NCBI RefSeq assembly: GCF_018336815.1
Contig: NZ_CP050497.1
Coordinates: 1,798,001-1,862,000, forward strand
Source: Treponema vincentii
Lineage (GTDB): Bacteria; Spirochaetota; Spirochaetia; Treponematales; Treponemataceae
DNA: 64,000 nucleotides
Reading direction: 5' to 3'
The position numbers and the translations under genes were made by a program. The notes under the pieces are model-generated. The model worked only from the letters and a program-made list of their open reading frames with translations, ran no database searches and was not told the DNA's origin. Position 1 is the first letter of the stretch. Each line of letters starts with the position of its first letter. Shown here in pieces: positions 1 to 64,000 of this stretch.

Positions 1-696
1 AAAAGCGCTCGGTATACGTTGACCATCCGCGCATTAGATGTTACGACAGCCGCCGTTACCGATATGTACCGCGCAGCCGTAGAATTGAATGAGATTGAAG
101 CATCGATGCTGGGAGTAAAAGCAGTAAACAAAACAAACGCGCCATACAGCGTAGGAAGTGTCGGGTTTCAAAACCTTTTATTCGGGCTCGGTTCATATAG
201 AACCGGCCATCCCGGCGACGGCGCGGCATTGACTGTCGGACACATTGTCGGCTGGGGATGTCTCTTTGCGGGTATTGGTCTATGGACCGCCGGAGATTCA
301 GCAATGGCAAGCTTGCGCAGAGAGAGCGAGCAGGCTGACCAGCAGGCTGATCGAAACCGCCCTCCTTCTGGTTGGTCTTATTTGGATGGAACTAGTTACG
401 AGGATTATAAAAATAAGCAAGAGCAGTGGCAAGAAGCGAGAGATAGGCGAAAAAACGACGAAGCTACCAGACAAGCCTCTATAAATCGTCAAATTTCGAC
501 AGGTGTAATACTTTTGTCGGTAGGTGTCATCGTAGAAGTTGGTTCCTTTATTTACGGTTTTGTAGCGCCGGCTGTGCATCTTAAACGTGCCCGTGCGAAT
601 GCGCTTGCTGCTAACGACACCGGCGTCAAGTTTAATATTGCCTATACTTCGTCGGGGGACATAGCGCCGCAGCTTTCGTATAAGATCAGGTATTAG
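1..696 (+). CDS. Membrane-associated hypothetical protein, 5' end outside window
   Basis: The reading frame is open from the first base, so the N-terminus lies upstream and the TTG at 19 is probably internal. Visible parts are a glycine-rich hydrophobic stretch (motif FQNLLFGLG, then a segment rich in G, I and W), a charged Q/R/D-rich central stretch, a second hydrophobic segment (GVILLSVGVIVEVG) and a C-terminus ending in alternating polar/aromatic residues (SYKIRY). The FQNLLxGxG element resembles P13-type spirochaete membrane proteins, but that is only a resemblance and I do not assign the family. It stops at 696 and is followed by a hairpin array. Confidence 0.6.
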   Translation, partial: KSARYTLTIRALDVTTAAVTDMYRAAVELNEIEASMLGVKAVNKTNAPYSVGSVGFQNLLFGLGSYRTGHPGDGAALTVGHIVGWGCLFAGIGLWTAGDSAMASLRRESEQADQQADRNRPPSGWSYLDGTSYEDYKNKQEQWQEARDRRKNDEATRQASINRQISTGVILLSVGVIVEVGSFIYGFVAPAVHLKRARANALAANDTGVKFNIAYTSSGDIAPQLSYKIRY

Positions 697-821
697 ACCT
701 GCTCCGATAACTGTGATGCCGAACAGGTTGGTGGATTGATAAATATCGTTTTTGCCGATAAGATAATGGCAAGGCAGACGTATCAGTTTTTGAAAATATA
801 CAGTACATCTCTGCACTGCGT

Positions 822-952
822 CATTAAAAGTGTACATGAAGGTATACTTTTAATGACCAGTTTCGCATAAGTGCGAACCGCTGCTGTTGGTTAGTACTGT
901 CGGCATTCTATAGGGCATCTCTAAAAACTCGGTTAGATTTTTCGAGTTGCCC
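822..952. repeat. Array of three hairpins (family A-like at right end)
   Basis: Three potential stem-loops lie in tandem between the partial gene and the Lon-like gene. They are 822-855 (14-bp arms CATTAAAAGTGTAC / GTATACTTTTAATG, one wobble), 862-877 (TTCGCA-TAAG-TGCGAA) and 913-952, which begins GGGCATCTCTAAAAA and contains the CTCGGTTAGA loop of the recurring family A hairpin. The right arm of the last has diverged. They sit downstream of two convergent genes and may act as terminators. Confidence 0.55.
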
Positions 953-962
953 GACATCCCGC

Positions 963-3381
963 TTACTTCCTAAACGCTTTCACTTTTTCCGCGAAGTCCC
1001 GCAGCGCGGCAGAGACGCGCACGGTAACAGCTGCCGTGTCACAACCGCTCAAGAGCTCGATACCTTCATCGATATTGCTTACCGCCCATATCCTAAACCG
1101 CTTTTCGGCGATAGCGTTGATGACGCGCTCCGGCAAAAAGAGATTGTTTTTATTGCCCTGAGGAATCATCACCCCTTGCGTGCCGGTAGACCTGAGAATC
1201 GCGCAGGTGTCAAAAAAGCCGGTTATCTTTTCCGAAATACCGCCTACCGGCTGCACCATACCGAGTTGATTCAAACTGCCGGTTACCGCGATATCCTGCC
1301 TGAGCGGGATGCCCCCGATTGCGGAAAGCAGCGTGAAAAGCTCGGCGCAGGAAGCGGAGTCCCCATCGATCATACCGTAGGATTGTTCAAAGCAGATTGC
1401 AGCGGAAATCGACAGCGGAAAATCCGGCGCGTATTTTTGTCGGAGAATCGAGCTGATGATGAGGTGCGCCTTATCGTAAATTTCGCCGGAAAGCCCTGCC
1501 TCCCGCTCGATGTTGATAATACCGGCAGTACCCGGCGAGGCTTGTGCGGTAACGCTGACCGGTATGCCGAAGGTATGGAAGCCGCGCTCCTCTACGGCAA
1601 GCCCGTTGATTTTTCCCACTGCGGCGCCGGAGGTATCGATTAAAATTTCTTTGAGCTGCACCATCTCGGCGAATTTTTCTTCGGGTAAGGCCGCAAGGTA
1701 ATGCCGCCGCTCGATTGTTTTGGTAATGATCTCATCGGTGATAAGCTCGCACGATTGCTGCTTCGCCGTATAATTCGCCTCCGCAACAAAATCCGCAATC
1801 TTCGTAAACTGAGCGGAAATCAAATGCCGGCTCTCCGAAAGTTCAACCGCATAGGCAAGCAACTTCGCATACCCCGAATCGCTGAACGGCAGCGAATGGC
1901 GGTCTTTTACAAAGGTTTCGATGAGCGCCAAGACGGCGGCCAAGTTTTCATCCGTCAGCGGCATCACCGAATCGAATTCTGCGCACACCTTGAACAGCTT
2001 ATAAAAGTCGGGATCCTCTTGATAGAGAATCTCATAGGAATATTCGCCGCCGATGATGATAACCTTCAGCTGTGCAGGAACCGGTTCGGGCTTTAAAAGA
2101 GAAGGCGTATGCGTACCGGCGGGCGGCGCTTGCACGGCAATACGTCCCGACTGCAGCACCCGCTTTAAATACACCCACGAATCCTCTTCTTCCAAAAGAT
2201 CTTTCAGCCGCAGCACCAAAAAACCGCCTAAGGCACGGTGTACCGCTCCGCCGCGCAACCGTAAATGACCGTTCAGCAGCCCGTCTTCTTCATCACCGTG
2301 TCCTTCGATCGTCCCGAAAAGATTGGAAAAATTCGGCTGGTTTTCGTCGATAACGTAGGATTTATCCTCCGTATTTTCGCAAATCAAATTGATTGCATAC
2401 CGCCCGAAAAAAGACTTCTTGCGCCGTGGAGACTTAAACGGCGCTGCATACATCACGGCACGGGCAATCAAATCCGCCTCGGTCTTTTTTAAAAAAGACG
2501 CAATCTTTTCATTGTGTTTTTTCTGCGTATCGGTTTCGGCAGGATAGCCGTTCAACAGCGCACGAGGCTTTTCAAGTTCCTCCGCGATAATCGGTTTGAG
2601 TAAATCGATGTAGAGCTGCTTGAGTTTTTCTTCCGCCTCCGTTCGGTTTTTCCGCAACAGGGCAAAAAGATCGGCCAGCTCATCGAGCGAGCGGTAATAG
2701 GTTTCACGCAAATCGTTGAGCGCTTGTTCGGAAAACTTTTTTCCGCGCAACCTGCAGCTGCAACTCGCTAAACGAAATCTCCTTTCCTTTGATGAGCGGA
2801 ATCAAATCGACGGATTGATTGGAATCGTCTTTCAGCTGCAAGAGTTTAAATCCCCGCGATAGCATCGTCACTTCAAAATTTGCAAGCAGGGAATTTTCGC
2901 CGCTGTCCACCGCCGACATAATCTTCTTTTGAGCAGACAAAAAGTTCTCCGATTTTTCAATCTGCAGCGCCCGTTTATAGAGCGCTTCAATCGCATTTTT
3001 GAGGCTGTGCTGAAACTTCTTGCCCTCCCCCGCCGGAAAAAACAGCGCGACAGGCTCCGACGGATGACGATAGTTATACGCATACGCAATATCTTGCAAG
3101 GCGGCGGTATTTGGTTTATAGTCCTTGAGCAGCGAAGTGAGAACCGTCCGGCGGCCTGTTCCCGGCGCCCCCATAATAAAAATGTTGTAGCCGTCGTCCC
3201 GAATACTTAAACCGAGTTCTAATGCGGACACCGCGCGGAGCTGCCCGACGATCGGCTTATGCGGCGCCTTCGTTTTTAATGCGGCGATTTTCGATTCCGG
3301 TATACTGAATTGAATTTCCGAAAGCGGAAGCTCCCGTGCCGAAGCCTGCTGCGAGATGTTTGACGTTGATGATGTATTCAA
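963..3381 (-). pseudogene. Lon-like ATP-dependent protease (LonB type), frameshifted
   Basis: Two overlapping reading frames together make one Lon-family protease of about 790-800 residues. The upstream part (3381 down to 2704) has the AAA Walker A motif GAPGTGRRT. The downstream part (2750 to 963) ends in a peptidase S16 domain with catalytic Ser in DGDSASC (residue 465 of that part) and Lys in GGISEKITG (508). The frames join inside a run of six A on the coding strand (plus-strand T 2737-2742). Five A would read ...QVARKKFSEQAL... continuously. I place the start at TTG 3381, ten bases after GAGGAG. Either one extra base was called or the gene is broken; all catalytic residues are intact, which favours a recent or artefactual lesion. 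Confidence 0.8.
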
Positions 3382-3478
3382 TAGCTTCAATCTCCTCAAT
3401 AATTACTACTAGATATTAAAGAACCTCTAAAAACCGATTACGCTGTTAGAGATTCTCGATATTTCAAAAGGAAAAAAT

Positions 3479-4723
3479 ATGACCGATCTGTTACTAAGCG
3501 AGCTTGTAGTTCTACTCCTTTTACTGCCGGTAGTGCTGCGCCCGTTTTCAAAAAGCTTAAAAAAAGGCCGTGCGATTCCTATTCTACCTTTTCTAAGCCT
3601 CTTTGTCTGTATCTGTATTATCATCGGACAGGGAATTGTCCTCTATCTTTTTATTTTAGTCCTCTTTGTACTGATTGTCTGCCTTTCGGAAATAATACGG
3701 CTGATTGCGTTTTTTCAAGGGATGCTGAACGATTTTTACAGCATCGCATCGATAATGCTGCGCATCGTGTTATTGTGCCTTTTTTGCGGAGTAGCGTATT
3801 GCGCATTCAGATATGCGCCGGAAGCAAGTATCAGAACCGAGTATCCGCTGACCGTCCGTTCGATCGAATTAACCGATAAAACAAACGCCGGTACCGATAA
3901 AGATACTGCCGAGCAAACCGCCGATTCAGCTTCACCTGATTCTTCCTCTCCGAGTAATCTATCCGCTTCGCGGAATCCTATCGAGGGATTATTGATTGAG
4001 CGGCAGGGCGGCGCCGATAAAAGAGCGCTGGTGATTATTGCCGAAGCCTTCCCCTACACCGAACGGCCGGAAACGCTTGCCTCTCTTTTGGCGGATCAAG
4101 GCTATACCGTTGCGGAAATCACGAGACTTAAACCGCGCGGCATTATTCCACGCATCGAACTGTACCGCAAGCTGCTGCAGCTCGCCGGGAAAAAAGAACA
4201 CCGGTATTTGACAAAAGAAGATGACCCGCAGACGGCAGCATTCTTTGCCGACTTTCTCAAACAAACGGTTGCCCGCTACGGACGCAATAAGCGGATATTT
4301 TTATATGCGGAGAGCATTTATACCGATTTAGCCGCGCACTTTTGTACGGAAAATCCGGGAGTGTTTACCGGTGTGTTTTTCAACCTTTCCGAAGAAGAGC
4401 CCCTGCCGCCCGCCCCCGACGGATGGATACAAACCATGCGGGAACACAATCCGGAACTGCTGCCTGAGGACAATGTATCCGGCACTGCTGACCAACCGAC
4501 TTCGACCGAAGCGGCATCGCAGCCTCTTACCGCCCCCACACAGCCGGAGCTGCCGCTGCCGTTCTATTGTTACATCCGCCCCTACTCCGAACTGGCAGGA
4601 TTCGGACAACTGCGCGCAGAGGATGCCCTCGCAGCGGAACTCTTAGGCAGCGGCCGCAGCATCGGCAGGCAGGACAAAGCCGCAGCAGCCGCGGCATTTA
4701 ACCGGTATGCACTACTGTTTTGA
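3479..4723 (+). CDS. Membrane protein with extracytoplasmic hydrolase-like domain
   Basis: 414 residues. The first about 120 residues hold several hydrophobic helices (residues 5-25, 35-85 and 95-115), followed by a T/D/S-rich linker and a soluble domain. The domain contains RALVIIAEAFPYTE and RIFLYAESIYTDLAAHF, which look like the beta-strand and nucleophile-elbow region of an alpha/beta hydrolase, but I see no clear GxSxG, so catalysis is uncertain. An AAGGAAAA ribosome site precedes the ATG. It lies divergent to the Lon-like gene across a short hairpin (3421-3455) and its end overlaps the acetyltransferase start by 17 bases, implying coupled translation. No named family is recognised. Confidence 0.75.
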   Translation: MTDLLLSELVVLLLLLPVVLRPFSKSLKKGRAIPILPFLSLFVCICIIIGQGIVLYLFILVLFVLIVCLSEIIRLIAFFQGMLNDFYSIASIMLRIVLLCLFCGVAYCAFRYAPEASIRTEYPLTVRSIELTDKTNAGTDKDTAEQTADSASPDSSSPSNLSASRNPIEGLLIERQGGADKRALVIIAEAFPYTERPETLASLLADQGYTVAEITRLKPRGIIPRIELYRKLLQLAGKKEHRYLTKEDDPQTAAFFADFLKQTVARYGRNKRIFLYAESIYTDLAAHFCTENPGVFTGVFFNLSEEEPLPPAPDGWIQTMREHNPELLPEDNVSGTADQPTSTEAASQPLTAPTQPELPLPFYCYIRPYSELAGFGQLRAEDALAAELLGSGRSIGRQDKAAAAAAFNRYALLF

Positions 4724-5669
4724 ACTGCTGACCCCGGAGACTATCTATGACGCGGCTGCATTCGTGCGGCAGCACGAATACCGCTGCATCGATCTTGCAG
4801 AGCAGCTGCGGCTTTGCTTGTACCCCGACTATGCTCCGCGGTATAAAAAGGCGGCGGCTGTCTATGCCTGCCCGCAACGGCAAACTTGTCCGCAACCGCA
4901 AAAAATCTGCTGCGGGGTCTTACTGTTCAGCACGTATGGGCTTCTGTTCCACTGTATCGATACGGACATTCCGGAAGAAACGGTCTTAGCTTTCGGTCGG
5001 TTCTTTTTAGACGAGAACGTGTTCTATAGCGAACACCAGTGGGAACTCCATGCCGTTGCCGGCATCCGCGAACATACAATTCTCTTTGAGCGGATTATTG
5101 CAGCAACCGTATCTGCGCAACATACACCAGTTCGGCTTGACGCCGCCGTAGATTATTACCTGATGCGGTGCGCCAAACCTTGTACGGATACATTCTTTCA
5201 AACAGCACAGGCCACGCTGAATGCCGCGCTGTCGATTGAACGCGCAACGGAGAATGATCTTACAGAACTCTTCCCGCTCCAGCTTGATTATGAAAATACC
5301 GAAGTTGCCTACGAAGGCCGCCCGATAAACCCCGCCGTCTGTAAACTGTCGCTGCATACTCGCCTTGCAACCGAATACATCTACAAGGTGTCGGCAGACG
5401 GGCACATTGTCGCAAAGGCCGGAACCAACGCACAAGGCTTTCACTGGTTCCAAATCGGCGGCGTCTACACCCTGCCCTCATACCGGAACAAGGGATTAGC
5501 CGCAGCAGCCGTTGCGCATCTCATCAATACCCACAGCGCAAAAGCGCACGGCTTCGCACTCTTCGTAAAAACCGCCAACACAGCCGCCCTCCGCGTATAC
5601 GAAAAGCTCGGCTTTGAGCAGTGCGGGCTGTTCAGAATGAGTTATTGGAAAGCGGGGGCGAAGTTATAG
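4707..5669 (+). CDS. GNAT-family N-acetyltransferase
   Basis: 320 residues with no signal peptide, so cytoplasmic. The C-terminal third carries the GNAT acetyl-CoA core: a strand GVYTLPSYRNKGLAAA (Q/R-x-x-G-x-G/A loop variant, about 257-272) and the motif VKTANTAALRVYEKLGFEQCG, in which NTAALRVYEKLGF is the usual final helix. The N-terminal 180 residues have no recognisable domain and may define the substrate, which is unknown. Its start overlaps the preceding membrane-protein gene, so the two are probably one operon. Confidence 0.85.
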   Translation: MHYCFELLTPETIYDAAAFVRQHEYRCIDLAEQLRLCLYPDYAPRYKKAAAVYACPQRQTCPQPQKICCGVLLFSTYGLLFHCIDTDIPEETVLAFGRFFLDENVFYSEHQWELHAVAGIREHTILFERIIAATVSAQHTPVRLDAAVDYYLMRCAKPCTDTFFQTAQATLNAALSIERATENDLTELFPLQLDYENTEVAYEGRPINPAVCKLSLHTRLATEYIYKVSADGHIVAKAGTNAQGFHWFQIGGVYTLPSYRNKGLAAAAVAHLINTHSAKAHGFALFVKTANTAALRVYEKLGFEQCGLFRMSYWKAGAKL

Positions 5670-5789
5670 AAGGGGAATGAGGGAAAGACTTGCAATTTTT
5701 GCTGAAAGATAGAAAGCACATGTAATGCAAAATCTTTACAAATAAGCTCTATTGCTATACAATACACTAAAAAGGAGGAGTATGTAGTT

Positions 5790-6041
5790 ATGGCACAAAT
5801 TAGTTTGAGAATTGATGATGATGTAAAAAGGAGTGCAGAGCAAGTATGTGCAGATATTGGTATGTCTCTATCTACGGCAATCAATATTTATCTGAAAAAA
5901 CTTGGAAGAGAAAGACGTATACCTTTTGAAGTGAAAGCGGATCCGTTTTATTCTCCTGAAAACAGCGCAATTCTTGATAAGAGAATCGCAGATATACGAA
6001 TAGGAAAGAATATTTCCGAACATGAACTTATCGAGGTGTGA
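5790..6041 (+). CDS. RelB/DinJ-family antitoxin, no toxin partner seen
   Basis: 83 residues. The N-terminus is a ribbon-helix-helix type DNA-binding region (QISLRIDDDVKRSAEQVCADIGMSL starts as in DinJ), followed by a helix and a C-terminal tail (DPFYSPENSAILDKRI) that in this family wraps the toxin. A strong AGGAGG site lies upstream. RelE/YafQ toxins normally follow within a few bases, but the next 130 bases carry only a 14-codon frame and then stops. The gene therefore looks like an orphan antitoxin, possibly left after toxin decay. Confidence 0.85.
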   Translation: MAQISLRIDDDVKRSAEQVCADIGMSLSTAINIYLKKLGRERRIPFEVKADPFYSPENSAILDKRIADIRIGKNISEHELIEV

Positions 6042-6169
6042 TAGTGCATAAAATTGCTCAATGCGGTTCTCATTACGGCGATAAGTAAATGATTTTCTGA
6101 TGGACGCAGTGAATAAATGGCTGCTATAAAATCCGATACTGTTTTGCAATAGGTAAGAATGAATAATAA

Positions 6170-6289
6170 ACCTGTCCGGAAACTCGCCTTTCTGAACAGG
6201 TTACCTTGAAATGCGATGTTCTAAATCGTGCTATTTGTACGATTTAGAACTCGTCGACCTATTCGAAAACGAAAGTTTCAGAATAGGTC
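6170..6289. repeat. Family C three-hairpin element, copy 1
   Basis: Three adjacent stem-loops: CCTGTTC-like arms (6171-6201), GTTCTAAATCGT / ACGATTTAGAAC (6220-6252) and GACCTATTC / GAATAGGTC (6257-6289), joined by TTACCTTGAAATGCGAT and TCGTC. The same unit recurs inverted at 51652-51748, without the middle hairpin, and at 59046-59314, with a foreign insert inside the middle hairpin. It abuts the 3' end of brnA and may terminate transcription there. Confidence 0.8.
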
Positions 6290-6291
6290 TA

Positions 6292-6606
6292 TTATAGTGT
6301 TGAAATCGGGCAATTATTCATTCTTGCCCAACGTATGACATTATTTAACCGTGCTTGGTACCCTTTTCCATCTTTCCGTAACCATTCAAGATTATCATTA
6401 TCAATCTTTGTATGAATTGCTGTTTTGGGAACTTTTAACGCTTGTATGTAATAAAAGCCGCCGTTGTTGTCAGGCATACTCGGTGGAATATCGGAGAAGT
6501 TTATCTCACTGTCAGGCATTTTATCTAGCCGTTCAAGCGTTGCCCTTTCCTCTGCGGTCAGCGGCGGAAAATCAATAACCTTGTATTCTCTTTGCGTTTT
6601 CTTCAT
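6292..6606 (-). CDS. brnA: BrnA-family antitoxin
   Basis: 104 residues. The C-terminal part holds the BrnA DNA-binding signature (DNDNLEWLRKDGKGYQARLNN), in which K-x-G-K-G-Y-Q-x-R-x-N is diagnostic. The N-terminal region (EYKVIDFPPLTAEERATLERL) is the toxin-neutralising side in known BrnA proteins. The gene overlaps the upstream brnT by 35 bases, the usual toxin-first order for this type II module. Known BrnA proteins repress their own operon together with BrnT. Confidence 0.88.
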   Translation of the reverse strand: MKKTQREYKVIDFPPLTAEERATLERLDKMPDSEINFSDIPPSMPDNNGGFYYIQALKVPKTAIHTKIDNDNLEWLRKDGKGYQARLNNVIRWARMNNCPISTL

Positions 6607-6913
6607 AAAGCTTTACCTCCGTTTTCACTGCTTTTCGTGCAGAAATAAGCCTTGTAAGTCCATCCCTGTCAGTTGCTATCACGGTTACGATATAGTGTCC
6701 ATCTATCTTGCCTATATATTTTTCCCGATCCTCATCGTCTGAATGTTTATAATCATAATCTTGGTAAAGTAACGGATCATTGAATATACGGCTTGCAAGT
6801 TCAAAACTAAGCCCGCTATGGGTTCTTATATTTGCTTCATTCTTTGCCGTATCCCACACAAAAGCATTAAGATAGACAAAATCCTTATTCCGCCCCATAT
6901 GTTTAATATACAT
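6572..6913 (-). CDS. brnT: BrnT-family ribonuclease toxin
   Basis: 113 residues with the BrnT pattern: FVWDTAKNEANIRTHSGLSFELASRIFNDP in the N-terminal half, then a charged stretch with EDREKYIGKIDG and a C-terminal LTRLISARKAVKTEVKLYEE, where RxISARxA and the final Y are family hallmarks. BrnT is an RNase-like toxin that blocks translation. The start could be ATG 6913 or the in-frame ATG 6898; no clear ribosome site separates them. It is followed by brnA with overlap. Confidence 0.87.
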   Translation of the reverse strand: MYIKHMGRNKDFVYLNAFVWDTAKNEANIRTHSGLSFELASRIFNDPLLYQDYDYKHSDDEDREKYIGKIDGHYIVTVIATDRDGLTRLISARKAVKTEVKLYEENAKRIQGY

Positions 6914-7013
6914 TATTCATATACATAAATCAAGTGCAAAAAAAATAGAACATTATATTGTCAAGGACTCTTTTTAAACTTCTTGCCTCATGCCGTATCC
7001 TCAGTTTATAGAA

Positions 7014-7110
7014 TCGACTATAATCGAAAAATAACAGCTATCAACATATTTTATCGACTATAATCGAAATTCATATTGATTCTATTAAGTATTTCGATTA
7101 TAATCGAAAT
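7014..7110 (+). promoter_or_regulatory. Three 40-bp-spaced operator repeats over a promoter
   Basis: TCGACTATAATCGAAA occurs at 7014 and 7054, and TCGATTATAATCGAAA at 7094, exactly 40 bases apart. The third is embedded in the perfect 20-bp palindrome ATTTCGATTATAATCGAAAT (7091-7110). A promoter TTGATT (7076-7081), 17 bases, TATAAT (7099-7104) places its -10 in that palindrome. A bound dimer there would block transcription of the DUF4143 gene starting at 7127. Confidence 0.75.
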
Positions 7111-7126
7111 AATAGGAGGGGGCTTT

Positions 7127-8326
7127 ATGAGTCAGATTATCAGACCGAAATACCTACAACAGATTGCGCAATTTGTAGACAAGCCGGTTATTAAAGTATT
7201 AACCGGTATGAGAAGAGTCGGAAAATCAACGCTTTTAATGATGATAAAGGACGAAATTCTCAAAAACATACCCGTTGAAAACAAGCTCTATCTTAATTTT
7301 GAGTCGGCGGAGTTTTTTGATGTAACAACAGCCGACGCTTTACATGCCTATTTACAACCGCGCATACAACACATAAAAACGAAATGCTATTTTTTCTTTG
7401 ACGAAATACAAATGGTGGCAGAATGGGAAAAGGTTATCAACAGCCTCAGCGTGGATACGGACTGCGATATTTATATAACCGGCTCAAATTCGACGCTTAT
7501 TTCGGGAGACCTTGCAACTCTACTTTCGGGGCGATATACGACGTTTGAAATTTATCCGTTTACCTTCGACGAGTTTACTCAAATATGTAAAGATAAACAG
7601 CTTTCAAATGAAGCGCTCTTCGATACATATATACGGATTGGCGGAATGCCTTTTTTGCACTATTTTAATTTTGAGGAAACTCCCTGTTTTAAATATTTAA
7701 GCGATGTGTATAACACCGTATTGGTCAAAGATGTATTGCAGTACAATAACATTCGGGATGTCGATATTTTTAACCGTATCTTATCGTATGTGCTCGAAAA
7801 TATCGGTCATACTTTTTCGGCAAACAGTATTAAAAATTATTTTAAAAATGAGAAAAGGACTGTTTCGCTCGATACCATTTTAAATTATTTGGAATATTGC
7901 CAGAATGCATTTATCATAAAAAAAGTCCCCCGCTATGATATGGCAGGTAAAAAGATACTGAAAGTAGACGAAAAATATTATGCAACCGATCACGGATTCC
8001 GGCAAGCGCAGGGATTTCCCAATACAAAAGATATTGAAAGAACATTGGAAAACATTGTGTTTATCGAACTTGTCTCAAGAGGATATGAAGTAAAAATCGG
8101 AAAACTGAAAGAGAGAGAAATCGATTTTATCGCACAAAAAAATAATCAGCTCTCTTATTATCAAATCGCCTATATGTTAAGCGATGAACAAACACGCGAG
8201 CGGGAATTCGGTGCATATAAATCGATTGAAGATAATTTTCCCAAATATGTGTTGTCGTTGGATCGTTTTGATTTCAGCAGGGATGGCATCACCCATAAAA
8301 ATATTATTGATTTTTTATTAGGGTAG
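7127..8326 (+). CDS. AAA ATPase with DUF4143 (ATPase/nuclease-like)
   Basis: About 399 residues, using ATG 7127 behind AGGAGGGG rather than the earlier TTG 7076, which is the promoter -35. The P-loop is GMRRVGKST, the Walker B region is CYFFFDEIQM, and a sensor strand reads DIYITGSNS. The C-terminal DUF4143 portion has the restriction-like motif (IELVSRGYEVKIGKLKEREIDFIAQ, with E..D..Q spacing as in PD-(D/E)XK folds). Proteins of this type are widespread accessory ATPases of unclear role. The spaced palindromes upstream suggest tight or self-regulated expression. Its end overlaps the convergent membrane gene by 23 bases. Confidence 0.9.
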   Translation: MSQIIRPKYLQQIAQFVDKPVIKVLTGMRRVGKSTLLMMIKDEILKNIPVENKLYLNFESAEFFDVTTADALHAYLQPRIQHIKTKCYFFFDEIQMVAEWEKVINSLSVDTDCDIYITGSNSTLISGDLATLLSGRYTTFEIYPFTFDEFTQICKDKQLSNEALFDTYIRIGGMPFLHYFNFEETPCFKYLSDVYNTVLVKDVLQYNNIRDVDIFNRILSYVLENIGHTFSANSIKNYFKNEKRTVSLDTILNYLEYCQNAFIIKKVPRYDMAGKKILKVDEKYYATDHGFRQAQGFPNTKDIERTLENIVFIELVSRGYEVKIGKLKEREIDFIAQKNNQLSYYQIAYMLSDEQTREREFGAYKSIEDNFPKYVLSLDRFDFSRDGITHKNIIDFLLG

Positions 8327-9074
8327 AGGTTTGATAAGGCAAATACCTACTTGCCATTTGCAGCTGATAGCTAATAACCAGTTTACAATACAAAATCGAA
8401 GAAATATACGCATTACAGGTTAAAAAGATAACACGTGCTAATGACGGCGTATACTGGGGATTATCAATAATAGCAAAACCGGTATAAAAGGCCGTTGCAT
8501 ACAGTATAAAGAAAAACGGCAGAACAACGAAAAAATTCTTCCGAAAGATAGCTTTACTTTCAGCGATAATATGCTTCATCTTCATACTTTCTTTTTTATA
8601 AACCAAAATAGTGGGTACAAACACCAAGCGGCTGAACCAGTATAAAAGCAGAATAAATATCAAACCGGTTTCTATCCAATCCATAACGGAAGAGAGAGCA
8701 GATGCTTCCGAATGTGCCGAATGAAAAGTAAGCATAACCACAGCAACCGGTATCGTGATAACAATCAACTGAATAAAATAAATAACATAGAGGTGTAGAA
8801 TTACGGCAAAAATAGAATTGAAAACGACATTCCCTATCTGTTGCTTTATATATGCCCGCTGAAAATAGACAATAACGGCTGTTTGCAAAACTGCTACGGC
8901 AACAATTAAAAGCGTGATAAAAGAGTTTATCGCCTCGTTTGAACCGGTAAACATGGACATGATATTTGAAACGACCGATAAACCTATATAGGCAAGCGTA
9001 TAGTTAATAAACGGTTTTCCCAAAAGCTTCATATCGGATACGATCGATCGAATAAGATTGATGAATTCTTTCAT
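8304..9074 (-). CDS. Six-pass integral membrane protein, unknown function
   Basis: 256 residues with about six hydrophobic segments (near 22-42, 50-72, 88-118, 135-155, 180-200 and 205-225), the layout of a membrane-embedded protein without soluble domains. A connecting loop ESMKMKHIIAESKAIFRKNFF is basic and amphipathic, as in DUF975-like proteins, but I do not assign a family. The start ATG is preceded by AGGGAAA. It converges on the DUF4143 ATPase gene with a 23-base overlap. Confidence 0.7.
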   Translation of the reverse strand: MKEFINLIRSIVSDMKLLGKPFINYTLAYIGLSVVSNIMSMFTGSNEAINSFITLLIVAVAVLQTAVIVYFQRAYIKQQIGNVVFNSIFAVILHLYVIYFIQLIVITIPVAVVMLTFHSAHSEASALSSVMDWIETGLIFILLLYWFSRLVFVPTILVYKKESMKMKHIIAESKAIFRKNFFVVLPFFFILYATAFYTGFAIIDNPQYTPSLARVIFLTCNAYISSILYCKLVISYQLQMASRYLPYQTSTLIKNQ

Positions 9075-9230
9075 ACCGGTTTCCCTTTTTGATGAATAAT
9101 GACTGCACCAATCATAGCCGATATCCGATATTTTTACAACGAAGAAACGAAAAACCTATTTTTTAAGAAAGACCTAAGAAACACATCGCGTATCGTTGAC
9201 CTTTGATAAGGGGTATTCTATAATTATGGT

Positions 9231-9977
9231 ATGAAAAGCACTATTACGATTGAAATTTGCGCAGGTTCGCTCGATGATGCGATTGCAGCCGAAAAAGTCG
9301 GCGCCGCAAGAATTGAATTAAATTCTTCCTTGTTTTTGGGAGGCCTGACTCCTTCGCTCGGCTCCCTCCTCCTTGTTAAAAAAGAGACGAACCTAAAAGT
9401 GATGACGATGGTTCGCCCCCGCGCCGCAGGATTTTTGTACACCGCATCCGAATTTAAGACGATGAAAGAAGATGCAAAACTGTTTATCGACAACGGAGCT
9501 GACGGTATCGTATTCGGTTTTTTAAAAAAGAATGGAACGATTGACGAAAAGCGGTGCGAAGCGCTCATCAAAATTGCAGGCGATAAAGAAAAGGTATTCC
9601 ACCGCGCAATCGATGTCGTGCCCGATCCCCTGAAAACGCTTGACATTCTGATTGATCTCGGCTTTACCCGTGTACTTACCAGCGGACAGGAACCGACCGC
9701 CTACGAAGGCATGGAGCTGATCTCCGCGATGGTTAAGCACGCAAAAGGCCGCATAGAAATTCTGCCCGGCGGCGGCATTACAAAGAAAAATGCGGCGAAG
9801 CTCGTAAAAGGCACCGGTGTCAATCAGATTCACTTTGCAGCGTTAAAAGCCGTAGCCGAACCTTCGACGGCAAAGAACCCCGCCATCTACTACGGCGGTG
9901 CCCTCTACCCGCCCGAAGACCGGTTTGAAACCGCCGACCTCGGCGCAATGTCCGAAATTATCGGCACCGTAAAATAA
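9231..9977 (+). CDS. cutC: CutC-family copper homeostasis protein
   Basis: 248 residues matching CutC along its length: EICAGSLDDAIAAEKVGAARIELNSSL at the N-terminus, then GGLTPSLGSL, VRPRAAGFLYT, DGIVFGFLKKNGTID, FHRAIDV, RVLTSGQEPTA and ILPGGGI. These are the conserved loops of this TIM-barrel protein. The family is linked to copper tolerance, but its biochemical activity is unsettled. No copper transporter is nearby. It is transcribed alone, with mobile-element remains directly downstream. Confidence 0.93.
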   Translation: MKSTITIEICAGSLDDAIAAEKVGAARIELNSSLFLGGLTPSLGSLLLVKKETNLKVMTMVRPRAAGFLYTASEFKTMKEDAKLFIDNGADGIVFGFLKKNGTIDEKRCEALIKIAGDKEKVFHRAIDVVPDPLKTLDILIDLGFTRVLTSGQEPTAYEGMELISAMVKHAKGRIEILPGGGITKKNAAKLVKGTGVNQIHFAALKAVAEPSTAKNPAIYYGGALYPPEDRFETADLGAMSEIIGTVK

Positions 9978-9985
9978 GCGCTTGG

Positions 9986-10207
9986 AGTATTAAACTCTCC
10001 TCACGAATAAAGGAACAGAAGGGGAAGGAACGGACAAAGGATTAAATCGAGTTCAACGGGGAGATTTCACGGCAAAGAATTGCCATCGAGCATACCAGCC
10101 GTTATTTGAAGAGATTCAGGATACTTGGTTCCAGATACCGAAACAAACGAAGAAAATTCGCTCTCCGTATTACGCTGATCTACGGCATTTATAACTTGCG
10201 ACACTGG
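9986..10207 (+). mobile_element. Decayed IS5-type transposase C-terminus
   Basis: In one frame this stretch reads KLSSRIKEQKGKERTKD, then a stop at 10043-10045, then IEFNGEISRQRIAIEHTSRYLKRF, ILGSRYRNKRRKFALRI and LIYGIYNL. That is the C-terminal signature of IS5-family DDE transposases (E of the DDE triad in IEH, then the RYRNRRRxF and LIxGIYN blocks). The N-terminal two thirds, including both catalytic Asp residues, are absent and no inverted ends are visible. This is a fossil, not an active element. Confidence 0.72.
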
Positions 10208-10305
10208 TTTTCCAACATGTCTAATGTAAGGGAACTCCAGCCCTCTGCAAAACTCCCATTACTAAGTATATACCTGAATATCCAAACGGACAAGGAAGAA
10301 TTCTT

Positions 10306-10382
10306 GGGCATCTCTAAAAACTCGGTTAGATTTTTAGAGATGCCCGACGAGTTTTAATTTAAGTCTTTATATTGTAATGACT
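10306..10382. repeat. Family A hairpin plus second hairpin
   Basis: 10306-10345 is a perfect 15-bp stem GGGCATCTCTAAAAA / TTTTTAGAGATGCCC around a CTCGGTTAGA loop, the cleanest copy of family A in the window. It is followed by GTTTTAATTTAAGTC / GACTTAAATTAAAAC (15-bp arms, ending near 10393). The run TTTAAGTCTTTAT..TTGTAATGAC recurs at 10760-10788. The first hairpin has T-rich flanks on both strands and could terminate transcription in either direction. Confidence 0.75.
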
Positions 10383-10419
10383 TAAATTAAAACATCGCAA
10401 ATTACATCTAATAGTCAGT

Positions 10420-10646
10420 GAAATGCGGCTTAGAATAACACTTACATCAGATTCAGCAGCAAGTCCCTCTTCCGCAAATTCTCCTAAACTTGTCTTTATC
10501 CGTTCGAGCGCCCGATTAAGGCTTGCTTCATTTCTTCCGATCAAGACAACCGTATAACCGGCTTTTGCAAATAATTCCGCAATACCGTGACCTATAATAC
10601 CGTTTCCGATAACGGCAATGGTTTTTCCATCCATTTGATTAAGCAT
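10420..10646 (-). pseudogene. 3-hydroxyacyl-CoA dehydrogenase, N-terminal fragment
   Basis: Starting at ATG 10646 behind AGGAGG, the frame encodes about 75 residues of the NAD-binding Rossmann domain: KTIAVIGNGIIGHGIAELFAKAGYTV contains GxGxxG and is followed by the acidic/Arg region LIGRNEASLNRALERIK, as in 3-hydroxybutyryl-CoA dehydrogenases. Similarity ends near SVILSRISLT, and the frame runs into repeat sequence and stops at 10359. The catalytic C-terminal domain (about 200 residues) is missing, so the gene is non-functional as a dehydrogenase. The break lies next to the IS remnant and hairpin repeats. Confidence 0.75.
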
Positions 10647-10676
10647 TTCTATATTCCTCCTCATTCTTATACTACA

Positions 10677-10830
10677 GGGCATCTGAAAAAACTCGGTTAG
10701 CTTTGCTTCGCATCCTTCGGAATAGAAGATACCTCATCAGCATAGCTGATACCGAGTTTCAATTTAAGTCTTTATGTTGTAATGACTATCAACGCCGCTT
10801 CGTTAATAGTCAGACATAAAAATTGATTTC
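10677..10830. repeat. Extended family A-type hairpin cluster
   Basis: It begins GGGCATCTGAAAAAACTCGGTTAGC and has outer arms AAACTCGGT (about 10691) and ACCGAGTTT (about 10751), with an inner hairpin around ATCAGC-ATA-GCTGAT. The block TTTGCTTCGCATCCTTCGG here reappears inverted at 51770-51790. It is followed by TTTAAGTCTTTAT..TTGTAATGAC and a TGACTAT..ATAGTCA hairpin. It lies just upstream of the truncated dehydrogenase and downstream of the LRR lipoprotein gene. Confidence 0.6.
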
Positions 10831-10853
10831 CGTGCAAGCAAAATCGGGGATTG

Positions 10854-12389
10854 CTACCGCTTTATAATTGTCCAATTATTTTCCGTTGCAGTGATACGGG
10901 CTTCGATACTCGGCTCTTCATTTTCATAGGGATACGCATCGGGTTTATTTTTATCTGCCTGATAAATCACTTCACAATACGAAGCGGCATTTTTTTTAGG
11001 AAGGCTGTATAACAGTGCATCGAGCGTTGCGCGATTCAATCTGTTTTTTTTAATGTCCAGCGTAATAATACCGAAAGGCGCTTTTGATAAATTGTGCGGG
11101 TCTATTTTTATATCAGTTAAAGCATTGTACGAACACGTCATATCATTGAGTATTTGACATGTTCGTACATCAAGGATTTTCAGGCGATTCCAAGCGCAAA
11201 ACAATCTCTCTAATTCCCGCTGTTTTGAAACATCAAGCGTTTGCAGGTTATTATAGCTGCAGTTCAAGATTTCCAAATGCGGACAGCCTTCTATATCCAG
11301 TACGTTCAAATTGTTCCGTCTGCAATTAAGTATTTTTAATTCAGGCAAATTGCCTAAGATGAGCGTTTTAATACCGCCCTCACCGTCCTCATTTGCATTG
11401 GAGGCACAATATAAGTTGTGTAAAAAAAGGTTATTTGAAACATCCAACGAAGTTAAACTGTTCCGGCTGCAATCAAGTTTCTCCAGTTTCGGCATAGCCG
11501 AAGTATCCAGTGCGGTTAAAAGAGTGCACCCTGAGGTATCTAAATATTTTAAATGAGACAGCTGCGGCAGTATGAGTGAATGAAGTTGTTCACCGTATAT
11601 ACTGAGCTGTTCTAAATGCGGATTTTGCAGCAAATTGAGCGTGTCATTCGTAGCGCCGCTGAGCTGCACTATTCTTAGCTTAGGATTACCGGAAAGATCA
11701 ACAGAGGTTTTACAACGCAGGCTCAATTCTTCTAAGTTAGGATATCGGGAAAGATTAAAACTTTCGTTTTTCCTAACGCTTATGTCCAATTTTTGCAAAT
11801 ACGGTGAATTAGGTAAGACTATGCTTTCGAAGACGGCGTTAGCCGACAATACTTTAAGTTTTTTATTATTCGATAGATCAAGCGTTTGCTTTTGAGGGGA
11901 AAGGGTGTATACCTGTCCCGAAAGTTCAAGATACTCCAATTCAGTCAGTGCAGAAAAATGAGGCATTGCAGTAAATTCATGCGGATCACATATCAATGTT
12001 TTGATATGTTTCCCGTTTTTGAATACCATACCGGTTATTTTTGTAGGTGGACCGGTAAAAAGAGAAAGCCCCCTTATTTCTATTTGCGTTATATCTCCGA
12101 CAATACCGATACGCTTCTGATTGAGCGGTATGATTGAGGAGCCTTTATCTCTTGCAGAAAAAGGCGGCAGCTGCTCCGTTTTATCGGCGGTATGCGTCCT
12201 CGCTCCAATAAGACGCGCAGGACGACCGTTTACCGTGTCGGCAAATACTACAAGGCCTTTCTCTTTCGTATCCAGCTCAATAATAATATCGGCATATTCA
12301 ACATCAACCGGCGTACTAAAAGGCGGATAGCATGATGAAAGACCGCATATCAGTAATACCAATCCGATAGACCATAGTTTTGTTTTCAT
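10854..12389 (-). CDS. Leucine-rich-repeat lipoprotein
   Basis: 511 residues. The signal peptide ends in a lipobox LSSC with Cys20, so the protein should be lipid-anchored. From about residue 140 to 430 it is a run of LRR units of about 20 residues with the pattern LxxLxxLxCxxNxLxxLDV (for example LEKLDCSRNSLTSLDVS and LEILNCSYNNLQTLDVS), the Cys/Asn ladder typical of secreted bacterial LRR proteins. The N-terminal 130 residues are unassigned. The C-terminus has a capping region with RLNRATLDALLYSLP. Such proteins often bind host or bacterial surface ligands; the ligand is unknown here. GGGAAG precedes the ATG. Confidence 0.85.
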   Translation of the reverse strand: MKTKLWSIGLVLLICGLSSCYPPFSTPVDVEYADIIIELDTKEKGLVVFADTVNGRPARLIGARTHTADKTEQLPPFSARDKGSSIIPLNQKRIGIVGDITQIEIRGLSLFTGPPTKITGMVFKNGKHIKTLICDPHEFTAMPHFSALTELEYLELSGQVYTLSPQKQTLDLSNNKKLKVLSANAVFESIVLPNSPYLQKLDISVRKNESFNLSRYPNLEELSLRCKTSVDLSGNPKLRIVQLSGATNDTLNLLQNPHLEQLSIYGEQLHSLILPQLSHLKYLDTSGCTLLTALDTSAMPKLEKLDCSRNSLTSLDVSNNLFLHNLYCASNANEDGEGGIKTLILGNLPELKILNCRRNNLNVLDIEGCPHLEILNCSYNNLQTLDVSKQRELERLFCAWNRLKILDVRTCQILNDMTCSYNALTDIKIDPHNLSKAPFGIITLDIKKNRLNRATLDALLYSLPKKNAASYCEVIYQADKNKPDAYPYENEEPSIEARITATENNWTIIKR

Positions 12390-12499
12390 AGTTTCTTCCC
12401 ATAAAAGTCAAAAAGAAAGTATCGACTTTCGATTGACTTTTTATGCACGTTTGCAAAAGGCAAACTTGGCAGATAAAAGCCGTACTATTTGTACGGCTT

Positions 12500-13063
12500 T
12501 TAAAACAACACAAGACCGACAACAGCTCCGGCAAGAATTAAAAAGATGGGATGCAGCCGCTTAAACAGTATTTGCACAAGCAAGAAAAGACAAAAGACGG
12601 CTGCAGCTTTCCAGTCAACCAATTCCGTCCACTGCCGCGAAGCGTAAAAGGCAGGCAATGTAAATACCGCAACGGCAAGTACGTTCCATGCAGCAGCGGC
12701 AATCATCCCCGCGGCTCCCGCCCGCAGTCCGTACATGGTATTCTTAACCGGCGCCGCATTTTGAAACGATTGGGTAAAGCGGGCTATCAATACAATCACA
12801 ATCAGCGACGGCAGCACAATCCCTGTCGTCAACACAAGGCTGCCCCAAATACCGTACAACTCGTACCCGATATAGGTCGCCATGTTGATACCGATCGGCC
12901 CCGGTGTCGATTCCGAAACGGCTATCATTGCAATAAACTGTTCAGAACTGATAATCGAGCGGGCTACCAACTCCTGCTGCATCAAGCTGACGGCAACCAG
13001 TCCGCCGCCGATGGTAGAAAGGCCGATATACATAAAAAGGAAAAATAAACCGAACAAACTCAT
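12500..13063 (-). CDS. chrA: Chromate transporter, short-chain CHR subunit
   Basis: 187 residues, about six membrane segments. The CHR signature is present: FMYIGLSTIGGGLVA near the N-terminus (the F..G..t.GGG motif), then SESTPGPIGINMATYIGYEL (P-G-P-x-G-x-N/A). Short CHR proteins of this size work as a pair encoded by adjacent genes, as here; the start overlaps the upstream gene by 4 bases (ATGA). They are annotated as chromate exporters, although physiological substrates are often untested. Confidence 0.9.
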   Translation of the reverse strand: MSLFGLFFLFMYIGLSTIGGGLVAVSLMQQELVARSIISSEQFIAMIAVSESTPGPIGINMATYIGYELYGIWGSLVLTTGIVLPSLIVIVLIARFTQSFQNAAPVKNTMYGLRAGAAGMIAAAAWNVLAVAVFTLPAFYASRQWTELVDWKAAAVFCLFLLVQILFKRLHPIFLILAGAVVGLVLF

Positions 13064-13644
13064 TCGTTATCCTCCTTACGGCGGCCGGAAGCTCTTTTGC
13101 CGTTTCGGATAATCTGCGCACAAAACCCGATGATACCGGCAGCAAGCACAATCAAGATACCGGAAATATTCCACACGGACATTGCGAGAAAGGCGCCGAC
13201 AGCAATCCCCGCGGTAACGAAGTCGGTAATAATCTTTTTGCCGAAAGTAAAAACCGCACGGGCAAGCAGGGCGGCAACAGCGACATAGACGCCTTTCATC
13301 GCACGCTGTATCCATTCAATATCGGAAAAGCGGGAGACGGAACCGGCTATCAACGTAATGACAATCCACGAAGGGCACACAATCCCTATTGTGCTCACAA
13401 TCGCTCCCAAAAGGCCGGCGCGCTTATACCCGCAGAACGTCGCGACATTGACCGCAATAATTCCCGGCGTACACTGCCCTATCGCAAAGTAATTCAGAAT
13501 TTCTTCTTCAGTCAGCCACTGCTTCGATTCTACCAATTCCCGTTGCAGCATCGGCAGCATACTCATACCGCCGCCAAAGGTAAAAAGTCCTATCTTAAAA
13601 AAAGCCGTGAACAACTGCACATATCGTATCAATCCGTCTTTCAT
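13060..13644 (-). CDS. chrA: Chromate transporter, paired short-chain CHR subunit
   Basis: 194 residues, first gene of the pair. CHR motifs are FFKIGLFTFGGGMSMLPML and AIGQCTPGIIAVNVATFCGY, followed by four or five more membrane helices and a basic C-terminus (RNGKRASGRRKED). The two subunits are homologous halves that presumably form an antiparallel heterodimer. The start ATG follows a G-rich ribosome site. A candidate promoter lies at 13739-13767. Confidence 0.9.
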   Translation of the reverse strand: MKDGLIRYVQLFTAFFKIGLFTFGGGMSMLPMLQRELVESKQWLTEEEILNYFAIGQCTPGIIAVNVATFCGYKRAGLLGAIVSTIGIVCPSWIVITLIAGSVSRFSDIEWIQRAMKGVYVAVAALLARAVFTFGKKIITDFVTAGIAVGAFLAMSVWNISGILIVLAAGIIGFCAQIIRNGKRASGRRKEDNE

Positions 13645-13971
13645 AGCTCACCGCCCCCTTACACTATTGCACACCTCTAAAAAATTGATTCGCGGTCTTG
13701 TTGGTACAGTACACAGCGATAACCTTACCCTGATAATTACCATATTGTAACTTTTTTTCTTTATCAAAGCAATCTTTGATTATTGTATAATACCCATTTA
13801 CACAAAACTTCTTACAACGTTAACAATATTGCAAATTGATTGACTGCAAGAACCCAATTTCTGATCGGCATCGTTATTACTGTTGCGCTCTCTGTTGCAG
13901 ATATCCTGTCCGTGCAGCGAATACTCAAAAAGTATCTTTTAAAACTCGGTTTGATTGTTAGATGTTTCCTT
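13645..13971. other. Gene-free stretch between chromate pair and pbpC
   Basis: No convincing coding sequence. It contains the candidate chr promoter, a short ATCAAAG-CAAT-CTTTGAT hairpin near 13762-13780, and CACCTCTAAAAAATTGATT at 13671, a probable degenerate family A arm. Nothing else recognisable. Confidence 0.5.
13739..13767 (-). promoter_or_regulatory. Candidate promoter of the chromate-transporter pair
   Basis: Read leftward: TTGATA, 17-base spacer, TATGGT, about 95 bases ahead of the first chr start codon. The -35 is one mismatch from consensus; the -10 is weaker. No metal-regulator operator is recognisable. Confidence 0.4.
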
Positions 13972-16572
13972 TCATTCAACGGTGAATGCAACAGACACCT
14001 CATCATCGCCGCAGCGGACGATAAGCCGGTGTTCTCCTTTTTCCAACGGAAGGCTGCCTGAAAACGGGCGGTTTAGGGTAAGCGGAGCGCGGCCGTCGTA
14101 GCTAATGTGTACGGTATCTTCCGTACCGCCGGTAATTTCGATTGGAACACCGATGCCTTGGTAACGAGCATTGCTGACAAAACGGCTGCCGTCTGCCGGC
14201 CGGATGACCGTTAACGCATTGCTCGGCTGTCCGATTGTACCGTGCCGTGTGATGTTCGCAAACCAGCGCCGGTATTCTTCGGGGTATACGGTAACTGAGC
14301 GTCCGTTTTGTATTTGATGCCAGCTGCATTCACCGCCCGCTTGGTCATATTCGCCGGTTTCCCGTTTATATGTGCCGTGCCGGTTGGTTGCGTTGAGCCG
14401 GTTGGATGTGCCGAAGCTGTTGAATCCACTCTGTTCATTGTGCCTGTTGTGCTCGTTGAAAGCGGCGAATGCGGACGGCAAATATTCCTGCACTGTGTTG
14501 TGGCATGACGGACCGGCGGGCATCCCCGAAAGGGCGCAAACGGGTTCACGGCGCCAATGCTCCGGTTCTGCAAAGTTTTTTGCCGGTACGACGGTGCCGT
14601 CCGCTAATGACAGGCTGTGCAGCCGGACGAGTACGTTCCGTGCAATCGAAGCGGGGGCGGAGCTTCCTGTTTTCCCGATGACGGTATTGCCTGCAAAATT
14701 TCCCATCCATACGCCGACGGTAAAGGCCGATGATGAGGCGAGGGCGACAAGGCTTTGGAATTGATTTGCCGTACCTGTTTTGAATATGGAAGGAAATGGG
14801 GTATTCAGCGGTGAAGAAAAGCCGAACCCCTTTGCCCTCGCTGCGGAATCTGAAAGGATTGAGCAGATGAGCCGCGCGGTGTCTGCGCTGAAAACCTGTT
14901 TGGGTACGGAAAAGCCGTCGGCAGTGCTCCCGTCCGTAAATGAGCGCAGCGGAAGGAGTACTCCGTCGCGGGGAAAAACGCTGAACGCGCGTACCAGTTC
15001 GTAGAGGGGAACCGGTACGCTGCCGAGTGCAAGCGACAGTTTTGCCTCTACGCCGTCTGCTCCGATAGACTGAAAGCCGAGTTCCTCTAACGTGCGCAGA
15101 TAGGTTTCGATACCGAGTTCGTTGAGGAGATAGACGGCGGGGATGTTAAGGCTGGAGGCAAGCGCAACCCGTAAACGGACGGGACCGTTAAACCGGTTAT
15201 TAAAGTTGCGCGGGATATACGCCTCTTCCTTTCCGAACCGTATCGGGATATCCGGCAGTATATCCGACGGCTTCCATCCTTGTTCCAATGCGAGCGCATA
15301 TAAAAACGGTTTTGAACTGCTCCCGCTCTGATTTAACGCGGTAACGCCGTCGATTTTTCCGTTGCTTTCATCGTCAAAATATGAGTTTGAGCCTACCCAC
15401 GCAAGGATATTTCCGGTTGCGTTTTCGATAACGAGAATGGCGCCGTTGTGTACGCGTGCTTGAGGATTGTTTTTCAACTGAGCGCAGAGGAGCAGTTCAG
15501 CCTGAGCGGACAAGGCGCTGTCTGCGGTTAAATACCAGTCGGGCGGCAATGCTTGAGGTGCTGCTTTGGGGAATGCCGATACGGACCGGTGCGCTGTCTG
15601 TAGCTGACTGTTTTTCTGTGTGAGACTGCTATCCTGCGCAATTTCCGAACTGTCTGTCGGTTGCGGTTGAGTACCGCCTTGCGGAACTTCCGGTTGTCGG
15701 TGAAAATCGCCTGCTTTATACCGCCGTACAAGGTATTCGATGTAATGAGGCATCCCAAAGGGGTATTCAAAGCGGCGTGCGGTACGGGCCGCCTGCAACA
15801 GCCGGTTTGTAAGCGGGGTGTCTTGTTGTCCGTCCTGTGCTTCGCTTTCTTGCATAAAGACGGAGCGGTAGAGCGCGGCTGCTTTTTCGGCACAGGCTTC
15901 GGGATGCTCAAGCGGGTTGTAACCGGCGGGACGGCGGGGGATGACTGCGAGGCAGCAGAGCTGTTCCGCAGTCAGTTCCGAAAGCGGCAGGGCAAAAAAA
16001 TTCCTTGCTGCCGAGGTAAGGCCTTCGGTTTGGAAGCCGAACGGAAGGCTGTTAAGATAGAGTTCAAGAATACCCTGTTTTGAAAGGCACCGCTCAATCC
16101 GGAGCGCGTTTCGAGCTTCACGGAGCTTTGCAAAAAACGTGCGCCTTTTTGCCGGAACGACGAGGCGGGCAAGCTGCATCGTAACGGTAGACGCGCCGCT
16201 GACCCGCTTTCCGCTGCTGATATTTTGATAAGCTGCTCGTGCAATAGCGGCAACATCGATGCCGCGGTGGGAGAAAAAATCCTTGTCCTCCGCAGCGAGA
16301 AAGATGCGGACGGCATCGGGCGGCATCGATTCATACGCCGTAAATTCACGCCGTATGCCGTCCTCCAGTGCGAGGATTTGAATAAGGTTGCCGCCCCGAT
16401 CATAGACGCGGGTACTCCAATCCCGCTTCATAAAAGCGTCCAGTTCCGGGAACGGGAAAAAGAGCGAAAGCCAACTGCCGATACAGAGTGCACTCAGCAA
16501 CGCTGCCGTGCCGTACAGCAGCCGTTTTTTAGATAATCTGCGCGTATTACTCTGCCGTATTTTCATAATCAT
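13972..16572 (-). CDS. pbpC: Penicillin-binding protein 1C (bifunctional peptidoglycan synthase)
   Basis: 866 residues. An N-terminal membrane anchor (about 20-42) leads to a GT51 glycosyltransferase with catalytic Glu95 in FLAAEDKDFFSHRG and the STVTMQLARL block. A Q/S/P-rich linker (about 285-345) joins it to the transpeptidase: Ser418 in SGSSSKPF (SxxK), S474-L-N and KTG at 598-600. The tail (about 770-866) is the PBP1C-type beta domain. It polymerises and cross-links glycan outside the membrane. In many Gram-negatives pbpC sits next to an alpha-2-macroglobulin gene; here both are in one leftward cluster, separated by an MFS and a GH2 gene. No good ribosome site is seen at ATG 16572. Confidence 0.95.
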   Translation of the reverse strand: MIMKIRQSNTRRLSKKRLLYGTAALLSALCIGSWLSLFFPFPELDAFMKRDWSTRVYDRGGNLIQILALEDGIRREFTAYESMPPDAVRIFLAAEDKDFFSHRGIDVAAIARAAYQNISSGKRVSGASTVTMQLARLVVPAKRRTFFAKLREARNALRIERCLSKQGILELYLNSLPFGFQTEGLTSAARNFFALPLSELTAEQLCCLAVIPRRPAGYNPLEHPEACAEKAAALYRSVFMQESEAQDGQQDTPLTNRLLQAARTARRFEYPFGMPHYIEYLVRRYKAGDFHRQPEVPQGGTQPQPTDSSEIAQDSSLTQKNSQLQTAHRSVSAFPKAAPQALPPDWYLTADSALSAQAELLLCAQLKNNPQARVHNGAILVIENATGNILAWVGSNSYFDDESNGKIDGVTALNQSGSSSKPFLYALALEQGWKPSDILPDIPIRFGKEEAYIPRNFNNRFNGPVRLRVALASSLNIPAVYLLNELGIETYLRTLEELGFQSIGADGVEAKLSLALGSVPVPLYELVRAFSVFPRDGVLLPLRSFTDGSTADGFSVPKQVFSADTARLICSILSDSAARAKGFGFSSPLNTPFPSIFKTGTANQFQSLVALASSSAFTVGVWMGNFAGNTVIGKTGSSAPASIARNVLVRLHSLSLADGTVVPAKNFAEPEHWRREPVCALSGMPAGPSCHNTVQEYLPSAFAAFNEHNRHNEQSGFNSFGTSNRLNATNRHGTYKRETGEYDQAGGECSWHQIQNGRSVTVYPEEYRRWFANITRHGTIGQPSNALTVIRPADGSRFVSNARYQGIGVPIEITGGTEDTVHISYDGRAPLTLNRPFSGSLPLEKGEHRLIVRCGDDEVSVAFTVE

Positions 16573-16654
16573 TTATAATCGGCACAATCGGTTGTATGAA
16601 CGATATTGATGTCATACCCATACTGCTATATTCGCCGAAGGTCTTGCTCATCAT

Positions 16655-18499
16655 TTACTTATCGGAGCAGTGTTTTTTGAAAAGTCCATGTAACGTTTCG
16701 ACAATCTGTAAGCTCAAGTCCATATCCAATTTTGTTTCTTTCCTGTCATAAGTAAAAATACCGTTCACCTCATCTTCAACATCGCTCACTTGAGTATAAA
16801 TTGAAGCACTCAATCCCTTTTCCATCGCCGGATATACATCGGTTTCATAGAGGTTCCGGATACCGTCGTTTAAAGATTGTCTATCTTTGAAGATTTTATA
16901 ACCGTATAAAATATCGGAGGAGGTATGACCGTCCACGGCTAAGCTGAACCCTCCGAATTCGGTTAAGGCTAAAATCCGATTCAACGGATCGGGTTTCGGG
17001 CGGAAGGACTTAAAATAAATGTGATAGCTGTGGAAATCTCCTGCCCCTTGATCAAAATAGCCGCTTGCATGATCGATGAGCCTCGTAGGATCTTTTTTAT
17101 GGACGTATTCCGCCATTGAGGCTGCTTCGAATTGTCCCCATCCTTCATTAAAAGGAACCCATACCGAAAGGCTTACCGTATTATACAGTAAATCGATGGT
17201 ACGTTCGGCATCGCGTAAAAATATGGTTCGCCCCTTTTCGCTTTTGCGTCCGTGGAGGGCATAGCGGTTTTTCGTATCGTTAAAATTGAAGCCGAGCCAC
17301 GGTGCATATTGAACGACAAACGGTTTATACGGGCCGCCGCCGCTGACAAAATCCTGCCAGACAAGCATTCCGAGTCTATCGCAATGGTAGTACCAGCGGA
17401 GGGGTTCTATTTTAATGTGCTTCCTCAGCATATTAAAACCCATATCTTTCAGCTTTTTAATTTCCCAAATCATCGCCTCGTCGGAAGGCGGCGTATACAT
17501 TCCGTCGCTCCAATAACCCTGATCCAAGAGCCCGTGATGAAAGATCGGCGTTCCGTTTAGACTGAGAACGGGACCGTGTTTGCCGTTGATGATTCCGAAT
17601 TCCCGCATACCGAAGTATGAAGTTACCGTATCCTCTCCTGCACGGATTTCCACATCATAGAGGAAAGGATGTTCGGGACTCCAACTCTTAAAATCGGCAG
17701 GCATTTTTATCCGCAGCGGATTGGTTGTGAGCGTGTCTTCCACAATTACAGAACCGGAGTCAAAGATTTTAATGCGTATATCATCATCAAGTTTAACATA
17801 TATATCATCAAGTCGATGCGAAGAGTTTACATTGTTTCCGCCGGTATCGGCTCCGGTAATAAAAACTGAAATTTCAACTTCACCGGTTTGATAATGAGGA
17901 GCTATATTGATCTTTTCGATATGAGTGTCGGGAACTTTTTCGCACCATACGGTTTGCCAAATACCGCTCTGCCCCGTGTACCAAATCTCTCCTCGGTTTA
18001 AGGTTTGCTTACCGTAGGCCTCATCACCGGTATCGGTATCGTCGGTAACTGCAATGACGATTTCCGTTGTATCACCGTTTAAAAAATCGCTGATATCAAA
18101 AGAGAACGGCCAGTATCCCCCCGAATGGGAACCTGCTTCTTTACCGTTGACATAGACGGTACAGTGTTGATCTACCGCTCCGAAATGTAAAAGAAGTCGC
18201 TCACTCGGTTTGCATTGTTCAAAATTGAATGTTCTGCAGTACCATAGCGTCTCCCCCGGAAGCAACTGCCGCTGTACATTTGACAGGATTGTTTCCGGAG
18301 AGAACGGTACGATTATTTCTCCGTCCCATATTTTAGGCATCTGTTTATCGGCGGTTATCGCGTAGTCCCATGCTCCGTTTAAGCATTGCCATTCTTTCCG
18401 CGCCAACTGAGGGCGTGGGTAATCGTTTAAGGGCTTTCGCTTGTCGAGCGCTTCACCCCACGGTGTGAGTAAAGGTTTTATCGGTTTGTTTTTTCTCAT
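16655..18499 (-). CDS. Glycoside hydrolase family 2 (beta-galactosidase/glucuronidase-like)
   Basis: 614 residues, no signal peptide, so probably cytoplasmic. It has the GH2 order: a jelly-roll sugar-binding domain (about 35-190, with ETLWYCRTF and LLHFGAVDQHCTVYVNG), an immunoglobulin-like domain (about 195-300) and a TIM barrel. The acid/base is Glu452 in WVPFNEGWGQF and the likely nucleophile Glu514 in LALTEFGGF. The exact sugar cannot be told from sequence. The start overlaps the MFS stop by 4 bases, so transporter and enzyme are co-translated and probably take up and cleave the same glycoside. Confidence 0.9.
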   Translation of the reverse strand: MRKNKPIKPLLTPWGEALDKRKPLNDYPRPQLARKEWQCLNGAWDYAITADKQMPKIWDGEIIVPFSPETILSNVQRQLLPGETLWYCRTFNFEQCKPSERLLLHFGAVDQHCTVYVNGKEAGSHSGGYWPFSFDISDFLNGDTTEIVIAVTDDTDTGDEAYGKQTLNRGEIWYTGQSGIWQTVWCEKVPDTHIEKINIAPHYQTGEVEISVFITGADTGGNNVNSSHRLDDIYVKLDDDIRIKIFDSGSVIVEDTLTTNPLRIKMPADFKSWSPEHPFLYDVEIRAGEDTVTSYFGMREFGIINGKHGPVLSLNGTPIFHHGLLDQGYWSDGMYTPPSDEAMIWEIKKLKDMGFNMLRKHIKIEPLRWYYHCDRLGMLVWQDFVSGGGPYKPFVVQYAPWLGFNFNDTKNRYALHGRKSEKGRTIFLRDAERTIDLLYNTVSLSVWVPFNEGWGQFEAASMAEYVHKKDPTRLIDHASGYFDQGAGDFHSYHIYFKSFRPKPDPLNRILALTEFGGFSLAVDGHTSSDILYGYKIFKDRQSLNDGIRNLYETDVYPAMEKGLSASIYTQVSDVEDEVNGIFTYDRKETKLDMDLSLQIVETLHGLFKKHCSDK

Positions 18500-19881
18500 G
18501 TTATTGTCTCGATGGTAAGGAGGTCGTTTCTGCGCCGGTTATACATTTTCGATGCGAAAAAGAGCGGGAAGAGCGCCGTTACCGCTAGAATCGCTCCCCA
18601 CAGATAGATGGATTCTGCGGGAATATTTTCGATGATTCCGAATTCATTCGCGATGGAGCCTGCTCCGTTTTTAACAATGATGTTGCCTATCACGGTTCCG
18701 ATAATCATCGGGGTGAGGACAAAAAAGAGAATACGGATACCTTCAAACTGACCGCGTGCGGTTTCGGGATAGAGTTCTTTAACCCAGATGGTCATCGATT
18801 GCGTAACGAGAATTTGTCCTGCACCTGCAAGGAAAACGGAAAGGAACAGCGGAATGTTTTGCATGCAGAATACCGTTTCCGTGTTAAAAGCTGCGGGCTT
18901 TGCAAAGAGCGATAAAATGCATAAGCCGACGATATTCAGAATAATTGCAAAACAGGCAAGCTGCGGAGTATGCCTCTTATTGATAATCCCGATTGCAGGA
19001 ATCACCGGCAGGGACGCGGCGACTAAACATAATCCTTGAATAATGCCCATGCTCCCAGCGTTAAAGCCCATACGGTAAATCATCCAGTTTCCCATGTGGA
19101 CAAAATAAACATTGAACGAAACAAAAAAAAGTGCCGTTGTAATACACGCAAGCATCAATTCTTTTTGAGAAAAAAATCCTTCCGCTTTAAAGATTGAGCT
19201 CAATTGCTCCCAAAATGAACCGGTTTTGCAAGGTTTTAAGTCGGGAGAATCTTTTAATAGAAGAAGCGAGAGAAGTCCTGCAAGGATGACAAAGATACCC
19301 ATAGACCAAAACAACCGCTGATAGTTATTTTCGCTGCCGATGAGCAAACCGCCCAATACGGTGCCGACGATGGTGCCGATTATCGGTTGAATTGCGAGCA
19401 CGGCTCCGACTTGACCACGGTTTTTATCGGTAGTCATGTCGTTGCTCCATGCGTTGTATCCCGAATCGTTTCCCATAGAGCCGAAAAAGCTCATAACATC
19501 ATCGGCTAAAATAACAAGGACTGCTGCCCAGATTGAAGCCTTTGCTCCGGTCCCGACCTGTCCGTGTCCCACAAATTCGGTAAGACCGAACAGAATCGTC
19601 GTCAATCCCCATACGATGTAGCCTATAGAGATAAATCTTCTTCTCGAACCTATTCTATCCGACAGTGTCCCGAATATGAAGGTTGAGAATGTTGTGACCA
19701 AAGCGCTGGTAATAACCATGAGCGTTACGATAGAGGAATCTTTAGCGATCTTTGCATACACAAAGGTATTAAACCATTGATTTTCGATATTCCAGCATAA
19801 CTGCCCCGCAAGACCTAAGCCCCACATTAAAAACCAAAACCGTTTTGTTCCGATAAGTGTTTTTTCTTTCATAGTATCCAT
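18496..19881 (-). CDS. MFS-family sugar/glycoside transporter
   Basis: 461 residues, about twelve membrane helices. The loop between helices 2 and 3 has the MFS motif GTLSDRIGSRRRFISIGY. A long external region with SMGNDSGYNAWSNDMTTDKNRGQVGAV resembles transporters of the GPH/SLC45-like group that move glycosides with cations. It is coupled to the GH2 hydrolase by a 4-base overlap and follows the alpha-2-macroglobulin gene by 13 bases, so all are probably one transcript. The start could be ATG 19881 or the in-frame ATG at 19872. Confidence 0.88.
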   Translation of the reverse strand: MDTMKEKTLIGTKRFWFLMWGLGLAGQLCWNIENQWFNTFVYAKIAKDSSIVTLMVITSALVTTFSTFIFGTLSDRIGSRRRFISIGYIVWGLTTILFGLTEFVGHGQVGTGAKASIWAAVLVILADDVMSFFGSMGNDSGYNAWSNDMTTDKNRGQVGAVLAIQPIIGTIVGTVLGGLLIGSENNYQRLFWSMGIFVILAGLLSLLLLKDSPDLKPCKTGSFWEQLSSIFKAEGFFSQKELMLACITTALFFVSFNVYFVHMGNWMIYRMGFNAGSMGIIQGLCLVAASLPVIPAIGIINKRHTPQLACFAIILNIVGLCILSLFAKPAAFNTETVFCMQNIPLFLSVFLAGAGQILVTQSMTIWVKELYPETARGQFEGIRILFFVLTPMIIGTVIGNIIVKNGAGSIANEFGIIENIPAESIYLWGAILAVTALFPLFFASKMYNRRRNDLLTIETIT

Positions 19882-19894
19882 TACTTATTATCCA

Positions 19895-22800
19895 TCACTT
19901 AATCACATACAGTATTCCGCCGCTTCGTCCAAAGATTTCGTTTTCGTACATACACTCGGCGGTTGCGGGTGGGCAGGGGAATACACCGCGGCGGGCTGCA
20001 CGGAATTTAAAGCGTACCGTGGTACCGCCTTTATCCCAAGTGTTCCAGAAATACTGTACTTCGTTGTCGTATATCTGCTGATTACCGGGATCCCGCCAAT
20101 CAGTCCACGGTTTCTCCGTATCTGCTTCCTCTTCCCTGTAGTTGTCCGATGCGGTGGTAACGAAGGCTGCGTCTGAAATTTCCGCGCCTGAGGGGATGGG
20201 CGCCCGCAGCGCGACAAACGTATAGTCCTTTCCCGACGAGAGGCGGATTGCCATTTCGTAGGTTTTGCCGCTTTCGAGGGTGATAACCGAGCTGTTCTCC
20301 GAATCCGGCGTTACGATTGTATCTGCGGCAATGTCGCGAATAGTACAGGAAACTCCAAGCCCTTCGTCGCGCGGCTGCTGGCGTTCCTGCGGCAGTGCAT
20401 ACGCAAGCGAGGCGGTATAGTAGAGCTGTCCCGTACCGGTTTTGGTAAAGCGGAGCGGCAGCAGGGTATCCCGTTTTGCCTCTGACACCGGCTGTTCCTT
20501 AAATGAGAACAGCTGAAACGCAGGTTTTGCTGCCGCTCCTTTAAACGCCGCGGTGAGCAGCTCCTTACCGGCGAGCGATGCCGCCGTGGTAAAGTCGGTA
20601 GCATCAAGCTGCGCATACTGAATATATTCGTACACCGCCTCGAGGACGTGAGCCGTGGTTGCCGTATTTTGCCAATAACCGCCCTTTTGACGCTGGAGCA
20701 GGGTATACAGCACTGCCCGCACCGCATCCTCACGGCTATGGTCGGACGCCGCTTTTACCAAGCTCTGCAGGATAAGCGCCAAGTCGAGCGAAAGGTCGTT
20801 ATCGTACCAGAAGCGGTAACCCTGCGGCGGCGGCACCGCGAGCGATACGCTGCGGGTGGTAAAGCGGCAGGAGTTTATAATCCGTTCCATGCACTTCGCC
20901 GCCTTTGCCGCATCTCCGGCGCGGTTCCGCTGCGTGTACGTTAAGCTCAGCAATGCAAGGGCGGCAAGATCATTCGGCTGCGCAGTGTAGTCTTCCAGCT
21001 GAGGAATTACCCGTGCCTGAACAGCCGTCAAAATGCTCTCATCAAAACCGGCGTTGTTCATTGCCAGTACAAAGCAGGCGTAGGCCTGTATGTACGGCGA
21101 GAGTGCTTTCCTCTTCGCAAGCAGCTGTGAGCGAATATAGTCGGTCAGTTTTTTTGTATTGACGGCAATATCATCTTGGCTGTATCCGCGCTGCTGTGCG
21201 GCGGCGCAGATATGCGCAATCCGTAAACTGACATAAAAGTCTGTGTCCCAGCCGCCCGGCCAGTAGGGGAAGCCGCCTTCGTACGTTTGTTCCCGCGCCC
21301 ATGCCGCCATCGTTTTTTTGACCGTGTGCCGGACATTCGGTACCTTGCTTTTAAGCGAGAATACGTCGATGTAGTTTTCAAACAGGACGAGCGGTAGAAT
21401 ACGGGCAGACTGCTGTTCCATGCAGAGGAACGGATAGTCGAATACGTAATCAATAGCCGACGACAGTGCGCCGAGTCCGCTTGAATCCAGCGTCAGACTG
21501 AGCGATCCGGTGTTTTCATCTGCCATAGACGGAATGATCAGCCCCTCGGCTGCTTCGTTTTCATCTTTTGCGATAGCGCCGGTTGAAGTTACGGTTTCAA
21601 AGACAAATGGCCGTTCGATAACGAGCGGCTGTATCAGTTTTTCTTTGAGCGCATCGGAAGAAACGGTAAACACCGCCTCCACCGTGCCCGCCTTTACCGC
21701 TGCAATGTCAAAGTAGACCGCCGCCTGCTGCCCGCCTGCAACGGTAACCGTATGCGTTGTCTCCCCGTCGATAAAGGCGGCTCCGCGGTGCGGTATGCCG
21801 ACCGCAGAGGTATCCTGCCCCTGTCCATTTTTTTGACCGGCGGCATTTCCCGCGCTTCCTTGCTTACCGCCCTGTGCATCGGCAGCGGAATCATCTTGCG
21901 AGCCGGGTTCGCGGACTGAGGCGCGTATCGTAATGCTGTGAGCGCGGGTGTCCACATTGGAAATGAGGACGCCGCATTCTGCCGTATCCCGTTCGCGGAG
22001 GCGGCGAGGCATAACCGGCAGGATGTTGACGGTGTTCTGCACGGTAATCTCTTCTTCGTGCAGGGCAAAAAGGTCGGTATGTGCTCCGACGGCGGTAAGC
22101 CGGTAGCTGGTCAGCGTATCCGGTAGCTTAAAGGTTGCCGTTACCTTACCGTTTGAATCCGTCTTTAAGATAGGAATAAATACCGCGGTCGGGTTAAAGT
22201 TGCTGCGTTCCGCTTCATCATCCCCTTTGCCGCCGTCCGAATCGCCGCCTGCAAGGGTTTTCGCTTCCTCCATAACGGGATCCATCAGCCACGCGCGGGA
22301 ATCTCCGCCAATGACACCGAGCTGGAAATTGCCGGGATTATAGAAGAAGTCGAGCGGATTGGGCACGTGATAGTCTATTAAATCGAGGACTCCGCGGTCT
22401 ACGGCAAGCAGGGTGAGTTCCGCATTGACCAAAGGCTTACCGCCTCTTGTCGCCGTCAGTGTAACGGTTGCTTCCTCTCCGGGTTTGTATATGGACTTAT
22501 CTGCGGCGAGTTCGACGGAGAACGCTTTGACGCGGGCATTTACAAAGACCGGCGTCATACCGAACATACCTTTCGGCTTATCAAGATCAAGTTCGCCAAG
22601 CTTGTGCTCAGGCTCCTTTGTCCGTACCGAATACGACGACACCGCAACATACACCACGGGTACATAGTTGCCCGCAATGGGGATTTCCAAAACCTGCGTA
22701 TTCCCGTCGAATTCGCGGATTTCTTCCGTAAAGATACCTTCGCGCTCTACCGTGATAAGGTATCTTCCCGCAGGGAGCGGGCTTTGCATCAAAATGCGGG

Positions 22801-25800
22801 CGGTGTCGCCGGGGTTGTACAGCGATTGGTCGGGTGTAAGGCGCAGGGCGTCTTCATAATCGCGATCCCAAAAGCTCGCGCCCGATCCGGTAACATAGAA
22901 GCGGTAATCGGTTTTGAACGTGCGCCCTGCGGTATCGGTTCCGCTCATGCTCAGAATATATGAACCGGCATTTTTCGGCGTTACCTGCACCGTTCCCTTT
23001 GCAGCGGGTTTCACGGTTGCCGTATGCTCGGTGATGTTTTCTTTTTCGTAGTTTGAGTAAACACTGCCGCCCGAGCCGCGTTCCTGCACGAGCTTCCAGT
23101 TTTCCCTGATCAGCTCAACGGTAAAATCCTCCGCGGCCGGTTTGGTGTCGCCAAGCGGATTGCCGTCGGGGGAGGCGAGGATGAACGGAAAGGTGAGCTT
23201 TTGCCCTTTTTGCGCAAAGCCGGTAAGGTTTTCAGGCCGTGCAAGCCCGATGTAGAGCGCTGCCGGATGCACCATAACGGTATTCCGTGCGGAAATTTGC
23301 TGATTGCTGATGTCGGTTATCGAAACTTCTGCGCTGTACCGATAAGGAAGCCCGATAATGCCTTCCGAAGCTGCGGCTTGACATGAAAGTTCCGCCGTCC
23401 CCGTATTCGAAAGTTTTCCGGAAAACGATGCAATCTGATCGATACCGTAGCCTTCTGCTCCAAACTGATAGGGCTTTAATGCCGGATGTCGAGGGTTAAA
23501 AGAGGCTCCCTGCCGCATCCAGTTTCCGCTGTACGCAGCTTTGCCAAGCCCCCCGCCTGAAAGGTACGAGGCTGATACCGCCGCTTTGATGGTATCTCCC
23601 ATAATAATCGGCTGCTGCGGCATACTGACTTCCGCTTGAAATTTCAGCTTTTCAAAATATGCGACAGTGATCGGGCATTCTTGTACTCGGTTGTTTTCAT
23701 CGCCGTCAGTCCGCCGGTAGGTCAGGCTGTAGGAGCCGGGGGGCAAATCTTCCGGTAAGTCGAATAATCCCCAAAAGCTGCCCGAATCGGTACAGGTACC
23801 TTCTTGTTCTGCAACGTCGACCTCATCTCCTTCCGATGAATAGCCGGACAGCGTAATACTGTACTGCCCCTCGTACGGCGCAAAGGTACTGAACGTTTGC
23901 GTGCGGTCAATTCCTCTGAACGAAACCGTTTCTCCGGGTTTATACAGCCCTCTGTCCGAGAAGAGGAACGTCCGCTGATGTGTTTCAGCAACTTCCGGCG
24001 GATAGTACGCTGCAGGAACATCGAAGCGCCACGGGCTGTGGGTGCGCGGATAGAAAACAGCTTTATCCCCGTCTTTTTCTACGAACACGGCTGCATAATG
24101 TTTCGCGTTACGGAAAAAACGGATACTTTTGTTTCCATAAGGAAGGACGGCAAGCCCTTCTTTATCGGTGGTGCCGGAGGCAAATGGCTCTTGCGCACCT
24201 TCTTCGGGACTTACCGTTTCATTCTTATCGGTTTTCGCATCGTACAGGTACACCGAAGCGCCTTCCACCGGTTCTCCCGTCGACAGTTTAGAAACCAGTA
24301 CAACGGTTTTATTGAGTGCGGAGCGGACGGTGATGCCGAGGTCTGTTACTTGCACGGTCGAGGTTCGGCGGCTGACACGCGGCTTTGTATCCCGCTGTGA
24401 ATAAGGCGGCAGCGTTATTTCAGAATCGATGCGGACAAACCCCTTGCCGTTTTCAAGGTAGGGGTCAAGGTCGGCAAGTTCAAACTGCCGTTTATTCCGC
24501 ACGGAGACATTTAATGGCTTTGCCTTTGAACTGTTGTATGCATCTCCCCAGCTCGAAAGATTCAGCGGATCGCCGGTTTTTGCGATTGCATAGTCTGATT
24601 GGGAAAGGATATTTTGATATTCAAACAGGTATTTATGCGGATACGCCGCTTCCAGCATCAGATGTCCCGTATCGGTAAACTGCACAAAGCTTGGTGCGTC
24701 GGGAACGGTAACCGTATAGGATGCGGCGGAGGCAATCGCTCTGCCGTAGGTATCCTTTATACCGTTTTGAACAGTAACGGCGTACGTTTCTTGAGGAGCC
24801 ACCGGCAAGCCGTGAATGAGCACGGTTGAATAGTATGATGTTGCATTGTGCACTTCGATATTTTTTTCACCGAATGCAAGCGCCGGTTTTATAGAAATAT
24901 TGTTGAGTAGGGTCTTTTTGTCCACCGGATGGGAGAACCGGAGCTCTATCGGGTTTGTATAGCCGTAGTCGCTATGATAAACAGTTGCGCCTTTGCAGGT
25001 AAACGGCTTGAGCGTATGGTATTGCGCTGTGGTGAGGGAGCCGTCCGGACGCTTTGCTGCAATGGTAACCGTTGCATTGAAGGGGATTTTACCGTCAATC
25101 GTAACCAATACGTTGAAGTCGTTTTCTTCTTTAATGCGGGAGATGGCATAACGATAGGGGACGGCTTGTTTTCCGGCTTCCTGTACCGATACGGAAAGAA
25201 GCGATTGCAGTTCGGCAGGCTGTACCGGATAATTGAAGCTGAGCTGCACATCGTTTGCCGCTTCAGGAATCAGGTTGTCGGTGTCGATCGGTATCCACCG
25301 GTCTGAGTTTTTGCGCAATGTATAGCCCGGCTGGGAATACGTGATACGGAGCACTTCACTGGTAACGGTGAACTGTCTTTTTCCTTCTATTTGTTTTCCG
25401 TTGAGCGCCCGTACCCCGTCTTTAACTGTTATCGTGTATTTCTGTCCTGGCTTTAGGCTGTCTTCAGGTTCAAAGGCAAGGTACCGCGAGCCGTACCAGC
25501 GGAATATGCCTTTTACGGCAGGACTGATTGAGAGGTAAGAGGATTCTTTTTCCGGTTTGCCGAGGGCGCCGATTGCCTTAACCGGCAACGAGAACACAAC
25601 ATAAAAAGATGGGGACGTTACCGCAGCGGGTATCTTGCCCTTCGGTCCCCAATCGGCAACCGTAAGCGCTCCGCTTTGCGGGATGTCGATGGTGCCGGTT
25701 TGCTGTGCGGTTTCTCTTCCGCCGCTAGCATCCACTTGACTGCCAGCCTCTGCCGTTAATTGCGGTGTATAGGCGGTTTTGTATGCCGTAAGCGCCCGTA

Positions 25801-26092
25801 CCCCGGGAATAACGGAGACATCTTGTGCGGATGATTGCGGTGCAGGCGCTTTAAACGCCGGTATCTTTGACTCCTGTTCGGGTTCGGGCGTTTCTATCGC
25901 ATACTGCGGTAAAAATTGCTTTTCAAAGTCCGAAATATTCGGATCATCGTACTTGCGCTGCGTCTGCTCCTGCAGCTTTGCGATATACGCTCTTTGCTTC
26001 GCATCGCCCGAACGTGAACCTTTGCCGCAGCCTACTATCAGGACTGTCAGGGATATGATCGTTACAATAATACCGGATTTTTTCATCATCAC
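19895..26092 (-). CDS. Bacterial alpha-2-macroglobulin-like lipoprotein
   Basis: 2065 residues, the largest gene here. It has a lipoprotein signal with lipobox LIVGC (Cys22), N-terminal Ig-like domains, a MG2 domain (about 700-800; TFLFSDRGLYKPGETVSFRG), a second YKPGEEA strand and the thioester motif CMEQ at Cys1557, followed by an alpha-toroid helical region. In this family the thioester covalently traps attacking proteases in the periplasm, and the protein is thought to work with PBP1C. The A/Q/G-rich insertion near 1425-1450 is low-complexity. It leads a four-gene leftward operon ending in pbpC. Confidence 0.95.
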   Translation of the reverse strand: MMMKKSGIIVTIISLTVLIVGCGKGSRSGDAKQRAYIAKLQEQTQRKYDDPNISDFEKQFLPQYAIETPEPEQESKIPAFKAPAPQSSAQDVSVIPGVRALTAYKTAYTPQLTAEAGSQVDASGGRETAQQTGTIDIPQSGALTVADWGPKGKIPAAVTSPSFYVVFSLPVKAIGALGKPEKESSYLSISPAVKGIFRWYGSRYLAFEPEDSLKPGQKYTITVKDGVRALNGKQIEGKRQFTVTSEVLRITYSQPGYTLRKNSDRWIPIDTDNLIPEAANDVQLSFNYPVQPAELQSLLSVSVQEAGKQAVPYRYAISRIKEENDFNVLVTIDGKIPFNATVTIAAKRPDGSLTTAQYHTLKPFTCKGATVYHSDYGYTNPIELRFSHPVDKKTLLNNISIKPALAFGEKNIEVHNATSYYSTVLIHGLPVAPQETYAVTVQNGIKDTYGRAIASAASYTVTVPDAPSFVQFTDTGHLMLEAAYPHKYLFEYQNILSQSDYAIAKTGDPLNLSSWGDAYNSSKAKPLNVSVRNKRQFELADLDPYLENGKGFVRIDSEITLPPYSQRDTKPRVSRRTSTVQVTDLGITVRSALNKTVVLVSKLSTGEPVEGASVYLYDAKTDKNETVSPEEGAQEPFASGTTDKEGLAVLPYGNKSIRFFRNAKHYAAVFVEKDGDKAVFYPRTHSPWRFDVPAAYYPPEVAETHQRTFLFSDRGLYKPGETVSFRGIDRTQTFSTFAPYEGQYSITLSGYSSEGDEVDVAEQEGTCTDSGSFWGLFDLPEDLPPGSYSLTYRRTDGDENNRVQECPITVAYFEKLKFQAEVSMPQQPIIMGDTIKAAVSASYLSGGGLGKAAYSGNWMRQGASFNPRHPALKPYQFGAEGYGIDQIASFSGKLSNTGTAELSCQAAASEGIIGLPYRYSAEVSITDISNQQISARNTVMVHPAALYIGLARPENLTGFAQKGQKLTFPFILASPDGNPLGDTKPAAEDFTVELIRENWKLVQERGSGGSVYSNYEKENITEHTATVKPAAKGTVQVTPKNAGSYILSMSGTDTAGRTFKTDYRFYVTGSGASFWDRDYEDALRLTPDQSLYNPGDTARILMQSPLPAGRYLITVEREGIFTEEIREFDGNTQVLEIPIAGNYVPVVYVAVSSYSVRTKEPEHKLGELDLDKPKGMFGMTPVFVNARVKAFSVELAADKSIYKPGEEATVTLTATRGGKPLVNAELTLLAVDRGVLDLIDYHVPNPLDFFYNPGNFQLGVIGGDSRAWLMDPVMEEAKTLAGGDSDGGKGDDEAERSNFNPTAVFIPILKTDSNGKVTATFKLPDTLTSYRLTAVGAHTDLFALHEEEITVQNTVNILPVMPRRLRERDTAECGVLISNVDTRAHSITIRASVREPGSQDDSAADAQGGKQGSAGNAAGQKNGQGQDTSAVGIPHRGAAFIDGETTHTVTVAGGQQAAVYFDIAAVKAGTVEAVFTVSSDALKEKLIQPLVIERPFVFETVTSTGAIAKDENEAAEGLIIPSMADENTGSLSLTLDSSGLGALSSAIDYVFDYPFLCMEQQSARILPLVLFENYIDVFSLKSKVPNVRHTVKKTMAAWAREQTYEGGFPYWPGGWDTDFYVSLRIAHICAAAQQRGYSQDDIAVNTKKLTDYIRSQLLAKRKALSPYIQAYACFVLAMNNAGFDESILTAVQARVIPQLEDYTAQPNDLAALALLSLTYTQRNRAGDAAKAAKCMERIINSCRFTTRSVSLAVPPPQGYRFWYDNDLSLDLALILQSLVKAASDHSREDAVRAVLYTLLQRQKGGYWQNTATTAHVLEAVYEYIQYAQLDATDFTTAASLAGKELLTAAFKGAAAKPAFQLFSFKEQPVSEAKRDTLLPLRFTKTGTGQLYYTASLAYALPQERQQPRDEGLGVSCTIRDIAADTIVTPDSENSSVITLESGKTYEMAIRLSSGKDYTFVALRAPIPSGAEISDAAFVTTASDNYREEEADTEKPWTDWRDPGNQQIYDNEVQYFWNTWDKGGTTVRFKFRAARRGVFPCPPATAECMYENEIFGRSGGILYVIK

Positions 26093-26313
26093 GCTCCATC
26101 AACTAATAACAGCTGGCGCATCTAAAAACTTACGGGTTATAGATGCTTCTAATAGTATACAAGAGCGACGTTGAATATACAACATGATATTTCAAGCTAA
26201 TCAGTAAAAAAAAAATTGAAAAAATTCGGGCAGATGATTTGTGCGATGAAAGGGAAAAAAGTATAACTATGAAGTATCTTTGCTATCGAAAATCGACGGG
26301 TGGTATATTAAGA

Positions 26314-26387
26314 TGAGACCGGCGGGATTCGAACCCGCCACCTACTGCTTAGAAGGCAGTTGCTCTATCCAAATGAGCTACGATCTC
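26314..26387 (-). tRNA. tRNA-Arg (TCT)
   Basis: A full cloverleaf folds on the minus strand. The acceptor is GAGATCG / CGGTCTC, the D stem GCTC/GAGC, the anticodon stem ACTGC/GCAGT with loop CTTCTAA (anticodon TCT), and the T arm GCGGG-TTCGAAT-CCCGC. CCA is not encoded. Family B repeat copy 1 lies 70 bases upstream of it. Confidence 0.96.
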
Positions 26388-26458
26388 TTGGACGCGCAGT
26401 TTTCACTGCGAATATGTTATATATATACAATAGGAACGAAAAAAAGTCAACCTATCGT

Positions 26459-26732
26459 GCAAACGCATCAGACTGTTTCTAGTAGCCCCGCAAAATAATT
26501 GGGGCTGTTCAACCAGAGTAACGCCAAGGAATTGCCATCCGTGTCAATTCCTTGGCTGCCGGTTTTTTCAAAAACCTATTTCTGTTTATCACCTCTGCCA
26601 TCCTTGACAGTTCTGACTGCGGTTCAAATGGTCTCACAGTCCCAATTATTTTGCGCTTTTGCTCTACTCTACCTGATGCATTTGCCCTGCTACTGAAAAA
26701 ACTGTGCAAAATTTTCTTCAAAATTTTGCACA
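26459..26732. repeat. Family B nested palindromic element, copy 1 (with insert)
   Basis: Outer ends are GCAAACGCATCAG (26459) and CTGATGCATTTGC (ending 26685). Inner arms are CCCGCAAAATAATTGGG and CCCAATTATTTTGCG. The core has TTCAACCAGA and GCGGTTCAAATGGTCTCA, shared with the other copies, but here they are separated by about 100 bases carrying a GCCAAGGAATTG / CAATTCCTTGGC hairpin. A separate perfect 13-bp hairpin TGTGCAAAATTTT / AAAATTTTGCACA follows at 26703-26732. No coding sequence. Copies 2 and 3 are at 30219 and 49568. Confidence 0.8.
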
Positions 26733-26890
26733 AAAAAGATCTAAGTGCTTACATATTTCTGATGAAGTTACCCTGCCCAATCTGCTGCATCGGCAGCTCA
26801 AGAAATATTTTAGAGAATCTTTCAAAATTATTTAATTAAAAATCATTCCGAATATTTGACTTCTTGCCGTAAATATACTATTTTGTGTGC

Positions 26891-27526
26891 ATGAAAATGA
26901 AAACATTATATTTATGCATTGCTTTTGGTTTCCTTGCGCTTGGCTGTTCCGCTAAGCAAACACAATCCGCTGCTTCGGCAACGATGTCGGATTCTGAGGC
27001 GCGGAAAACTGCTTCTGCGGCAGCGCAGAGTTCTGCAAATCAACAGACCTCTACCGATCCTGTTGCAGCGCTCAGTTCGCTCGGGTTTTATGTGTATGAC
27101 CAGCCGATCGATCTGCCTATAACCGCGCCGATACCTGCGCTTACGGGTGATCCTGTCAAAGTGAGTGATTTTACCGGTAACATCACGCTCCTCAATTTTT
27201 GGGCGACATGGTGCCCGCCCTGCCGTGCGGAAATGCCTTCCATCGAGCGCCTATACAAAAAGATGAGCGGCACAAACTTCCGGATTGTTGCCGTCAATGC
27301 CGGTGAGCATCGCACACAAGTTTCGTCCTTTATCGAAAAAAATAAGTATACATTTCCCATCTATTTGGATGAATCAAATGCGGTATCGTCCATCTTTGCG
27401 GCACGCGGGCTCCCTTCTACCTACCTCGTTAATAAAGAGGGAAAAGTTATTGCCGCGCGTATCGGTGCGATGGAATATGACCAAGCGGAATTGATAAAAC
27501 TGCTCAAGGAATTAGCCGATGGGTAG
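26891..27526 (+). CDS. TlpA-like thiol-disulfide oxidoreductase, lipoprotein
   Basis: 211 residues from ATG 26891. The lipobox is LALGC (Cys19), followed by an A/S/Q-rich spacer (20-60) and a thioredoxin fold with active site WCPPC (Cys108, Cys111) and the cis-Pro region GLPSTYLVNKEGKV. It should be a membrane-anchored periplasmic reductase. It overlaps the ccdA gene by 8 bases. CcdA passes electrons from cytoplasmic thioredoxin to such partners, which strongly suggests a working pair, perhaps for repair of oxidised surface proteins. Confidence 0.93.
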   Translation: MKMKTLYLCIAFGFLALGCSAKQTQSAASATMSDSEARKTASAAAQSSANQQTSTDPVAALSSLGFYVYDQPIDLPITAPIPALTGDPVKVSDFTGNITLLNFWATWCPPCRAEMPSIERLYKKMSGTNFRIVAVNAGEHRTQVSSFIEKNKYTFPIYLDESNAVSSIFAARGLPSTYLVNKEGKVIAARIGAMEYDQAELIKLLKELADG

Positions 27527-28322
27527 TGCGTCTCTTCCCGGTTTATTCGGGGCGTTTTTTGCAGGACTGCTTTCGTTTTTGAGCCCCTGCGTCCTGCCGC
27601 TCATTCCTGTGTATCTCTCGTTTATTTCAGGTGAGTCATTGACGGAAATTCGAGAAGGCGGCAGCGGTCGTATGCGCCTTTTCCTGCGCAGTGTCAGCTT
27701 TGTACTTGGGTTTACGGTGGTATTTGTGCTGCTCGCTATTCTCTTCGGGACAGGCGCTCGTTTTATCGGCAGTTCCGCCCCCCGCGTCATTATGCGGATT
27801 GCTGGAGCCATTGTCATAATTCTCGGCCTTAACATGCTTTTCGATTTTATTCCGTTTTTACGCGGGGAGATAAAAGCACAAGCGCCAAACACTGCTGCGA
27901 GTTTTTCAAAGGCGTTTGTATTCGGGATGTTGTTTGCCGCCGGATGGAGTCCCTGTATCGGGCCGATTTTATCGTCCATCCTTCTGTTTGCCGCTCAGTC
28001 GGGGAATGCCGTAAAAGCAGCCTTTCTGCTTGGCGTATATTCGCTCGGCCTTGGCATTCCGTTTTTGTTGGTCGGGCTGTTTTTTGATAAAACGGAACCG
28101 TTACTGCGTTGGTTTAAACAACATGCACGCGGCGTAAAGATAACGGCAGGCATCCTCATTATCTTTTTCGGAATTCTGATGGTAACCGCCGGTTTGGCCA
28201 GCATTACCGCCTTCTTTACCAAGATAGGCTATGCATTGGAAGACTACGCGCAGACGGGAACTCCCCCGTTCAGTTCTATTGCAGGCGCTCTTGCCCGATG
28301 GCTACAATTCCAAGGAGTGTAG
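27519..28322 (+). CDS. ccdA: CcdA-type transmembrane electron transporter
   Basis: 267 residues with six to seven membrane segments and the two conserved redox cysteines, SFLSPCVLPLIP (Cys24) and AAGWSPCIGPIL (about Cys147). This is the DsbD/CcdA membrane domain that shuttles reducing equivalents across the inner membrane. Its start overlaps the TlpA-like gene. No cytochrome c maturation genes are near, so the partner is probably the lipoprotein. A hairpin with T-run (28331-28356) follows. Confidence 0.92.
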   Translation: MGSASLPGLFGAFFAGLLSFLSPCVLPLIPVYLSFISGESLTEIREGGSGRMRLFLRSVSFVLGFTVVFVLLAILFGTGARFIGSSAPRVIMRIAGAIVIILGLNMLFDFIPFLRGEIKAQAPNTAASFSKAFVFGMLFAAGWSPCIGPILSSILLFAAQSGNAVKAAFLLGVYSLGLGIPFLLVGLFFDKTEPLLRWFKQHARGVKITAGILIIFFGILMVTAGLASITAFFTKIGYALEDYAQTGTPPFSSIAGALARWLQFQGV

Positions 28323-28330
28323 GAATATAG

Positions 28331-28356
28331 GAAAGCCACCGGAAACCGGCTTTTTA
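28331..28356 (+). terminator. Probable terminator of tlpA-ccdA
   Basis: AAAGCC and GGCTTT arms, with an internal CCGG/CCGG pairing, run into TTTTTAG nine bases after the ccdA stop. It separates ccdA from the convergent LysR gene. Confidence 0.5.
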
Positions 28357-28363
28357 GATTGCG

Positions 28364-29269
28364 TTATTCTTTACGGATTTTTTTGTAAAGGCGTGCGCAA
28401 TCTAAAAATTCCTGTAAATATGTTGGGAGCATAATCTTTTTATTCCATACAAGATACAGGTCGCGGTATCGATGCGGGATATTTTCAAGTGAAAAAGAAA
28501 GCAGCTCGCCGCGGCTTATCATATCATCAACTGCGATTTTTGAAATAAACGAGGTTCCAACCCCTTGCATAACAAGCCGCTTAATCACTTCGATGTTATT
28601 AATTGTAGTAATAATATGGAGCGATTCGATAGAAATATGCGCGGCGGTGAGTATCAAATCCATATTCTGTTTTACGGCGGAACCGGTTTCCCGTACGATG
28701 AGCGGTTCTTGCGCAAGCCGCTTTATATCCGGCCGTATCTGCTGCAGAGCCCGATAATAGGGGATATTGGGCGTAATAAAGACAAACTCATCTTGATAAA
28801 TCGGATAGAACTCGCAGTTTTCATCATCAGTTTTCATACCGACAATACCGGCATCTACCTTTCGTGCGGAAATCCGTTTGATAGTCTCATAACTGTTTTG
28901 CTCTTCAACTTGAATGAGCGTATTGGGATGGTTGTTTTTGAAGCGGCTTAACACAAAGGGAAGGATATATCCCGTAGGAATGGTAGACGCACCGAGCCGT
29001 AGAATTTTTCGATTGGGATTGATAAACCGATCAATAAGCGATGAACGCTGCTGCAATAAATCCTTGGCTTCGCGATAGAGCAGCGTTCCTTCTTCTGTAA
29101 TTTTCAGCTCCCGTGTCGAGCGGATAAAGAGCGGGCTGTCAAGTTCTTCTTCAAGCTGTTTGATGTGGAGACTTACCGTCGGCTGGGAAATATTCAATTC
29201 TTCGGCCGCCGCAGAAAAACTCAAATTTTCTACAAGCTTTACAAATACCTCAAGATGTTTAAATTCCAT
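28364..29269 (-). CDS. LysR-family transcriptional regulator
   Basis: 301 residues. The N-terminal winged helix-turn-helix is canonical (FKHLEVFVKLVENLSFSAAAEEL, then ISQPTVSLHIKQLEEEL), followed by a linker helix and a periplasmic-binding-like effector domain starting near LRLGASTIPTGYILP, which resembles CysB/CysL-type regulators. GAGGAC precedes the ATG. It is convergent with ccdA and its target is unknown; the LysM gene lies 79 bases upstream in the same direction. LysR regulators usually control a divergent neighbour, but none is divergent here. Confidence 0.92.
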   Translation of the reverse strand: MEFKHLEVFVKLVENLSFSAAAEELNISQPTVSLHIKQLEEELDSPLFIRSTRELKITEEGTLLYREAKDLLQQRSSLIDRFINPNRKILRLGASTIPTGYILPFVLSRFKNNHPNTLIQVEEQNSYETIKRISARKVDAGIVGMKTDDENCEFYPIYQDEFVFITPNIPYYRALQQIRPDIKRLAQEPLIVRETGSAVKQNMDLILTAAHISIESLHIITTINNIEVIKRLVMQGVGTSFISKIAVDDMISRGELLSFSLENIPHRYRDLYLVWNKKIMLPTYLQEFLDCARLYKKIRKE

Positions 29270-29347
29270 AGTTAGTCCTCAAAACGGTAGTAGGAAAATC
29301 GTAAAAAGGGATCCGCTCATATTTCGGGCATTTTAAGAACGTTGCAA

Positions 29348-30166
29348 TTACTGACCTCTCGGCGCCTTTGCGGGATCGAGCGGTTTATTGTTCTTGTATA
29401 CCATAAAATAAAGCCGCGGGGTACCGGTAAGCGAATCTGAGGCAAGGGTACCAAGTTTTTGACCGACGGTAATATGCGCACCTGCTTGCGGAAGTATCTG
29501 CGCCAGCCCCCCGTATACATAGACATACTTTGTTTTTGACTGAATAAAGATAACCTGCCCGTACCCTCGGTGCGGTCCCATCGAAATAACGCGTCCCGAA
29601 GCGATAGCTTGTACGGAAGCGTTTGCCGTCGAATCGATAGCGACACCATAGAGCTTTCCCGAAAGGTACGAAATATCGGAGATGGGAACAGGCCACAGAA
29701 GCTTTTTGTCGATTGCTTTTTTTGTATATGAACGCGGATCTTCCCATGAAGCTTGAGGATTTTGCTGCGCTGCCCCTGTATTCTTAGGAGCTGCAGCAAC
29801 GGCAGTTTTTTCTCGTTCCGGTACAATCAATATTTTTCCGACTTTTAAGACGGCAGAATCGGAAAGACTGTTCGCCTTCCGTAGCGCGTCAACGGTAACG
29901 GAGAATTTTTTTGCAATGCTGTAAAGGGTGTCGCCCTTTTGTATCGTGTATGTTTCGGGGATGTAAATTTTCTGCCCAACCGTAATTTTACCTGCATCAC
30001 TGATGTTATTCCGTTCCAAGAGAATAGCAACCGGCACCGAATATTTGCGGCTTAACGCATAGAGCGTTTCGCCTTTTTCCAATATATGCAGGGTATCAGC
30101 TCCGGAGACTGAATAAACGGCAAGAGAAAAAATAAAAATACAGACGGAATAACGATGCTTAGACAT
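29348..30166 (-). CDS. LysM-domain protein with degenerate M23 (LytM-like) domain
   Basis: 272 residues with a signal peptide (cleavage near SVSGA). Two LysM domains follow (HILEKGETLYALSRKYSV... and TYTIQKGDTLYSIAKKFSV...), which bind peptidoglycan, then a linker and an M23-like beta domain (about 160-272). The zinc-ligand positions are lost: the first site reads GVAID, the HxH site YVYGGL and the LHFE site LYFMV, with no histidines. It is therefore probably a non-catalytic activator, like EnvC or NlpD, rather than an endopeptidase. Confidence 0.85.
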   Translation of the reverse strand: MSKHRYSVCIFIFSLAVYSVSGADTLHILEKGETLYALSRKYSVPVAILLERNNISDAGKITVGQKIYIPETYTIQKGDTLYSIAKKFSVTVDALRKANSLSDSAVLKVGKILIVPEREKTAVAAAPKNTGAAQQNPQASWEDPRSYTKKAIDKKLLWPVPISDISYLSGKLYGVAIDSTANASVQAIASGRVISMGPHRGYGQVIFIQSKTKYVYVYGGLAQILPQAGAHITVGQKLGTLASDSLTGTPRLYFMVYKNNKPLDPAKAPRGQ

Positions 30167-30218
30167 ATTCGTCTATAAGTATCGGCTCATTATGCAAAAA
30201 ACATAATATCGCAGTTGA

Positions 30219-30404
30219 GGGCAACCGCATCAGACTGTTTTAAAATAACCCCGCAGAATAATGAAGGCCGTTCAACCAGAGTTGAACCACTTCGCGGTTC
30301 AAATGGTTGTCCAACCTCCATTATTCTGCGATTTTTATCCATTTGTCTGGTGCGGTTGCCCGTTCTCTAAAAAACTACACGAAATTTTAGAAAAATTTCG
30401 TGTA
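30219..30404. repeat. Family B nested palindromic element, copy 2
   Basis: Outer ends GGGCAACCGCATCAGAC and GTCTGGTGCGGTTGCCC (30219 and 30361, one mismatch), inner arms CGCAGAATAATG / CATTATTCTGCG, and core TTCAACCAGA plus GCGGTTCAAATGG around a GAACC..GGTTC hairpin. It is followed, as in copy 1, by a 13-bp hairpin TACACGAAATTTT / AAAATTTCGTGTA (30376-30404). Compared with copy 1 several stem positions change on both arms. It lies between divergent LysM and ahpC genes. Confidence 0.82.
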
Positions 30405-30516
30405 ACAAGGAGGTAATCGATTGAAATATTATCAGTGCGGTTAGCCCGCACTAGACATTTAGAGGGTGTTTCATTATTATCGTAACGATTATCAATTTAA
30501 GTTATAGGAGTATCTT
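30405..30516 (+). promoter_or_regulatory. ahpC upstream region with inverted repeat
   Basis: Contains an AGTGCGG-TTAGC-CCGCACT hairpin (30434-30452) and, at 30477-30491, TTATCGTAACGATTA, an imperfect palindrome with ATCGT/ACGAT arms. This is a plausible operator for a peroxide or metal regulator; the AT-rich context recalls Fur/PerR boxes but does not match their consensus well. TATAGGAG forms the ribosome site. Confidence 0.4.
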
Positions 30517-31083
30517 ATGGAAAATTTAATCGGAACAAAGATTATCGATTTTACTTTGCCTGCCTACTGCAAGGGAAAGTTTACTACGGTATCGACTGAG
30601 TCATTATTAGGTAATTGGTCCGTGTTTATGTTTTATCCCGCAGATTTTACGTTTGTGTGTCCGACCGAATTGGCCGATTTGGGTAAGCTGTATCCGGAAT
30701 TTCAGGAAATCGGATGCAAGGTATTTTCCGTTTCTACCGATAGCGAGTTTGTGCATAAGGCATGGGCAGATGCAAGTGCGACAATCAGTACTCTGCCGTA
30801 TGAAATGATTGCCGATAAAGCGGGTGTTTTTGCTGCTTCCTTGGGTATCCTTGTACCTGAAACATGGGTTGCTCTCCGCGGTTCCTTTGTTGTTGACCCT
30901 GACGGTATCATCAAAGCATACGAAGTGCACGATAACAGCATCGGACGCGATGCCTCCGAATTGCTGCGTAAGGTTCAAGCCGCCCAGTTTACTGCAGCGC
31001 ACGGCGATCAGGTATGTCCTGCAAAATGGCACCCCGGCGAAAATACCCTGTATCCTTCAATTGACTTAGTCGGAAAAATCTAA
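30517..31083 (+). CDS. ahpC: Peroxiredoxin AhpC (2-Cys)
   Basis: 188 residues. The peroxidatic Cys48 lies in PADFTFVCPTE and the resolving Cys167 in GDQVCPAKW, as in typical AhpC. It reduces H2O2 and organic peroxides. No ahpF follows, so reductant presumably comes from a thioredoxin system elsewhere. The upstream inverted repeat suggests regulated expression. The gene is monocistronic; the next gene is convergent. Confidence 0.96.
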   Translation: MENLIGTKIIDFTLPAYCKGKFTTVSTESLLGNWSVFMFYPADFTFVCPTELADLGKLYPEFQEIGCKVFSVSTDSEFVHKAWADASATISTLPYEMIADKAGVFAASLGILVPETWVALRGSFVVDPDGIIKAYEVHDNSIGRDASELLRKVQAAQFTAAHGDQVCPAKWHPGENTLYPSIDLVGKI

Positions 31084-31163
31084 GGAAGTGCTGATTAAAG
31101 AAAAGCTGTTACCGGCAAACGGGGCTGTTCCGAAAATAACCAACTTTTGAGACATCCCCATGC

Positions 31164-32090
31164 CTATTTTTTTAAAAGCTTCGAAAACGTTGCTTTAAGC
31201 TTTGCAAGCACCGATGGCGTTTGATCCTTTGCCGTTTTCTCTAATGCAAGGAAATCCCGTGCGGCATCATCAAGACTGAAATCGTTGCCGTTCTTTTGTT
31301 TGAGCCTATCCCAATGCTTGACAATCCAAACATAGATATCACTCTTCGTCCGATTTTTAAAATCGGAAAGCAGCTTATATTTATCTATCACGGCGATAAC
31401 CGGAAGATACACCGTTTTAAACCATGAAATCAGCGCATCATTAAAATCGATTTCGGTATGCTGCTGCTCGTTCATATAATACTTATGGACAAGAATATGA
31501 TTATAGATGACATCGTAGCGACCGGTTGCGGTAAAGTCCAAATCCCAGTAATCGGTCAGATCGCCGAAACTCGTTTCGTTGTAAAACACCCGTTTTTCGT
31601 AACTGATAACCGCCGCAAGCAGCGTGTCCAGCCTAACATCAGGCGGCAGCTGCATCTCGCTTTGCAGCGAGATCACTTCAGCATCGATAAACGCAACGCC
31701 CTGCATCTTTGCCACCGACACACGATGATTCCCGTCCCGGACAAAATACAATCCGCCGAGCTCATACAGTTGAATGGGCGGCAACACGATATCGGACAAA
31801 TGAGCTTGATCGACATTAACCCACCGTTGTTTCAATTCATTTGAACGGGGGAGAAAATGATTGTCAAAATCGTTATAGCGCCCCTCACTGCCGACAATCT
31901 TTTTGATCGGAACTGTTTTAAGCCCGACATACACCTCATTCTTAGGTTTTAAAATCTTTTTTACGTCGTTCAACGAAAGAAGCCGTTTTTTATCGGGATG
32001 CATGACATTCTGCATCTCATTGATCCATGCCTTATTGCGCGCTTTGGAAAAATCTTCTTGTGCCTGAAATCTGAAAGCATCCGACTGCAT
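31164..32090 (-). CDS. ParB/Srx-like nuclease-fold protein
   Basis: 308 residues, cytoplasmic. The central part has the ParB/sulfiredoxin-fold motif: VPIKKIVGSEGR followed by GLYFVRDGNHRVSVAKMQG, in which DGNHRvsvA matches the GxxHR catalytic/nucleotide loop of ParB-like proteins. The remainder (YWDLDFTATGRYDVIYNHI...) is unassigned. It is not next to parA or an origin, so plasmid or chromosome partitioning is unlikely. Related proteins are often labelled transcriptional regulators without proof. Confidence 0.7.
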   Translation of the reverse strand: MQSDAFRFQAQEDFSKARNKAWINEMQNVMHPDKKRLLSLNDVKKILKPKNEVYVGLKTVPIKKIVGSEGRYNDFDNHFLPRSNELKQRWVNVDQAHLSDIVLPPIQLYELGGLYFVRDGNHRVSVAKMQGVAFIDAEVISLQSEMQLPPDVRLDTLLAAVISYEKRVFYNETSFGDLTDYWDLDFTATGRYDVIYNHILVHKYYMNEQQHTEIDFNDALISWFKTVYLPVIAVIDKYKLLSDFKNRTKSDIYVWIVKHWDRLKQKNGNDFSLDDAARDFLALEKTAKDQTPSVLAKLKATFSKLLKK

Positions 32091-32131
32091 AATACTAAAT
32101 TATGGTAGTAAATAAAAAACAGACTGTCAAG

Positions 32132-33052
32132 TTAAACCACCAAAGTCTCTGCTACCCATGTGTTAGGTGTGTCCTCATCTATTCCATCTCCGAATACCGC
32201 GCCTGCATCAAGGAATGTACCTCCCTGTACATTCCTTGATAGCAAGTTTCGGTACGACCGAAACTTGCTGCTGTTTGGAACCACCGCCATCCATGGCGGT
32301 TCTGTGAGTATTTGTATTTCAGGCTGAAAATTTGCTTCCAGCTCTTGCTGCGTAATTCCGCACAACGCAGCATAGTCACGATCAAGCGAAATATCGCGGA
32401 GATTATTCAAGTCGCTAAAGATACTGACCTTGCTAAACTTTGTTACACCGGTTAGGAATACAAAACGGAGATATTGATCGCAGGATTTAAACACACCGTA
32501 AAAACCTTTCAGAATGCGGCGATATGTTTCGTTTAATGCTTCATCGGTATTCATTGTTTCCAAAAGCGGCTTGTCATACTCATCAACTAATACGACGACC
32601 TGTTTACCGGTTTTCTCGTAGATACGCTGAATCAGGTCTTTTAACCGACTGTCAGGGGCATCCTCTCTCCGCTCAACCGTAAAAGTTTTCTCCCAATCGC
32701 GGAGGTGTGCGTTCAAAATATCCAGCAATGCCTGTTCATCGGTATACGCTTTCGCATTAAAATCCAAATACAGCACCGGATACTTCTGACACAGTTCCCG
32801 CTGCCCCGCTTCGGCATTTTCAAGTTTTTCTATTGCAAGACCGCTAAACAGCTCTTTTTGACCGAGAAAGTACGCTTTTAATGTGGAGAGCAAAAGGCTT
32901 TTCCCAAACCGGCGCGGACGGCTTAAAAAATATACCTTACTGGTATGGGCAAGCCGAAATATACAATCAGTTTTATCAATATAAAGAAAATTTTTTTCCC
33001 GTAAATCTTCAAAGCTTTGTATGCCTATCGGCAAGTTCCGTGTAACATCCAT
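32132..33052 (-). pseudogene. AAA-ATPase-like/DUF1703 protein, C-terminus replaced
   Basis: From ATG 33052 it reads NLPIGIQSFEDLREKNFLYIDKT and continues with the P-loop-like RPRRFGKSLLL and the Walker B-like VVLVDEYDKP, as in the AAA-ATPase-like/DUF1703 family (usually over 500 residues). The match stops near LEANFQPEIQ, about residue 245. The last about 60 codons run through a cluster of three perfect hairpins (32209-32300) and end at 32132. The C-terminal nuclease-like domain is gone, so the gene is probably inactive, or makes an ATPase-only protein. Confidence 0.75.
32209..32300. repeat. Three tandem perfect hairpins inside the DUF1703 gene
   Basis: 32209-32238: CAAGGAATGTAC-CTCCCT-GTACATTCCTTG. 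32241-32269: AGCAAGTTTCGGT, ACG, then ACCGAAACTTGCT. 32283-32300: ACCGCCAT-CC-ATGGCGGT. The first resembles the AAGGAATTG / CAATTCCTT hairpin inserted in family B copy 1, and GCCATCC..GGTTCTG is also similar there. They sit where the coding similarity ends. Confidence 0.85.
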
Positions 33053-33121
33053 GTAACCAATATAGCAAAGATAGAGAGTTTCTGCGATTTTCTTCTTTTG
33101 ATATTCTAAAAATACGTCCGT

Positions 33122-33176
33122 TCTATCACCACCTGATAGACTGATTATGCTATTAGTATAGTCGTTGGGACAATTA
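33122..33176 (+). repeat. Family E repeat, copy 1
   Basis: CTATCAC..CCTGATAG hairpin followed by GATTATGCTATTAGTATAGT and TTGGGACAAT. Near-identical copies lie at 37341-37400 and 38210-38275. The copy lies 69 bases ahead of the AAA ATPase gene and upstream of the divergent DUF1703 start. TATAGT could act as a -10 for the ATPase gene. Confidence 0.8.
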
Positions 33177-33244
33177 ACAACCCCGGCGCGGCATGTGAGC
33201 ATTAACCATCCGCACGAATCACTGAAGGGGAAGCGAGGGGAACT

Positions 33245-35539
33245 ATGCAGACGGATATAATAAGATTTATCGATGATGAAAGTAAGCAGGAATGTATGGC
33301 TGTAGCCGGGTATCTTTATAATCTATGTTCGAATAGTAAACATCTGGATAAGTATAAATCATTACTGATATTATTACAGGCACTCATTGTGCGTCTAAAA
33401 AAAGAAACACAAGCTGAAACAATTGTGCAAGCATTTATTCAAAAAGGGATAAAGGAAAAACAGCTAACGGTATTTACGCCGGGAAAAAATTACAATCATC
33501 CGTTTGAATACGGGAGTAAATTGGATGTAAATTTTAAAGAAGATACGAAAATCGCTGCAGCTGTTGACAATTTTACGACCGATTCCATTTTTACGATAAA
33601 TCTTTGCCGTTGTGTTTTTATGCAGAGAGAAAACCTTGCTAAAATTATCGCACTTATTTTCTTTTCCGCCAAGATAAATAACAATGATACATATATCATT
33701 CCTCAGAGAATAAATGTTTCAGCACGGATAACCAAGATACTTAATGATATAACTCCTGTTGAATTTCTATTTGATACCTTACATCTTTCACACCAAGAAG
33801 CGGTATTGCTTACGGCAGTATATAGAACACAGACAATCTATGAACTCTATAATTTTTATGATGATGTGTTATATCAAAACACAGAAAATAAAATGACGAT
33901 ATATGCAAAATGTATTAATACGTCTTTACAAGCAATAAGAATCTTATTTGAGAATGATAAAAAGCTTATTTCATTCGGGTTAATGAATAAGTACGATTAC
34001 GGTTGTATTGAAAACGAAAGTATTTATTGTATTTACAATAAAAATTTTGATGCGTTTTTTTCCGGCACATTAAAAGAAGAAAAAGCAAACGCTGCCTTTA
34101 ATCTCAATAGCTACGCTATAAAAAAAGAGCATTCAAGCTTGGCATTGCAATTTCTAAAAAGTAACTTTCCGTCAAATATTTTACTCTATGGAAGTCCCGG
34201 AGCCGGTAAAACGGAATTTGCAAAAACACTTGCAAAAGAAAGCGGACTGCGACTGTTTATGTTTAAAAATGAGCTGGATACCGATAGAGCATTGCAGCGC
34301 TTACATTGTATTCTTTCTATTCCTAAAAAGGATACACTGTTTGTTATTGACGAAGCTGAAAATATCTTAAAAACAATTGAGCCGCATTTTAGGATGTTTA
34401 TGAGCACTACTGAAAAAGGGATTGTAAATAAGATGCTTGATAATAATGTCAATAAAGTTGTGTGGATTGTTAATTATACTGATCTTCTTGACATATCTAC
34501 GTTGCGGCGTTTTACGTATTCAATTAAGTTTAACGAAATGCCGAAATCACTTTTGAAAAAAATCGCACAGTCAAAATTACAAAACAGCAACATAAGCGGC
34601 AAAATCTTACATACACTTGTCGATCTCTGCGACAATTACCGTATAACAGGTGCCTCAATCGATAATATGATTAAAGCGGTGAATAGTGTTCATTGCAGCA
34701 GTCAAACTGAAGAGCAAATCGTTATTGATGTAAAAAATACGCTTGAAGCAAATTCCGGACTTATATACGGTAGTTCCCATGCCGGCAGAAAAATACAAAA
34801 GACATACGATATTGGGGCGCTCAACACCTCTATCGAACCGGATGATATTATCACGATGATAAAAAATGCAGAAGCGTATTCTGAGTCTGTACAAACAGAT
34901 GTTCCCGCCGGAATCCGTATGCTTTTTTATGGATTAAGCGGTACCGGAAAAACGGAATTTGCACGATATATTGCAAACTCTTTGGCTAAAGAGCTTATTC
35001 TAAAAAAAGCTTCCGATATATTAGGAAAATATGTCGGCGAAAGTGAACAGAATATTAAAGAGGCTTTTGAAGAAGCGGAAAGACAAGATGCGATACTGCT
35101 ATTTGATGAGGCTGATTCATTTTTTACCAACCGTTTCAATGCAGAAAATACTTGGGAGCGGACAATGGTCAATGAATTTTTAATGCAGATAGAAGCCTTT
35201 AACGGTTTATTGATTTGCACTACCAATATGCGCAGCATCATGGATCCTGCATTGCAACGCCGCTTTCATATTATGGTTGAGTTTCAAGCCCTCTCTGCAA
35301 ATGGAATAAAAACTTTGTTGATGAAATATTTTCATAATGTGTCATTTAATGCTGATCAAATAGAAAAGCTCAACCAATGGCAATCCGTTACTCCGGGGGA
35401 TTTTAACGCGCTCTATGGAAAAGCACGGTTTATGCCGCAAGAAAAAATAACTTCCGAATATATTATTACTGAATTAGCACAGATGCAGCAAGAAAAAAAC
35501 GGCGTACAAAAAATGATCGGATTTAGTATCAATGCATAA
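33245..35539 (+). CDS. Cytoplasmic protein with two AAA+ ATPase domains
   Basis: 764 residues. The N-terminal 290 residues are mostly helical and unassigned. AAA-1 has Walker A GSPGAGKT (316-323) and Walker B LFVIDEAEN (Asp369-Glu370). AAA-2 has Walker A GLSGTGKT (563-570), a pore-like KYVGESE and Walker B ILLFDEADS (Asp621-Glu622), with an arginine-finger candidate in DPALQRRF. The tandem layout resembles Cdc48/SpoVK-type remodelers, but the N-domain is unlike them. Two signal-less LRR proteins follow 38 bases later in the same direction, so an operon is likely. Confidence 0.85.
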   Translation: MQTDIIRFIDDESKQECMAVAGYLYNLCSNSKHLDKYKSLLILLQALIVRLKKETQAETIVQAFIQKGIKEKQLTVFTPGKNYNHPFEYGSKLDVNFKEDTKIAAAVDNFTTDSIFTINLCRCVFMQRENLAKIIALIFFSAKINNNDTYIIPQRINVSARITKILNDITPVEFLFDTLHLSHQEAVLLTAVYRTQTIYELYNFYDDVLYQNTENKMTIYAKCINTSLQAIRILFENDKKLISFGLMNKYDYGCIENESIYCIYNKNFDAFFSGTLKEEKANAAFNLNSYAIKKEHSSLALQFLKSNFPSNILLYGSPGAGKTEFAKTLAKESGLRLFMFKNELDTDRALQRLHCILSIPKKDTLFVIDEAENILKTIEPHFRMFMSTTEKGIVNKMLDNNVNKVVWIVNYTDLLDISTLRRFTYSIKFNEMPKSLLKKIAQSKLQNSNISGKILHTLVDLCDNYRITGASIDNMIKAVNSVHCSSQTEEQIVIDVKNTLEANSGLIYGSSHAGRKIQKTYDIGALNTSIEPDDIITMIKNAEAYSESVQTDVPAGIRMLFYGLSGTGKTEFARYIANSLAKELILKKASDILGKYVGESEQNIKEAFEEAERQDAILLFDEADSFFTNRFNAENTWERTMVNEFLMQIEAFNGLLICTTNMRSIMDPALQRRFHIMVEFQALSANGIKTLLMKYFHNVSFNADQIEKLNQWQSVTPGDFNALYGKARFMPQEKITSEYIITELAQMQQEKNGVQKMIGFSINA

Positions 35540-35577
35540 CTGATAGATAATTTATGAAATATAAACGGAGGAAAAGT

Positions 35578-36540
35578 ATGGAACACATATCTGCATTACG
35601 GCTTACCGCTGAAGAAGAAGCCAATTTGCAGCTGTTGAGAATAACAGATGGGATACTCATCGGAGTAACAAATAGAGACGACCTCACCGGAAGTCTTATA
35701 TTACCGGACACTATTACCGAAATCGGGAGAAAAGCATTAAGCGGCTGTACGGGTTTAACAAGCATTACCATACCGGACAGCGTTACTCAAATCGGGTACG
35801 GCGCTTTTTTCCGCTGCATGAGCCTCACAAGTATTACCGTTCATTCCGATAATCCAGCCTATTGCACTCAAGAAAATATACTTTATACAAAAGATATGAA
35901 AACACTTTTACGGGCTGTTGCAACAGGATGTGTGGTCATACCTTATGGTGTAATTGAAATCAGCTATGGGGCTTTTTCCCGGTGTAGAGGTGTAACGAGT
36001 ATTTCCATACCGGATAGCGTTATTAAAATCGCTATGGGAGCTTTTTGCTATTGCAGCAGTATAACACATATTATTATACCAAGCAGTGTTACTGATATCG
36101 GTATGGGACCTTTTGGTTATTGCACAAAGTTAACGGATATTCCCGTCGATAAAGCAAATCCAGTCTATTGTAGCAAAGATAATATGCTCTATACAAAAAA
36201 CATGAAGACCCTTATACAAGCAACTCCCGTAAAGACTTTCATAATACCGGAGCACGTTACCGCAATAGGCGGTTATTGTCTTGCCGGTTGTACTGATGTA
36301 ACCACTGTTATCATACCGGATGGGGTTATCGAAATTGGAGAAGGTGCATTTGACAGTTGTGAAAGATTAGACAATATAATCATAAAATCCGAGCGTTTAA
36401 CGGAAATCGGATACGATGCTTTTTCGCATATTAAACACGATGCACGGTTTACCGTAAAAAACGAATCGATAAAAGCGCTGTTACAAACTTGCGGCAGCGA
36501 TCTACAGAACGGACAAATTACCGTTAATTCGAATTTATAG
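35578..36540 (+). CDS. BspA-type leucine-rich-repeat protein, no signal peptide
   Basis: 320 residues using ATG 35578 behind GGAGGA. It is built of about eleven LRR_5 units of 23 residues, pattern LTSITIPDSVTQIGYGAFFRC. It starts MEHISALRLTAEEEANLQ, nearly the same as the next gene, and lacks any export signal, so it should be cytoplasmic, unlike classical BspA adhesins. Two irregular units include NPAYCTQENILYTKDMKTLL and NPVYCSKDNMLYTKNMKTL, a known insert type in this family. It follows the two-domain AAA ATPase. Confidence 0.88.
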   Translation: MEHISALRLTAEEEANLQLLRITDGILIGVTNRDDLTGSLILPDTITEIGRKALSGCTGLTSITIPDSVTQIGYGAFFRCMSLTSITVHSDNPAYCTQENILYTKDMKTLLRAVATGCVVIPYGVIEISYGAFSRCRGVTSISIPDSVIKIAMGAFCYCSSITHIIIPSSVTDIGMGPFGYCTKLTDIPVDKANPVYCSKDNMLYTKNMKTLIQATPVKTFIIPEHVTAIGGYCLAGCTDVTTVIIPDGVIEIGEGAFDSCERLDNIIIKSERLTEIGYDAFSHIKHDARFTVKNESIKALLQTCGSDLQNGQITVNSNL

Positions 36541-36552
36541 GATAGAGAAAAT

Positions 36553-37332
36553 ATGGAACAGATATCTGCATTAAAACTTACCGCTGAAGAAGAATCAAAT
36601 GTACAGTTGCTGGAAATAACAGACGGGATAGTTATCGGCGTAACAAATAGCGCCTACTTTACTGGAAGTCTTATATTACCGGATACAATTACGGAAATTG
36701 CTCATCACGCCTTTGAAGGCTGCAGCGGTCTCACACGTATTGTTATACCTGATAGTGTTACTAAAATCGGTGACTGGCTTTTCCGCGATTGTACCGATTT
36801 AAAAGAGGTTATTATTGGAAGCGGTATTTCAAAAATCGGTATTGGAGCTTTCTTTGATTGCACTCATTTAAGCACTATCACCATACCGCAGGGCATTATC
36901 GAAATAGGAAATCTCGCGTTTAAGAGCTGCAGCAGTTTAAAAACTATCAATATTCCGAGCAGCGTTCGTAAGATCGGCGAGTGGGCATTTGTCTGTTGTA
37001 GTGGTTTAACGGAATTGAATATCGAAAAAGGCGTTACCTCAATTGAATACAGAAGCTTTGTTTGCTGCACCGGTTTAACAAGCATTACCATACCGGACAG
37101 CGTTACTCAAATCGGTGAGGAAGCTTTTGGTGCATGCAGCCGCTTAGCAGCTATTAGAATTCCCGATAGCGTTACCGAAATCGGAAATAATGCCTTTTGT
37201 AATATTCAAAGCAACGCACAGTTTATCGTAGCAAGCAAGGCGGTAAAAAAACTACTAAAGCATTCTGACAGTTCTATACAAGATGAACACATTATCGTAA
37301 CACACAGTAATATCGAACATTGTCAGTTGTAA
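36553..37332 (+). CDS. BspA-type leucine-rich-repeat protein, paralogue of upstream gene
   Basis: 259 residues, about nine LRR_5 units. The first 20 residues (MEQISALKLTAEEESNVQLL) and the block GSLILPDTITEIA duplicate the preceding protein. It starts 12 bases after that stop codon and has no signal peptide. Tandem duplication followed by repeat-number change is the likely origin. The stop codon is followed at 37341 by family E copy 2. Confidence 0.88.
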   Translation: MEQISALKLTAEEESNVQLLEITDGIVIGVTNSAYFTGSLILPDTITEIAHHAFEGCSGLTRIVIPDSVTKIGDWLFRDCTDLKEVIIGSGISKIGIGAFFDCTHLSTITIPQGIIEIGNLAFKSCSSLKTINIPSSVRKIGEWAFVCCSGLTELNIEKGVTSIEYRSFVCCTGLTSITIPDSVTQIGEEAFGACSRLAAIRIPDSVTEIGNNAFCNIQSNAQFIVASKAVKKLLKHSDSSIQDEHIIVTHSNIEHCQL

Positions 37333-37340
37333 ATTTTCTA

Positions 37341-37400
37341 CCTCTATCACTTCCTGATAGACTGACTATGCTATTAGTATAGTTAATTGGGACAATCACT
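37341..37400 (+). repeat. Family E repeat, copy 2
   Basis: CCTCTATCACTTCCTGATAG, then GACTGACTATGCTATTAGT and ATAGTTAATTGGGACAATCA. The sequence before it, TGTCAGTTGTAA with the LRR stop codon, matches the 3' end of the gene before copy 3 (ATCAGTTGTTAA), so the duplicated unit may include the gene end. Confidence 0.82.
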
Positions 37401-37446
37401 GAAAATGTAGCGTATGTTCAATTTTAATTTTTAAGGAGAATCTCCG

Positions 37447-37626
37447 ATGGAAATAGTTATTTGGTGCGGCAAATATGGGATTAATAATTGCGGACGTCAT
37501 TATACAGCACCTGTTTTTGGCGTCAAACGGTTCGAAAAAGCGAAAAAGAATACAAATTGGTTTCAAAAACAAAATGATAAAAAAACATTCAGCGACTTCT
37601 TGAAAGACGCTATCGAAAAAAAATAA
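37447..37626 (+). CDS. Small basic protein, 59 aa, unknown
   Basis: ATG 37447 lies 10 bases after AAGGAG, just downstream of family E copy 2. It encodes MEIVIWCGKYGINNCGRHY followed by a K-rich stretch ending DFLKDAIEKK. Two cysteines and a G-rich start are the only notable features; no family is recognised. The good ribosome site supports expression. It is short enough to be missed by length-limited gene finders. Confidence 0.5.
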   Translation: MEIVIWCGKYGINNCGRHYTAPVFGVKRFEKAKKNTNWFQKQNDKKTFSDFLKDAIEKK

Positions 37627-37742
37627 TTTAGAACAGAGGAGAGAATCAGCAGGCAACTAAGATGCCCTATTATTGGTATTAAGTATGGTTCCTTAAAATT
37701 CACTAGCCGAATAAAATATCAATTTTAGAGGCTTCTGAATTG

Positions 37743-37825
37743 GTGCGCAGAATGCGCACATTTTAATAAGCGAGTTTGCGCTTGAGCAAACTCGACGGTT
37801 AACGAGGCAACCCTATTTGGTTGCC
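37743..37825. repeat. Three tandem hairpins at 5' edge of the 124-aa frame
   Basis: GTGCGC-AGAAT-GCGCAC (37743-37759), CGAGTTTGC-GCTTGA-GCAAACTCG (37771-37794) and GGCAACC-CCTATTT-GGTTGCC-like arms (37806-37825). The middle one matches the CGAGTTTGC hairpin of family D. The last overlaps the first codons of the following frame. Confidence 0.75.
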
Positions 37826-38195
37826 GAAGTTATACCTTGGTATATTTTGGCTCCTTCCCGATTTATCCGATTTATTTTATGTCGATAAAACAGACATTAC
37901 ATTTGCACAAAAATATGGTGATTGGCTACTATCTCAAGAAGACCATAGTAATGTATGGGAGAAATTAAAACAAAATGGTTATTTGCACTATTTACCGAAA
38001 AGGTACAGAGATGAGTATTGGAAATTACCAAGAGGCAGAGTCTCATATAATATATTACTTGGTAAATATTATGTATATCATGGCAATTGGTTCTTAATAA
38101 AACATGCAAAAATTATTGAGAAAAAATTTGAGCTTCCAGTCAATCATATCGTTTATGAAGAAGACGAACACTATTCGAACAATATCAGTTGTTAA
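37821..38195 (+). CDS. Unknown soluble protein, N-terminus uncertain
   Basis: About 124 residues from a TTG that lies inside a hairpin arm, without a ribosome site, so the true start may have been displaced by the hairpin array. The body is rich in W, Y and K (WEKLKQNGYLHYLPKRYRDEYWK, then GRVSYNILLGKYYVYHGNWFL) and ends ELPVNHIVYEEDEHY. No known domain is recognised. Reading-frame length and composition suggest a real or recently real gene. Family E copy 3 starts 15 bases after its stop. Confidence 0.45.
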   Translation: MPKLYLGIFWLLPDLSDLFYVDKTDITFAQKYGDWLLSQEDHSNVWEKLKQNGYLHYLPKRYRDEYWKLPRGRVSYNILLGKYYVYHGNWFLIKHAKIIEKKFELPVNHIVYEEDEHYSNNISC

Positions 38196-38209
38196 AAAGA
38201 TTTTTTTTA

Positions 38210-38275
38210 CCTCTATCATCGCCTGATAGACTAACTATACTATTAGTATAGTCAGTTGAGACAATCATTGAAGGG
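38210..38275 (+). repeat. Family E repeat, copy 3
   Basis: CCTCTATCATCGCCTGATAG, then ACTAACTATACTATTAGT and ATAGTCAGTTGAGACAATCA, then TTGAAGGGAAAGCGCAG, which parallels TGAAGGGGAAGCGAGG after copy 1. It is followed within 60 bases by a family D copy. Confidence 0.82.
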
Positions 38276-38326
38276 AAAGCGCAGATTGAGAGCAATAGAT
38301 ACTATTTCATTGATCTTATGAAAAAA

Positions 38327-38468
38327 GTTTATTTTAAGCGGTACAAATGGTACCGCTTAAAAACACGGCGAGTTTGCTTTGCGCAAACATCGTAAATTGT
38401 ATGTACGTTATCGCGTACGAATGCAATAGTCTCCAAAATTGATATTTTGTTCGACTGTTGCATTTTAA
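38327..38468. repeat. Family D structured repeat, copy 1
   Basis: Starts GTTTATTTT and contains hairpins AAGCGGTAC / GTACCGCTT, CGAGTTTGC / GCAAACATCG, GTACG / CGCGTAC and a long TGCAATAGTC..AAAAT / ATTTT..GACTGTTGCA, ending ATTTTAAAG. Copy 2 at 59109-59253 has the same plan. At least three stem positions differ by paired substitutions that keep the stems. Confidence 0.8.
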
Positions 38469-38496
38469 AGAAAGTTTAAAAAAAATATTTTCATGC

Positions 38497-38530
38497 TTGA
38501 CTTTTGAGGGGGGGGGGGGGGGGGTATTAT
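38497..38530 (+). promoter_or_regulatory. Promoter with 17-G tract in the spacer
   Basis: TTGACT (38497-38502) and TATTAT (38525-38530) are separated by 22 bases, of which 38508-38524 are 17 consecutive G. Loss of about 5 G would restore the optimal 17-base spacing. Such a tract is prone to slippage, so this is a probable phase-variable promoter. Poly-G tracts upstream of T. pallidum genes are known to modulate transcription this way. The nearest downstream gene starts at 38667. Confidence 0.75.
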
Positions 38531-38666
38531 GGAAGAAATTTGATTGAATTGAAACGATGTTAACAAAATGACGGCTCATGTAAATTCAGCAAATGCTGTT
38601 TGTACAGGAACAACAAATAGGTTACACGTATTCAATTCGAAAAATAAATGCCAAAAGGAGATTATT

Positions 38667-38900
38667 ATGGCACAGAAATTTTATTGCAAATGGTGTGGTA
38701 CAAACTATTCAAGCGTTTCAAGTTTAACTTCCGGTCATTGTTCTCGTAATCCGGAAGGAAAATACCACGAGCTGTATGAAGGGGCTGAAAAAAGTCAGTA
38801 TACCTGTAAGTTTTGTGGAGCGAAATATTCTTCATTATCAAGTTTGACAAGTGGTAACTGTAGCAAGAGCCCGTATAAGAAACACCATCCCGCGTTATAG
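38667..38900 (+). CDS. 77-aa protein with two tandem zinc-finger-like repeats
   Basis: ATG 38667 follows AAAAGGAG; an in-frame ATG at 38568 would add 33 residues but lacks a ribosome site. Two 40-residue units repeat: C7-x2-C10 ... C25 ... H34 and C47-x2-C50 ... C65 ... H73/H74, each reading CxxCGxxYSSxSSLTSGxC. The C-C-C-H spacing suggests one zinc per unit, perhaps for nucleic-acid or protein binding. No export signal. It is the first gene after the poly-G promoter and is likely subject to its switching. Confidence 0.72.
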   Translation: MAQKFYCKWCGTNYSSVSSLTSGHCSRNPEGKYHELYEGAEKSQYTCKFCGAKYSSLSSLTSGNCSKSPYKKHHPAL

Positions 38901-38993
38901 AGAGAAATTGAGTGCTTTAAGATATAAGATAAGTCATCTAAAAAAATAGTGTGATGCTGTCTCCCACTATTTAAGTGAATTGAAGCTCTATGA

Positions 38994-39055
38994 TTGACAT
39001 GAGGTCAGCCTGTTTTCGACGACATCAAAACAGGCTGACCTCATACTATGTATAA
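38994..39055 (+). promoter_or_regulatory. 18-bp perfect hairpin ahead of the LRR lipoprotein
   Basis: Arms ATGAGGTCAGCCTGTTTT (38999-39016) and AAAACAGGCTGACCTCAT (39027-39044) enclose a 10-base loop. TTGACA (38994-38999) lies directly at the left arm and TACTAT at the right end, and AAAGGAG follows at 39055. It could be an operator, a terminator or attenuator, or a cruciform; sequence alone does not decide. Confidence 0.6.
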
Positions 39056-39068
39056 AAGGAGTTGTATT

Positions 39069-42035
39069 ATGAAACACAGATATATTTTACTTCTTAGTGC
39101 GCTTGTATTATTTACCGGCGCCGTAATAATGATCGGCTGTCCTGCCCACGTACAACCGCAAACCCAAAAGTACAAGGTAACGCTCAACTCCGGCAAGCAC
39201 GGTTCGGTAACAGTAAATCCCGCACTCCCTGAGGACGGCATGGTTGAAGCGCATACGTGGCTTTCTTTTACCGCGCAACCTGACGAGGGGTATGAAGTTG
39301 ATACATGGACGGGAGCAAACCGTAACTATCCCGATAATACGACAGCGACGCTTACGGTAATGGCAGACACGACCGTATCCGTCACATTTAAAAGGATAGG
39401 CTACAGTTCGGAAAAGCAGAAGTACAAGGTTACGCTTGTTCAACCCGAACACGGTACGGTAACGGTGAAACCTGCCTTATCTGAAGACGGAATGATTCCA
39501 CAGCATACTCGTCTTACTTTTACTGTAACACCGGAACCCGGTTGGAAGGTGAACAAATGGACGGGGGCGGGTATATGGCAAGATAAGATAGGATACGATG
39601 TTGAGAACAATGAGGTACATCTTTCCGTAACCGAAGATGTAATCGTAAGCGTTACGATGATAGAAGAAGGGAAAGCCGATGCATCGCTTTTGAAAATCGA
39701 TTCAACCGGCAGACTGACCGGTGTAACCAACAAATACAGACTAAAGGGAAGTCTAGCGCTTCCGAATACGGTTACCGCAATCGGCAGTGAAGCGTTTGCC
39801 GACTGTACCGATTTAACAAGCGTGATTATACCTGATAGCGTTACCTCAATCGGTTACAATGCTTTTTATCTGTGCACCGGCTTAACAGGCGTTACAATCG
39901 GAAATAATGTTACTGAAATTGATGAAAGCGCTTTTTCCGGCTGTCATAATTTAACGAGTATTACGGTACCGGATAGCGTTACTAAAATAGGAAACTTCGC
40001 TTTTTCTGGCTGTAAAAGCTTAACAAGTGTTACGATCGGAAAAGGCGTTACCAAAATAGACATGTCCGCTTTTTCCCGTTGCAATAAGATTGAGACACTC
40101 AACATTAATTGTAAAACGGTACCGTATCTCGGTATGACATCTCTTAAAGAGCTTACGCTCGACGATAATGTGAACGAAATCGGAGAGCAAGCATTTTACA
40201 GTTGTACCGATTTAACAAACGTTACCATACCGAACAGTGTTACAAAAATAGGAAACAAGGCGTTTCAAGGCTGTACCGGCTTAACGGATGTTATCATTCC
40301 TGATAGCGTTACGGAAATTGGTAAGGCTGCTTTTAAAGATTGCTCAAATATTACCGGTCTGACTATCGGCAAAGGGCTTACTACTATTCACGATGAAGAT
40401 TATTATTCTAATGAATTTCCTTTTGACGGCTGTAATAAGATTGAGAAACTGAATATCAACTGTAAGACTGTCCCACGTCTTAACATCAAAAGTCTTAAAG
40501 AGGTTATTATCGGTGATAATGCTGCTATAATAAATGGATATTCTTTTTCCAATTATACCAGCTTAACAAACATCACTATCGGAAATAATGTTACAACGAT
40601 CAGTGATAATGCATTTTCCGGCTGTACCGGCTTAACGGATGTTATCATTCCCGATAGCGTTACGGAAATCGGCGCGAGTGCTTTTGCCAGCTGTACTAAA
40701 TTAGCAACTGTTAACATCGGAAATAACGTTACGACAATCAGTAATAATGCATTTTCCGGCTGTACCGGCTTAACAAGTGTTACCATACCAGATAGCGTTA
40801 CGGAAATCGGACAAAGAACTTTTTCCGGCTGCACCGGATTAGCGACCATTACCATACCGGACAATGTAACTGAAATAGGATATGCGACTTTTGCTAGCTG
40901 TACCGGCTTAACAAGTATTAGTATACCGGATACTGTTACAAAAATAGGAAGCGAGGCGTTTAAAGGCTGCACCGGCTTAATCGGTATTACGATCGGCTCC
41001 GGTGTTACAAAAATCAATGATAATACTTTTTCAAACTGTACCGGCTTAACAAGTATTACTATACCGGATAGCGTTACAGAAATAGGAAGTAGAGCGTTTC
41101 AAGGCTGCACCGGCTTAACGGATGTTATCATACCTGATAGTGTTACCGATCTAGGAGATAGTGCTTTTAAAAACTGTTCAAATATTACCAGTTTGACTAT
41201 CGGCAAAGGGCTTACTACTAATTATTATCTCTATCACACTCCTTTTGACGGTTGTAATAAGATTGAACACCTGAATATCAACTGTAAGATTCTCCCGCGT
41301 CTTAACATCAAAAGTCTTAAAGAGGTTATTATCGGTGATAATGTCAATACAATAAGTAAAGATGCTTTTTCCAACTGTACCGATTTAACAAACGTTACTA
41401 TTGGCAATAACATTACTACAATCAGCGATAACGCATTTTCGGGCTGCACCAGCTTAACGGATGTTATCATACCTGATAGTGTTACGGAAATCGGCAAATC
41501 CGCTTTTAAGAATTGTTCAAGTATTACCAGTCTGACTATCGGCAAAGGGCTTACCACTATTCTATTAGAAGATGATTATCCCTATAAAAAAGCTCCTTTT
41601 GACGGCTGTAACAAGATTGAGAAACTAAGCATCAATTGCAATCCTATCCCAGCTCTTGGTTTTCTCCGTACAAGTCTTAAAGATGTTATTATCGGTGACA
41701 ATGTTACCAAAATTGATGACTGGGCGTTTTCCGGCTGTGACAGTTTAGCAAATGTTACTATAGGCAATAGCGTTGTCTCTATTGGCAACAGTTCTTTTGA
41801 GAACTGTACGAGCTTAACAAGTCTGACCATCGGTGACAATATTACCGAAATTAGTAAGTATGCTTTTGTACTCTGTTCCAGCCTAACAAGCGCGAAGTTC
41901 GAGAATACGATGGGTTGGAAAGTGAGGGATGGTAGCTTTCAAATGAACATAGAACCAACGAATCTGCAAAATCATTCAACAGCTGCGAAGTATTTAAAAT
42001 CCATGTATGTTAATTATCGCTGGACTAGAAACTAA
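39069..42035 (+). CDS. Large BspA-like leucine-rich-repeat surface lipoprotein
   Basis: 988 residues from ATG 39069. The signal peptide ends in lipobox IMIGC (Cys24). Two InlB-type beta repeats follow (about 35-112, starting KYKVTLNSGKHGSVTV, and 118-198, starting KYKVTLVQPEHGTVTV), then about 30 LRR_5 units (215-960) of pattern CTGLTSVTIPDSVTEIG. Some units are imperfect and include GCNKIEKLNINCKTVP spacers. BspA relatives bind fibronectin or other bacteria and promote aggregation, so a surface adhesin is likely. Near-identical 69-base units within the gene invite recombination and length change. Confidence 0.92.
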   Translation: MKHRYILLLSALVLFTGAVIMIGCPAHVQPQTQKYKVTLNSGKHGSVTVNPALPEDGMVEAHTWLSFTAQPDEGYEVDTWTGANRNYPDNTTATLTVMADTTVSVTFKRIGYSSEKQKYKVTLVQPEHGTVTVKPALSEDGMIPQHTRLTFTVTPEPGWKVNKWTGAGIWQDKIGYDVENNEVHLSVTEDVIVSVTMIEEGKADASLLKIDSTGRLTGVTNKYRLKGSLALPNTVTAIGSEAFADCTDLTSVIIPDSVTSIGYNAFYLCTGLTGVTIGNNVTEIDESAFSGCHNLTSITVPDSVTKIGNFAFSGCKSLTSVTIGKGVTKIDMSAFSRCNKIETLNINCKTVPYLGMTSLKELTLDDNVNEIGEQAFYSCTDLTNVTIPNSVTKIGNKAFQGCTGLTDVIIPDSVTEIGKAAFKDCSNITGLTIGKGLTTIHDEDYYSNEFPFDGCNKIEKLNINCKTVPRLNIKSLKEVIIGDNAAIINGYSFSNYTSLTNITIGNNVTTISDNAFSGCTGLTDVIIPDSVTEIGASAFASCTKLATVNIGNNVTTISNNAFSGCTGLTSVTIPDSVTEIGQRTFSGCTGLATITIPDNVTEIGYATFASCTGLTSISIPDTVTKIGSEAFKGCTGLIGITIGSGVTKINDNTFSNCTGLTSITIPDSVTEIGSRAFQGCTGLTDVIIPDSVTDLGDSAFKNCSNITSLTIGKGLTTNYYLYHTPFDGCNKIEHLNINCKILPRLNIKSLKEVIIGDNVNTISKDAFSNCTDLTNVTIGNNITTISDNAFSGCTSLTDVIIPDSVTEIGKSAFKNCSSITSLTIGKGLTTILLEDDYPYKKAPFDGCNKIEKLSINCNPIPALGFLRTSLKDVIIGDNVTKIDDWAFSGCDSLANVTIGNSVVSIGNSSFENCTSLTSLTIGDNITEISKYAFVLCSSLTSAKFENTMGWKVRDGSFQMNIEPTNLQNHSTAAKYLKSMYVNYRWTRN

Positions 42036-42144
42036 AACGCCCGCCGCTTCCTTTTTAAGGGATTCCCTATCGGAAGCAGCAGCAAGGTGGTTACAGCCTT
42101 TTATTATCATATATCAATCCGCAAAAGGCGGGAGGAGGGAGAAA

Positions 42145-42840
42145 ATGAACAAAATGGCAAAAAAGATCGATGAACAACTTTTACGGATTAACAATCTTCA
42201 TTGGTTACCGTGGATAGGAAAGAACTATTCCGCAAGTCAGACAAAGCTGATGGTATTGGGAGAAAGCCATTACCTTTGCGCAGGCGACAGTCCTGATGAG
42301 TACGGCATCGATTTTACCCGCAGCTTTATCGGTATGCATCAAAACGGCGAGGAAGGAACAAACGTTATCCGCAATTTTGAAAAAACAGTATTGAATAGAG
42401 ATTATGATGAAGAGCTGAGCAAAGAAGAAATGACGGCAATTTCTGACAGTTTTGTCTACCAAGTCATTATTCAGCGGCTCCTCACCGCAAGCAAAGAACG
42501 CCCCGACGATTCCGATTTTGAAGCCGGATGGCATATCATTTTAGAAACGATAAAAATACTCAAACCGAATACGGTTGTTTCATTGGGTGTAAAAGCCTTT
42601 GATGTATTAACCAATTTGGAATACGAGGGGCTTACTATTAAAAAAGAAAAATGGGGAGATGATAAAATCAACAATGCCTATCCTCGCTATTGCCGTATAG
42701 AGCTTGACGGGCATCCTATCGACATCATTTTCCTCCGTCATACCAGCGGAACGATGGGCGGTTACTATCCTCTCGAATGGCATAAATTCTTAAAAAAATA
42801 TTTTGATGTCTCCCGATATTTGAGTGAATTGAAGTTATAA
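42145..42840 (+). CDS. Protein resembling uracil-DNA-glycosylase superfamily
   Basis: 231 residues from ATG 42145 behind GGAGGAGGGAG. Motifs in order: LMVLGESHYL (UDG-like GExP region), then LKPNTVVSLGVKAFDVL, which is the xPxvvvxLGxxA strand-helix of UDG families 4/5, and a C-terminal IIFLRHTSGTMGGYYPLEW, similar to the HPS loop of UDGs. No Fe-S cysteines are evident, so activity on uracil is not claimed. It follows the LRR lipoprotein by 109 bases. It may be a nucleic-acid repair or defence protein. Confidence 0.5.
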   Translation: MNKMAKKIDEQLLRINNLHWLPWIGKNYSASQTKLMVLGESHYLCAGDSPDEYGIDFTRSFIGMHQNGEEGTNVIRNFEKTVLNRDYDEELSKEEMTAISDSFVYQVIIQRLLTASKERPDDSDFEAGWHIILETIKILKPNTVVSLGVKAFDVLTNLEYEGLTIKKEKWGDDKINNAYPRYCRIELDGHPIDIIFLRHTSGTMGGYYPLEWHKFLKKYFDVSRYLSELKL

Positions 42841-42858
42841 AAATAACCATAAGACACC

Positions 42859-42896
42859 GGAATCTGCAAAAACATTTTACGTTTTTTGCAGATTCC
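42859..42896. terminator. Bidirectional terminator hairpin
   Basis: Perfect 14-bp stem GGAATCTGCAAAAA / TTTTTGCAGATTCC with a ten-base loop. The A/T-rich arms give a T-run on each strand. It separates the UDG-like gene from the WYL regulator gene. Confidence 0.7.
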
Positions 42897-42927
42897 AAAA
42901 TCTCCCCTTTCCTACTATAATACCACT

Positions 42928-43908
42928 ATGAAACAGGATCGAAACCGTGCAATTACCCATCAAATGTTGGAACGTCTCACGTATATTCATAACCGGATAA
43001 AAGTAGGATGTTTCCCTAAGACATCCGAACTTGCAAAAGAACTGGAGTGCAGTGTTCCGACAATAAGCCGCGATATAACGTTTTTGCGGGATCGGTTTAA
43101 TGCACCCATCGAATATAATGCGCAAAAGAAAGGATTTTATTACAGCGAAAAATATGAAATGCCGATCCAAAATATTTCGCAAAAAGATGTAACGGCGCTC
43201 GTTGCTGCAAAAACGCTGCTGCAGCAATATCAGGGAACGCCGATCTACAAAGAACTCGTTGCCGCAATTGATGTTATTACGTTTCCGCAAAGGCAAGGAA
43301 CGGGAGCGTTTATTGACCGTATCGCCGTTCCGCCGATGCCCTATGCCATTATCGATGAAGCGGTATTTACTGCACTCTACCAAGCGATGATTCAAAACCG
43401 CACGATCGAATTTGATTACCGCGGCGTGTTGGATAGCGGGAAGGTACACCGGCGTATCCGTCCGTATCAGCTCCTTTTTGATGACGGACGATATTTTCTA
43501 TTCGGCTATGCAGAGGAACGCCAAGCGGAACGGCTTTTTTATATTCCGCGTATTGAAAACCTTTGCATTACCGATGAGCTTTTTACACTGCCCGAAAATT
43601 ACGACTTTATCTCCCACTGCGGCGGCGGAAGATTCGGCTCATTTATGGAACCGGAAACCGTTACCTACCGTATTGCATTCTACGGTGAATCGCGTCTCGC
43701 AATAAAAGATTCCGTATGGGCGGACGACCAAAAAATTACCGAATATGATGAAGAAGGGAAAACCGAAATAGTCTTTTCCGCGGCGCAAGGCTACCGGATA
43801 TTGAAATGGGTCTTATCTCACGGCTCAAACGCACAGCCGCTTGAACCGGAGGAGTTTGTGCAAGACTGGGAAGCGGAAATACAGGCTATGGTGCGACGGA
43901 TGCAATGA
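42928..43908 (+). CDS. WYL-domain transcriptional regulator
   Basis: About 326 residues. The N-terminal DeoR-type helix-turn-helix reads LERLTYIHNRIKVGCFPKTSE, followed by CSVPTISRDITFLRD. The WYL domain (about 150-230) includes RTIEFDYRG and RRIRPYQLLFDDGRYFLFGY, where RPYxLxxxxGRWYL is the family hallmark. The C-terminal WCX region ends EAEIQAMVRRMQ. The start ATG 42928 lies 8 bases after TATAAT with no ribosome site, so the mRNA may be nearly leaderless. WYL regulators often control defence or stress loci. Confidence 0.9.
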   Translation: MKQDRNRAITHQMLERLTYIHNRIKVGCFPKTSELAKELECSVPTISRDITFLRDRFNAPIEYNAQKKGFYYSEKYEMPIQNISQKDVTALVAAKTLLQQYQGTPIYKELVAAIDVITFPQRQGTGAFIDRIAVPPMPYAIIDEAVFTALYQAMIQNRTIEFDYRGVLDSGKVHRRIRPYQLLFDDGRYFLFGYAEERQAERLFYIPRIENLCITDELFTLPENYDFISHCGGGRFGSFMEPETVTYRIAFYGESRLAIKDSVWADDQKITEYDEEGKTEIVFSAAQGYRILKWVLSHGSNAQPLEPEEFVQDWEAEIQAMVRRMQ

Positions 43909-43927
43909 ACGTGCGGAAATGCGCTGA

Positions 43928-44941
43928 TTATATTTTCCGGCGCTTAAAACCTTCGACCCGTGCGCTTGCAGGACAATCGAGAGCGCTTCTGTCTCCGCGT
44001 TGCAGATAACGGTAGCCTACGCCGGCAATCATCGCGGCGTTATCCGTACAGAGCTTGAGCGGTGGGAAAATACACGTCAGGCCTTTTTGTTCGGCGAGTT
44101 TTTCGCGGAGCAGCGAATTCGCAGCGACTCCGCCGCCTGCGACAATCGTATGCAGTCCCGTGTCTTCAACCGCACGCAGCAGGGAGCGCAGTAATATCTT
44201 GACGGCCCTCGCTTGAAAGGCCGCCGCGATATTTTCGGGCGTTTTTTCATATCCGGGATTCCAGAATTGATCGATTTGATTGATGACCGCGGTTTTTAAG
44301 CCCGAATAGGACACGTCATACCGGCGGCCGGATTCGTGCAGTACCGGCATCGGGAAGTTCGCAGCCCTTGGGTCGCCGTTTTTTGCCAGCCGGTCGATAA
44401 TTACGCCGCCCGGATAACCGAAATCGTAGAACTTTGCAACCTTATCGAATGCTTCGCCCGGTGCATCGTCGATCGTACTACCAAGCACTTCGATTGAATC
44501 AAAATCGTATACTTTACAGATAAGCGAATGTCCGCCCGACACTAAAAGACCAAGGTAGGGATAGGGAATGTCCTGCTCAAGATGCGCTGCGTACAGATGC
44601 CCGAGCATGTGGTTTACAGCAATAAAAGGTTTATTACATGCCCATGCGAGGGTTTTCGCAAAGGTAAGCCCTACCAACAGCGACCCCATCAGCCCCGGCC
44701 TATTGGTTACGGCGATACCGTCTATCGATTGCAAAGTTTCACCCGCTTCCTGCAAAGCGGTTTTAACAACCGGTAATATCCATTCGGTGTGCTTCCTGCT
44801 CGCAATCTCAGGCACCACACCCTTATACGCTTCGTGAAATGGTATTTGAGTCGCCACCACAGAGCTGATGATTTTATGTCCGTCCTCCACGACGGCGGCT
44901 GCCGTTTCATCGCAGGAGCTTTCTATTCCAAGTATCTTCAT
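43928..44941 (-). CDS. tsaD: tRNA N6-adenosine threonylcarbamoyltransferase TsaD
   Basis: 337 residues, complete. It has the ASKHA-type N-terminus MKILGIESSCDETAAAVVEDG and metal-binding His111 and His115 in NHMLGHLYAAH. The C-terminal GGVAANSLLREKL and LCTDNAAMIAG complete the family blocks. It transfers the threonylcarbamoyl group to A37 of ANN-reading tRNAs with TsaB and TsaE, which are not in this window. The start overlaps the upstream deacetylase stop by 4 bases (ATGA), so the two genes are translationally coupled. Confidence 0.97.
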   Translation of the reverse strand: MKILGIESSCDETAAAVVEDGHKIISSVVATQIPFHEAYKGVVPEIASRKHTEWILPVVKTALQEAGETLQSIDGIAVTNRPGLMGSLLVGLTFAKTLAWACNKPFIAVNHMLGHLYAAHLEQDIPYPYLGLLVSGGHSLICKVYDFDSIEVLGSTIDDAPGEAFDKVAKFYDFGYPGGVIIDRLAKNGDPRAANFPMPVLHESGRRYDVSYSGLKTAVINQIDQFWNPGYEKTPENIAAAFQARAVKILLRSLLRAVEDTGLHTIVAGGGVAANSLLREKLAEQKGLTCIFPPLKLCTDNAAMIAGVGYRYLQRGDRSALDCPASARVEGFKRRKI

Positions 44942-46374
44942 TCTATTATTCCTAGTGAAAATCCGTCTTCGATAAGTGCAGGATACATTTCGGTTAAAAG
45001 CTCTGCAAGCTCAACCGTAAAGACATGGCCGATCATGATGGCAGAACCTTTCTGTCTCGCAATGCTCAACCCTTTTTTAATTTGCGTTTCCATTGCAGCT
45101 CGGCTTTTATCGTTATCAATAAAAATTGCCCGTTCCCAGACAGCCATGTTTTTCTCCTTTGCAACCTTCGCAACGACTGACCGAGCGGTTGTCCGCGAAT
45201 CCAAAAAGAATATATGCTTTTCCGCTACGACATCCAAGACCGCGCTCATCGCTGCCTCATCCGCCGTCATCAGCGAGCCTTCGTGATTATTCATCCCGGC
45301 TACCGGCCAAATCTCTTCGAGATTTTTTCTGACGATGTTTTTGATTTGCTCCGCAGAAAGTCCCGGCGTAACGGCGCCCGGTCCCGGATTAATATGCAGA
45401 TCGACCGATTGCATCGGCTGGTGCAGAATAACCTGTTTGCCGGCTTTGCGTATCCGCCGCGCCGACTCGCTAGAGTACCGCAATCCGGGTAAAACTGCAA
45501 TAGTACAGGGGAATGGCAGCCGCAAAAAGTATTCAAGCTGGTCGAGATTGTGCCCCGCATCGTCAAATACAAAGGTGAGGTTCCCTGCATAAGGAGCACG
45601 CTTGCGCGGCTTTTCCGGTTTTGCAGCAGGCTGCACCGGTTGCATTGTTTGCACGGTTTTTTTCTTATCGGGTACGGCAGGTTTTTCCGGTACGCTGTTT
45701 TTTTTCGATGCAGTATTTTTTTTATCAGGTGCAACGGATTTCTCCGGTACGGTATTCTTTTGCGGAGCCGCATGGACTGCCGGTTTTTCTTTCTTCGCAG
45801 TATCTTTCTGTGCGGCAGAAGAGGTATGGGATGCTGGCGCAGATGCAGCAGCAGGCGAATGCGGTGCCGGTTGTGCAGCCGGTGTTGTTTTTTTGGCAGC
45901 CGGCGCTTTCTCCTGTGATGACGCCGTTTTTTGCTGCGCTGCCGGTGTGTTTTGCCGTTTTTGCTGCACCGCGGAATCGGTATGCGGCTGTGTTTGTGCG
46001 GCAACCTGCGGCACGGTAACCGGCGGTGAAGGTTCTTGTGCTGCCGTAAGCGATTCATTCCGTTTTTGTTCGGTTGAGGGTGTATCCTGTTGTACTTGAG
46101 TTTGCGCCGTGCCGGTATCCTGTTTTAATGAATTTTTAAGATTAGGCACTAATTTTAACACTAAAACAAGATTAAAACCCAAAAGCAGAACGCACAATAT
46201 CACCAACGCGGCAATAATATTTCCTATCGAACGCTTTTTTCGGGCAGTAGAACTACGTGATTTTTTCTTTGCTGTTGTACTGCTGCGGCTCTTGGTTTTT
46301 GACTGCCCCTTCGCCGCGGTTTTTTTCGGCGATGTTTTTTTGCTTGTTTTTCCTTTATCCTCTTTCTCGGGCAT
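44938..46374 (-). CDS. Divergent polysaccharide deacetylase (YibQ-like), membrane-anchored
   Basis: About 478 residues. A lysine-rich cytoplasmic tail (SKKTSPKKTAAKG...) precedes one membrane helix (about 50-72). A long P/A/K/Q low-complexity linker (to about 240) leads to a C-terminal NodB-like fold: LTFVFDDAGH, CTIAVLPGLRYS, VILHQPMQS, HEGSLMT, FFLDSRTT and IMIGHVF. The paired Asp in FDDAG and His in NNHEGS fit the divergent deacetylase family, of unknown substrate. The start is unclear: ATG 46374, ATG 46386 or TTG 46410 are in frame. TTGACA and TATGCT 17 bases apart, ending near 46381, form a promoter, so 46374 is preferred. Confidence 0.82.
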   Translation of the reverse strand: MPEKEDKGKTSKKTSPKKTAAKGQSKTKSRSSTTAKKKSRSSTARKKRSIGNIIAALVILCVLLLGFNLVLVLKLVPNLKNSLKQDTGTAQTQVQQDTPSTEQKRNESLTAAQEPSPPVTVPQVAAQTQPHTDSAVQQKRQNTPAAQQKTASSQEKAPAAKKTTPAAQPAPHSPAAASAPASHTSSAAQKDTAKKEKPAVHAAPQKNTVPEKSVAPDKKNTASKKNSVPEKPAVPDKKKTVQTMQPVQPAAKPEKPRKRAPYAGNLTFVFDDAGHNLDQLEYFLRLPFPCTIAVLPGLRYSSESARRIRKAGKQVILHQPMQSVDLHINPGPGAVTPGLSAEQIKNIVRKNLEEIWPVAGMNNHEGSLMTADEAAMSAVLDVVAEKHIFFLDSRTTARSVVAKVAKEKNMAVWERAIFIDNDKSRAAMETQIKKGLSIARQKGSAIMIGHVFTVELAELLTEMYPALIEDGFSLGIIE

Positions 46375-46490
46375 AGGCGAAAGCATAAAAACAGCGGGGG
46401 TTAATGTCAAGCGGTATTTGTGCAGAGAAACGTATCGCTCCCTTTTATTATGGAAAGGTATGAGATGGACAGAAATGAAATAAAAAATAA

Positions 46491-46564
46491 TCGGGCAAGC
46501 CGGATTTGAACCGGCGACCCCAAGTCCCCCAGACTTGTACGCTAACCAACTGCGCTATTGCCCG
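46491..46564 (-). tRNA. tRNA-Pro (GGG)
   Basis: A cloverleaf folds on the minus strand: acceptor CGGGCAA / TTGCCCG, D stem GCGC/GCGT, anticodon stem CAAGT/ACTTG with loop CTGGGGG (anticodon GGG), T arm GCCGG-TTCAAAT-CCGGC. CCA is not encoded. Confidence 0.95.
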
Positions 46565-46650
46565 TTTTGTTTCAATAACAAAGACAGATATTATCGATAA
46601 AGTTTCATTATGTCAATATGTCTTGTGCCGTGTTGGTATGTAACCATCGA

Positions 46651-46678
46651 TTGACTTTTACCGTATTCCGTATATACT
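46651..46678 (+). promoter_or_regulatory. Candidate promoter of DUF4418-ABC genes
   Basis: TTGACT (46651-46656), 16-base spacer, TATACT (46673-46678), 60 bases before the DUF4418 start. A TTCGATAAC / GTTGTCGAA hairpin follows at about 46686-46706. Confidence 0.55.
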
Positions 46679-46738
46679 AGACACATTCGATAACTTCGTT
46701 GTCGAACAGGTTTACTAATATGTCTGTGAGGTTATATT

Positions 46739-47125
46739 ATGAAAAAACATGTTGTAGGAATGTTAATCATTATTATCGGGTTACTCGTCTTGTTTGCTCC
46801 CTTCGGATTTGCTCATGTCTGTTTCCCTAAAGCTGACGGCGGTTTTATGAAGTGCCATTGGATGGGAGAAGCTGTCCGAATGCTCGGCGGTTTAATTGCC
46901 GCATTGGGCGTTGTGTTCTTACTGTTCAAGAGTTCCCGCATCGGTATCGCATTTTCCAATATCGGGCTCGGTGTTTGTCTGATATTATTGCAAACGGTTG
47001 TTATCGGTACCTGCAAGAATGTAGCCATGCCTTGTAACGTTTATACCAAACCCGTCATTTTACTGTTGGCAATCGTGCTGATAGCCATTAATGTCGGATA
47101 TCTGTTCGTTAACAGAAAACGATAA
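46739..47125 (+). CDS. DUF4418-family membrane protein
   Basis: 128 residues, four hydrophobic segments. The family-type cysteines are CFPKADGGFMKCHWMGEAVR after helix 1 and GTCKNVAMPCN before helix 4, so two cysteine pairs face one side of the membrane. DUF4418 genes commonly accompany FtsX-type ABC transporters, and an ABC ATPase gene follows 24 bases later. The role is unknown. Confidence 0.85.
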   Translation: MKKHVVGMLIIIIGLLVLFAPFGFAHVCFPKADGGFMKCHWMGEAVRMLGGLIAALGVVFLLFKSSRIGIAFSNIGLGVCLILLQTVVIGTCKNVAMPCNVYTKPVILLLAIVLIAINVGYLFVNRKR

Positions 47126-47149
47126 ATTTTGCCATTGGATTATTACGGT

Positions 47150-47815
47150 ATGTTATTGCAAACAAAACAACTTTCCAGAACGTTTACCAGAAGCGGTTCC
47201 GATTTTTTTGCCGTTAAGGAGACCGATTTCACTATCGATTCTTCCGATTTTGTCTTTATTGTCGGCCGCTCCGGTTCGGGAAAAACGACGTTATTGAACC
47301 TCATTTCGGGCATTTTAGAGCCGACTTCCGGTACGATTTTATTTGAAGATAAAGACATTACGATGATGAGCGATACCGAAAAAAGCTATTACCGTAATGA
47401 GTCGATAGGGTTTGTTCCCCAATCTCTCGGCGCTTTGCCGAATCTTTCGGTGCTGGATAATGTGCGCGTACCGTTTTTTTTATTTGAACGGGACGGCGAT
47501 ACCGAAGGGCGGGCGCTGAGCTTATTGGAAGTGATGGGGATAGCGCACCTCAAAGATGAAATGCCGAAAAATCTTTCAGGCGGAGAATCAAAGCGGATGC
47601 TTATCGCGCGCGCCTTGATGAATGCTCCCAAGCTGCTCATCGCTGACGAACCGACGGCAAACCTCGATGCGGAAACGGCTGCCGGTGTCATGCAGGCGGT
47701 AAAAGATGTAAACAAGCTCGGAACTGCCGTTCTTATCGTAACGCATGATTCCAATATCTTGGATCCGAATTGTACAACTTACCGGATGGACGCCGGTACC
47801 CTTTCAGAAGCATAG
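47150..47815 (+). CDS. ABC transporter ATPase (LolD/MacB type) without permease
   Basis: About 221 residues from ATG 47150; TTG 47129 would add seven residues. Walker A is GRSGSGKT (39-46), signature LSGGESKRM, Walker B LLIADEPTA, with the H-loop in VTHDSN. The sequence groups with ATPases serving FtsX-like permeases (macrolide/lipoprotein exporters). No permease gene adjoins: after it come 378 bases without a gene, then recA. It may pair with a permease elsewhere. Confidence 0.9.
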   Translation: MLLQTKQLSRTFTRSGSDFFAVKETDFTIDSSDFVFIVGRSGSGKTTLLNLISGILEPTSGTILFEDKDITMMSDTEKSYYRNESIGFVPQSLGALPNLSVLDNVRVPFFLFERDGDTEGRALSLLEVMGIAHLKDEMPKNLSGGESKRMLIARALMNAPKLLIADEPTANLDAETAAGVMQAVKDVNKLGTAVLIVTHDSNILDPNCTTYRMDAGTLSEA

Positions 47816-48193
47816 ATTTTCCATAATATTGCTTTCTTATGTGTCTTATGCTATAAATTAAGACTAAATGATAGTCTGTATACATAGACGCCTTATCAGC
47901 AAAGCTGATAATAAGTGTTTTTATAAATGATTACAGCAGTATTGTCAGATGTCCTTCCGATTAAAAACATATCGGTCAGGAAAAAACTCGATTCTTTGTA
48001 AAAATTTCTAAAAAAAGTGATTTTCAGCAATTTTTTTAAGCCAAAATCGCAATGACGATATATAACAAAGATAAGAAGCACTGCAGCGGGGCAAAACGTG
48101 TCGGAAGTTCGGAAGTAAAGAGACTTTTGCAGAACGTCATTAGTAATGTTCTGACGGCACCGGCCGGGCGCACTATAACTATGGAGGCCATAA
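47816..48193 (+). promoter_or_regulatory. recA upstream region, no gene
   Basis: Contains a TTATCAGC-AAA-GCTGATAA hairpin (about 47895-47913) and, at 48131-48152, the imperfect palindrome AGAAC..GTTCT with 12 bases between. The GAAC/GTTC half-sites recall LexA boxes, but spacing is wider than the known Gram-positive box, so the regulator is unknown. GGAGG precedes the recA start. No coding sequence is seen. Confidence 0.4.
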
Positions 48194-49552
48194 ATGGCAA
48201 AAACAAAATCGGAAATAAATCAGGTAACCAATATTACCGATGCCGATGAAAAACTCAAAGCGTTGGAGGCTGCGCGCCTGCAAATTGAAAAACAATTCGG
48301 GCAAGGCTCGATCATGAAGCTCGGGGCAAAGACCGAGACAAGCGGCATCGAAGTAATCCCGTCGGGTAGTATCTTGCTTGATGAGGCGCTCGGTATCGGC
48401 GGTTATCCGCGCGGCAGAATTATCGAAATATTCGGGCCGGAGTCATCGGGAAAAACCACGCTTGCGCTCCATGTTGTTGCCGAAGCGCAAAAACGGGGCG
48501 GCATTGCGGCGTTTGTGGATGCCGAACATGCCCTTGACCCCCAGTATGCACAAAAACTCGGTGTTAATATCGATGAGCTATGGGTTGCCCAGCCCGATGC
48601 GGGGGAGCAGGCCTTAGAAATCACCGAAAACCTCGTTAGATCGGGCGCAGTAGACGTTATCGTCGTAGACTCGGTAGCCGCCCTTACGCCGCAAGCGGAA
48701 ATCGATGGCGAAATGGGCGATTCGCACATGGGCTTACAGGCGCGTTTGATGAGCCAAGCGCTGCGAAAATTGACGGCCATTATCTCGCGGTCAAAATGTA
48801 TTCTCATCTTTATCAACCAAATCCGCATGAAAATCGGCATTGCATACGGAAATCCTGAAACCACCACCGGCGGTAATGCGCTCAAATTCTATTCCTCGGT
48901 ACGTATCGAAGTCCGCAAGGGCGAAGTGCTCGGCAAGGATGAAGATGAGGCATGGGGGAACAAGGTGCGCATCAAAGTGGTAAAGAACAAGGTCGCGCCG
49001 CCGTTTCGAAAAGTCGAATTGGAAATCCTATTCGGAAAGGGGATTTCTCCCTACGGCAGCTTGCTGGATTGCGCAGTAAAATACGAATTGATAGATAAAA
49101 AAGGCGCATGGTATTCATATAAAGAGGATAAGATTGGGCAAGGGCATGACAATGCCGTCAAATTCTTGGAGGATAACCCCGATATCGCAATCGATCTTGA
49201 AAAGACCTTGCGCGCGCAGCTGTTCCCCAACCAAAAATATGTTTCGAGTTTTGTAAAAACCGATCAAGCCGCCGATTCCGGCTCTGCAGGCAAAACACCG
49301 TCCGGTTCAGGCGAAGCGGCTGCGGCAAAGACAGGGGCATCAAAAGCGGCCGCTTCCGTAAAACCGGGAGATACAAAGGCTGATAAAGAAGCCGATGCTC
49401 AGACCGCTCCGGCAGGGAAAAAATCCATGCTCGAAAAGGCCGCTCTCGCGAGCGGCAAAACTGAAAGCTTGAATGCCAGTTCTGCGGCAGTATCCGCTGC
49501 GCATAAATCAAAGCCGGGCAGCGCTTTTGACGGCGACAACGAACTCTTTTAA
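48194..49552 (+). CDS. recA: RecA recombinase with long C-terminal tail
   Basis: 452 residues. The core is canonical: [14 protein letters not shown], Walker A GPESSGKT (81-88), DAEHALDP, loop L1 region [19 protein letters not shown] and loop L2 [24 protein letters not shown]. Residues about 355-452 form an A/K/S/G-rich tail, longer than the acidic tail of E. coli RecA and of net basic to neutral charge. RecA drives strand exchange and SOS induction. It is monocistronic, with a palindromic family B repeat 15 bases after the stop. Confidence 0.97.
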
Positions 49553-49567
49553 CCTGCCCGATATCAC

Positions 49568-49711
49568 AGGGTAATCGCATCAGACAGATAAATAAAAATC
49601 GCAAAATAAATAGGCTATGAGACCATTTGAGCCGCAAAGCGGCGAAATTCTGGTTGAATAGCCTATTTATTTTGCGGGAAATATAGCAAAACAGTCTGAT
49701 GCGATTACCCT
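49568..49711. repeat. Family B nested palindromic element, copy 3 (overlaps pth stop)
   Basis: Ends AGGGTAATCGCATCAGAC and GTCTGATGCGATTACCCT. The inner 19-bp arms CGCAAAATAAATAGGCTAT / ATAGCCTATTTATTTTGCG enclose GCCGC-AAA-GCGGC. In inverted orientation the core shows TTCAACCAGA and GCGGCTCAAATGGTCTCA as in copies 1 and 2. The right end contains the stop codon of pth (49705-49707). The 3' hairpin of copies 1-2 is absent. Confidence 0.85.
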
Positions 49712-50320
49712 CCTGAGGGCAGTACCTTCGTCCATGCGGGAAGCAGCTTTTGCGGATCCTGCCGCTCGGTGATGAGCGCCGTAAAAAGCGGTTCCAGCTG
49801 AGGCAGCGCTGCATCCAGCAGGGTAAATTCTTCTTGAGAAAAGGGAGAGAGCACATAACCTGCAATATCGGGATGCTCGGCGCTGCTGCTTTTTTTTCCG
49901 CCCGGACGCCCGATACCGATCCTGAGCCGCCAAAAGTCCGGCGTTCCCAGCGCTGCCTTTATTGAGCGAAGCCCGTTGTGCCCGCCAAGTCCTCCCGACC
50001 ACTTGAGGCTCAAGGCGGCAGGCGGCAGTTCAAGCTCATCGTGTACAACAAGTATTTCTGCCGGAGGAATTTTGAAAAACTGGGCAGCCTCCCCTACTGA
50101 TTCGCCCGATAGATTCATATATGTTTCCGGCTTTAAAGCATGGACAGCCTGCCCCCCGCTCACTGCTGCCGGAAAACGCCCGTACAGTCCGCGGAACTTA
50201 TGCTGCCACGAAATTCCCCCGCAAATAGATAAACGATCCGCAGCAATCCACGCTGCGTTATGCCGGGTGCGTTCATACTCCCGCCCGACATTTCCCAAAA
50301 AATGCTATTAACGAAATCAT
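49705..50320 (-). pseudogene. pth: Peptidyl-tRNA hydrolase, frameshift near N-terminus
   Basis: The long frame (50298 to 49705, 197 residues) has all Pth motifs (GREYERTRHN, KPETYMNLSGESV, VVHDELELP, GGLGGHNGLRSI, RIGIGRP) but begins at a TTG with the first strand missing. The missing strand is encoded one frame away from ATG 50320 (MISLIAF). With five rather than six T on the coding strand (plus A 50297-50302) it would read MISLIAFLGNVGREYERTRHN. Pth is normally essential, so a true knock-out is unlikely; a base-calling error is the simplest reading. Confidence 0.85.
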
Positions 50321-50336
50321 CTTTTTTAACCTGAAA

Positions 50337-50789
50337 TTATTCTTTTACCTTCGTGTCGATTATGATCGTAACCGGTCCGTCGTTGTGAATTTCCACCTGC
50401 ATATCCGCTCCGAATTGTCCGGTTTTTATCGGCTTACCGAGCGCTTCGCTCAGTTTGCGGATACAGCATTCATAGAGCGGGATTGCAATCGAAGGATCCG
50501 CCGCTGCATTGAAGGACGGGCGGTTTCCTTTCTTGGTACTGGCAAACAGGGTGAACTGACTGACCAGCAAAATGTCTCCCTGCACATCCGCAAGGGCACG
50601 GTTCATCTTCCCCTCATCGTCTTCGAAAATCCGCATCTGTACGATTTTCTTAACCAACCAATCTATATCGTCCTCAGTATCTTCAGGACAGATACCGAGC
50701 AAAATAACAAAGCCCTTGCCGATGGTCTGCGTTTCAAAGCCTTCAATAGCCACACTTCCCGACCGTACCCGCTGTATTACCGCCCGCAT
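50337..50789 (-). CDS. dtd: D-aminoacyl-tRNA deacylase
   Basis: 150 residues matching Dtd throughout: MRAVIQRVRSGSVAIEG at the start, the SQFTLFA active-site block and the Gly-cisPro motif in NDGPVTIIIDT. It removes D-amino acids from tRNA. The gene ends 16 bases before pth in the same direction, so the two tRNA-quality-control genes are probably co-transcribed. Confidence 0.96.
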   Translation of the reverse strand: MRAVIQRVRSGSVAIEGFETQTIGKGFVILLGICPEDTEDDIDWLVKKIVQMRIFEDDEGKMNRALADVQGDILLVSQFTLFASTKKGNRPSFNAAADPSIAIPLYECCIRKLSEALGKPIKTGQFGADMQVEIHNDGPVTIIIDTKVKE

Positions 50790-50940
50790 AGCACACGCTC
50801 CTTATCATTTCTTCCATATTATGTCCTTATTATGTCCTTCCGCGCTTGCGAATATTCGAGGTTTCAGTATAGTATAATAACAAAATTAAGCATATAACGC
50901 ATCGGCATTATTTCGATCGGCATCGGGAGCATACTTTACA

Positions 50941-51627
50941 ATGGATACACAAAACACGGAACTTTTACAAGCGGGATTAGCTGCATTACATATTGAAGAT
51001 AATCAAGGACAGCTGCAAGATATGTTGACGCGATACATTCGCGAACTTGAAACGTTTAATGCCGCATTCAATCTGATAAAGGTGCAAAATACTCAAGAGC
51101 TGATTATCAAACATATCCTCGACAGCCTTGCGCCATGGGAAGTGTTGGCGCAGCGGATCGGTTCACATCAAACCAAAGATACCTGTACTATTGCGGATAT
51201 CGGATCAGGAGCAGGGCTGCCGGGTATTCCGCTTGCATGTCTGTTTTTACTTAAAACGCCGAGCATTAAATTTACACTGATAGAGCGGATGCACAAACGA
51301 TGCGCTGTTTTGGAAAACATACAAGCCATGCTGGGGCTGACCAATACCGCCGTGCTGGAATCCGAGGCGGAAAAAGCTCCTGCCGATTATTTCGATATTG
51401 CCGTGTTCCGTGCATTTCGCCCACTTGACCGAACCATGTTGGCTACGCTGCAAAAACGAATCCGCAGTACCGGTATCTTAGCCGCCTATAAAGGAAAAGC
51501 AGCCGCAATTGAAGAAGAGATGCAAGCCTTGGGAGATCATAAACCGGACTATCAGGTGATACCGGTACAAACACCCTTTTATGACGCGGAACGGAATCTC
51601 GTTATCATCTCAAAGGAAAAACTTTAG
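50941..51627 (+). CDS. rsmG: 16S rRNA (guanine527-N7)-methyltransferase RsmG
   Basis: 228 residues. FNAAFNLIKVQN and the SAM-binding motif IADIGSGAGLPGIPLA are diagnostic, followed by LIERMHKRCAVLENI and the C-terminal YDAERNLVIISK. It methylates G527 of 16S rRNA. The gene is divergent from dtd-pth and followed by an inverted family C repeat. No gidA is adjacent, unlike in many bacteria. Confidence 0.95.
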   Translation: MDTQNTELLQAGLAALHIEDNQGQLQDMLTRYIRELETFNAAFNLIKVQNTQELIIKHILDSLAPWEVLAQRIGSHQTKDTCTIADIGSGAGLPGIPLACLFLLKTPSIKFTLIERMHKRCAVLENIQAMLGLTNTAVLESEAEKAPADYFDIAVFRAFRPLDRTMLATLQKRIRSTGILAAYKGKAAAIEEEMQALGDHKPDYQVIPVQTPFYDAERNLVIISKEKL

Positions 51628-51651
51628 GACGCCTCTTAAAATACGATCTAT

Positions 51652-51748
51652 AGACCTATTCTGAAACTTTCGTTTTCGAATAGGTCTACGAGTTCACGCA
51701 CCGCATTTCAAGGTAACCTGTTCAGAAACGGAAGTTTCCGAACAGGTT
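51652..51748. repeat. Family C element, copy 2 (inverted, middle hairpin missing)
   Basis: Inverted relative to copies 1 and 3: AGACCTATTC..GAATAGGTCT, then ACGAGTTCACGCACCGCATTTC and AACCTGTTC..GAACAGGTT. The central GTTCTAAATCGT hairpin of copy 1 is absent here. It is followed at about 51767-51815 by an inverted family A variant (GAAGGATGCGAAGC..CCGAGTTTTTAGAGG). Confidence 0.8.
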
Positions 51749-51838
51749 TGTTATTGAACAGCTCTATTCCGAAGGATGCGAAGCAAATTTAACCGAGTTT
51801 TTAGAGGTTCCGACTATTATTGACACCAATAATTTATT

Positions 51839-51867
51839 TGCATTTAGCTCTGACAGGGGGTATAATA
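51839..51867 (+). promoter_or_regulatory. Promoter of the dicarboxylate symporter gene
   Basis: TTGCAT (51839-51844), 17-base spacer, TATAAT (51862-51867). The 65-base leader contains a CGGGA..TCCCG hairpin with inner GCTCT/AGAGC pairing (about 51880-51919) ahead of AAAGGAGG. Confidence 0.65.
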
Positions 51868-51937
51868 GAATCGTACTATCGGGAGGCTCTCGAAGCTTCC
51901 ATCTTTAGAGCTATCCCGTTGTAATTAAAGGAGGCTC

Positions 51938-53242
51938 ATGATGAAAAAAAATGTACTAAAACGGTATCTGGATTCCAACTTGTTAAGGCGAATCCTTGGA
52001 GCGCTGATACTCGGCGCAATTACCGGTATTGTACTCGGTTTCTTCCCCAATGCGGTGCAGCCATACGTTACCTATACGAAGTTTTTCGGCGATGTATTTA
52101 TTCGATTACTGAAAATGATAGTTGTACCTGTCGTATTCTTTTCAATTATTTGCGGTTCAGCCAGTATTGAACCGGCAAAATTGGGGCGGATCGGTGTTAA
52201 AATCATTATCTATTATTTGCTGACCAGTGCTCTTGCCGTATTTGTCGGACTTGTGTTTGCTAATCTGCTGCGTCCCGGCTTCGGTTTTTCGGTTATCGGT
52301 TCGGCAGCTGCAAAGGCAAAGATCAGCGAAGCGCCTGCAATGAATCAAATTCTCTTAAAAATGATTCCTACTAACCCGATGGAGGCTTTGGCTCAAGGGG
52401 ATATGCTGCCCATCATATTATTTGCAATGCTGTTCGGTTTTGCCGTTTCTTTTGTCCGCGGTTCAAAAGACGAATTGCTCCGTAAAAGCGGTGATACGGT
52501 ATTTTACGGTTGTAACGGGGCGGCAGAGGCAATGTATAAAATCGTCGGCGGAATTATGCAATACGCACCGATCGGTGTATTTGTTTTAATTTCGATCGTA
52601 TTTGCCCAACAAGGACCGCAGGCGATAGGGCCGCTTTTAATGGTAACACTCTGTGCCTATCTCGGCTTTGTCGTACAGACGATTGCGGTGTACGGCGCTA
52701 TTCTTGCCGCGTCGAAAGTTTCGCCGATAACCTTTTTCAAAAAGATTCACGAAATTATGATTACCGCTTTTGTAACCCGTTCGTCATCGGGAACGTTGCC
52801 GGTTACCATGCGCGTGGCAGAAGAAAATTTGGGGATTCCGCGCAGTATTTCTTCGTTTACACTGCCGCTCGGCGCAACAATCAATATGAACGGAACCGCC
52901 ATCTACCTTGGTGTTTGCGCAATGTTTATCGGTTACGCAATCGGTTCCCCGCTGAGTATTGCCCAGCAGATTACTGTTGTACTTACGGCAACGTTGGCAG
53001 CGGTCGGCACTGCGGGTGTTCCGGGGTCGGGAGCCATTATGCTGCTGATGGTGCTTGATTCCTGCGGCTTAAAACTCACTGAAGGGTCGGCTGTAGCGGC
53101 TGCTTATGCAATGATTCTCGGAATTGATGCACTGCTTGATATGGGAAGAACTTGTATCAATGTAACAGGCGATGTCGTAGGTACACTCATCGTGTCACGG
53201 CAGGAAGAAAAATACCAAACGTCAAATCAGGCAGAGGTCTAA
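51938..53242 (+). CDS. Dicarboxylate/amino acid:cation symporter (DAACS family)
   Basis: 434 residues, eight membrane segments plus two re-entrant loops. The serine-rich HP1 motif is RSSSGTLPVTMR, helix 7 contains GATINMNGTAIY (the Na+/substrate NMDGT-like site), and HP2 is TAGVPGSGAIML. These are hallmarks of glutamate/aspartate/C4-dicarboxylate carriers driven by Na+ or H+. AAAGGAGG precedes the tandem ATGs (51938 and 51941). It is a single gene with its own promoter and terminator. Confidence 0.94.
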   Translation: MMKKNVLKRYLDSNLLRRILGALILGAITGIVLGFFPNAVQPYVTYTKFFGDVFIRLLKMIVVPVVFFSIICGSASIEPAKLGRIGVKIIIYYLLTSALAVFVGLVFANLLRPGFGFSVIGSAAAKAKISEAPAMNQILLKMIPTNPMEALAQGDMLPIILFAMLFGFAVSFVRGSKDELLRKSGDTVFYGCNGAAEAMYKIVGGIMQYAPIGVFVLISIVFAQQGPQAIGPLLMVTLCAYLGFVVQTIAVYGAILAASKVSPITFFKKIHEIMITAFVTRSSSGTLPVTMRVAEENLGIPRSISSFTLPLGATINMNGTAIYLGVCAMFIGYAIGSPLSIAQQITVVLTATLAAVGTAGVPGSGAIMLLMVLDSCGLKLTEGSAVAAAYAMILGIDALLDMGRTCINVTGDVVGTLIVSRQEEKYQTSNQAEV

Positions 53243-53254
53243 GGAAACACTGGG

Positions 53255-53309
53255 GCTGTCCAAAAACAGAAAGCCTGTCTGTTTTTCTGTGCAATACCGT
53301 TTGGACAGT
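53255..53309 (+). terminator. Nested-hairpin terminator of the symporter gene
   Basis: Inner stem AAAAACAGA / TCTGTTTTT (53262-53286) lies within outer arms CTGTCCAAA and TTTGGACAG. Confidence 0.6.
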
Positions 53310-53383
53310 CTCTTAATTCTATGGGAAATTTTATTTTACGACTTACCACGAAAAAACAAAAAACATAGTAGAACTTGACAAAT

Positions 53384-53407
53384 GGGTAATAGCAGGTTAC
53401 CCTTTTT
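53384..53407 (+). terminator. Small hairpin with T-run before the binding-protein gene
   Basis: GGGTAA-TAGCAGG-TTACCC followed by TTTTT, starting 3 bases after a TTGACA (53375-53380). It could be a second terminator or an attenuator in the leader of the downstream ABC operon. Confidence 0.4.
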
Positions 53408-53468
53408 AAAGAGCAGTTTGATGTAAACTCAAATAATTTTAAAGATGCTCATCAATTCGGAGGAAATC

Positions 53469-55031
53469 ATGAAACGTATGTTTAAGCTCTGTGCCGCACT
53501 GTTGATTGCCGCTACCTTGCTGAGCGGGTGCGATACGAAAAAAACGGACGCATCCGCATCCCAAACCAATTCGGAAAAGCCGATTGAAATCTCATTGTAT
53601 TATTCAGACAATGCGACGCTTCCCTTCAAAGCCGATTGGCTGACCGTGCAGGAATCGGAAAAGCGCTCAAACACAAAATTGCACTTTGAGCCGATACCGA
53701 TTGCCGATTACAGCACCAAGGTATCGTTAGCATTAAATACCGGCAATGGTCCCGATGTAATCCTTTACCAAAACACCAACGGAGAAAACGGTTCCTTGGC
53801 ATTAAACGGCGCGCTTATTCCGATCAGCGACTATGCCGAATGGACTCCGAACTTTAATGCACAGGTAAAAAAATTCGGATTGGAAAAAGACATCGACGCA
53901 GTTCGCCTGAAAGACGGAAAATATTATTATCTTCCTTCTTTATTCGACGTTCCTTTTTACGATGGCGGATTGATTTTGCGCGAAGACATACTGAATAAAT
54001 ATGGCTTATCTCAGCCGAAAACATTCGACGACCTCTATGTCTATTTAAAGAAATACAAACAAGATAATCCCGACTCATATCCCCTGACCATTTTGGCCGG
54101 CCCGCGGGTTTTATATAGAATGACAATGCCGTCATTCGGAATCAGCCTCAGCAAAAATTCTTCAACCGGTACCGGTGTTTTAAGCTGGGACTATGCGCAG
54201 GGTAATTATTTTGCAGGCGCCGTAACGGAAATGTATAAGTCCTATGCACGCTTCCTTGCAAAGCTCTACAAAGAGGGTTTGTTAGATCCTGAAATGGCAG
54301 ATCCCATCGACGGCGATAAATGGGCGCAAAAGCTCGCTACCGGCAAAGCAGTTGCCACGTATGCGTACTATGACCAAATCGGCGGCGTTACCGGAAAATC
54401 GGCTATCGAAGGCTTTAAACTGCAAATGTATCCGCCGCTCGCCGGTCCTGCAGGCGCTCACCATCAGCCCAAGAGCAGAACACAATGGGGCATCATGTTC
54501 CCGTCAAAGACCGCAAAGCGCGCTGACTTTGAACAAATTGTCCGTGCAATTGACGATATTTTCTTCAGCGATGAAGGTGCAAAACTCTGGTGTCTCGGCG
54601 TAGAAGGCGTAACCTATACGGTTGAAAACGGTAAAATCAAGTATGCAAAAGAAATTACCGAAGCTCCTGAAGGTGTTTACAAGACGATGCAGTTAAAATA
54701 CGGATGCGGCGCCGATACGACGCAGCTGGTATGGATTAACAGCAGAGAAATGACCAAGTATGACGACAATTATGCCCGCATCAATGCAGAAGTAGAAAAA
54801 ATGGATATGGCGATCCAACCCATTCCCCCTACTCCGCTGTTTGATGATGCTGTCGCCGAAGAAGCAGGTATCCTGCGTACTCCGCTCTTAGATACATTTG
54901 AAAAATGGAACAACGATTTTATCACCGGGAAAAAAGATCTTGATAAGGATTGGAATGCCTATGTTACCGAAATGAATAATGTCGGCATTGAAAAGTACCT
55001 TACACTCTATAACGAGCATGTAAGGAAATAA
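53469..55031 (+). CDS. ABC transporter substrate-binding lipoprotein (sugar type)
   Basis: 520 residues from ATG 53469 behind GGAGGAA. The lipobox is LLSGC (Cys21). The rest is an LplA/family 1-type binding protein: LYYSDNATLPFKADWLTVQE, GPDVILYQNT, then PSLFDVPFYDGGLILREDIL and the hinge FSDEGAKLWCLGVEG. Together with two downstream permeases of the LplB/LplC group it forms a CUT1-type importer, likely for an oligosaccharide. No ATPase gene is present, so a shared MsmK-type ATPase is expected elsewhere. Confidence 0.9.
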   Translation: MKRMFKLCAALLIAATLLSGCDTKKTDASASQTNSEKPIEISLYYSDNATLPFKADWLTVQESEKRSNTKLHFEPIPIADYSTKVSLALNTGNGPDVILYQNTNGENGSLALNGALIPISDYAEWTPNFNAQVKKFGLEKDIDAVRLKDGKYYYLPSLFDVPFYDGGLILREDILNKYGLSQPKTFDDLYVYLKKYKQDNPDSYPLTILAGPRVLYRMTMPSFGISLSKNSSTGTGVLSWDYAQGNYFAGAVTEMYKSYARFLAKLYKEGLLDPEMADPIDGDKWAQKLATGKAVATYAYYDQIGGVTGKSAIEGFKLQMYPPLAGPAGAHHQPKSRTQWGIMFPSKTAKRADFEQIVRAIDDIFFSDEGAKLWCLGVEGVTYTVENGKIKYAKEITEAPEGVYKTMQLKYGCGADTTQLVWINSREMTKYDDNYARINAEVEKMDMAIQPIPPTPLFDDAVAEEAGILRTPLLDTFEKWNNDFITGKKDLDKDWNAYVTEMNNVGIEKYLTLYNEHVRK

Positions 55032-55073
55032 CCTCTTACTGCGCCTGCATAAGCATCGCTTTGCGGGCGTATT

Positions 55074-55113
55074 GGGCATCTCTGAAAACTTAGGTATAGC
55101 TTTTAGAGATGCC
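55074..55113. repeat. Family A hairpin between binding-protein and permease genes
   Basis: GGCATCTCTgAAAA / TTTTAGAGATGCC with one bulged G, loop CTTAGGTATAGC. It lies 43 bases after the binding-protein stop and 18 before the permease start. It may act as a partial terminator, giving more binding protein than permease. Confidence 0.7.
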
Positions 55114-55130
55114 TTATTATTTTTAACACT

Positions 55131-56043
55131 ATGAATCAAAGAACAAAACGCTATTTTCATCAATATTGGCAGCTTTATGCGATGCTTCTGCTGCCCTTAC
55201 TTTATTTTATCATATTTAAATATGTTCCGATTTTCGGTAATGTACTTGCATTCAGGCGATATCGTCCGGGGCTCGGCGCATTCGGCACCGAATGGGTTGG
55301 GCTGCGCTATTTTACGATGTTCTTTAAAGACCCTGCCTTTTGGCGTGCATTTAGAAATACGCTGACTTTATCGCTGATGAATTTACTCATAAACTTCCCG
55401 ATACCGATTATCTTTGCGCTCCTTTTAAACGAAATACGTTCCGTTTTTTTAAAGAAATTTGTACAAACGGTTTCATATATGCCGCGCTTTATTTCAACCG
55501 TTGTCGTTATTGCAATGGCTGCGGAAATTCTTTCGCCGAGTACCGGTATTTTAAATCTTCTGTTAAAAAATACTTTCGATATGCAGCCGATCTATTTTAT
55601 GAATGAACCGTCTTATTTTAGAGTACTATATATTTTCACCGACACATGGCAGTATATGGGTTGGACTGCCATTATCTATCTTGCGGCAATTACGGGAATT
55701 AACGAAGAATTATACGAGGCGGCAAAAATCGATGGTGCGGGAAAATTACAGCAAATACTGTATATCACCATACCGTCTATCTTGCCGACTATTATGGTGA
55801 TGCTTATTCTGGAAATAGGCAGATTACTGACGCTTGGCTTTGAAAAAAATCCTGCTTATGTATACCCCGAACAATGCGGATGTCAGCGATATTATCGCAA
55901 CACTTGTATACCGCACCGGCTTAGCAAATCAAAACTATTCGTACGCAACGGCAATCGGATTATTTACCGGCGTTATCGGCATTGTTCTTGTCGCCTCTGC
56001 AAACGCTGCAAGCAAACGTCTCACCGACGAAAGTATCTATTAA
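55131..56043 (+). pseudogene. ABC permease (LplB-like), frameshifted in C-terminal third
   Basis: The N-terminal frame (55131 onward) has the sugar-permease features LLLPLLYFIIFKYVPIFGNVLAF, six membrane segments and the EAA loop EELYEAAKIDGAGKLQQILYITIPSILP. It then runs out of frame and ends at 56057 in basic junk. The missing C-terminus (ADVSDIIATLVYRTGLANQNYSY...) is in another frame, ending 56043. With six A instead of seven at 55843-55849 the protein reads GFEKILLMYTPNNADVSD continuously, about 303 residues. The partner permease is intact. Confidence 0.85.
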
Positions 56044-56070
56044 AAAGTACCCATTAACACGGAGTGATCT

Positions 56071-56937
56071 ATGCAATCAAGGCAAAACTCGTTCAGCATT
56101 TTTAATCTTATCCTCTTTATTGTGATGGCATTTGTCGTACTCATCTGCATTGTACCGTTTATATATATGATCGCCCTGTCTTTCTCCGACCCTGCCGCTA
56201 TTATGCAGAACAAAGTATCGTTTCTACCGGTGGGGTTTACAACCGCGGCATATAAGCAAATATTCACATATCCGAATTTCTTTAAAGCGTACGGTAATAC
56301 TATTTTCTATACCTTTTTCGGCACCCTTATTGCGCTTTGTTTTACCTCGACCTTTGCATATCCGCTTTCAAAAAAGTTTTTACGTGGAACCGGTATCATC
56401 ATGAAGTTAATAGTCTTTTCGATGTTTTTTTCGGGAGGTTTAATCCCCACCTATCTGCTTATTTCTTCATTGCATTTAACGGGTACGGTATTCGCGATAT
56501 TGCTTCCCTTTGCCATCAATCAGTTCCACCTGATTATCTTAATCAACTTTTTTAAAGCCTTTCCGCATGAGTTGGAAGAAGCTGCCTTGATAGACGGACT
56601 CGGCTACTTCAGGATTTTTACGCAGATTGTCATTCCTCTTTCAACTCCTGCTTTAGCGGCAATCGGTCTATATACGGCAGTATTCTTTTGGAATGATTGG
56701 TTTAACGGATTGATCTACTTAAAGTCTTCACAGTTCCCTGTTATGTTGTTTCTGCGCAATATCGTCAACGGTACGGCAACAATGGGAGATGGAGCCGGCA
56801 GCGCAGATATGTCGGTTATCGGTATTTCGATTAAAGCCGCCGTCATTATCGTTTCGACGCTGCCGATTATCCTGCTGTACCCCTTCCTGCAAAAATACTT
56901 TGTGAAAGGGCTGACAATCGGCTCGGTAAAAGGCTAA
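56071..56937 (+). CDS. ABC permease (LplC/YtcP-like)
   Basis: 288 residues, six membrane segments. The EAA motif region reads FFKAFPHELEEAALIDGLGYFRIFTQIVIPLSTPALAAIGL, where EEAALIDGxxxxxxFxxIxxP contacts the ATPase. The C-terminal LLYPFLQKYFVKGLTIGSVKG is typical of this permease group. It is the second permease of the importer; a strong terminator follows at 56972. Confidence 0.93.
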   Translation: MQSRQNSFSIFNLILFIVMAFVVLICIVPFIYMIALSFSDPAAIMQNKVSFLPVGFTTAAYKQIFTYPNFFKAYGNTIFYTFFGTLIALCFTSTFAYPLSKKFLRGTGIIMKLIVFSMFFSGGLIPTYLLISSLHLTGTVFAILLPFAINQFHLIILINFFKAFPHELEEAALIDGLGYFRIFTQIVIPLSTPALAAIGLYTAVFFWNDWFNGLIYLKSSQFPVMLFLRNIVNGTATMGDGAGSADMSVIGISIKAAVIIVSTLPIILLYPFLQKYFVKGLTIGSVKG

Positions 56938-56971
56938 AGAGTAAAAGGTTAAATAACGTATATCTCGTAAG

Positions 56972-57012
56972 CGGTGTTGTAAAACCGGCAGTTCTACAAC
57001 ACCGTTTTTTTT
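56972..57012 (+). terminator. Rho-independent terminator of the ABC operon
   Basis: CGGTGTTGTA / TACAACACCG stem (56972-57004) followed by eight T (57005-57012). The T-run overlaps the stop codon of the convergent gene at 57011. Confidence 0.85.
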
Positions 57013-58306
57013 ATCGGCGGCTTTCGGAGCTGCTGCCGGCAGCGGTTTCAAAATCAGCTTTAATTTTTTCCAATACTACACCGATATCATTTTGATAGAT
57101 AAAATCCCAGCCTACCCACGAGAATTTTTTATCGGCTGATAACCGATTGTCGACGGACGGATTGGTAGATGGGAAGAAACCGCTTTGCGCAAAAACTATA
57201 CCGGTCTTTTCCGAAAGAAAAAACGATACAAAATCTTTTGTGAACTCCTCAGTATCTTTTTTTACCAGCATAAAAATAGGAGCGACAATCGCACCGTCCT
57301 CCGGCCAAACCGTTTTAAGAGGAGTCCGCTCATCTATCATCTTAGAGAAAAAATAAGGACTGATGCTGACCACAGGCTGCACAGCCGCGGCTTTACCGCC
57401 TTTGACCATTTGAGCAGGATGCATATAAGCACTGCATGCTTTGCCTAATTTCTTAATTCCTTCATCACCAAAACGCGCGTAGATATTGAGAATAACCGAA
57501 TTAAATAAATCCAAATCACCGAATGGAATAGCGACGGAATGTTCAAATTCGGGAGATAAAATATCCTCCCATGTTTCCGGTACCTTTCTGCCGTTTAATA
57601 AAGCAGTATTTACAATCATAATTGCAGGAACGACGCCGATAATGGCGTAATTTTTTTTCTCATCCCGCAAATCGATATAGTCATTGCAAAAATCTTTATT
57701 GACCGTATCAAGTGCACAGTGAAATTCCTTGTTTTCAATAAAAGAACCCATCAGCTTTTTGTCAAAGAACAGTTCAAAACCGGCTGACAGGAGCACATCC
57801 GGCAGGTTTTCTTTTTTACCGGTTTTTGCCAGATCGATTATCCAATCAATACCGAGATTAGCCGATCTTAGATCATATCTGATTTTATAGTTTTTCTTTT
57901 CCAATTCTTCCTTATGCGTTTCGACATAATCGGAATAAAATGCTTCAAAGCTTTCCAGAAGAGGAATCCGTATCGGGCAAGGCAAAACACCTTCAATCCT
58001 GATCGTTTGTTTACCATCATCCGGTTCAACACGGTTATTATTCTTTGTCTTTAAACTCAGATCAATATGTGCAAAACCGGATGAGGCTGCTTGTTCGATA
58101 ATTTCAACGAGTTCCCGCTCGCATAAATCGATATCCAATTTCTTAGAAAAAAAAGCTTTTTCAAGTGTGATTTTCTTTCCCATCAATTTGCGCATGACCG
58201 GATTGGTGAGCGGCGTAAATCCCTTCCCTGCCAAATAGCGAATTGTTTCGGGGTACCGGTCCGTAACGTCAAAGACCGTTTCGTTCATCATAAAATAATT
58301 ATTCAT
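57011..58306 (-). CDS. DUF1858 domain fused to periplasmic-binding-like domain
   Basis: 431 residues, no signal peptide, so likely cytoplasmic. Residues 7-65 form a DUF1858 domain (VFDVTDRYPETIRYLAGKGF, then LTNPVMRKLMGKKITLEKA). From about 105 it resembles an iron/polyamine-type solute-binding protein (VPAIMIVNTALLNGRKVPETWEDILSPEFEHSVAIP, DLDLFNSVILNIYARFG, AVQPVVSISPYF). It may sense an intracellular ligand. It is divergent from the Crp-like regulator gene, which it may assist. GGAGGA precedes ATG 58306. Confidence 0.78.
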   Translation of the reverse strand: MNNYFMMNETVFDVTDRYPETIRYLAGKGFTPLTNPVMRKLMGKKITLEKAFFSKKLDIDLCERELVEIIEQAASSGFAHIDLSLKTKNNNRVEPDDGKQTIRIEGVLPCPIRIPLLESFEAFYSDYVETHKEELEKKNYKIRYDLRSANLGIDWIIDLAKTGKKENLPDVLLSAGFELFFDKKLMGSFIENKEFHCALDTVNKDFCNDYIDLRDEKKNYAIIGVVPAIMIVNTALLNGRKVPETWEDILSPEFEHSVAIPFGDLDLFNSVILNIYARFGDEGIKKLGKACSAYMHPAQMVKGGKAAAVQPVVSISPYFFSKMIDERTPLKTVWPEDGAIVAPIFMLVKKDTEEFTKDFVSFFLSEKTGIVFAQSGFFPSTNPSVDNRLSADKKFSWVGWDFIYQNDIGVVLEKIKADFETAAGSSSESRR

Positions 58307-58391
58307 AATCTTCCTCCAATAACAGATATATAGTAGACTATTTACAACCGATACTTAAAAAGACCCGCATACTATGCAAAGGAAGGATGCT

Positions 58392-59043
58392 GTGAATCCG
58401 TTATTCAAAGATATTTCCGCAAAGGAACTGGAAACCTATCTGACCGCCGTCAAGGCAAAGACCGCCGTTTATCAAAAAAGACAGTTTCATTTTCTTTGAA
58501 GGCGACCTCCCCAAGGCATTGTTCGTTCTTAAATCGGGAGTTGTCCAAATCGAAAAAAATGATATCGACGGTAAACGAATCATTATGAACCGCTTTGAAA
58601 CACCGGAAACAGTCTTCGGTGAAGTCTATGCTTTCTTGCAATCCATCCCGTATGATTATTCATGCAGGATAATCGCCGATGCGGAAATTCTCAGTATTCC
58701 GGCAAATATATTTTCAACCTCCGCAACACTGCCTGCCGTACAAACAAAAATTGTACAGAATCTTTTGTCTATTCTCGCGCATAAAGCTTATTTTTTAAAC
58801 CAGAAGCTGCTGATATTTTCATCATTTACACTGCGCAAAAAAATAGCCGTGTATCTGTTACAGCAAGCGCATGGTCAGCCTAAAATAACGCTTACACTGA
58901 ACCGAGAAGCTATGGCCGAATATCTTGCCGTTCCCCGCCCTTCCTTATCCCGTGAATTGATGAATATGCAAAAAGATAAACTGCTCACTATCTCCAATGA
59001 TACCATAACCATTAATATCGATAGGCTCGAAGATCTTGCATAA
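58392..59043 (+). pseudogene. Crp/Fnr-family regulator, frameshifted in the sensor domain
   Basis: The downstream frame (58519 start, ending 59043) holds most of the cyclic-nucleotide-binding-like barrel (KSGVVQIEKNDIDGKRIIMNR, PETVFGEVYAF) and a winged helix (LNREAMAEYLAVPRPSLSRELM). The N-terminus from GTG 58392 (or ATG 58374) is in another frame (NPLFKDISAKELETYLTAVKA...). With five A rather than six at 58474-58479 it reads VYQKDSFIFFEGDLPKALFVL, the expected Crp start, giving about 216 residues. It likely regulates the divergent DUF1858 gene. Confidence 0.83.
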
Positions 59044-59045
59044 AT

Positions 59046-59314
59046 TAAACCTGTTCGGAAACTTCCGTTTCTGAACAGGTTACCTTGAAATGCGATGTTC
59101 TAAATCGTATGTTTATTTTCAGTCGCTGAAATAGCGCGGCTGAAAAACACATCGAGTTTGCTTCGCAAACATCGCGTATTAACGTATGCGCGTTCCGCAC
59201 ATCAATGCAGCAGTTTCCAAAGTTCACACTTTGTTCAACTGTTGCATTTTAGGGTGCTATTTGTGCGATTTAGAACTCGTCGACCTATTCGAAAACGCAG
59301 TTATCGAATAGGTC
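59046..59314. repeat. Family C element, copy 3, with family D inserted in it
   Basis: AACCTGTTC..GAACAGGTT (59047-59080), then TTACCTTGAAATGCGAT. The left arm GTTCTAAATCGT of the middle hairpin is separated from its right arm GCTATTTGTGCGATTTAGAAC by the 145-base family D block. GACCTATTC..GAATAGGTC follows. A GT is present on both sides of the insert. This shows the D block is inserted in an existing C element. Confidence 0.85.
59109..59253. repeat. Family D structured repeat, copy 2 (nested)
   Basis: GTTTATTTT start, hairpins TTTTCAGtCGCT / AGCGcgGCTGAAAA, CGAGTTTGC-TTC-GCAAACATCG and TGCAGCAGTT..AAAGT / ACTTT..AACTGTTGCA, ending ATTTTAGG. It is the partner of 38327-38468. Confidence 0.82.
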
Positions 59315-59554
59315 ATTAATTCCGCATGTAGCCGGCTCTAAAAGTCCAATTTTTAGAACTATGCGGACTATATCATAACGAAAGCAAGAACTCGGTACCA
59401 TTTGTTACCGGATTGGTATTTTAGTATCCGGAAAATAGATATTATGAGAAAAAAATAATATTATCACTTTAGATTTTTGGCATTCAATTTTTTCGATATT
59501 CGTTTTTCGATTGCTTGACTAAAGCCGCAAAATAAATTATTATGGTGCTTTCTT
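59315..59554 (+). promoter_or_regulatory. tRNA upstream region with promoter
   Basis: A CCGCAT..ATGCGG hairpin (59322-59366) with inner TCTAAAA/TTTTAGA pairing resembles family A. The tRNA promoter is TTGACT (59515-59520), 17-base spacer, TATTAT (59538-59543), placing transcription start just before the tRNA. Confidence 0.6.
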
Positions 59555-59628
<74 letters not shown>

Positions 59629-59730
59629 TTTTTTCCCTCATAACAATTTCTGCAAGAAACACCGGAACCTACAGCGTTGCGCTGTAGAGACCTCACTATT
59701 TTCTATCCATTTTTATGAATGACAAATCAA

Positions 59731-60501
59731 TTATCGTAATTGGCTATTGGGAATCTTTGTTCCGGCAAGACGGATGAGATTCTCCATTTCAGCCTGTGTA
59801 TATGGACGGATTGTATTCCATGCGGGATTAAGACAGTTACCCGGTAAAAAAGGAGCAAAAAACCATGCGGCATCGGAAGGGAGTAATGCTGAAATAGCGC
59901 GTATCTCCTCGGCGGCTACAAGCGGCGGTACAAGAACTGTTCTGTACTCGATTTCTACCGATCGGCAAAATCTTTGCTTTTCCTGCAAAATCATCAGCGT
60001 CCGTTTAAGCGCAGCTTCAGGCTGTTCAGCCGCAGGCTCAGTCCCTGCCGGACAACAAAATTTAAGTTCATGATAACGGGAGGGAGCGGTCTTTATATCG
60101 ACGGCTATCATATCCGGACAGAGCGCTTCGTCGTGCAATAGCGAATACATCCTATCCGGCAATAGACCGTTTGTATCAAGTTTAACGGCAAGACCGGCTT
60201 TTCGTGCCCGTAGAATAAGCTCCGGTAAAATCGGAGACAACAGCGCTTCTCCACCTGAAATAACGAGTCCGCGCAATACCGACTTCCGCTTTTCGATATG
60301 CTCATAGACCGCTTCGATCGGTACGTAGTCATTCGTACCGCCCTGCAATGACTTACCGGCAGGCCCTTCCAAAACGGATGCACATACCAACTCACCGTTA
60401 TAGCAATACGGGCAGCGCAAGTTACAGCCGGGCAGAAAAACCGCAGCAGCAACCTTGCGCGGATAGTTGACAAGTGTGGTTTTCTGCAGACCGACATTCA
60501 T
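59731..60501 (-). CDS. nrdG: Anaerobic ribonucleotide reductase activase NrdG (radical SAM)
   Basis: 256 residues. The radical SAM motif is CNLRCPYC with Cys26, Cys30 and Cys33 (CxxxCxxC); GGEALLSP is the SAM-binding GGE block and KLDTNGLLP follows. It generates the glycyl radical on NrdD. It lies 3 bases after the redoxin gene, so one transcript. nrdD itself is not in the window. Confidence 0.9.
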   Translation of the reverse strand: MNVGLQKTTLVNYPRKVAAAVFLPGCNLRCPYCYNGELVCASVLEGPAGKSLQGGTNDYVPIEAVYEHIEKRKSVLRGLVISGGEALLSPILPELILRARKAGLAVKLDTNGLLPDRMYSLLHDEALCPDMIAVDIKTAPSRYHELKFCCPAGTEPAAEQPEAALKRTLMILQEKQRFCRSVEIEYRTVLVPPLVAAEEIRAISALLPSDAAWFFAPFLPGNCLNPAWNTIRPYTQAEMENLIRLAGTKIPNSQLR

Positions 60502-60504
60502 AGC

Positions 60505-61017
60505 TTACGCGATAACCGCTTCAGCCGTATATGGAGTTAAGTGATACGCTTTAAGATCGGCAACCGAATATGCACGAGAAAGCTCTTTTTCCGATTCATT
60601 ATACATGATAACGGTAGGACAGGAACGAACGCCGTGCTTGGCAGCAGCTTTAATACCCTCTTCGGTGTCGGCATCGATATAATGGATGTCAATACCGAGA
60701 TTATTGCAGTAATCTTTAACAGGGGGGCAATTAGGACATGTCTTTCGCGTATATACCTCAAAAAAGGCAGGATATTGAATTGATGTCGTTCCCGTATCCA
60801 CTACGGTACTTTGCCCTGCATAGAGGGGCGTTTTGGGATTTTCGTGTTCAAACATTTTCCGTTCTGAAAACTCTTCACGCTTGCCCTTATTCCAGTTACG
60901 GACGGAACGGTAATAACCGACTATGCGTGCATATACTTCCGTTGTGGAACCGTGTACGTTTTGCAGTTCGGACTGTGCAGCTGCAATATCAGCATCGATT
61001 GCTTCTCTTGTTCTCAT
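60505..61017 (-). CDS. NrdD-tail-like/thioredoxin-fold protein of the class III RNR
   Basis: 170 residues. The first 56 residues (RTREAIDADIAAAQSELQN, EVYARIVGYYRSVRNWNKGKREEF) resemble the C-terminal end of class III ribonucleotide reductases (RxxGYxxxxxxWNxGKxEE), but without its zinc cysteines. Residues 85-170 form a redoxin fold with C94-P-N-C97 and a cis-Pro region (RSCPTVIMYN). It probably supplies reducing equivalents to NrdD. It shares a transcript with nrdG and lies behind probable NrdR boxes. Confidence 0.72.
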   Translation of the reverse strand: MRTREAIDADIAAAQSELQNVHGSTTEVYARIVGYYRSVRNWNKGKREEFSERKMFEHENPKTPLYAGQSTVVDTGTTSIQYPAFFEVYTRKTCPNCPPVKDYCNNLGIDIHYIDADTEEGIKAAAKHGVRSCPTVIMYNESEKELSRAYSVADLKAYHLTPYTAEAVIA

Positions 61018-61057
61018 GGTGCTTTACCCGCCTTTTTATAGAGTTATGTTTAACATC

Positions 61058-61127
61058 ACACTATATAAGTTTATCTATATAGTGTTAATTACGCTTATGT
61101 TTATTACAATACCCCCATATATAGTGT
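61058..61127 (-). promoter_or_regulatory. Probable NrdR boxes upstream of the RNR genes
   Basis: ACACTATATAAGTTTA (61058), TTATCTATATAGTGT (ending 61085) and CCCATATATAGTGT (ending 61127) match the NrdR half-site ACACTATATA or its complement. The last two are 42 bases apart, four helical turns. NrdR represses ribonucleotide reductase operons when dATP is high, which fits the genes downstream (leftward). Confidence 0.7.
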
Positions 61128-61181
61128 ATGTCAAGTAGTCAAACAAACTCCCTCTTTGCCGTAAAACTCGATGTCCTATGG

Positions 61182-61210
61182 TTGACCAAGTATCGGTTTT
61201 TATGTATTAT
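61182..61210 (+). promoter_or_regulatory. Promoter of the rpsP operon
   Basis: TTGACC (61182-61187), 17-base spacer, TATTAT (61205-61210). The leader (about 80 bases) has a CTAAAAG-CTGCT-CTTTTAG hairpin, which might be an autoregulatory site, and GGGAGG before the GTG start. Confidence 0.65.
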
Positions 61211-61298
61211 AGCCTGTATTTTATTCTTGCAGGAACATTCCTAAAAGCTGCTCTTTTAGTAGTTCCTACTATATTGATTAATTTCCGGGAGGATTAAC

Positions 61299-61547
61299 GT
61301 GAGCGTAAAAATCAGACTCAAGAAGTTCGGGAGTAAAAAGCGTCCGTATTACCGTATCGTAGTACAGGATGTTCGTGAACCCCGTGACGGTAAAACCATC
61401 GACGAGGTAGGCATCTACCATCCTATTGAAGCCGAAGATCAGCAGATTGCTTTTGATGCCGATAAGGTACGCGGTTGGCTTAATAAAGGCGCTCAGCCGA
61501 CCGATACGGTTCGTCACTTACTCAACAAAAAACAATTCACATTATAG
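61299..61547 (+). CDS. rpsP: 30S ribosomal protein S16
   Basis: 82 residues starting at GTG, MSVKIRLKKFGSKKRPYYRI, then VVQDVREPRDGKTIDEVGIYHP, the canonical bS16 blocks. Length is normal. First gene of the conserved rpsP-khpA-rimM-trmD-rplS operon, preceded by its own promoter. Confidence 0.98.
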   Translation: MSVKIRLKKFGSKKRPYYRIVVQDVREPRDGKTIDEVGIYHPIEAEDQQIAFDADKVRGWLNKGAQPTDTVRHLLNKKQFTL

Positions 61548-61561
61548 GTCGGCTATCGAGC

Positions 61562-61795
61562 ATGGAACGTGATTTAGTCGAGTACATTGCAAAGTCGCTT
61601 GTCGATGATCCCAGCGCCGTTTCCGTATCGGAAAAAGAGACCGACCGCGGTATTGTGCTGGAATTGCGTGTTGCAAGCGGTGATGTAGGAAAGGTAATCG
61701 GAAAATTCGGAAGGGTTGCACAGGCAATTCGGACGTTGCTTATGGCATCAGCCGGTCGGAGCGGAACCCGTTATTTACTGGAAATTCTTGATTAA
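61562..61795 (+). CDS. khpA: KH-domain RNA-binding protein KhpA
   Basis: 77 residues made of one KH domain; the GxxG loop is GKVIGKFGR and the terminal IRTLLMASAGRSGTRYLLEIL is typical. KhpA binds RNA, often with KhpB. It sits 14 bases after rpsP and its stop overlaps the rimM start by one base. Confidence 0.95.
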   Translation: MERDLVEYIAKSLVDDPSAVSVSEKETDRGIVLELRVASGDVGKVIGKFGRVAQAIRTLLMASAGRSGTRYLLEILD

Positions 61796-62319
61796 TGGAC
61801 TGGCTCATAACCGGTAGAGTTCGGGGTACATTCGGTCTCGAAGGCTTCATTAAAATTGAAAGCTGTTCGGGCGAGTATGAACATTTTCTAAACTTAAAAG
61901 AGATAAAGCTGCAACTTCCATCCAAAGGGACGGAAACACAGCATCCCGAAATCTTCTATCAGGTTGAAGAGTGTGTTATCCGTAATGCGGATGCATTATT
62001 AAAACTACGAGGTATCGATTCGCCTGAGGCGGCAAAGAAGCTGCACGGCGCGGATATATTGGTTCCTCGGGATATGGCTTGCCCGCTTGAACGCGGCGAG
62101 TTTTATATCAATGATCTTTGTAATTCTGACCTTGTGTACAAAGGAAATTCTGTGGGTACAATTGCAGATGTAGTGGAAGGCGGAGGCGGATTGTTATTGG
62201 AAGTCTCCGAGGCTGCAACAGGCAGAACCGTGTATGTTCCGTTTCGCTCTCAATTTATTGGGAAGATAAACATAGCGGCAAAGCAGGTTGAGCTTATGCA
62301 CCGCTGGATTCTCGAATGA
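61795..62319 (+). CDS. rimM: 16S rRNA processing protein RimM
   Basis: 174 residues: GRVRGTFGLEGFIKIE at the N-terminus (RimM beta-barrel), LRGIDSPEAAKKLHGADILVPR, then a PRC-barrel with GEFYINDLCNSDLVYKGNSVG and FRSQFIGKINIAAKQVEL. RimM binds S19 and assists 30S head assembly. Starts overlap the flanking genes by 1 and 4 bases. Confidence 0.95.
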   Translation: MDWLITGRVRGTFGLEGFIKIESCSGEYEHFLNLKEIKLQLPSKGTETQHPEIFYQVEECVIRNADALLKLRGIDSPEAAKKLHGADILVPRDMACPLERGEFYINDLCNSDLVYKGNSVGTIADVVEGGGGLLLEVSEAATGRTVYVPFRSQFIGKINIAAKQVELMHRWILE

Positions 62320-63062
62320 GATTCAATGTGCTGACCTTGTTTCCCGAAATACCCGCCGCCTTTTTCGAATCGTCGATCATGGCGAAGGCGGTTGAGCGGG
62401 GGCTTATTACCTACAATCTGGTGAATATCCGCGACTTTGCTTACGACAAGCATCGAACCTGTGATGATCTAACCTACGGCGGCGGAGCTGGAATGCTCCT
62501 ATTGCCGCAGCCGCTTTCGCTCGCGCTCGATTCCGTACAGGCTGCCGAAAAACGGGTTATCTATGTAACCCCTTCCGGTAAACCCTTGACGCAATCACGT
62601 GCAGCGGAGCTTGCGCGAGAACAAGAGCTCGTGTTTATCTGCGGCCGCTACGAAGGAATTGATCAGCGAATCATCGACGAATACGTTGACGATGAAATTT
62701 CGCTCGGCGACTACGTTATGTCCTCAGGTGAACTTGCTGCACTCGTAATAATAGACGCGGTGTACCGCTTGATCGACGGCGTTATTTCCCGCGAATCCCT
62801 TGAAGAGGAGAGCTTTTCCGACGGTTTGTTGGAATACCCCCAGTACACACGGCCGCAGATATTCAGGGACAGGGCTGTTCCTGAAGTGCTTCTGTCCGGC
62901 CACCACGAGCACATTCGTAAATGGCGGCTTGAACAGCGGATTAGAAAGACGCTTGCCATGCGTCCCGACTTGCTGACAGCAATCCGTAGTTTGCCTGAAT
63001 GGACAAAAGAAGCGGAACTTATTTTACAGGAGATAACAAATGGCAGAGAATTTAATTCGTAA
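62316..63062 (+). CDS. trmD: tRNA (guanine37-N1)-methyltransferase TrmD
   Basis: 248 residues. [42 protein letters not shown], the trefoil-knot SAM site [13 protein letters not shown] and [18 protein letters not shown], and [10 protein letters not shown] are all present. It makes m1G37 to prevent frameshifts. It overlaps rimM by 4 and rplS by 23 bases. Confidence 0.97.
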
Positions 63063-63399
63063 GATTGAAGAAAAACAAAAGATTGTCGAAAAACCTTCTT
63101 TTAAAGTAGGCGATACCGTAAAGGTACACTTCAAGATTATTGAAGGAAAAACCGAACGTATTCAGATATATGAAGGCTTGGTGCTGTGCTTTAAAAATGC
63201 CGGTATCGGTCGGACATTCACCGTAAGAAAGAACTCTTACGGCGTTGGTGTCGAGCGCGTATTCCCGCTTCACTCACCGCGTATTGCAAAGGTGGAAGTT
63301 GTGCATGCCGGTAAGGTACGCCGTGCCAAGCTGTACTACATCCGCGAGAAGATCGGTAAGGCAGCAAAGATTAAGACACTGCTGCAGAAAAAGAACTAG
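63040..63399 (+). CDS. rplS: 50S ribosomal protein L19
   Basis: 119 residues. [47 protein letters not shown] and [19 protein letters not shown] are the bL19 blocks. The first codons overlap the 3' end of trmD. Last ribosomal gene of the operon. Confidence 0.97.
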
Positions 63400-63404
63400 C
63401 GGAT

Positions 63405-64000
63405 ATGCAAACCGTAGCGGAACGGTCGGCGCTTATTATTCCGTTAAGCTGGAACACTGCGCTTAATAAGACCGTTCTTTTACACGGGAATACTGCTGCC
63501 GGTTTTTCCGAGAATGAACCGGTAACGGTTCGGGTGCTGTCAATCCTTAAAAACAATACGATACGGATTGCCGTCAAGGGGATCGTATTGCAAGCACAGA
63601 CAAAAGCTCTTTCTCAGGATATTCGAGAAGGAGCTTTTTTATTGATGCGTGTTCATATTGCCGAGAACACGGTGGTACTAACACCGTACCCAAAATATGT
63701 ACCGCAACCGCTGCCGCATGGCGATGTATTTACCCAGCTCGCCATACCGCAGTCCGACCTTACGGCGGCATTGATCGCCTTTTTCCGTCAAGCCGAACAG
63801 CCGCTTCAATCCCGCCCACTTTTAAAAATCCTTTCTTCGCTCTCTGCGTTTGCCCCGCACGAGAAAAAAGCTGCTTTTGCCGCAGCGCTCCTCTACTCCC
63901 GCGGCATTGAACCTTCGCCACAGCTGATTGCACAATGCCTCACAGCGCTTTTCGGCCTTTCCGATAAGCAGGGAAGAACCGCTGTCGAAGAATGGGACGA
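63405..64000 (+). CDS. Unknown protein, 3' end outside window
   Basis: ATG 63405 starts five bases after the rplS stop codon, so it is probably part of the same transcript. The frame stays open to the window edge (at least 198 codons). It begins MQTVAERSALIIPLSWNTAL and includes an SHS2/OB-like stretch (PVTVRVLSILKNNTIRIAVKG and LLMRVHIAENTVVLTPY). Such a segment recalls proteins downstream of this operon in other spirochaetes, including flagellar hook-length-type proteins, but I do not assign a family. Confidence 0.6.
   Translation, partial: MQTVAERSALIIPLSWNTALNKTVLLHGNTAAGFSENEPVTVRVLSILKNNTIRIAVKGIVLQAQTKALSQDIREGAFLLMRVHIAENTVVLTPYPKYVPQPLPHGDVFTQLAIPQSDLTAALIAFFRQAEQPLQSRPLLKILSSLSAFAPHEKKAAFAAALLYSRGIEPSPQLIAQCLTALFGLSDKQGRTAVEEWD

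Follow-up and report, generated by a model that had tools for sequence, protein, structure and literature searches.

A candidate phase-variable promoter with a poly-G spacer in Treponema vincentii, and related promoters upstream of lipoprotein genes

A G tract inside a promoter spacer

The analysed stretch of Treponema vincentii DNA (64 kb of contig NZ_CP050497.1, below called the window) contains a long run of G between two promoter-like hexamers. Does the length of this run set the activity of the promoter, and if so, which genes are switched? An earlier note had described TTGACT and TATTAT around a 22-base spacer in which 17 bases form a single run of G, and this description is exact in the sequence. 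The elements of the candidate promoter are as follows.

38497..38502, plus strand: -35 hexamer TTGACT (window sequence), preceded by C as in the genus sites with a full match
38503..38507, plus strand: TTTGA, the fixed part of the spacer (window sequence and genus promoter alignment)
38508..38524, plus strand: tract of 17 G; its orthologues have 15 G in one species, 16 G in another and a stretch of N in one more
38525..38530, plus strand: -10 hexamer TATTAT (window sequence, relatives and genus promoter alignment)
38531..38538, plus strand: GGAAGAAA, the RGAAGAAA block 3' of the -10 hexamer, conserved over 24 genus sites

A homopolymer is located between recognisable -35 and -10 hexamers, as in promoter-spacer phase variation of the porA and TP0126 kind. 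It is the sole G or C run of at least 8 in the window, the second-longest G run being 6. Geometric extrapolation of the run lengths in the window, both strands considered, gives 6.6e-7 runs of at least 17 expected by chance. The genome (G000, 2.71 Mb) contains 20 tracts of at least nine G, of which this one is the longest; six of them have TTGAC at most 16 nt upstream. The count of 17 is the value from one assembly, where lengths of long homopolymers are uncertain and the consensus does not equal the population.

A consensus scan of 37300-39300, with spacers of 16-18, gave no further promoter-like site on the plus strand beyond 38252. The predicted transcript start is near 38537, inside the block 38531..38538. 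It is plausible that the promoter is weak at the 17 G of this assembly.

Comparison with known promoters

The TP0126 gene of T. pallidum, encoding an OmpW homologue, has poly-G between the -35 and -10 hexamers and is transcribed best with a 17-bp spacer, according to the available parts of the report (PMC7864442). With this optimum, the window promoter would need 12 G. In both cases poly-G is located inside a promoter spacer in a Treponema. However, TP0126 is a putative outer-membrane protein, whereas here the first gene encodes a small zinc-finger protein with no signal peptide, and the window promoter, unlike that of TP0126, is one of many copies of a cassette that carries a conserved block 3' of the -10 hexamer. 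The locus is not a TP0126 orthologue, as the zinc-finger protein is followed by an LRR lipoprotein and there is no OmpW-type beta-barrel. In the genome G005, which we take to be T. pallidum-like, TCGACA and TAGAAT are separated by an 18-bp spacer that contains a G9 tract (L210, position 148351). By its position, we assume, this may be the TP0126 promoter.

Poly-G also occupies the promoter spacer of porA in Neisseria meningitidis, and spacing sets transcription there; the available parts of the report treat it as one gene of an unrelated organism and do not mention a shared cassette (PMC7864442). The promoters of tprE/G/J and tprL of T. pallidum depend on poly-G length, those of tprE/G/J being permissive at 8 Gs or fewer, and a porA-like spacing mechanism was ruled out for tprL, in the same parts of that report (PMC7864442). 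These are poly-G promoters as well, but differ in that spacing is excluded as the mechanism for tprL. The vlp lipoprotein genes of Mycoplasma hyorhinis form a family, each with a poly-A homopolymer in the promoter spacer. The likeness is in a lipoprotein gene family with spacer homopolymers, but the homopolymer here is poly-G (or poly-C) and the phylum is unrelated.

As far as the available text goes, work on poly-G switching in treponemes has taken T. pallidum genes one at a time. A survey that counted homopolymers of at least 7 in T. medium and others makes no mention of promoter spacers in its available parts (PMC8049484). No description of a stereotyped family of poly-G spacer promoters was found in a literature search of open-licence PMC full text, available in part.

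The same locus in related species

We compared seven genomes of the genus, including G000 itself and the 1.14-Mb genome G005. The locus is present in three of the six others (G001, G006 and G002), in a syntenic neighbourhood. Homology begins just 5' of the -35 hexamer, and farther upstream the sequence is unlike that of the window in all three. The promoter, leader and zinc-finger gene are about 95% identical to the window, and TTGACTTTTGA is identical in two of the three orthologous promoters. The tract has 17 G in the window, 15 in G006 and 16 in G002, with a run of N in G001. Between the window and G006 the hexamers are identical and the tract differs (17 vs 15), which is the between-species pattern of spacer phase variation, with the reservation that such differences may accrue over long times and that homopolymers are miscounted in assemblies.

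The -10 hexamer of G002 reads TTAGTTAT, a poor one if real. TAGTTAT follows four of the 11 tracts in this genome (L067, L187, L188, L190), and the compared relatives carry TATTAT (L067 vs the window and G006; L190 vs L197). A sequencing error behind long homopolymers is the likely cause, and thus tract lengths warrant caution. If assembly artefacts went further, the true tract could be much shorter or different, with ordinary fixed spacing. Homopolymers of this kind are easily miscounted, and both the run of N in G001 and the TAGTTAT sites of G002 could be taken in this sense. However, three separate assemblies (G000, G006 and G002) have long tracts at this site, and we consider an artefact very unlikely.

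The tract also lies within a minus-strand frame of 81 aa (38334-38579), where it would encode a proline run and might switch translation. Such a frame does exist, and some other tracts of the group are close to starts of frames on the C strand. However, the flank forming the rest of the frame differs in G006, G002 and G001, whereas the leader and gene on the plus strand are kept. As the flank is unlike in the relatives, we rejected the idea that the tract is coding on the minus strand; it is hardly conceivable.

A family of poly-G promoters in the genus

The genus genomes were searched with the pattern TTGACN{2,8}G7N{0,18}TANNNT, which allows spacers of about 8-32, the reversed pattern serving as control. 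There were 25 rows of matches, corresponding to 24 distinct sites, in five of the seven genomes (five in G000, seven in G001, one each in G002 and G003, ten in G006), and none with the control. No match was found in G005. The shared form is C-TTGACTTTTGA-Gn-TATTAT-RGAAGAAA. The C before TTGAC is present in 24 of 24 sites with a full match; 25 sites were entered in the promoter alignment, and L144, whose tract is broken, has no full match. Positions 2-6 of the RGAAGA motif after the -10 hexamer are conserved as G, A, A, G and A in 100, 96, 96, 100 and 96 percent of the 24 sites, and the next two positions are mostly AA.

At the 23 measurable sites the spacers range from 12 to 22 with a median of 18, and nine of them are at 16-18 (L125, with a run of N, was omitted, and the -10 hexamer of L130 was taken as GATAAT). 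Orthologous sites, matched by upstream sequence, may differ in n: one has 7 in G000 vs 14 in G006, and another pair has 14 vs 16. The orthologous pair L132/L133 has 12 G in both species.

The association was also observed with no promoter presupposed. The seven genomes contain 130 tracts of at least nine G, and 26 of these have TTGAC at most 16 nt upstream. Seven intervals shifted further upstream gave 1, 2, 2, 1, 1, 3 and 1 occurrences, and downstream there were 0 (Fisher p 8e-17). By genome, TTGAC accompanies 6/20 tracts in G000, 5/13 in G001, 3/11 in G002 and 10/22 in G006, with 1/24 in G003, 0/7 in G004 and 1/33 in G005; thus the promoter class belongs mainly to close relatives of the window genome. 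The other 104 tracts are something else.

The tract length might also regulate transcription by a route other than the -35/-10 spacing, that is, by affecting DNA shape, melting or how a regulator (a CRP homologue, for instance) binds. At tprL poly-G acts without a change of spacing, and CRP binding is described at tprE/G/J, in the available parts of the report (PMC7864442). The RGAAGAAA block after the -10 hexamer and the C before the -35 hexamer could likewise be contacts of an extra factor. However, the tract lies exactly between conserved hexamers, and the centring of 23 spacers on 18 is not predicted by such a mechanism. Moreover, at 11 sites of a third genus (G108) the tract is G8-9 and the fixed part of the spacer is longer, yet the spacer is still 15-16. 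A route other than spacing is unlikely, though to be kept in mind, and a change of the -35/-10 distance is the reading that we prefer.

Lipoprotein genes downstream of the promoters

Lipoproteins were called by a crude lipobox rule and inspection, with the start at most 330 nt downstream. A lipoprotein start is found downstream of 16 of the 29 genus sites, or 16 of 25 if the four zinc-finger loci are set aside. The bare rule fires at 18 of 29, and L126 and L136 were dropped, as the protein resembles a membrane receptor; among the 16 kept sites, L121 (35 aa) and L133 (42 aa) are very short frames and L140 is a second candidate start. At tracts without TTGAC in five genomes, with the rule restricted to ATG starts, there were two lipoprotein starts in 49. 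The bias between TTGAC and non-TTGAC tracts has Fisher p 1.3e-7 (16/27, with two sites lacking a -10 hexamer omitted), where orthologous and paralogous sites are counted apart and so are independent only in part. Among ordinary ORFs taken from the window and from three syntenic regions, 4/35 have a lipoprotein start, one of them doubtful.

In a second genus (G079), six of nine sites precede lipoproteins by eye and five by the rule. In G108, lipoproteins follow all 11 sites examined, of 16 distinct ones listed; at least three of these lipoproteins are close paralogues. Gain and loss of G probably switches such lipoprotein genes randomly between on and off in the cells.

The zinc-finger gene and the second gene

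The region downstream of the window promoter contains the following features.

38531..38666, plus strand: 5' leader (comparison of four species and predicted folding)
38655..38660, plus strand: Shine-Dalgarno box AAGGAG (window sequence)
38667..38900, plus strand: putative double zinc-finger protein of 77 aa with two C-x2-C-G...C...H modules (predicted model)
38999..39044, plus strand: hairpin in the interval from the zinc-finger gene to the LRR gene, about 20 bp long and with no U-tail (folding)
39069..42035, plus strand: LRR lipoprotein of the BspA type, which may be the second gene on the switched transcript

The ATG of the zinc-finger ORF, at 38667, is six bases past AAGGAG. Over 140 bases compared in four species the leader has nine variable columns, and five of five varying pairs of its predicted long-range stem still pair, by one-sided changes only.

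The zinc-finger protein has no signal peptide. Its Pfam matches fall under the curated cut-offs, and a comparison with NCBIfam gave no match at E 0.01; the modules and the predicted secondary structure fit the C2H2 type. The predicted model consists of two strand-helix units (mean pLDDT 86.7). A Foldseek search of its fold against PDB gave nothing better than E 0.6 and no significant match, and by sequence the PDB entries that match best are zinc fingers of eukaryotes (lowest E 3e-4). Contact with nucleic acid or protein is a guess from this model.

The LRR lipoprotein may be co-transcribed with the zinc-finger gene, since the scan with spacers of 16-18 found no plus-strand promoter-like site between them; yet the hairpin in this interval is strong (-37.9 kcal/mol for 38960-39068, z -5.6). 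It is absent from the list given by the terminator scan and has no U-tail, and its copy in G001 is imperfect. Both the window and G001 have the LRR lipoprotein as second gene; G006 has a different one, whose N-terminus is signal-like and whose start region is shared by G002. Of the two targets named by the earlier note, the zinc-finger gene gains support, its homologues in two other genera having promoters with a homopolymer in the spacer. Control of the LRR lipoprotein is less certain, because of the hairpin of about 20 bp and the different second gene in two of the four species.

Distribution outside the genus

In the family, the poly-G pattern was found in 76 of 195 genomes, with 264 matches including alternates; the reversed control gave 16 in 14 genomes. 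A poly-C version had 75 matches in 30 of 195 genomes (control, 22 in 13), none of them in the genus of the window. A phylum-wide sample contained matches in 45 of 198 genomes, among them 13 of the 20 family members. Outside the family there were 49 matches vs 23 for the control, in 32 of 178 genomes. The clear excess of the pattern is in this family, and a phylum-wide promoter class was rejected, as the pattern is near the control outside it. The majority residues of RGAAGAAA recur in the genus of G079 (nine sites), and the block was not apparent at the 11 sites of G108.

Of 118 family genomes, 24 encode a homologue of the zinc-finger protein. At six of these 24 loci the 320 nt upstream include a G or C run of at least 7; 15 have no run and three are undecided. 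The six are four of the genus, G079 and G022. The promoter reads TTGATT-TTTTC-G14-A-TATAAT-AGAAGAAAG in G079 and, near a contig end, TTGACT-C11-ATGG-TATACT in G022, the hexamers in both cases being read by eye. This recurrence of a homopolymer in two other genera, once as C, is the best sign that the zinc-finger gene itself is a selected target. The tract does not accompany the gene everywhere: it is seen at six of the 24 family loci, and no run of at least nine was found within 300 nt upstream of the match at 36 other zinc-finger loci, one of them without upstream sequence.

Zinc-finger modules of this kind also occur in other family genomes (L309, L310, L307), where larger proteins with membrane-like segments carry arrays of them at the C-terminus; there is also a free array of five modules.

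The promoter could be an ordinary one whose G run is unstable but neutral, or else a decayed copy, and the tract length would then have no adaptive role. Indeed, poly-G runs are common in treponemes, as stated in the available parts of the survey (PMC8049484), and 104/130 tracts have no TTGAC at most 16 nt upstream. The window promoter, at 22 bp, is far from the optimum and thus could be a decayed copy. However, tracts are linked to the hexamers in one stereotyped cassette, and lipoprotein genes follow it far above controls. The tract is kept in the orthologues despite turnover of the upstream flank, and zinc-finger homologues of two further genera have a spacer homopolymer of their own. A neutral run is quite improbable.

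Proposed mechanism

Judging from these sequence comparisons, the locus is probably a phase-variable sigma-70-type promoter, in which slippage in the G tract would change the distance between the -35 and -10 hexamers. The switch proposed earlier fits the comparison, as the hexamers are kept with another tract length, the 24 sites form a family with spacers of 12-22 and a median of 18, and TP0126 provides a precedent.

RNA polymerase requires about 17 bp between the hexamers, and slipped-strand mispairing in the tract would alter this distance. About 12 G, giving a 17-bp spacer, would make a strong promoter, and clearly more or fewer would make it weak or silent. The transcript would start near 38537 and carry the structured leader, then the zinc-finger gene, and possibly the LRR lipoprotein gene behind it. 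The locus would be one copy of the cassette that stands before many lipoprotein genes of this Treponema group, and many envelope genes could thereby have independent on/off settings in each cell.

The mechanism is of a known kind; what would be new is a multi-copy cassette biased to lipoprotein genes, together with a recurrent zinc-finger target. More tentatively, and with rather less than even confidence, we suggest that Treponemataceae possess a dedicated class of portable cassettes, with fixed -35 and -10 hexamers, RGAAGAAA in some genera and a slippery G or C run. Such cassettes would give many lipoprotein genes a stochastic switch each, independent of the others, and make the envelope combinatorial. 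The zinc-finger protein would be a recurrently recruited member that is not at the surface; it may act in regulation or sensing, in which case a single slippage could change further genes. If this is true, the spacing rule can be tested on tens of natural promoters together, variable lipoprotein expression would be explained, and the signature could serve to find switched genes in unannotated genomes.

Other repeats and tracts

One more element is located close to the promoter.

38321..38475, plus strand: copy of a dispersed repeat, about 150 bp, ending 21 bases before the -35 hexamer and not part of the switch

Further copies of this repeat (up to about 150 bp) are found in the window at 37689-37797 and 59111-59251. 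It has 41 matches in the same genome and also matches repeatedly in four of the six others (G001, G002, G004 and G006). Upstream, in the region 33245-37332, a gene that by eye resembles an AAA-type ATPase precedes two LRR-type genes lacking an obvious signal peptide; G006 and G002 have these blocks in another order.

A second class of tracts is located near starts of frames on the C strand, which read NEKSIIPPPPP (L178, L198) or MRNMSIIPPPPP (L197), the tract centre being at about position 605. The same flank is found at L175, L192 and L196 (in G006, G001 and G002). Such a position suggests translational phase variation. Finally, tracts of 10 to 41 G occur inside frames of similar sequence (...GGGTLTAKIGETE...) at L046 and L050 of the same genome, L177 and L183 of G006 and L193 of G001. 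These in-frame tracts are candidate frameshift switches.
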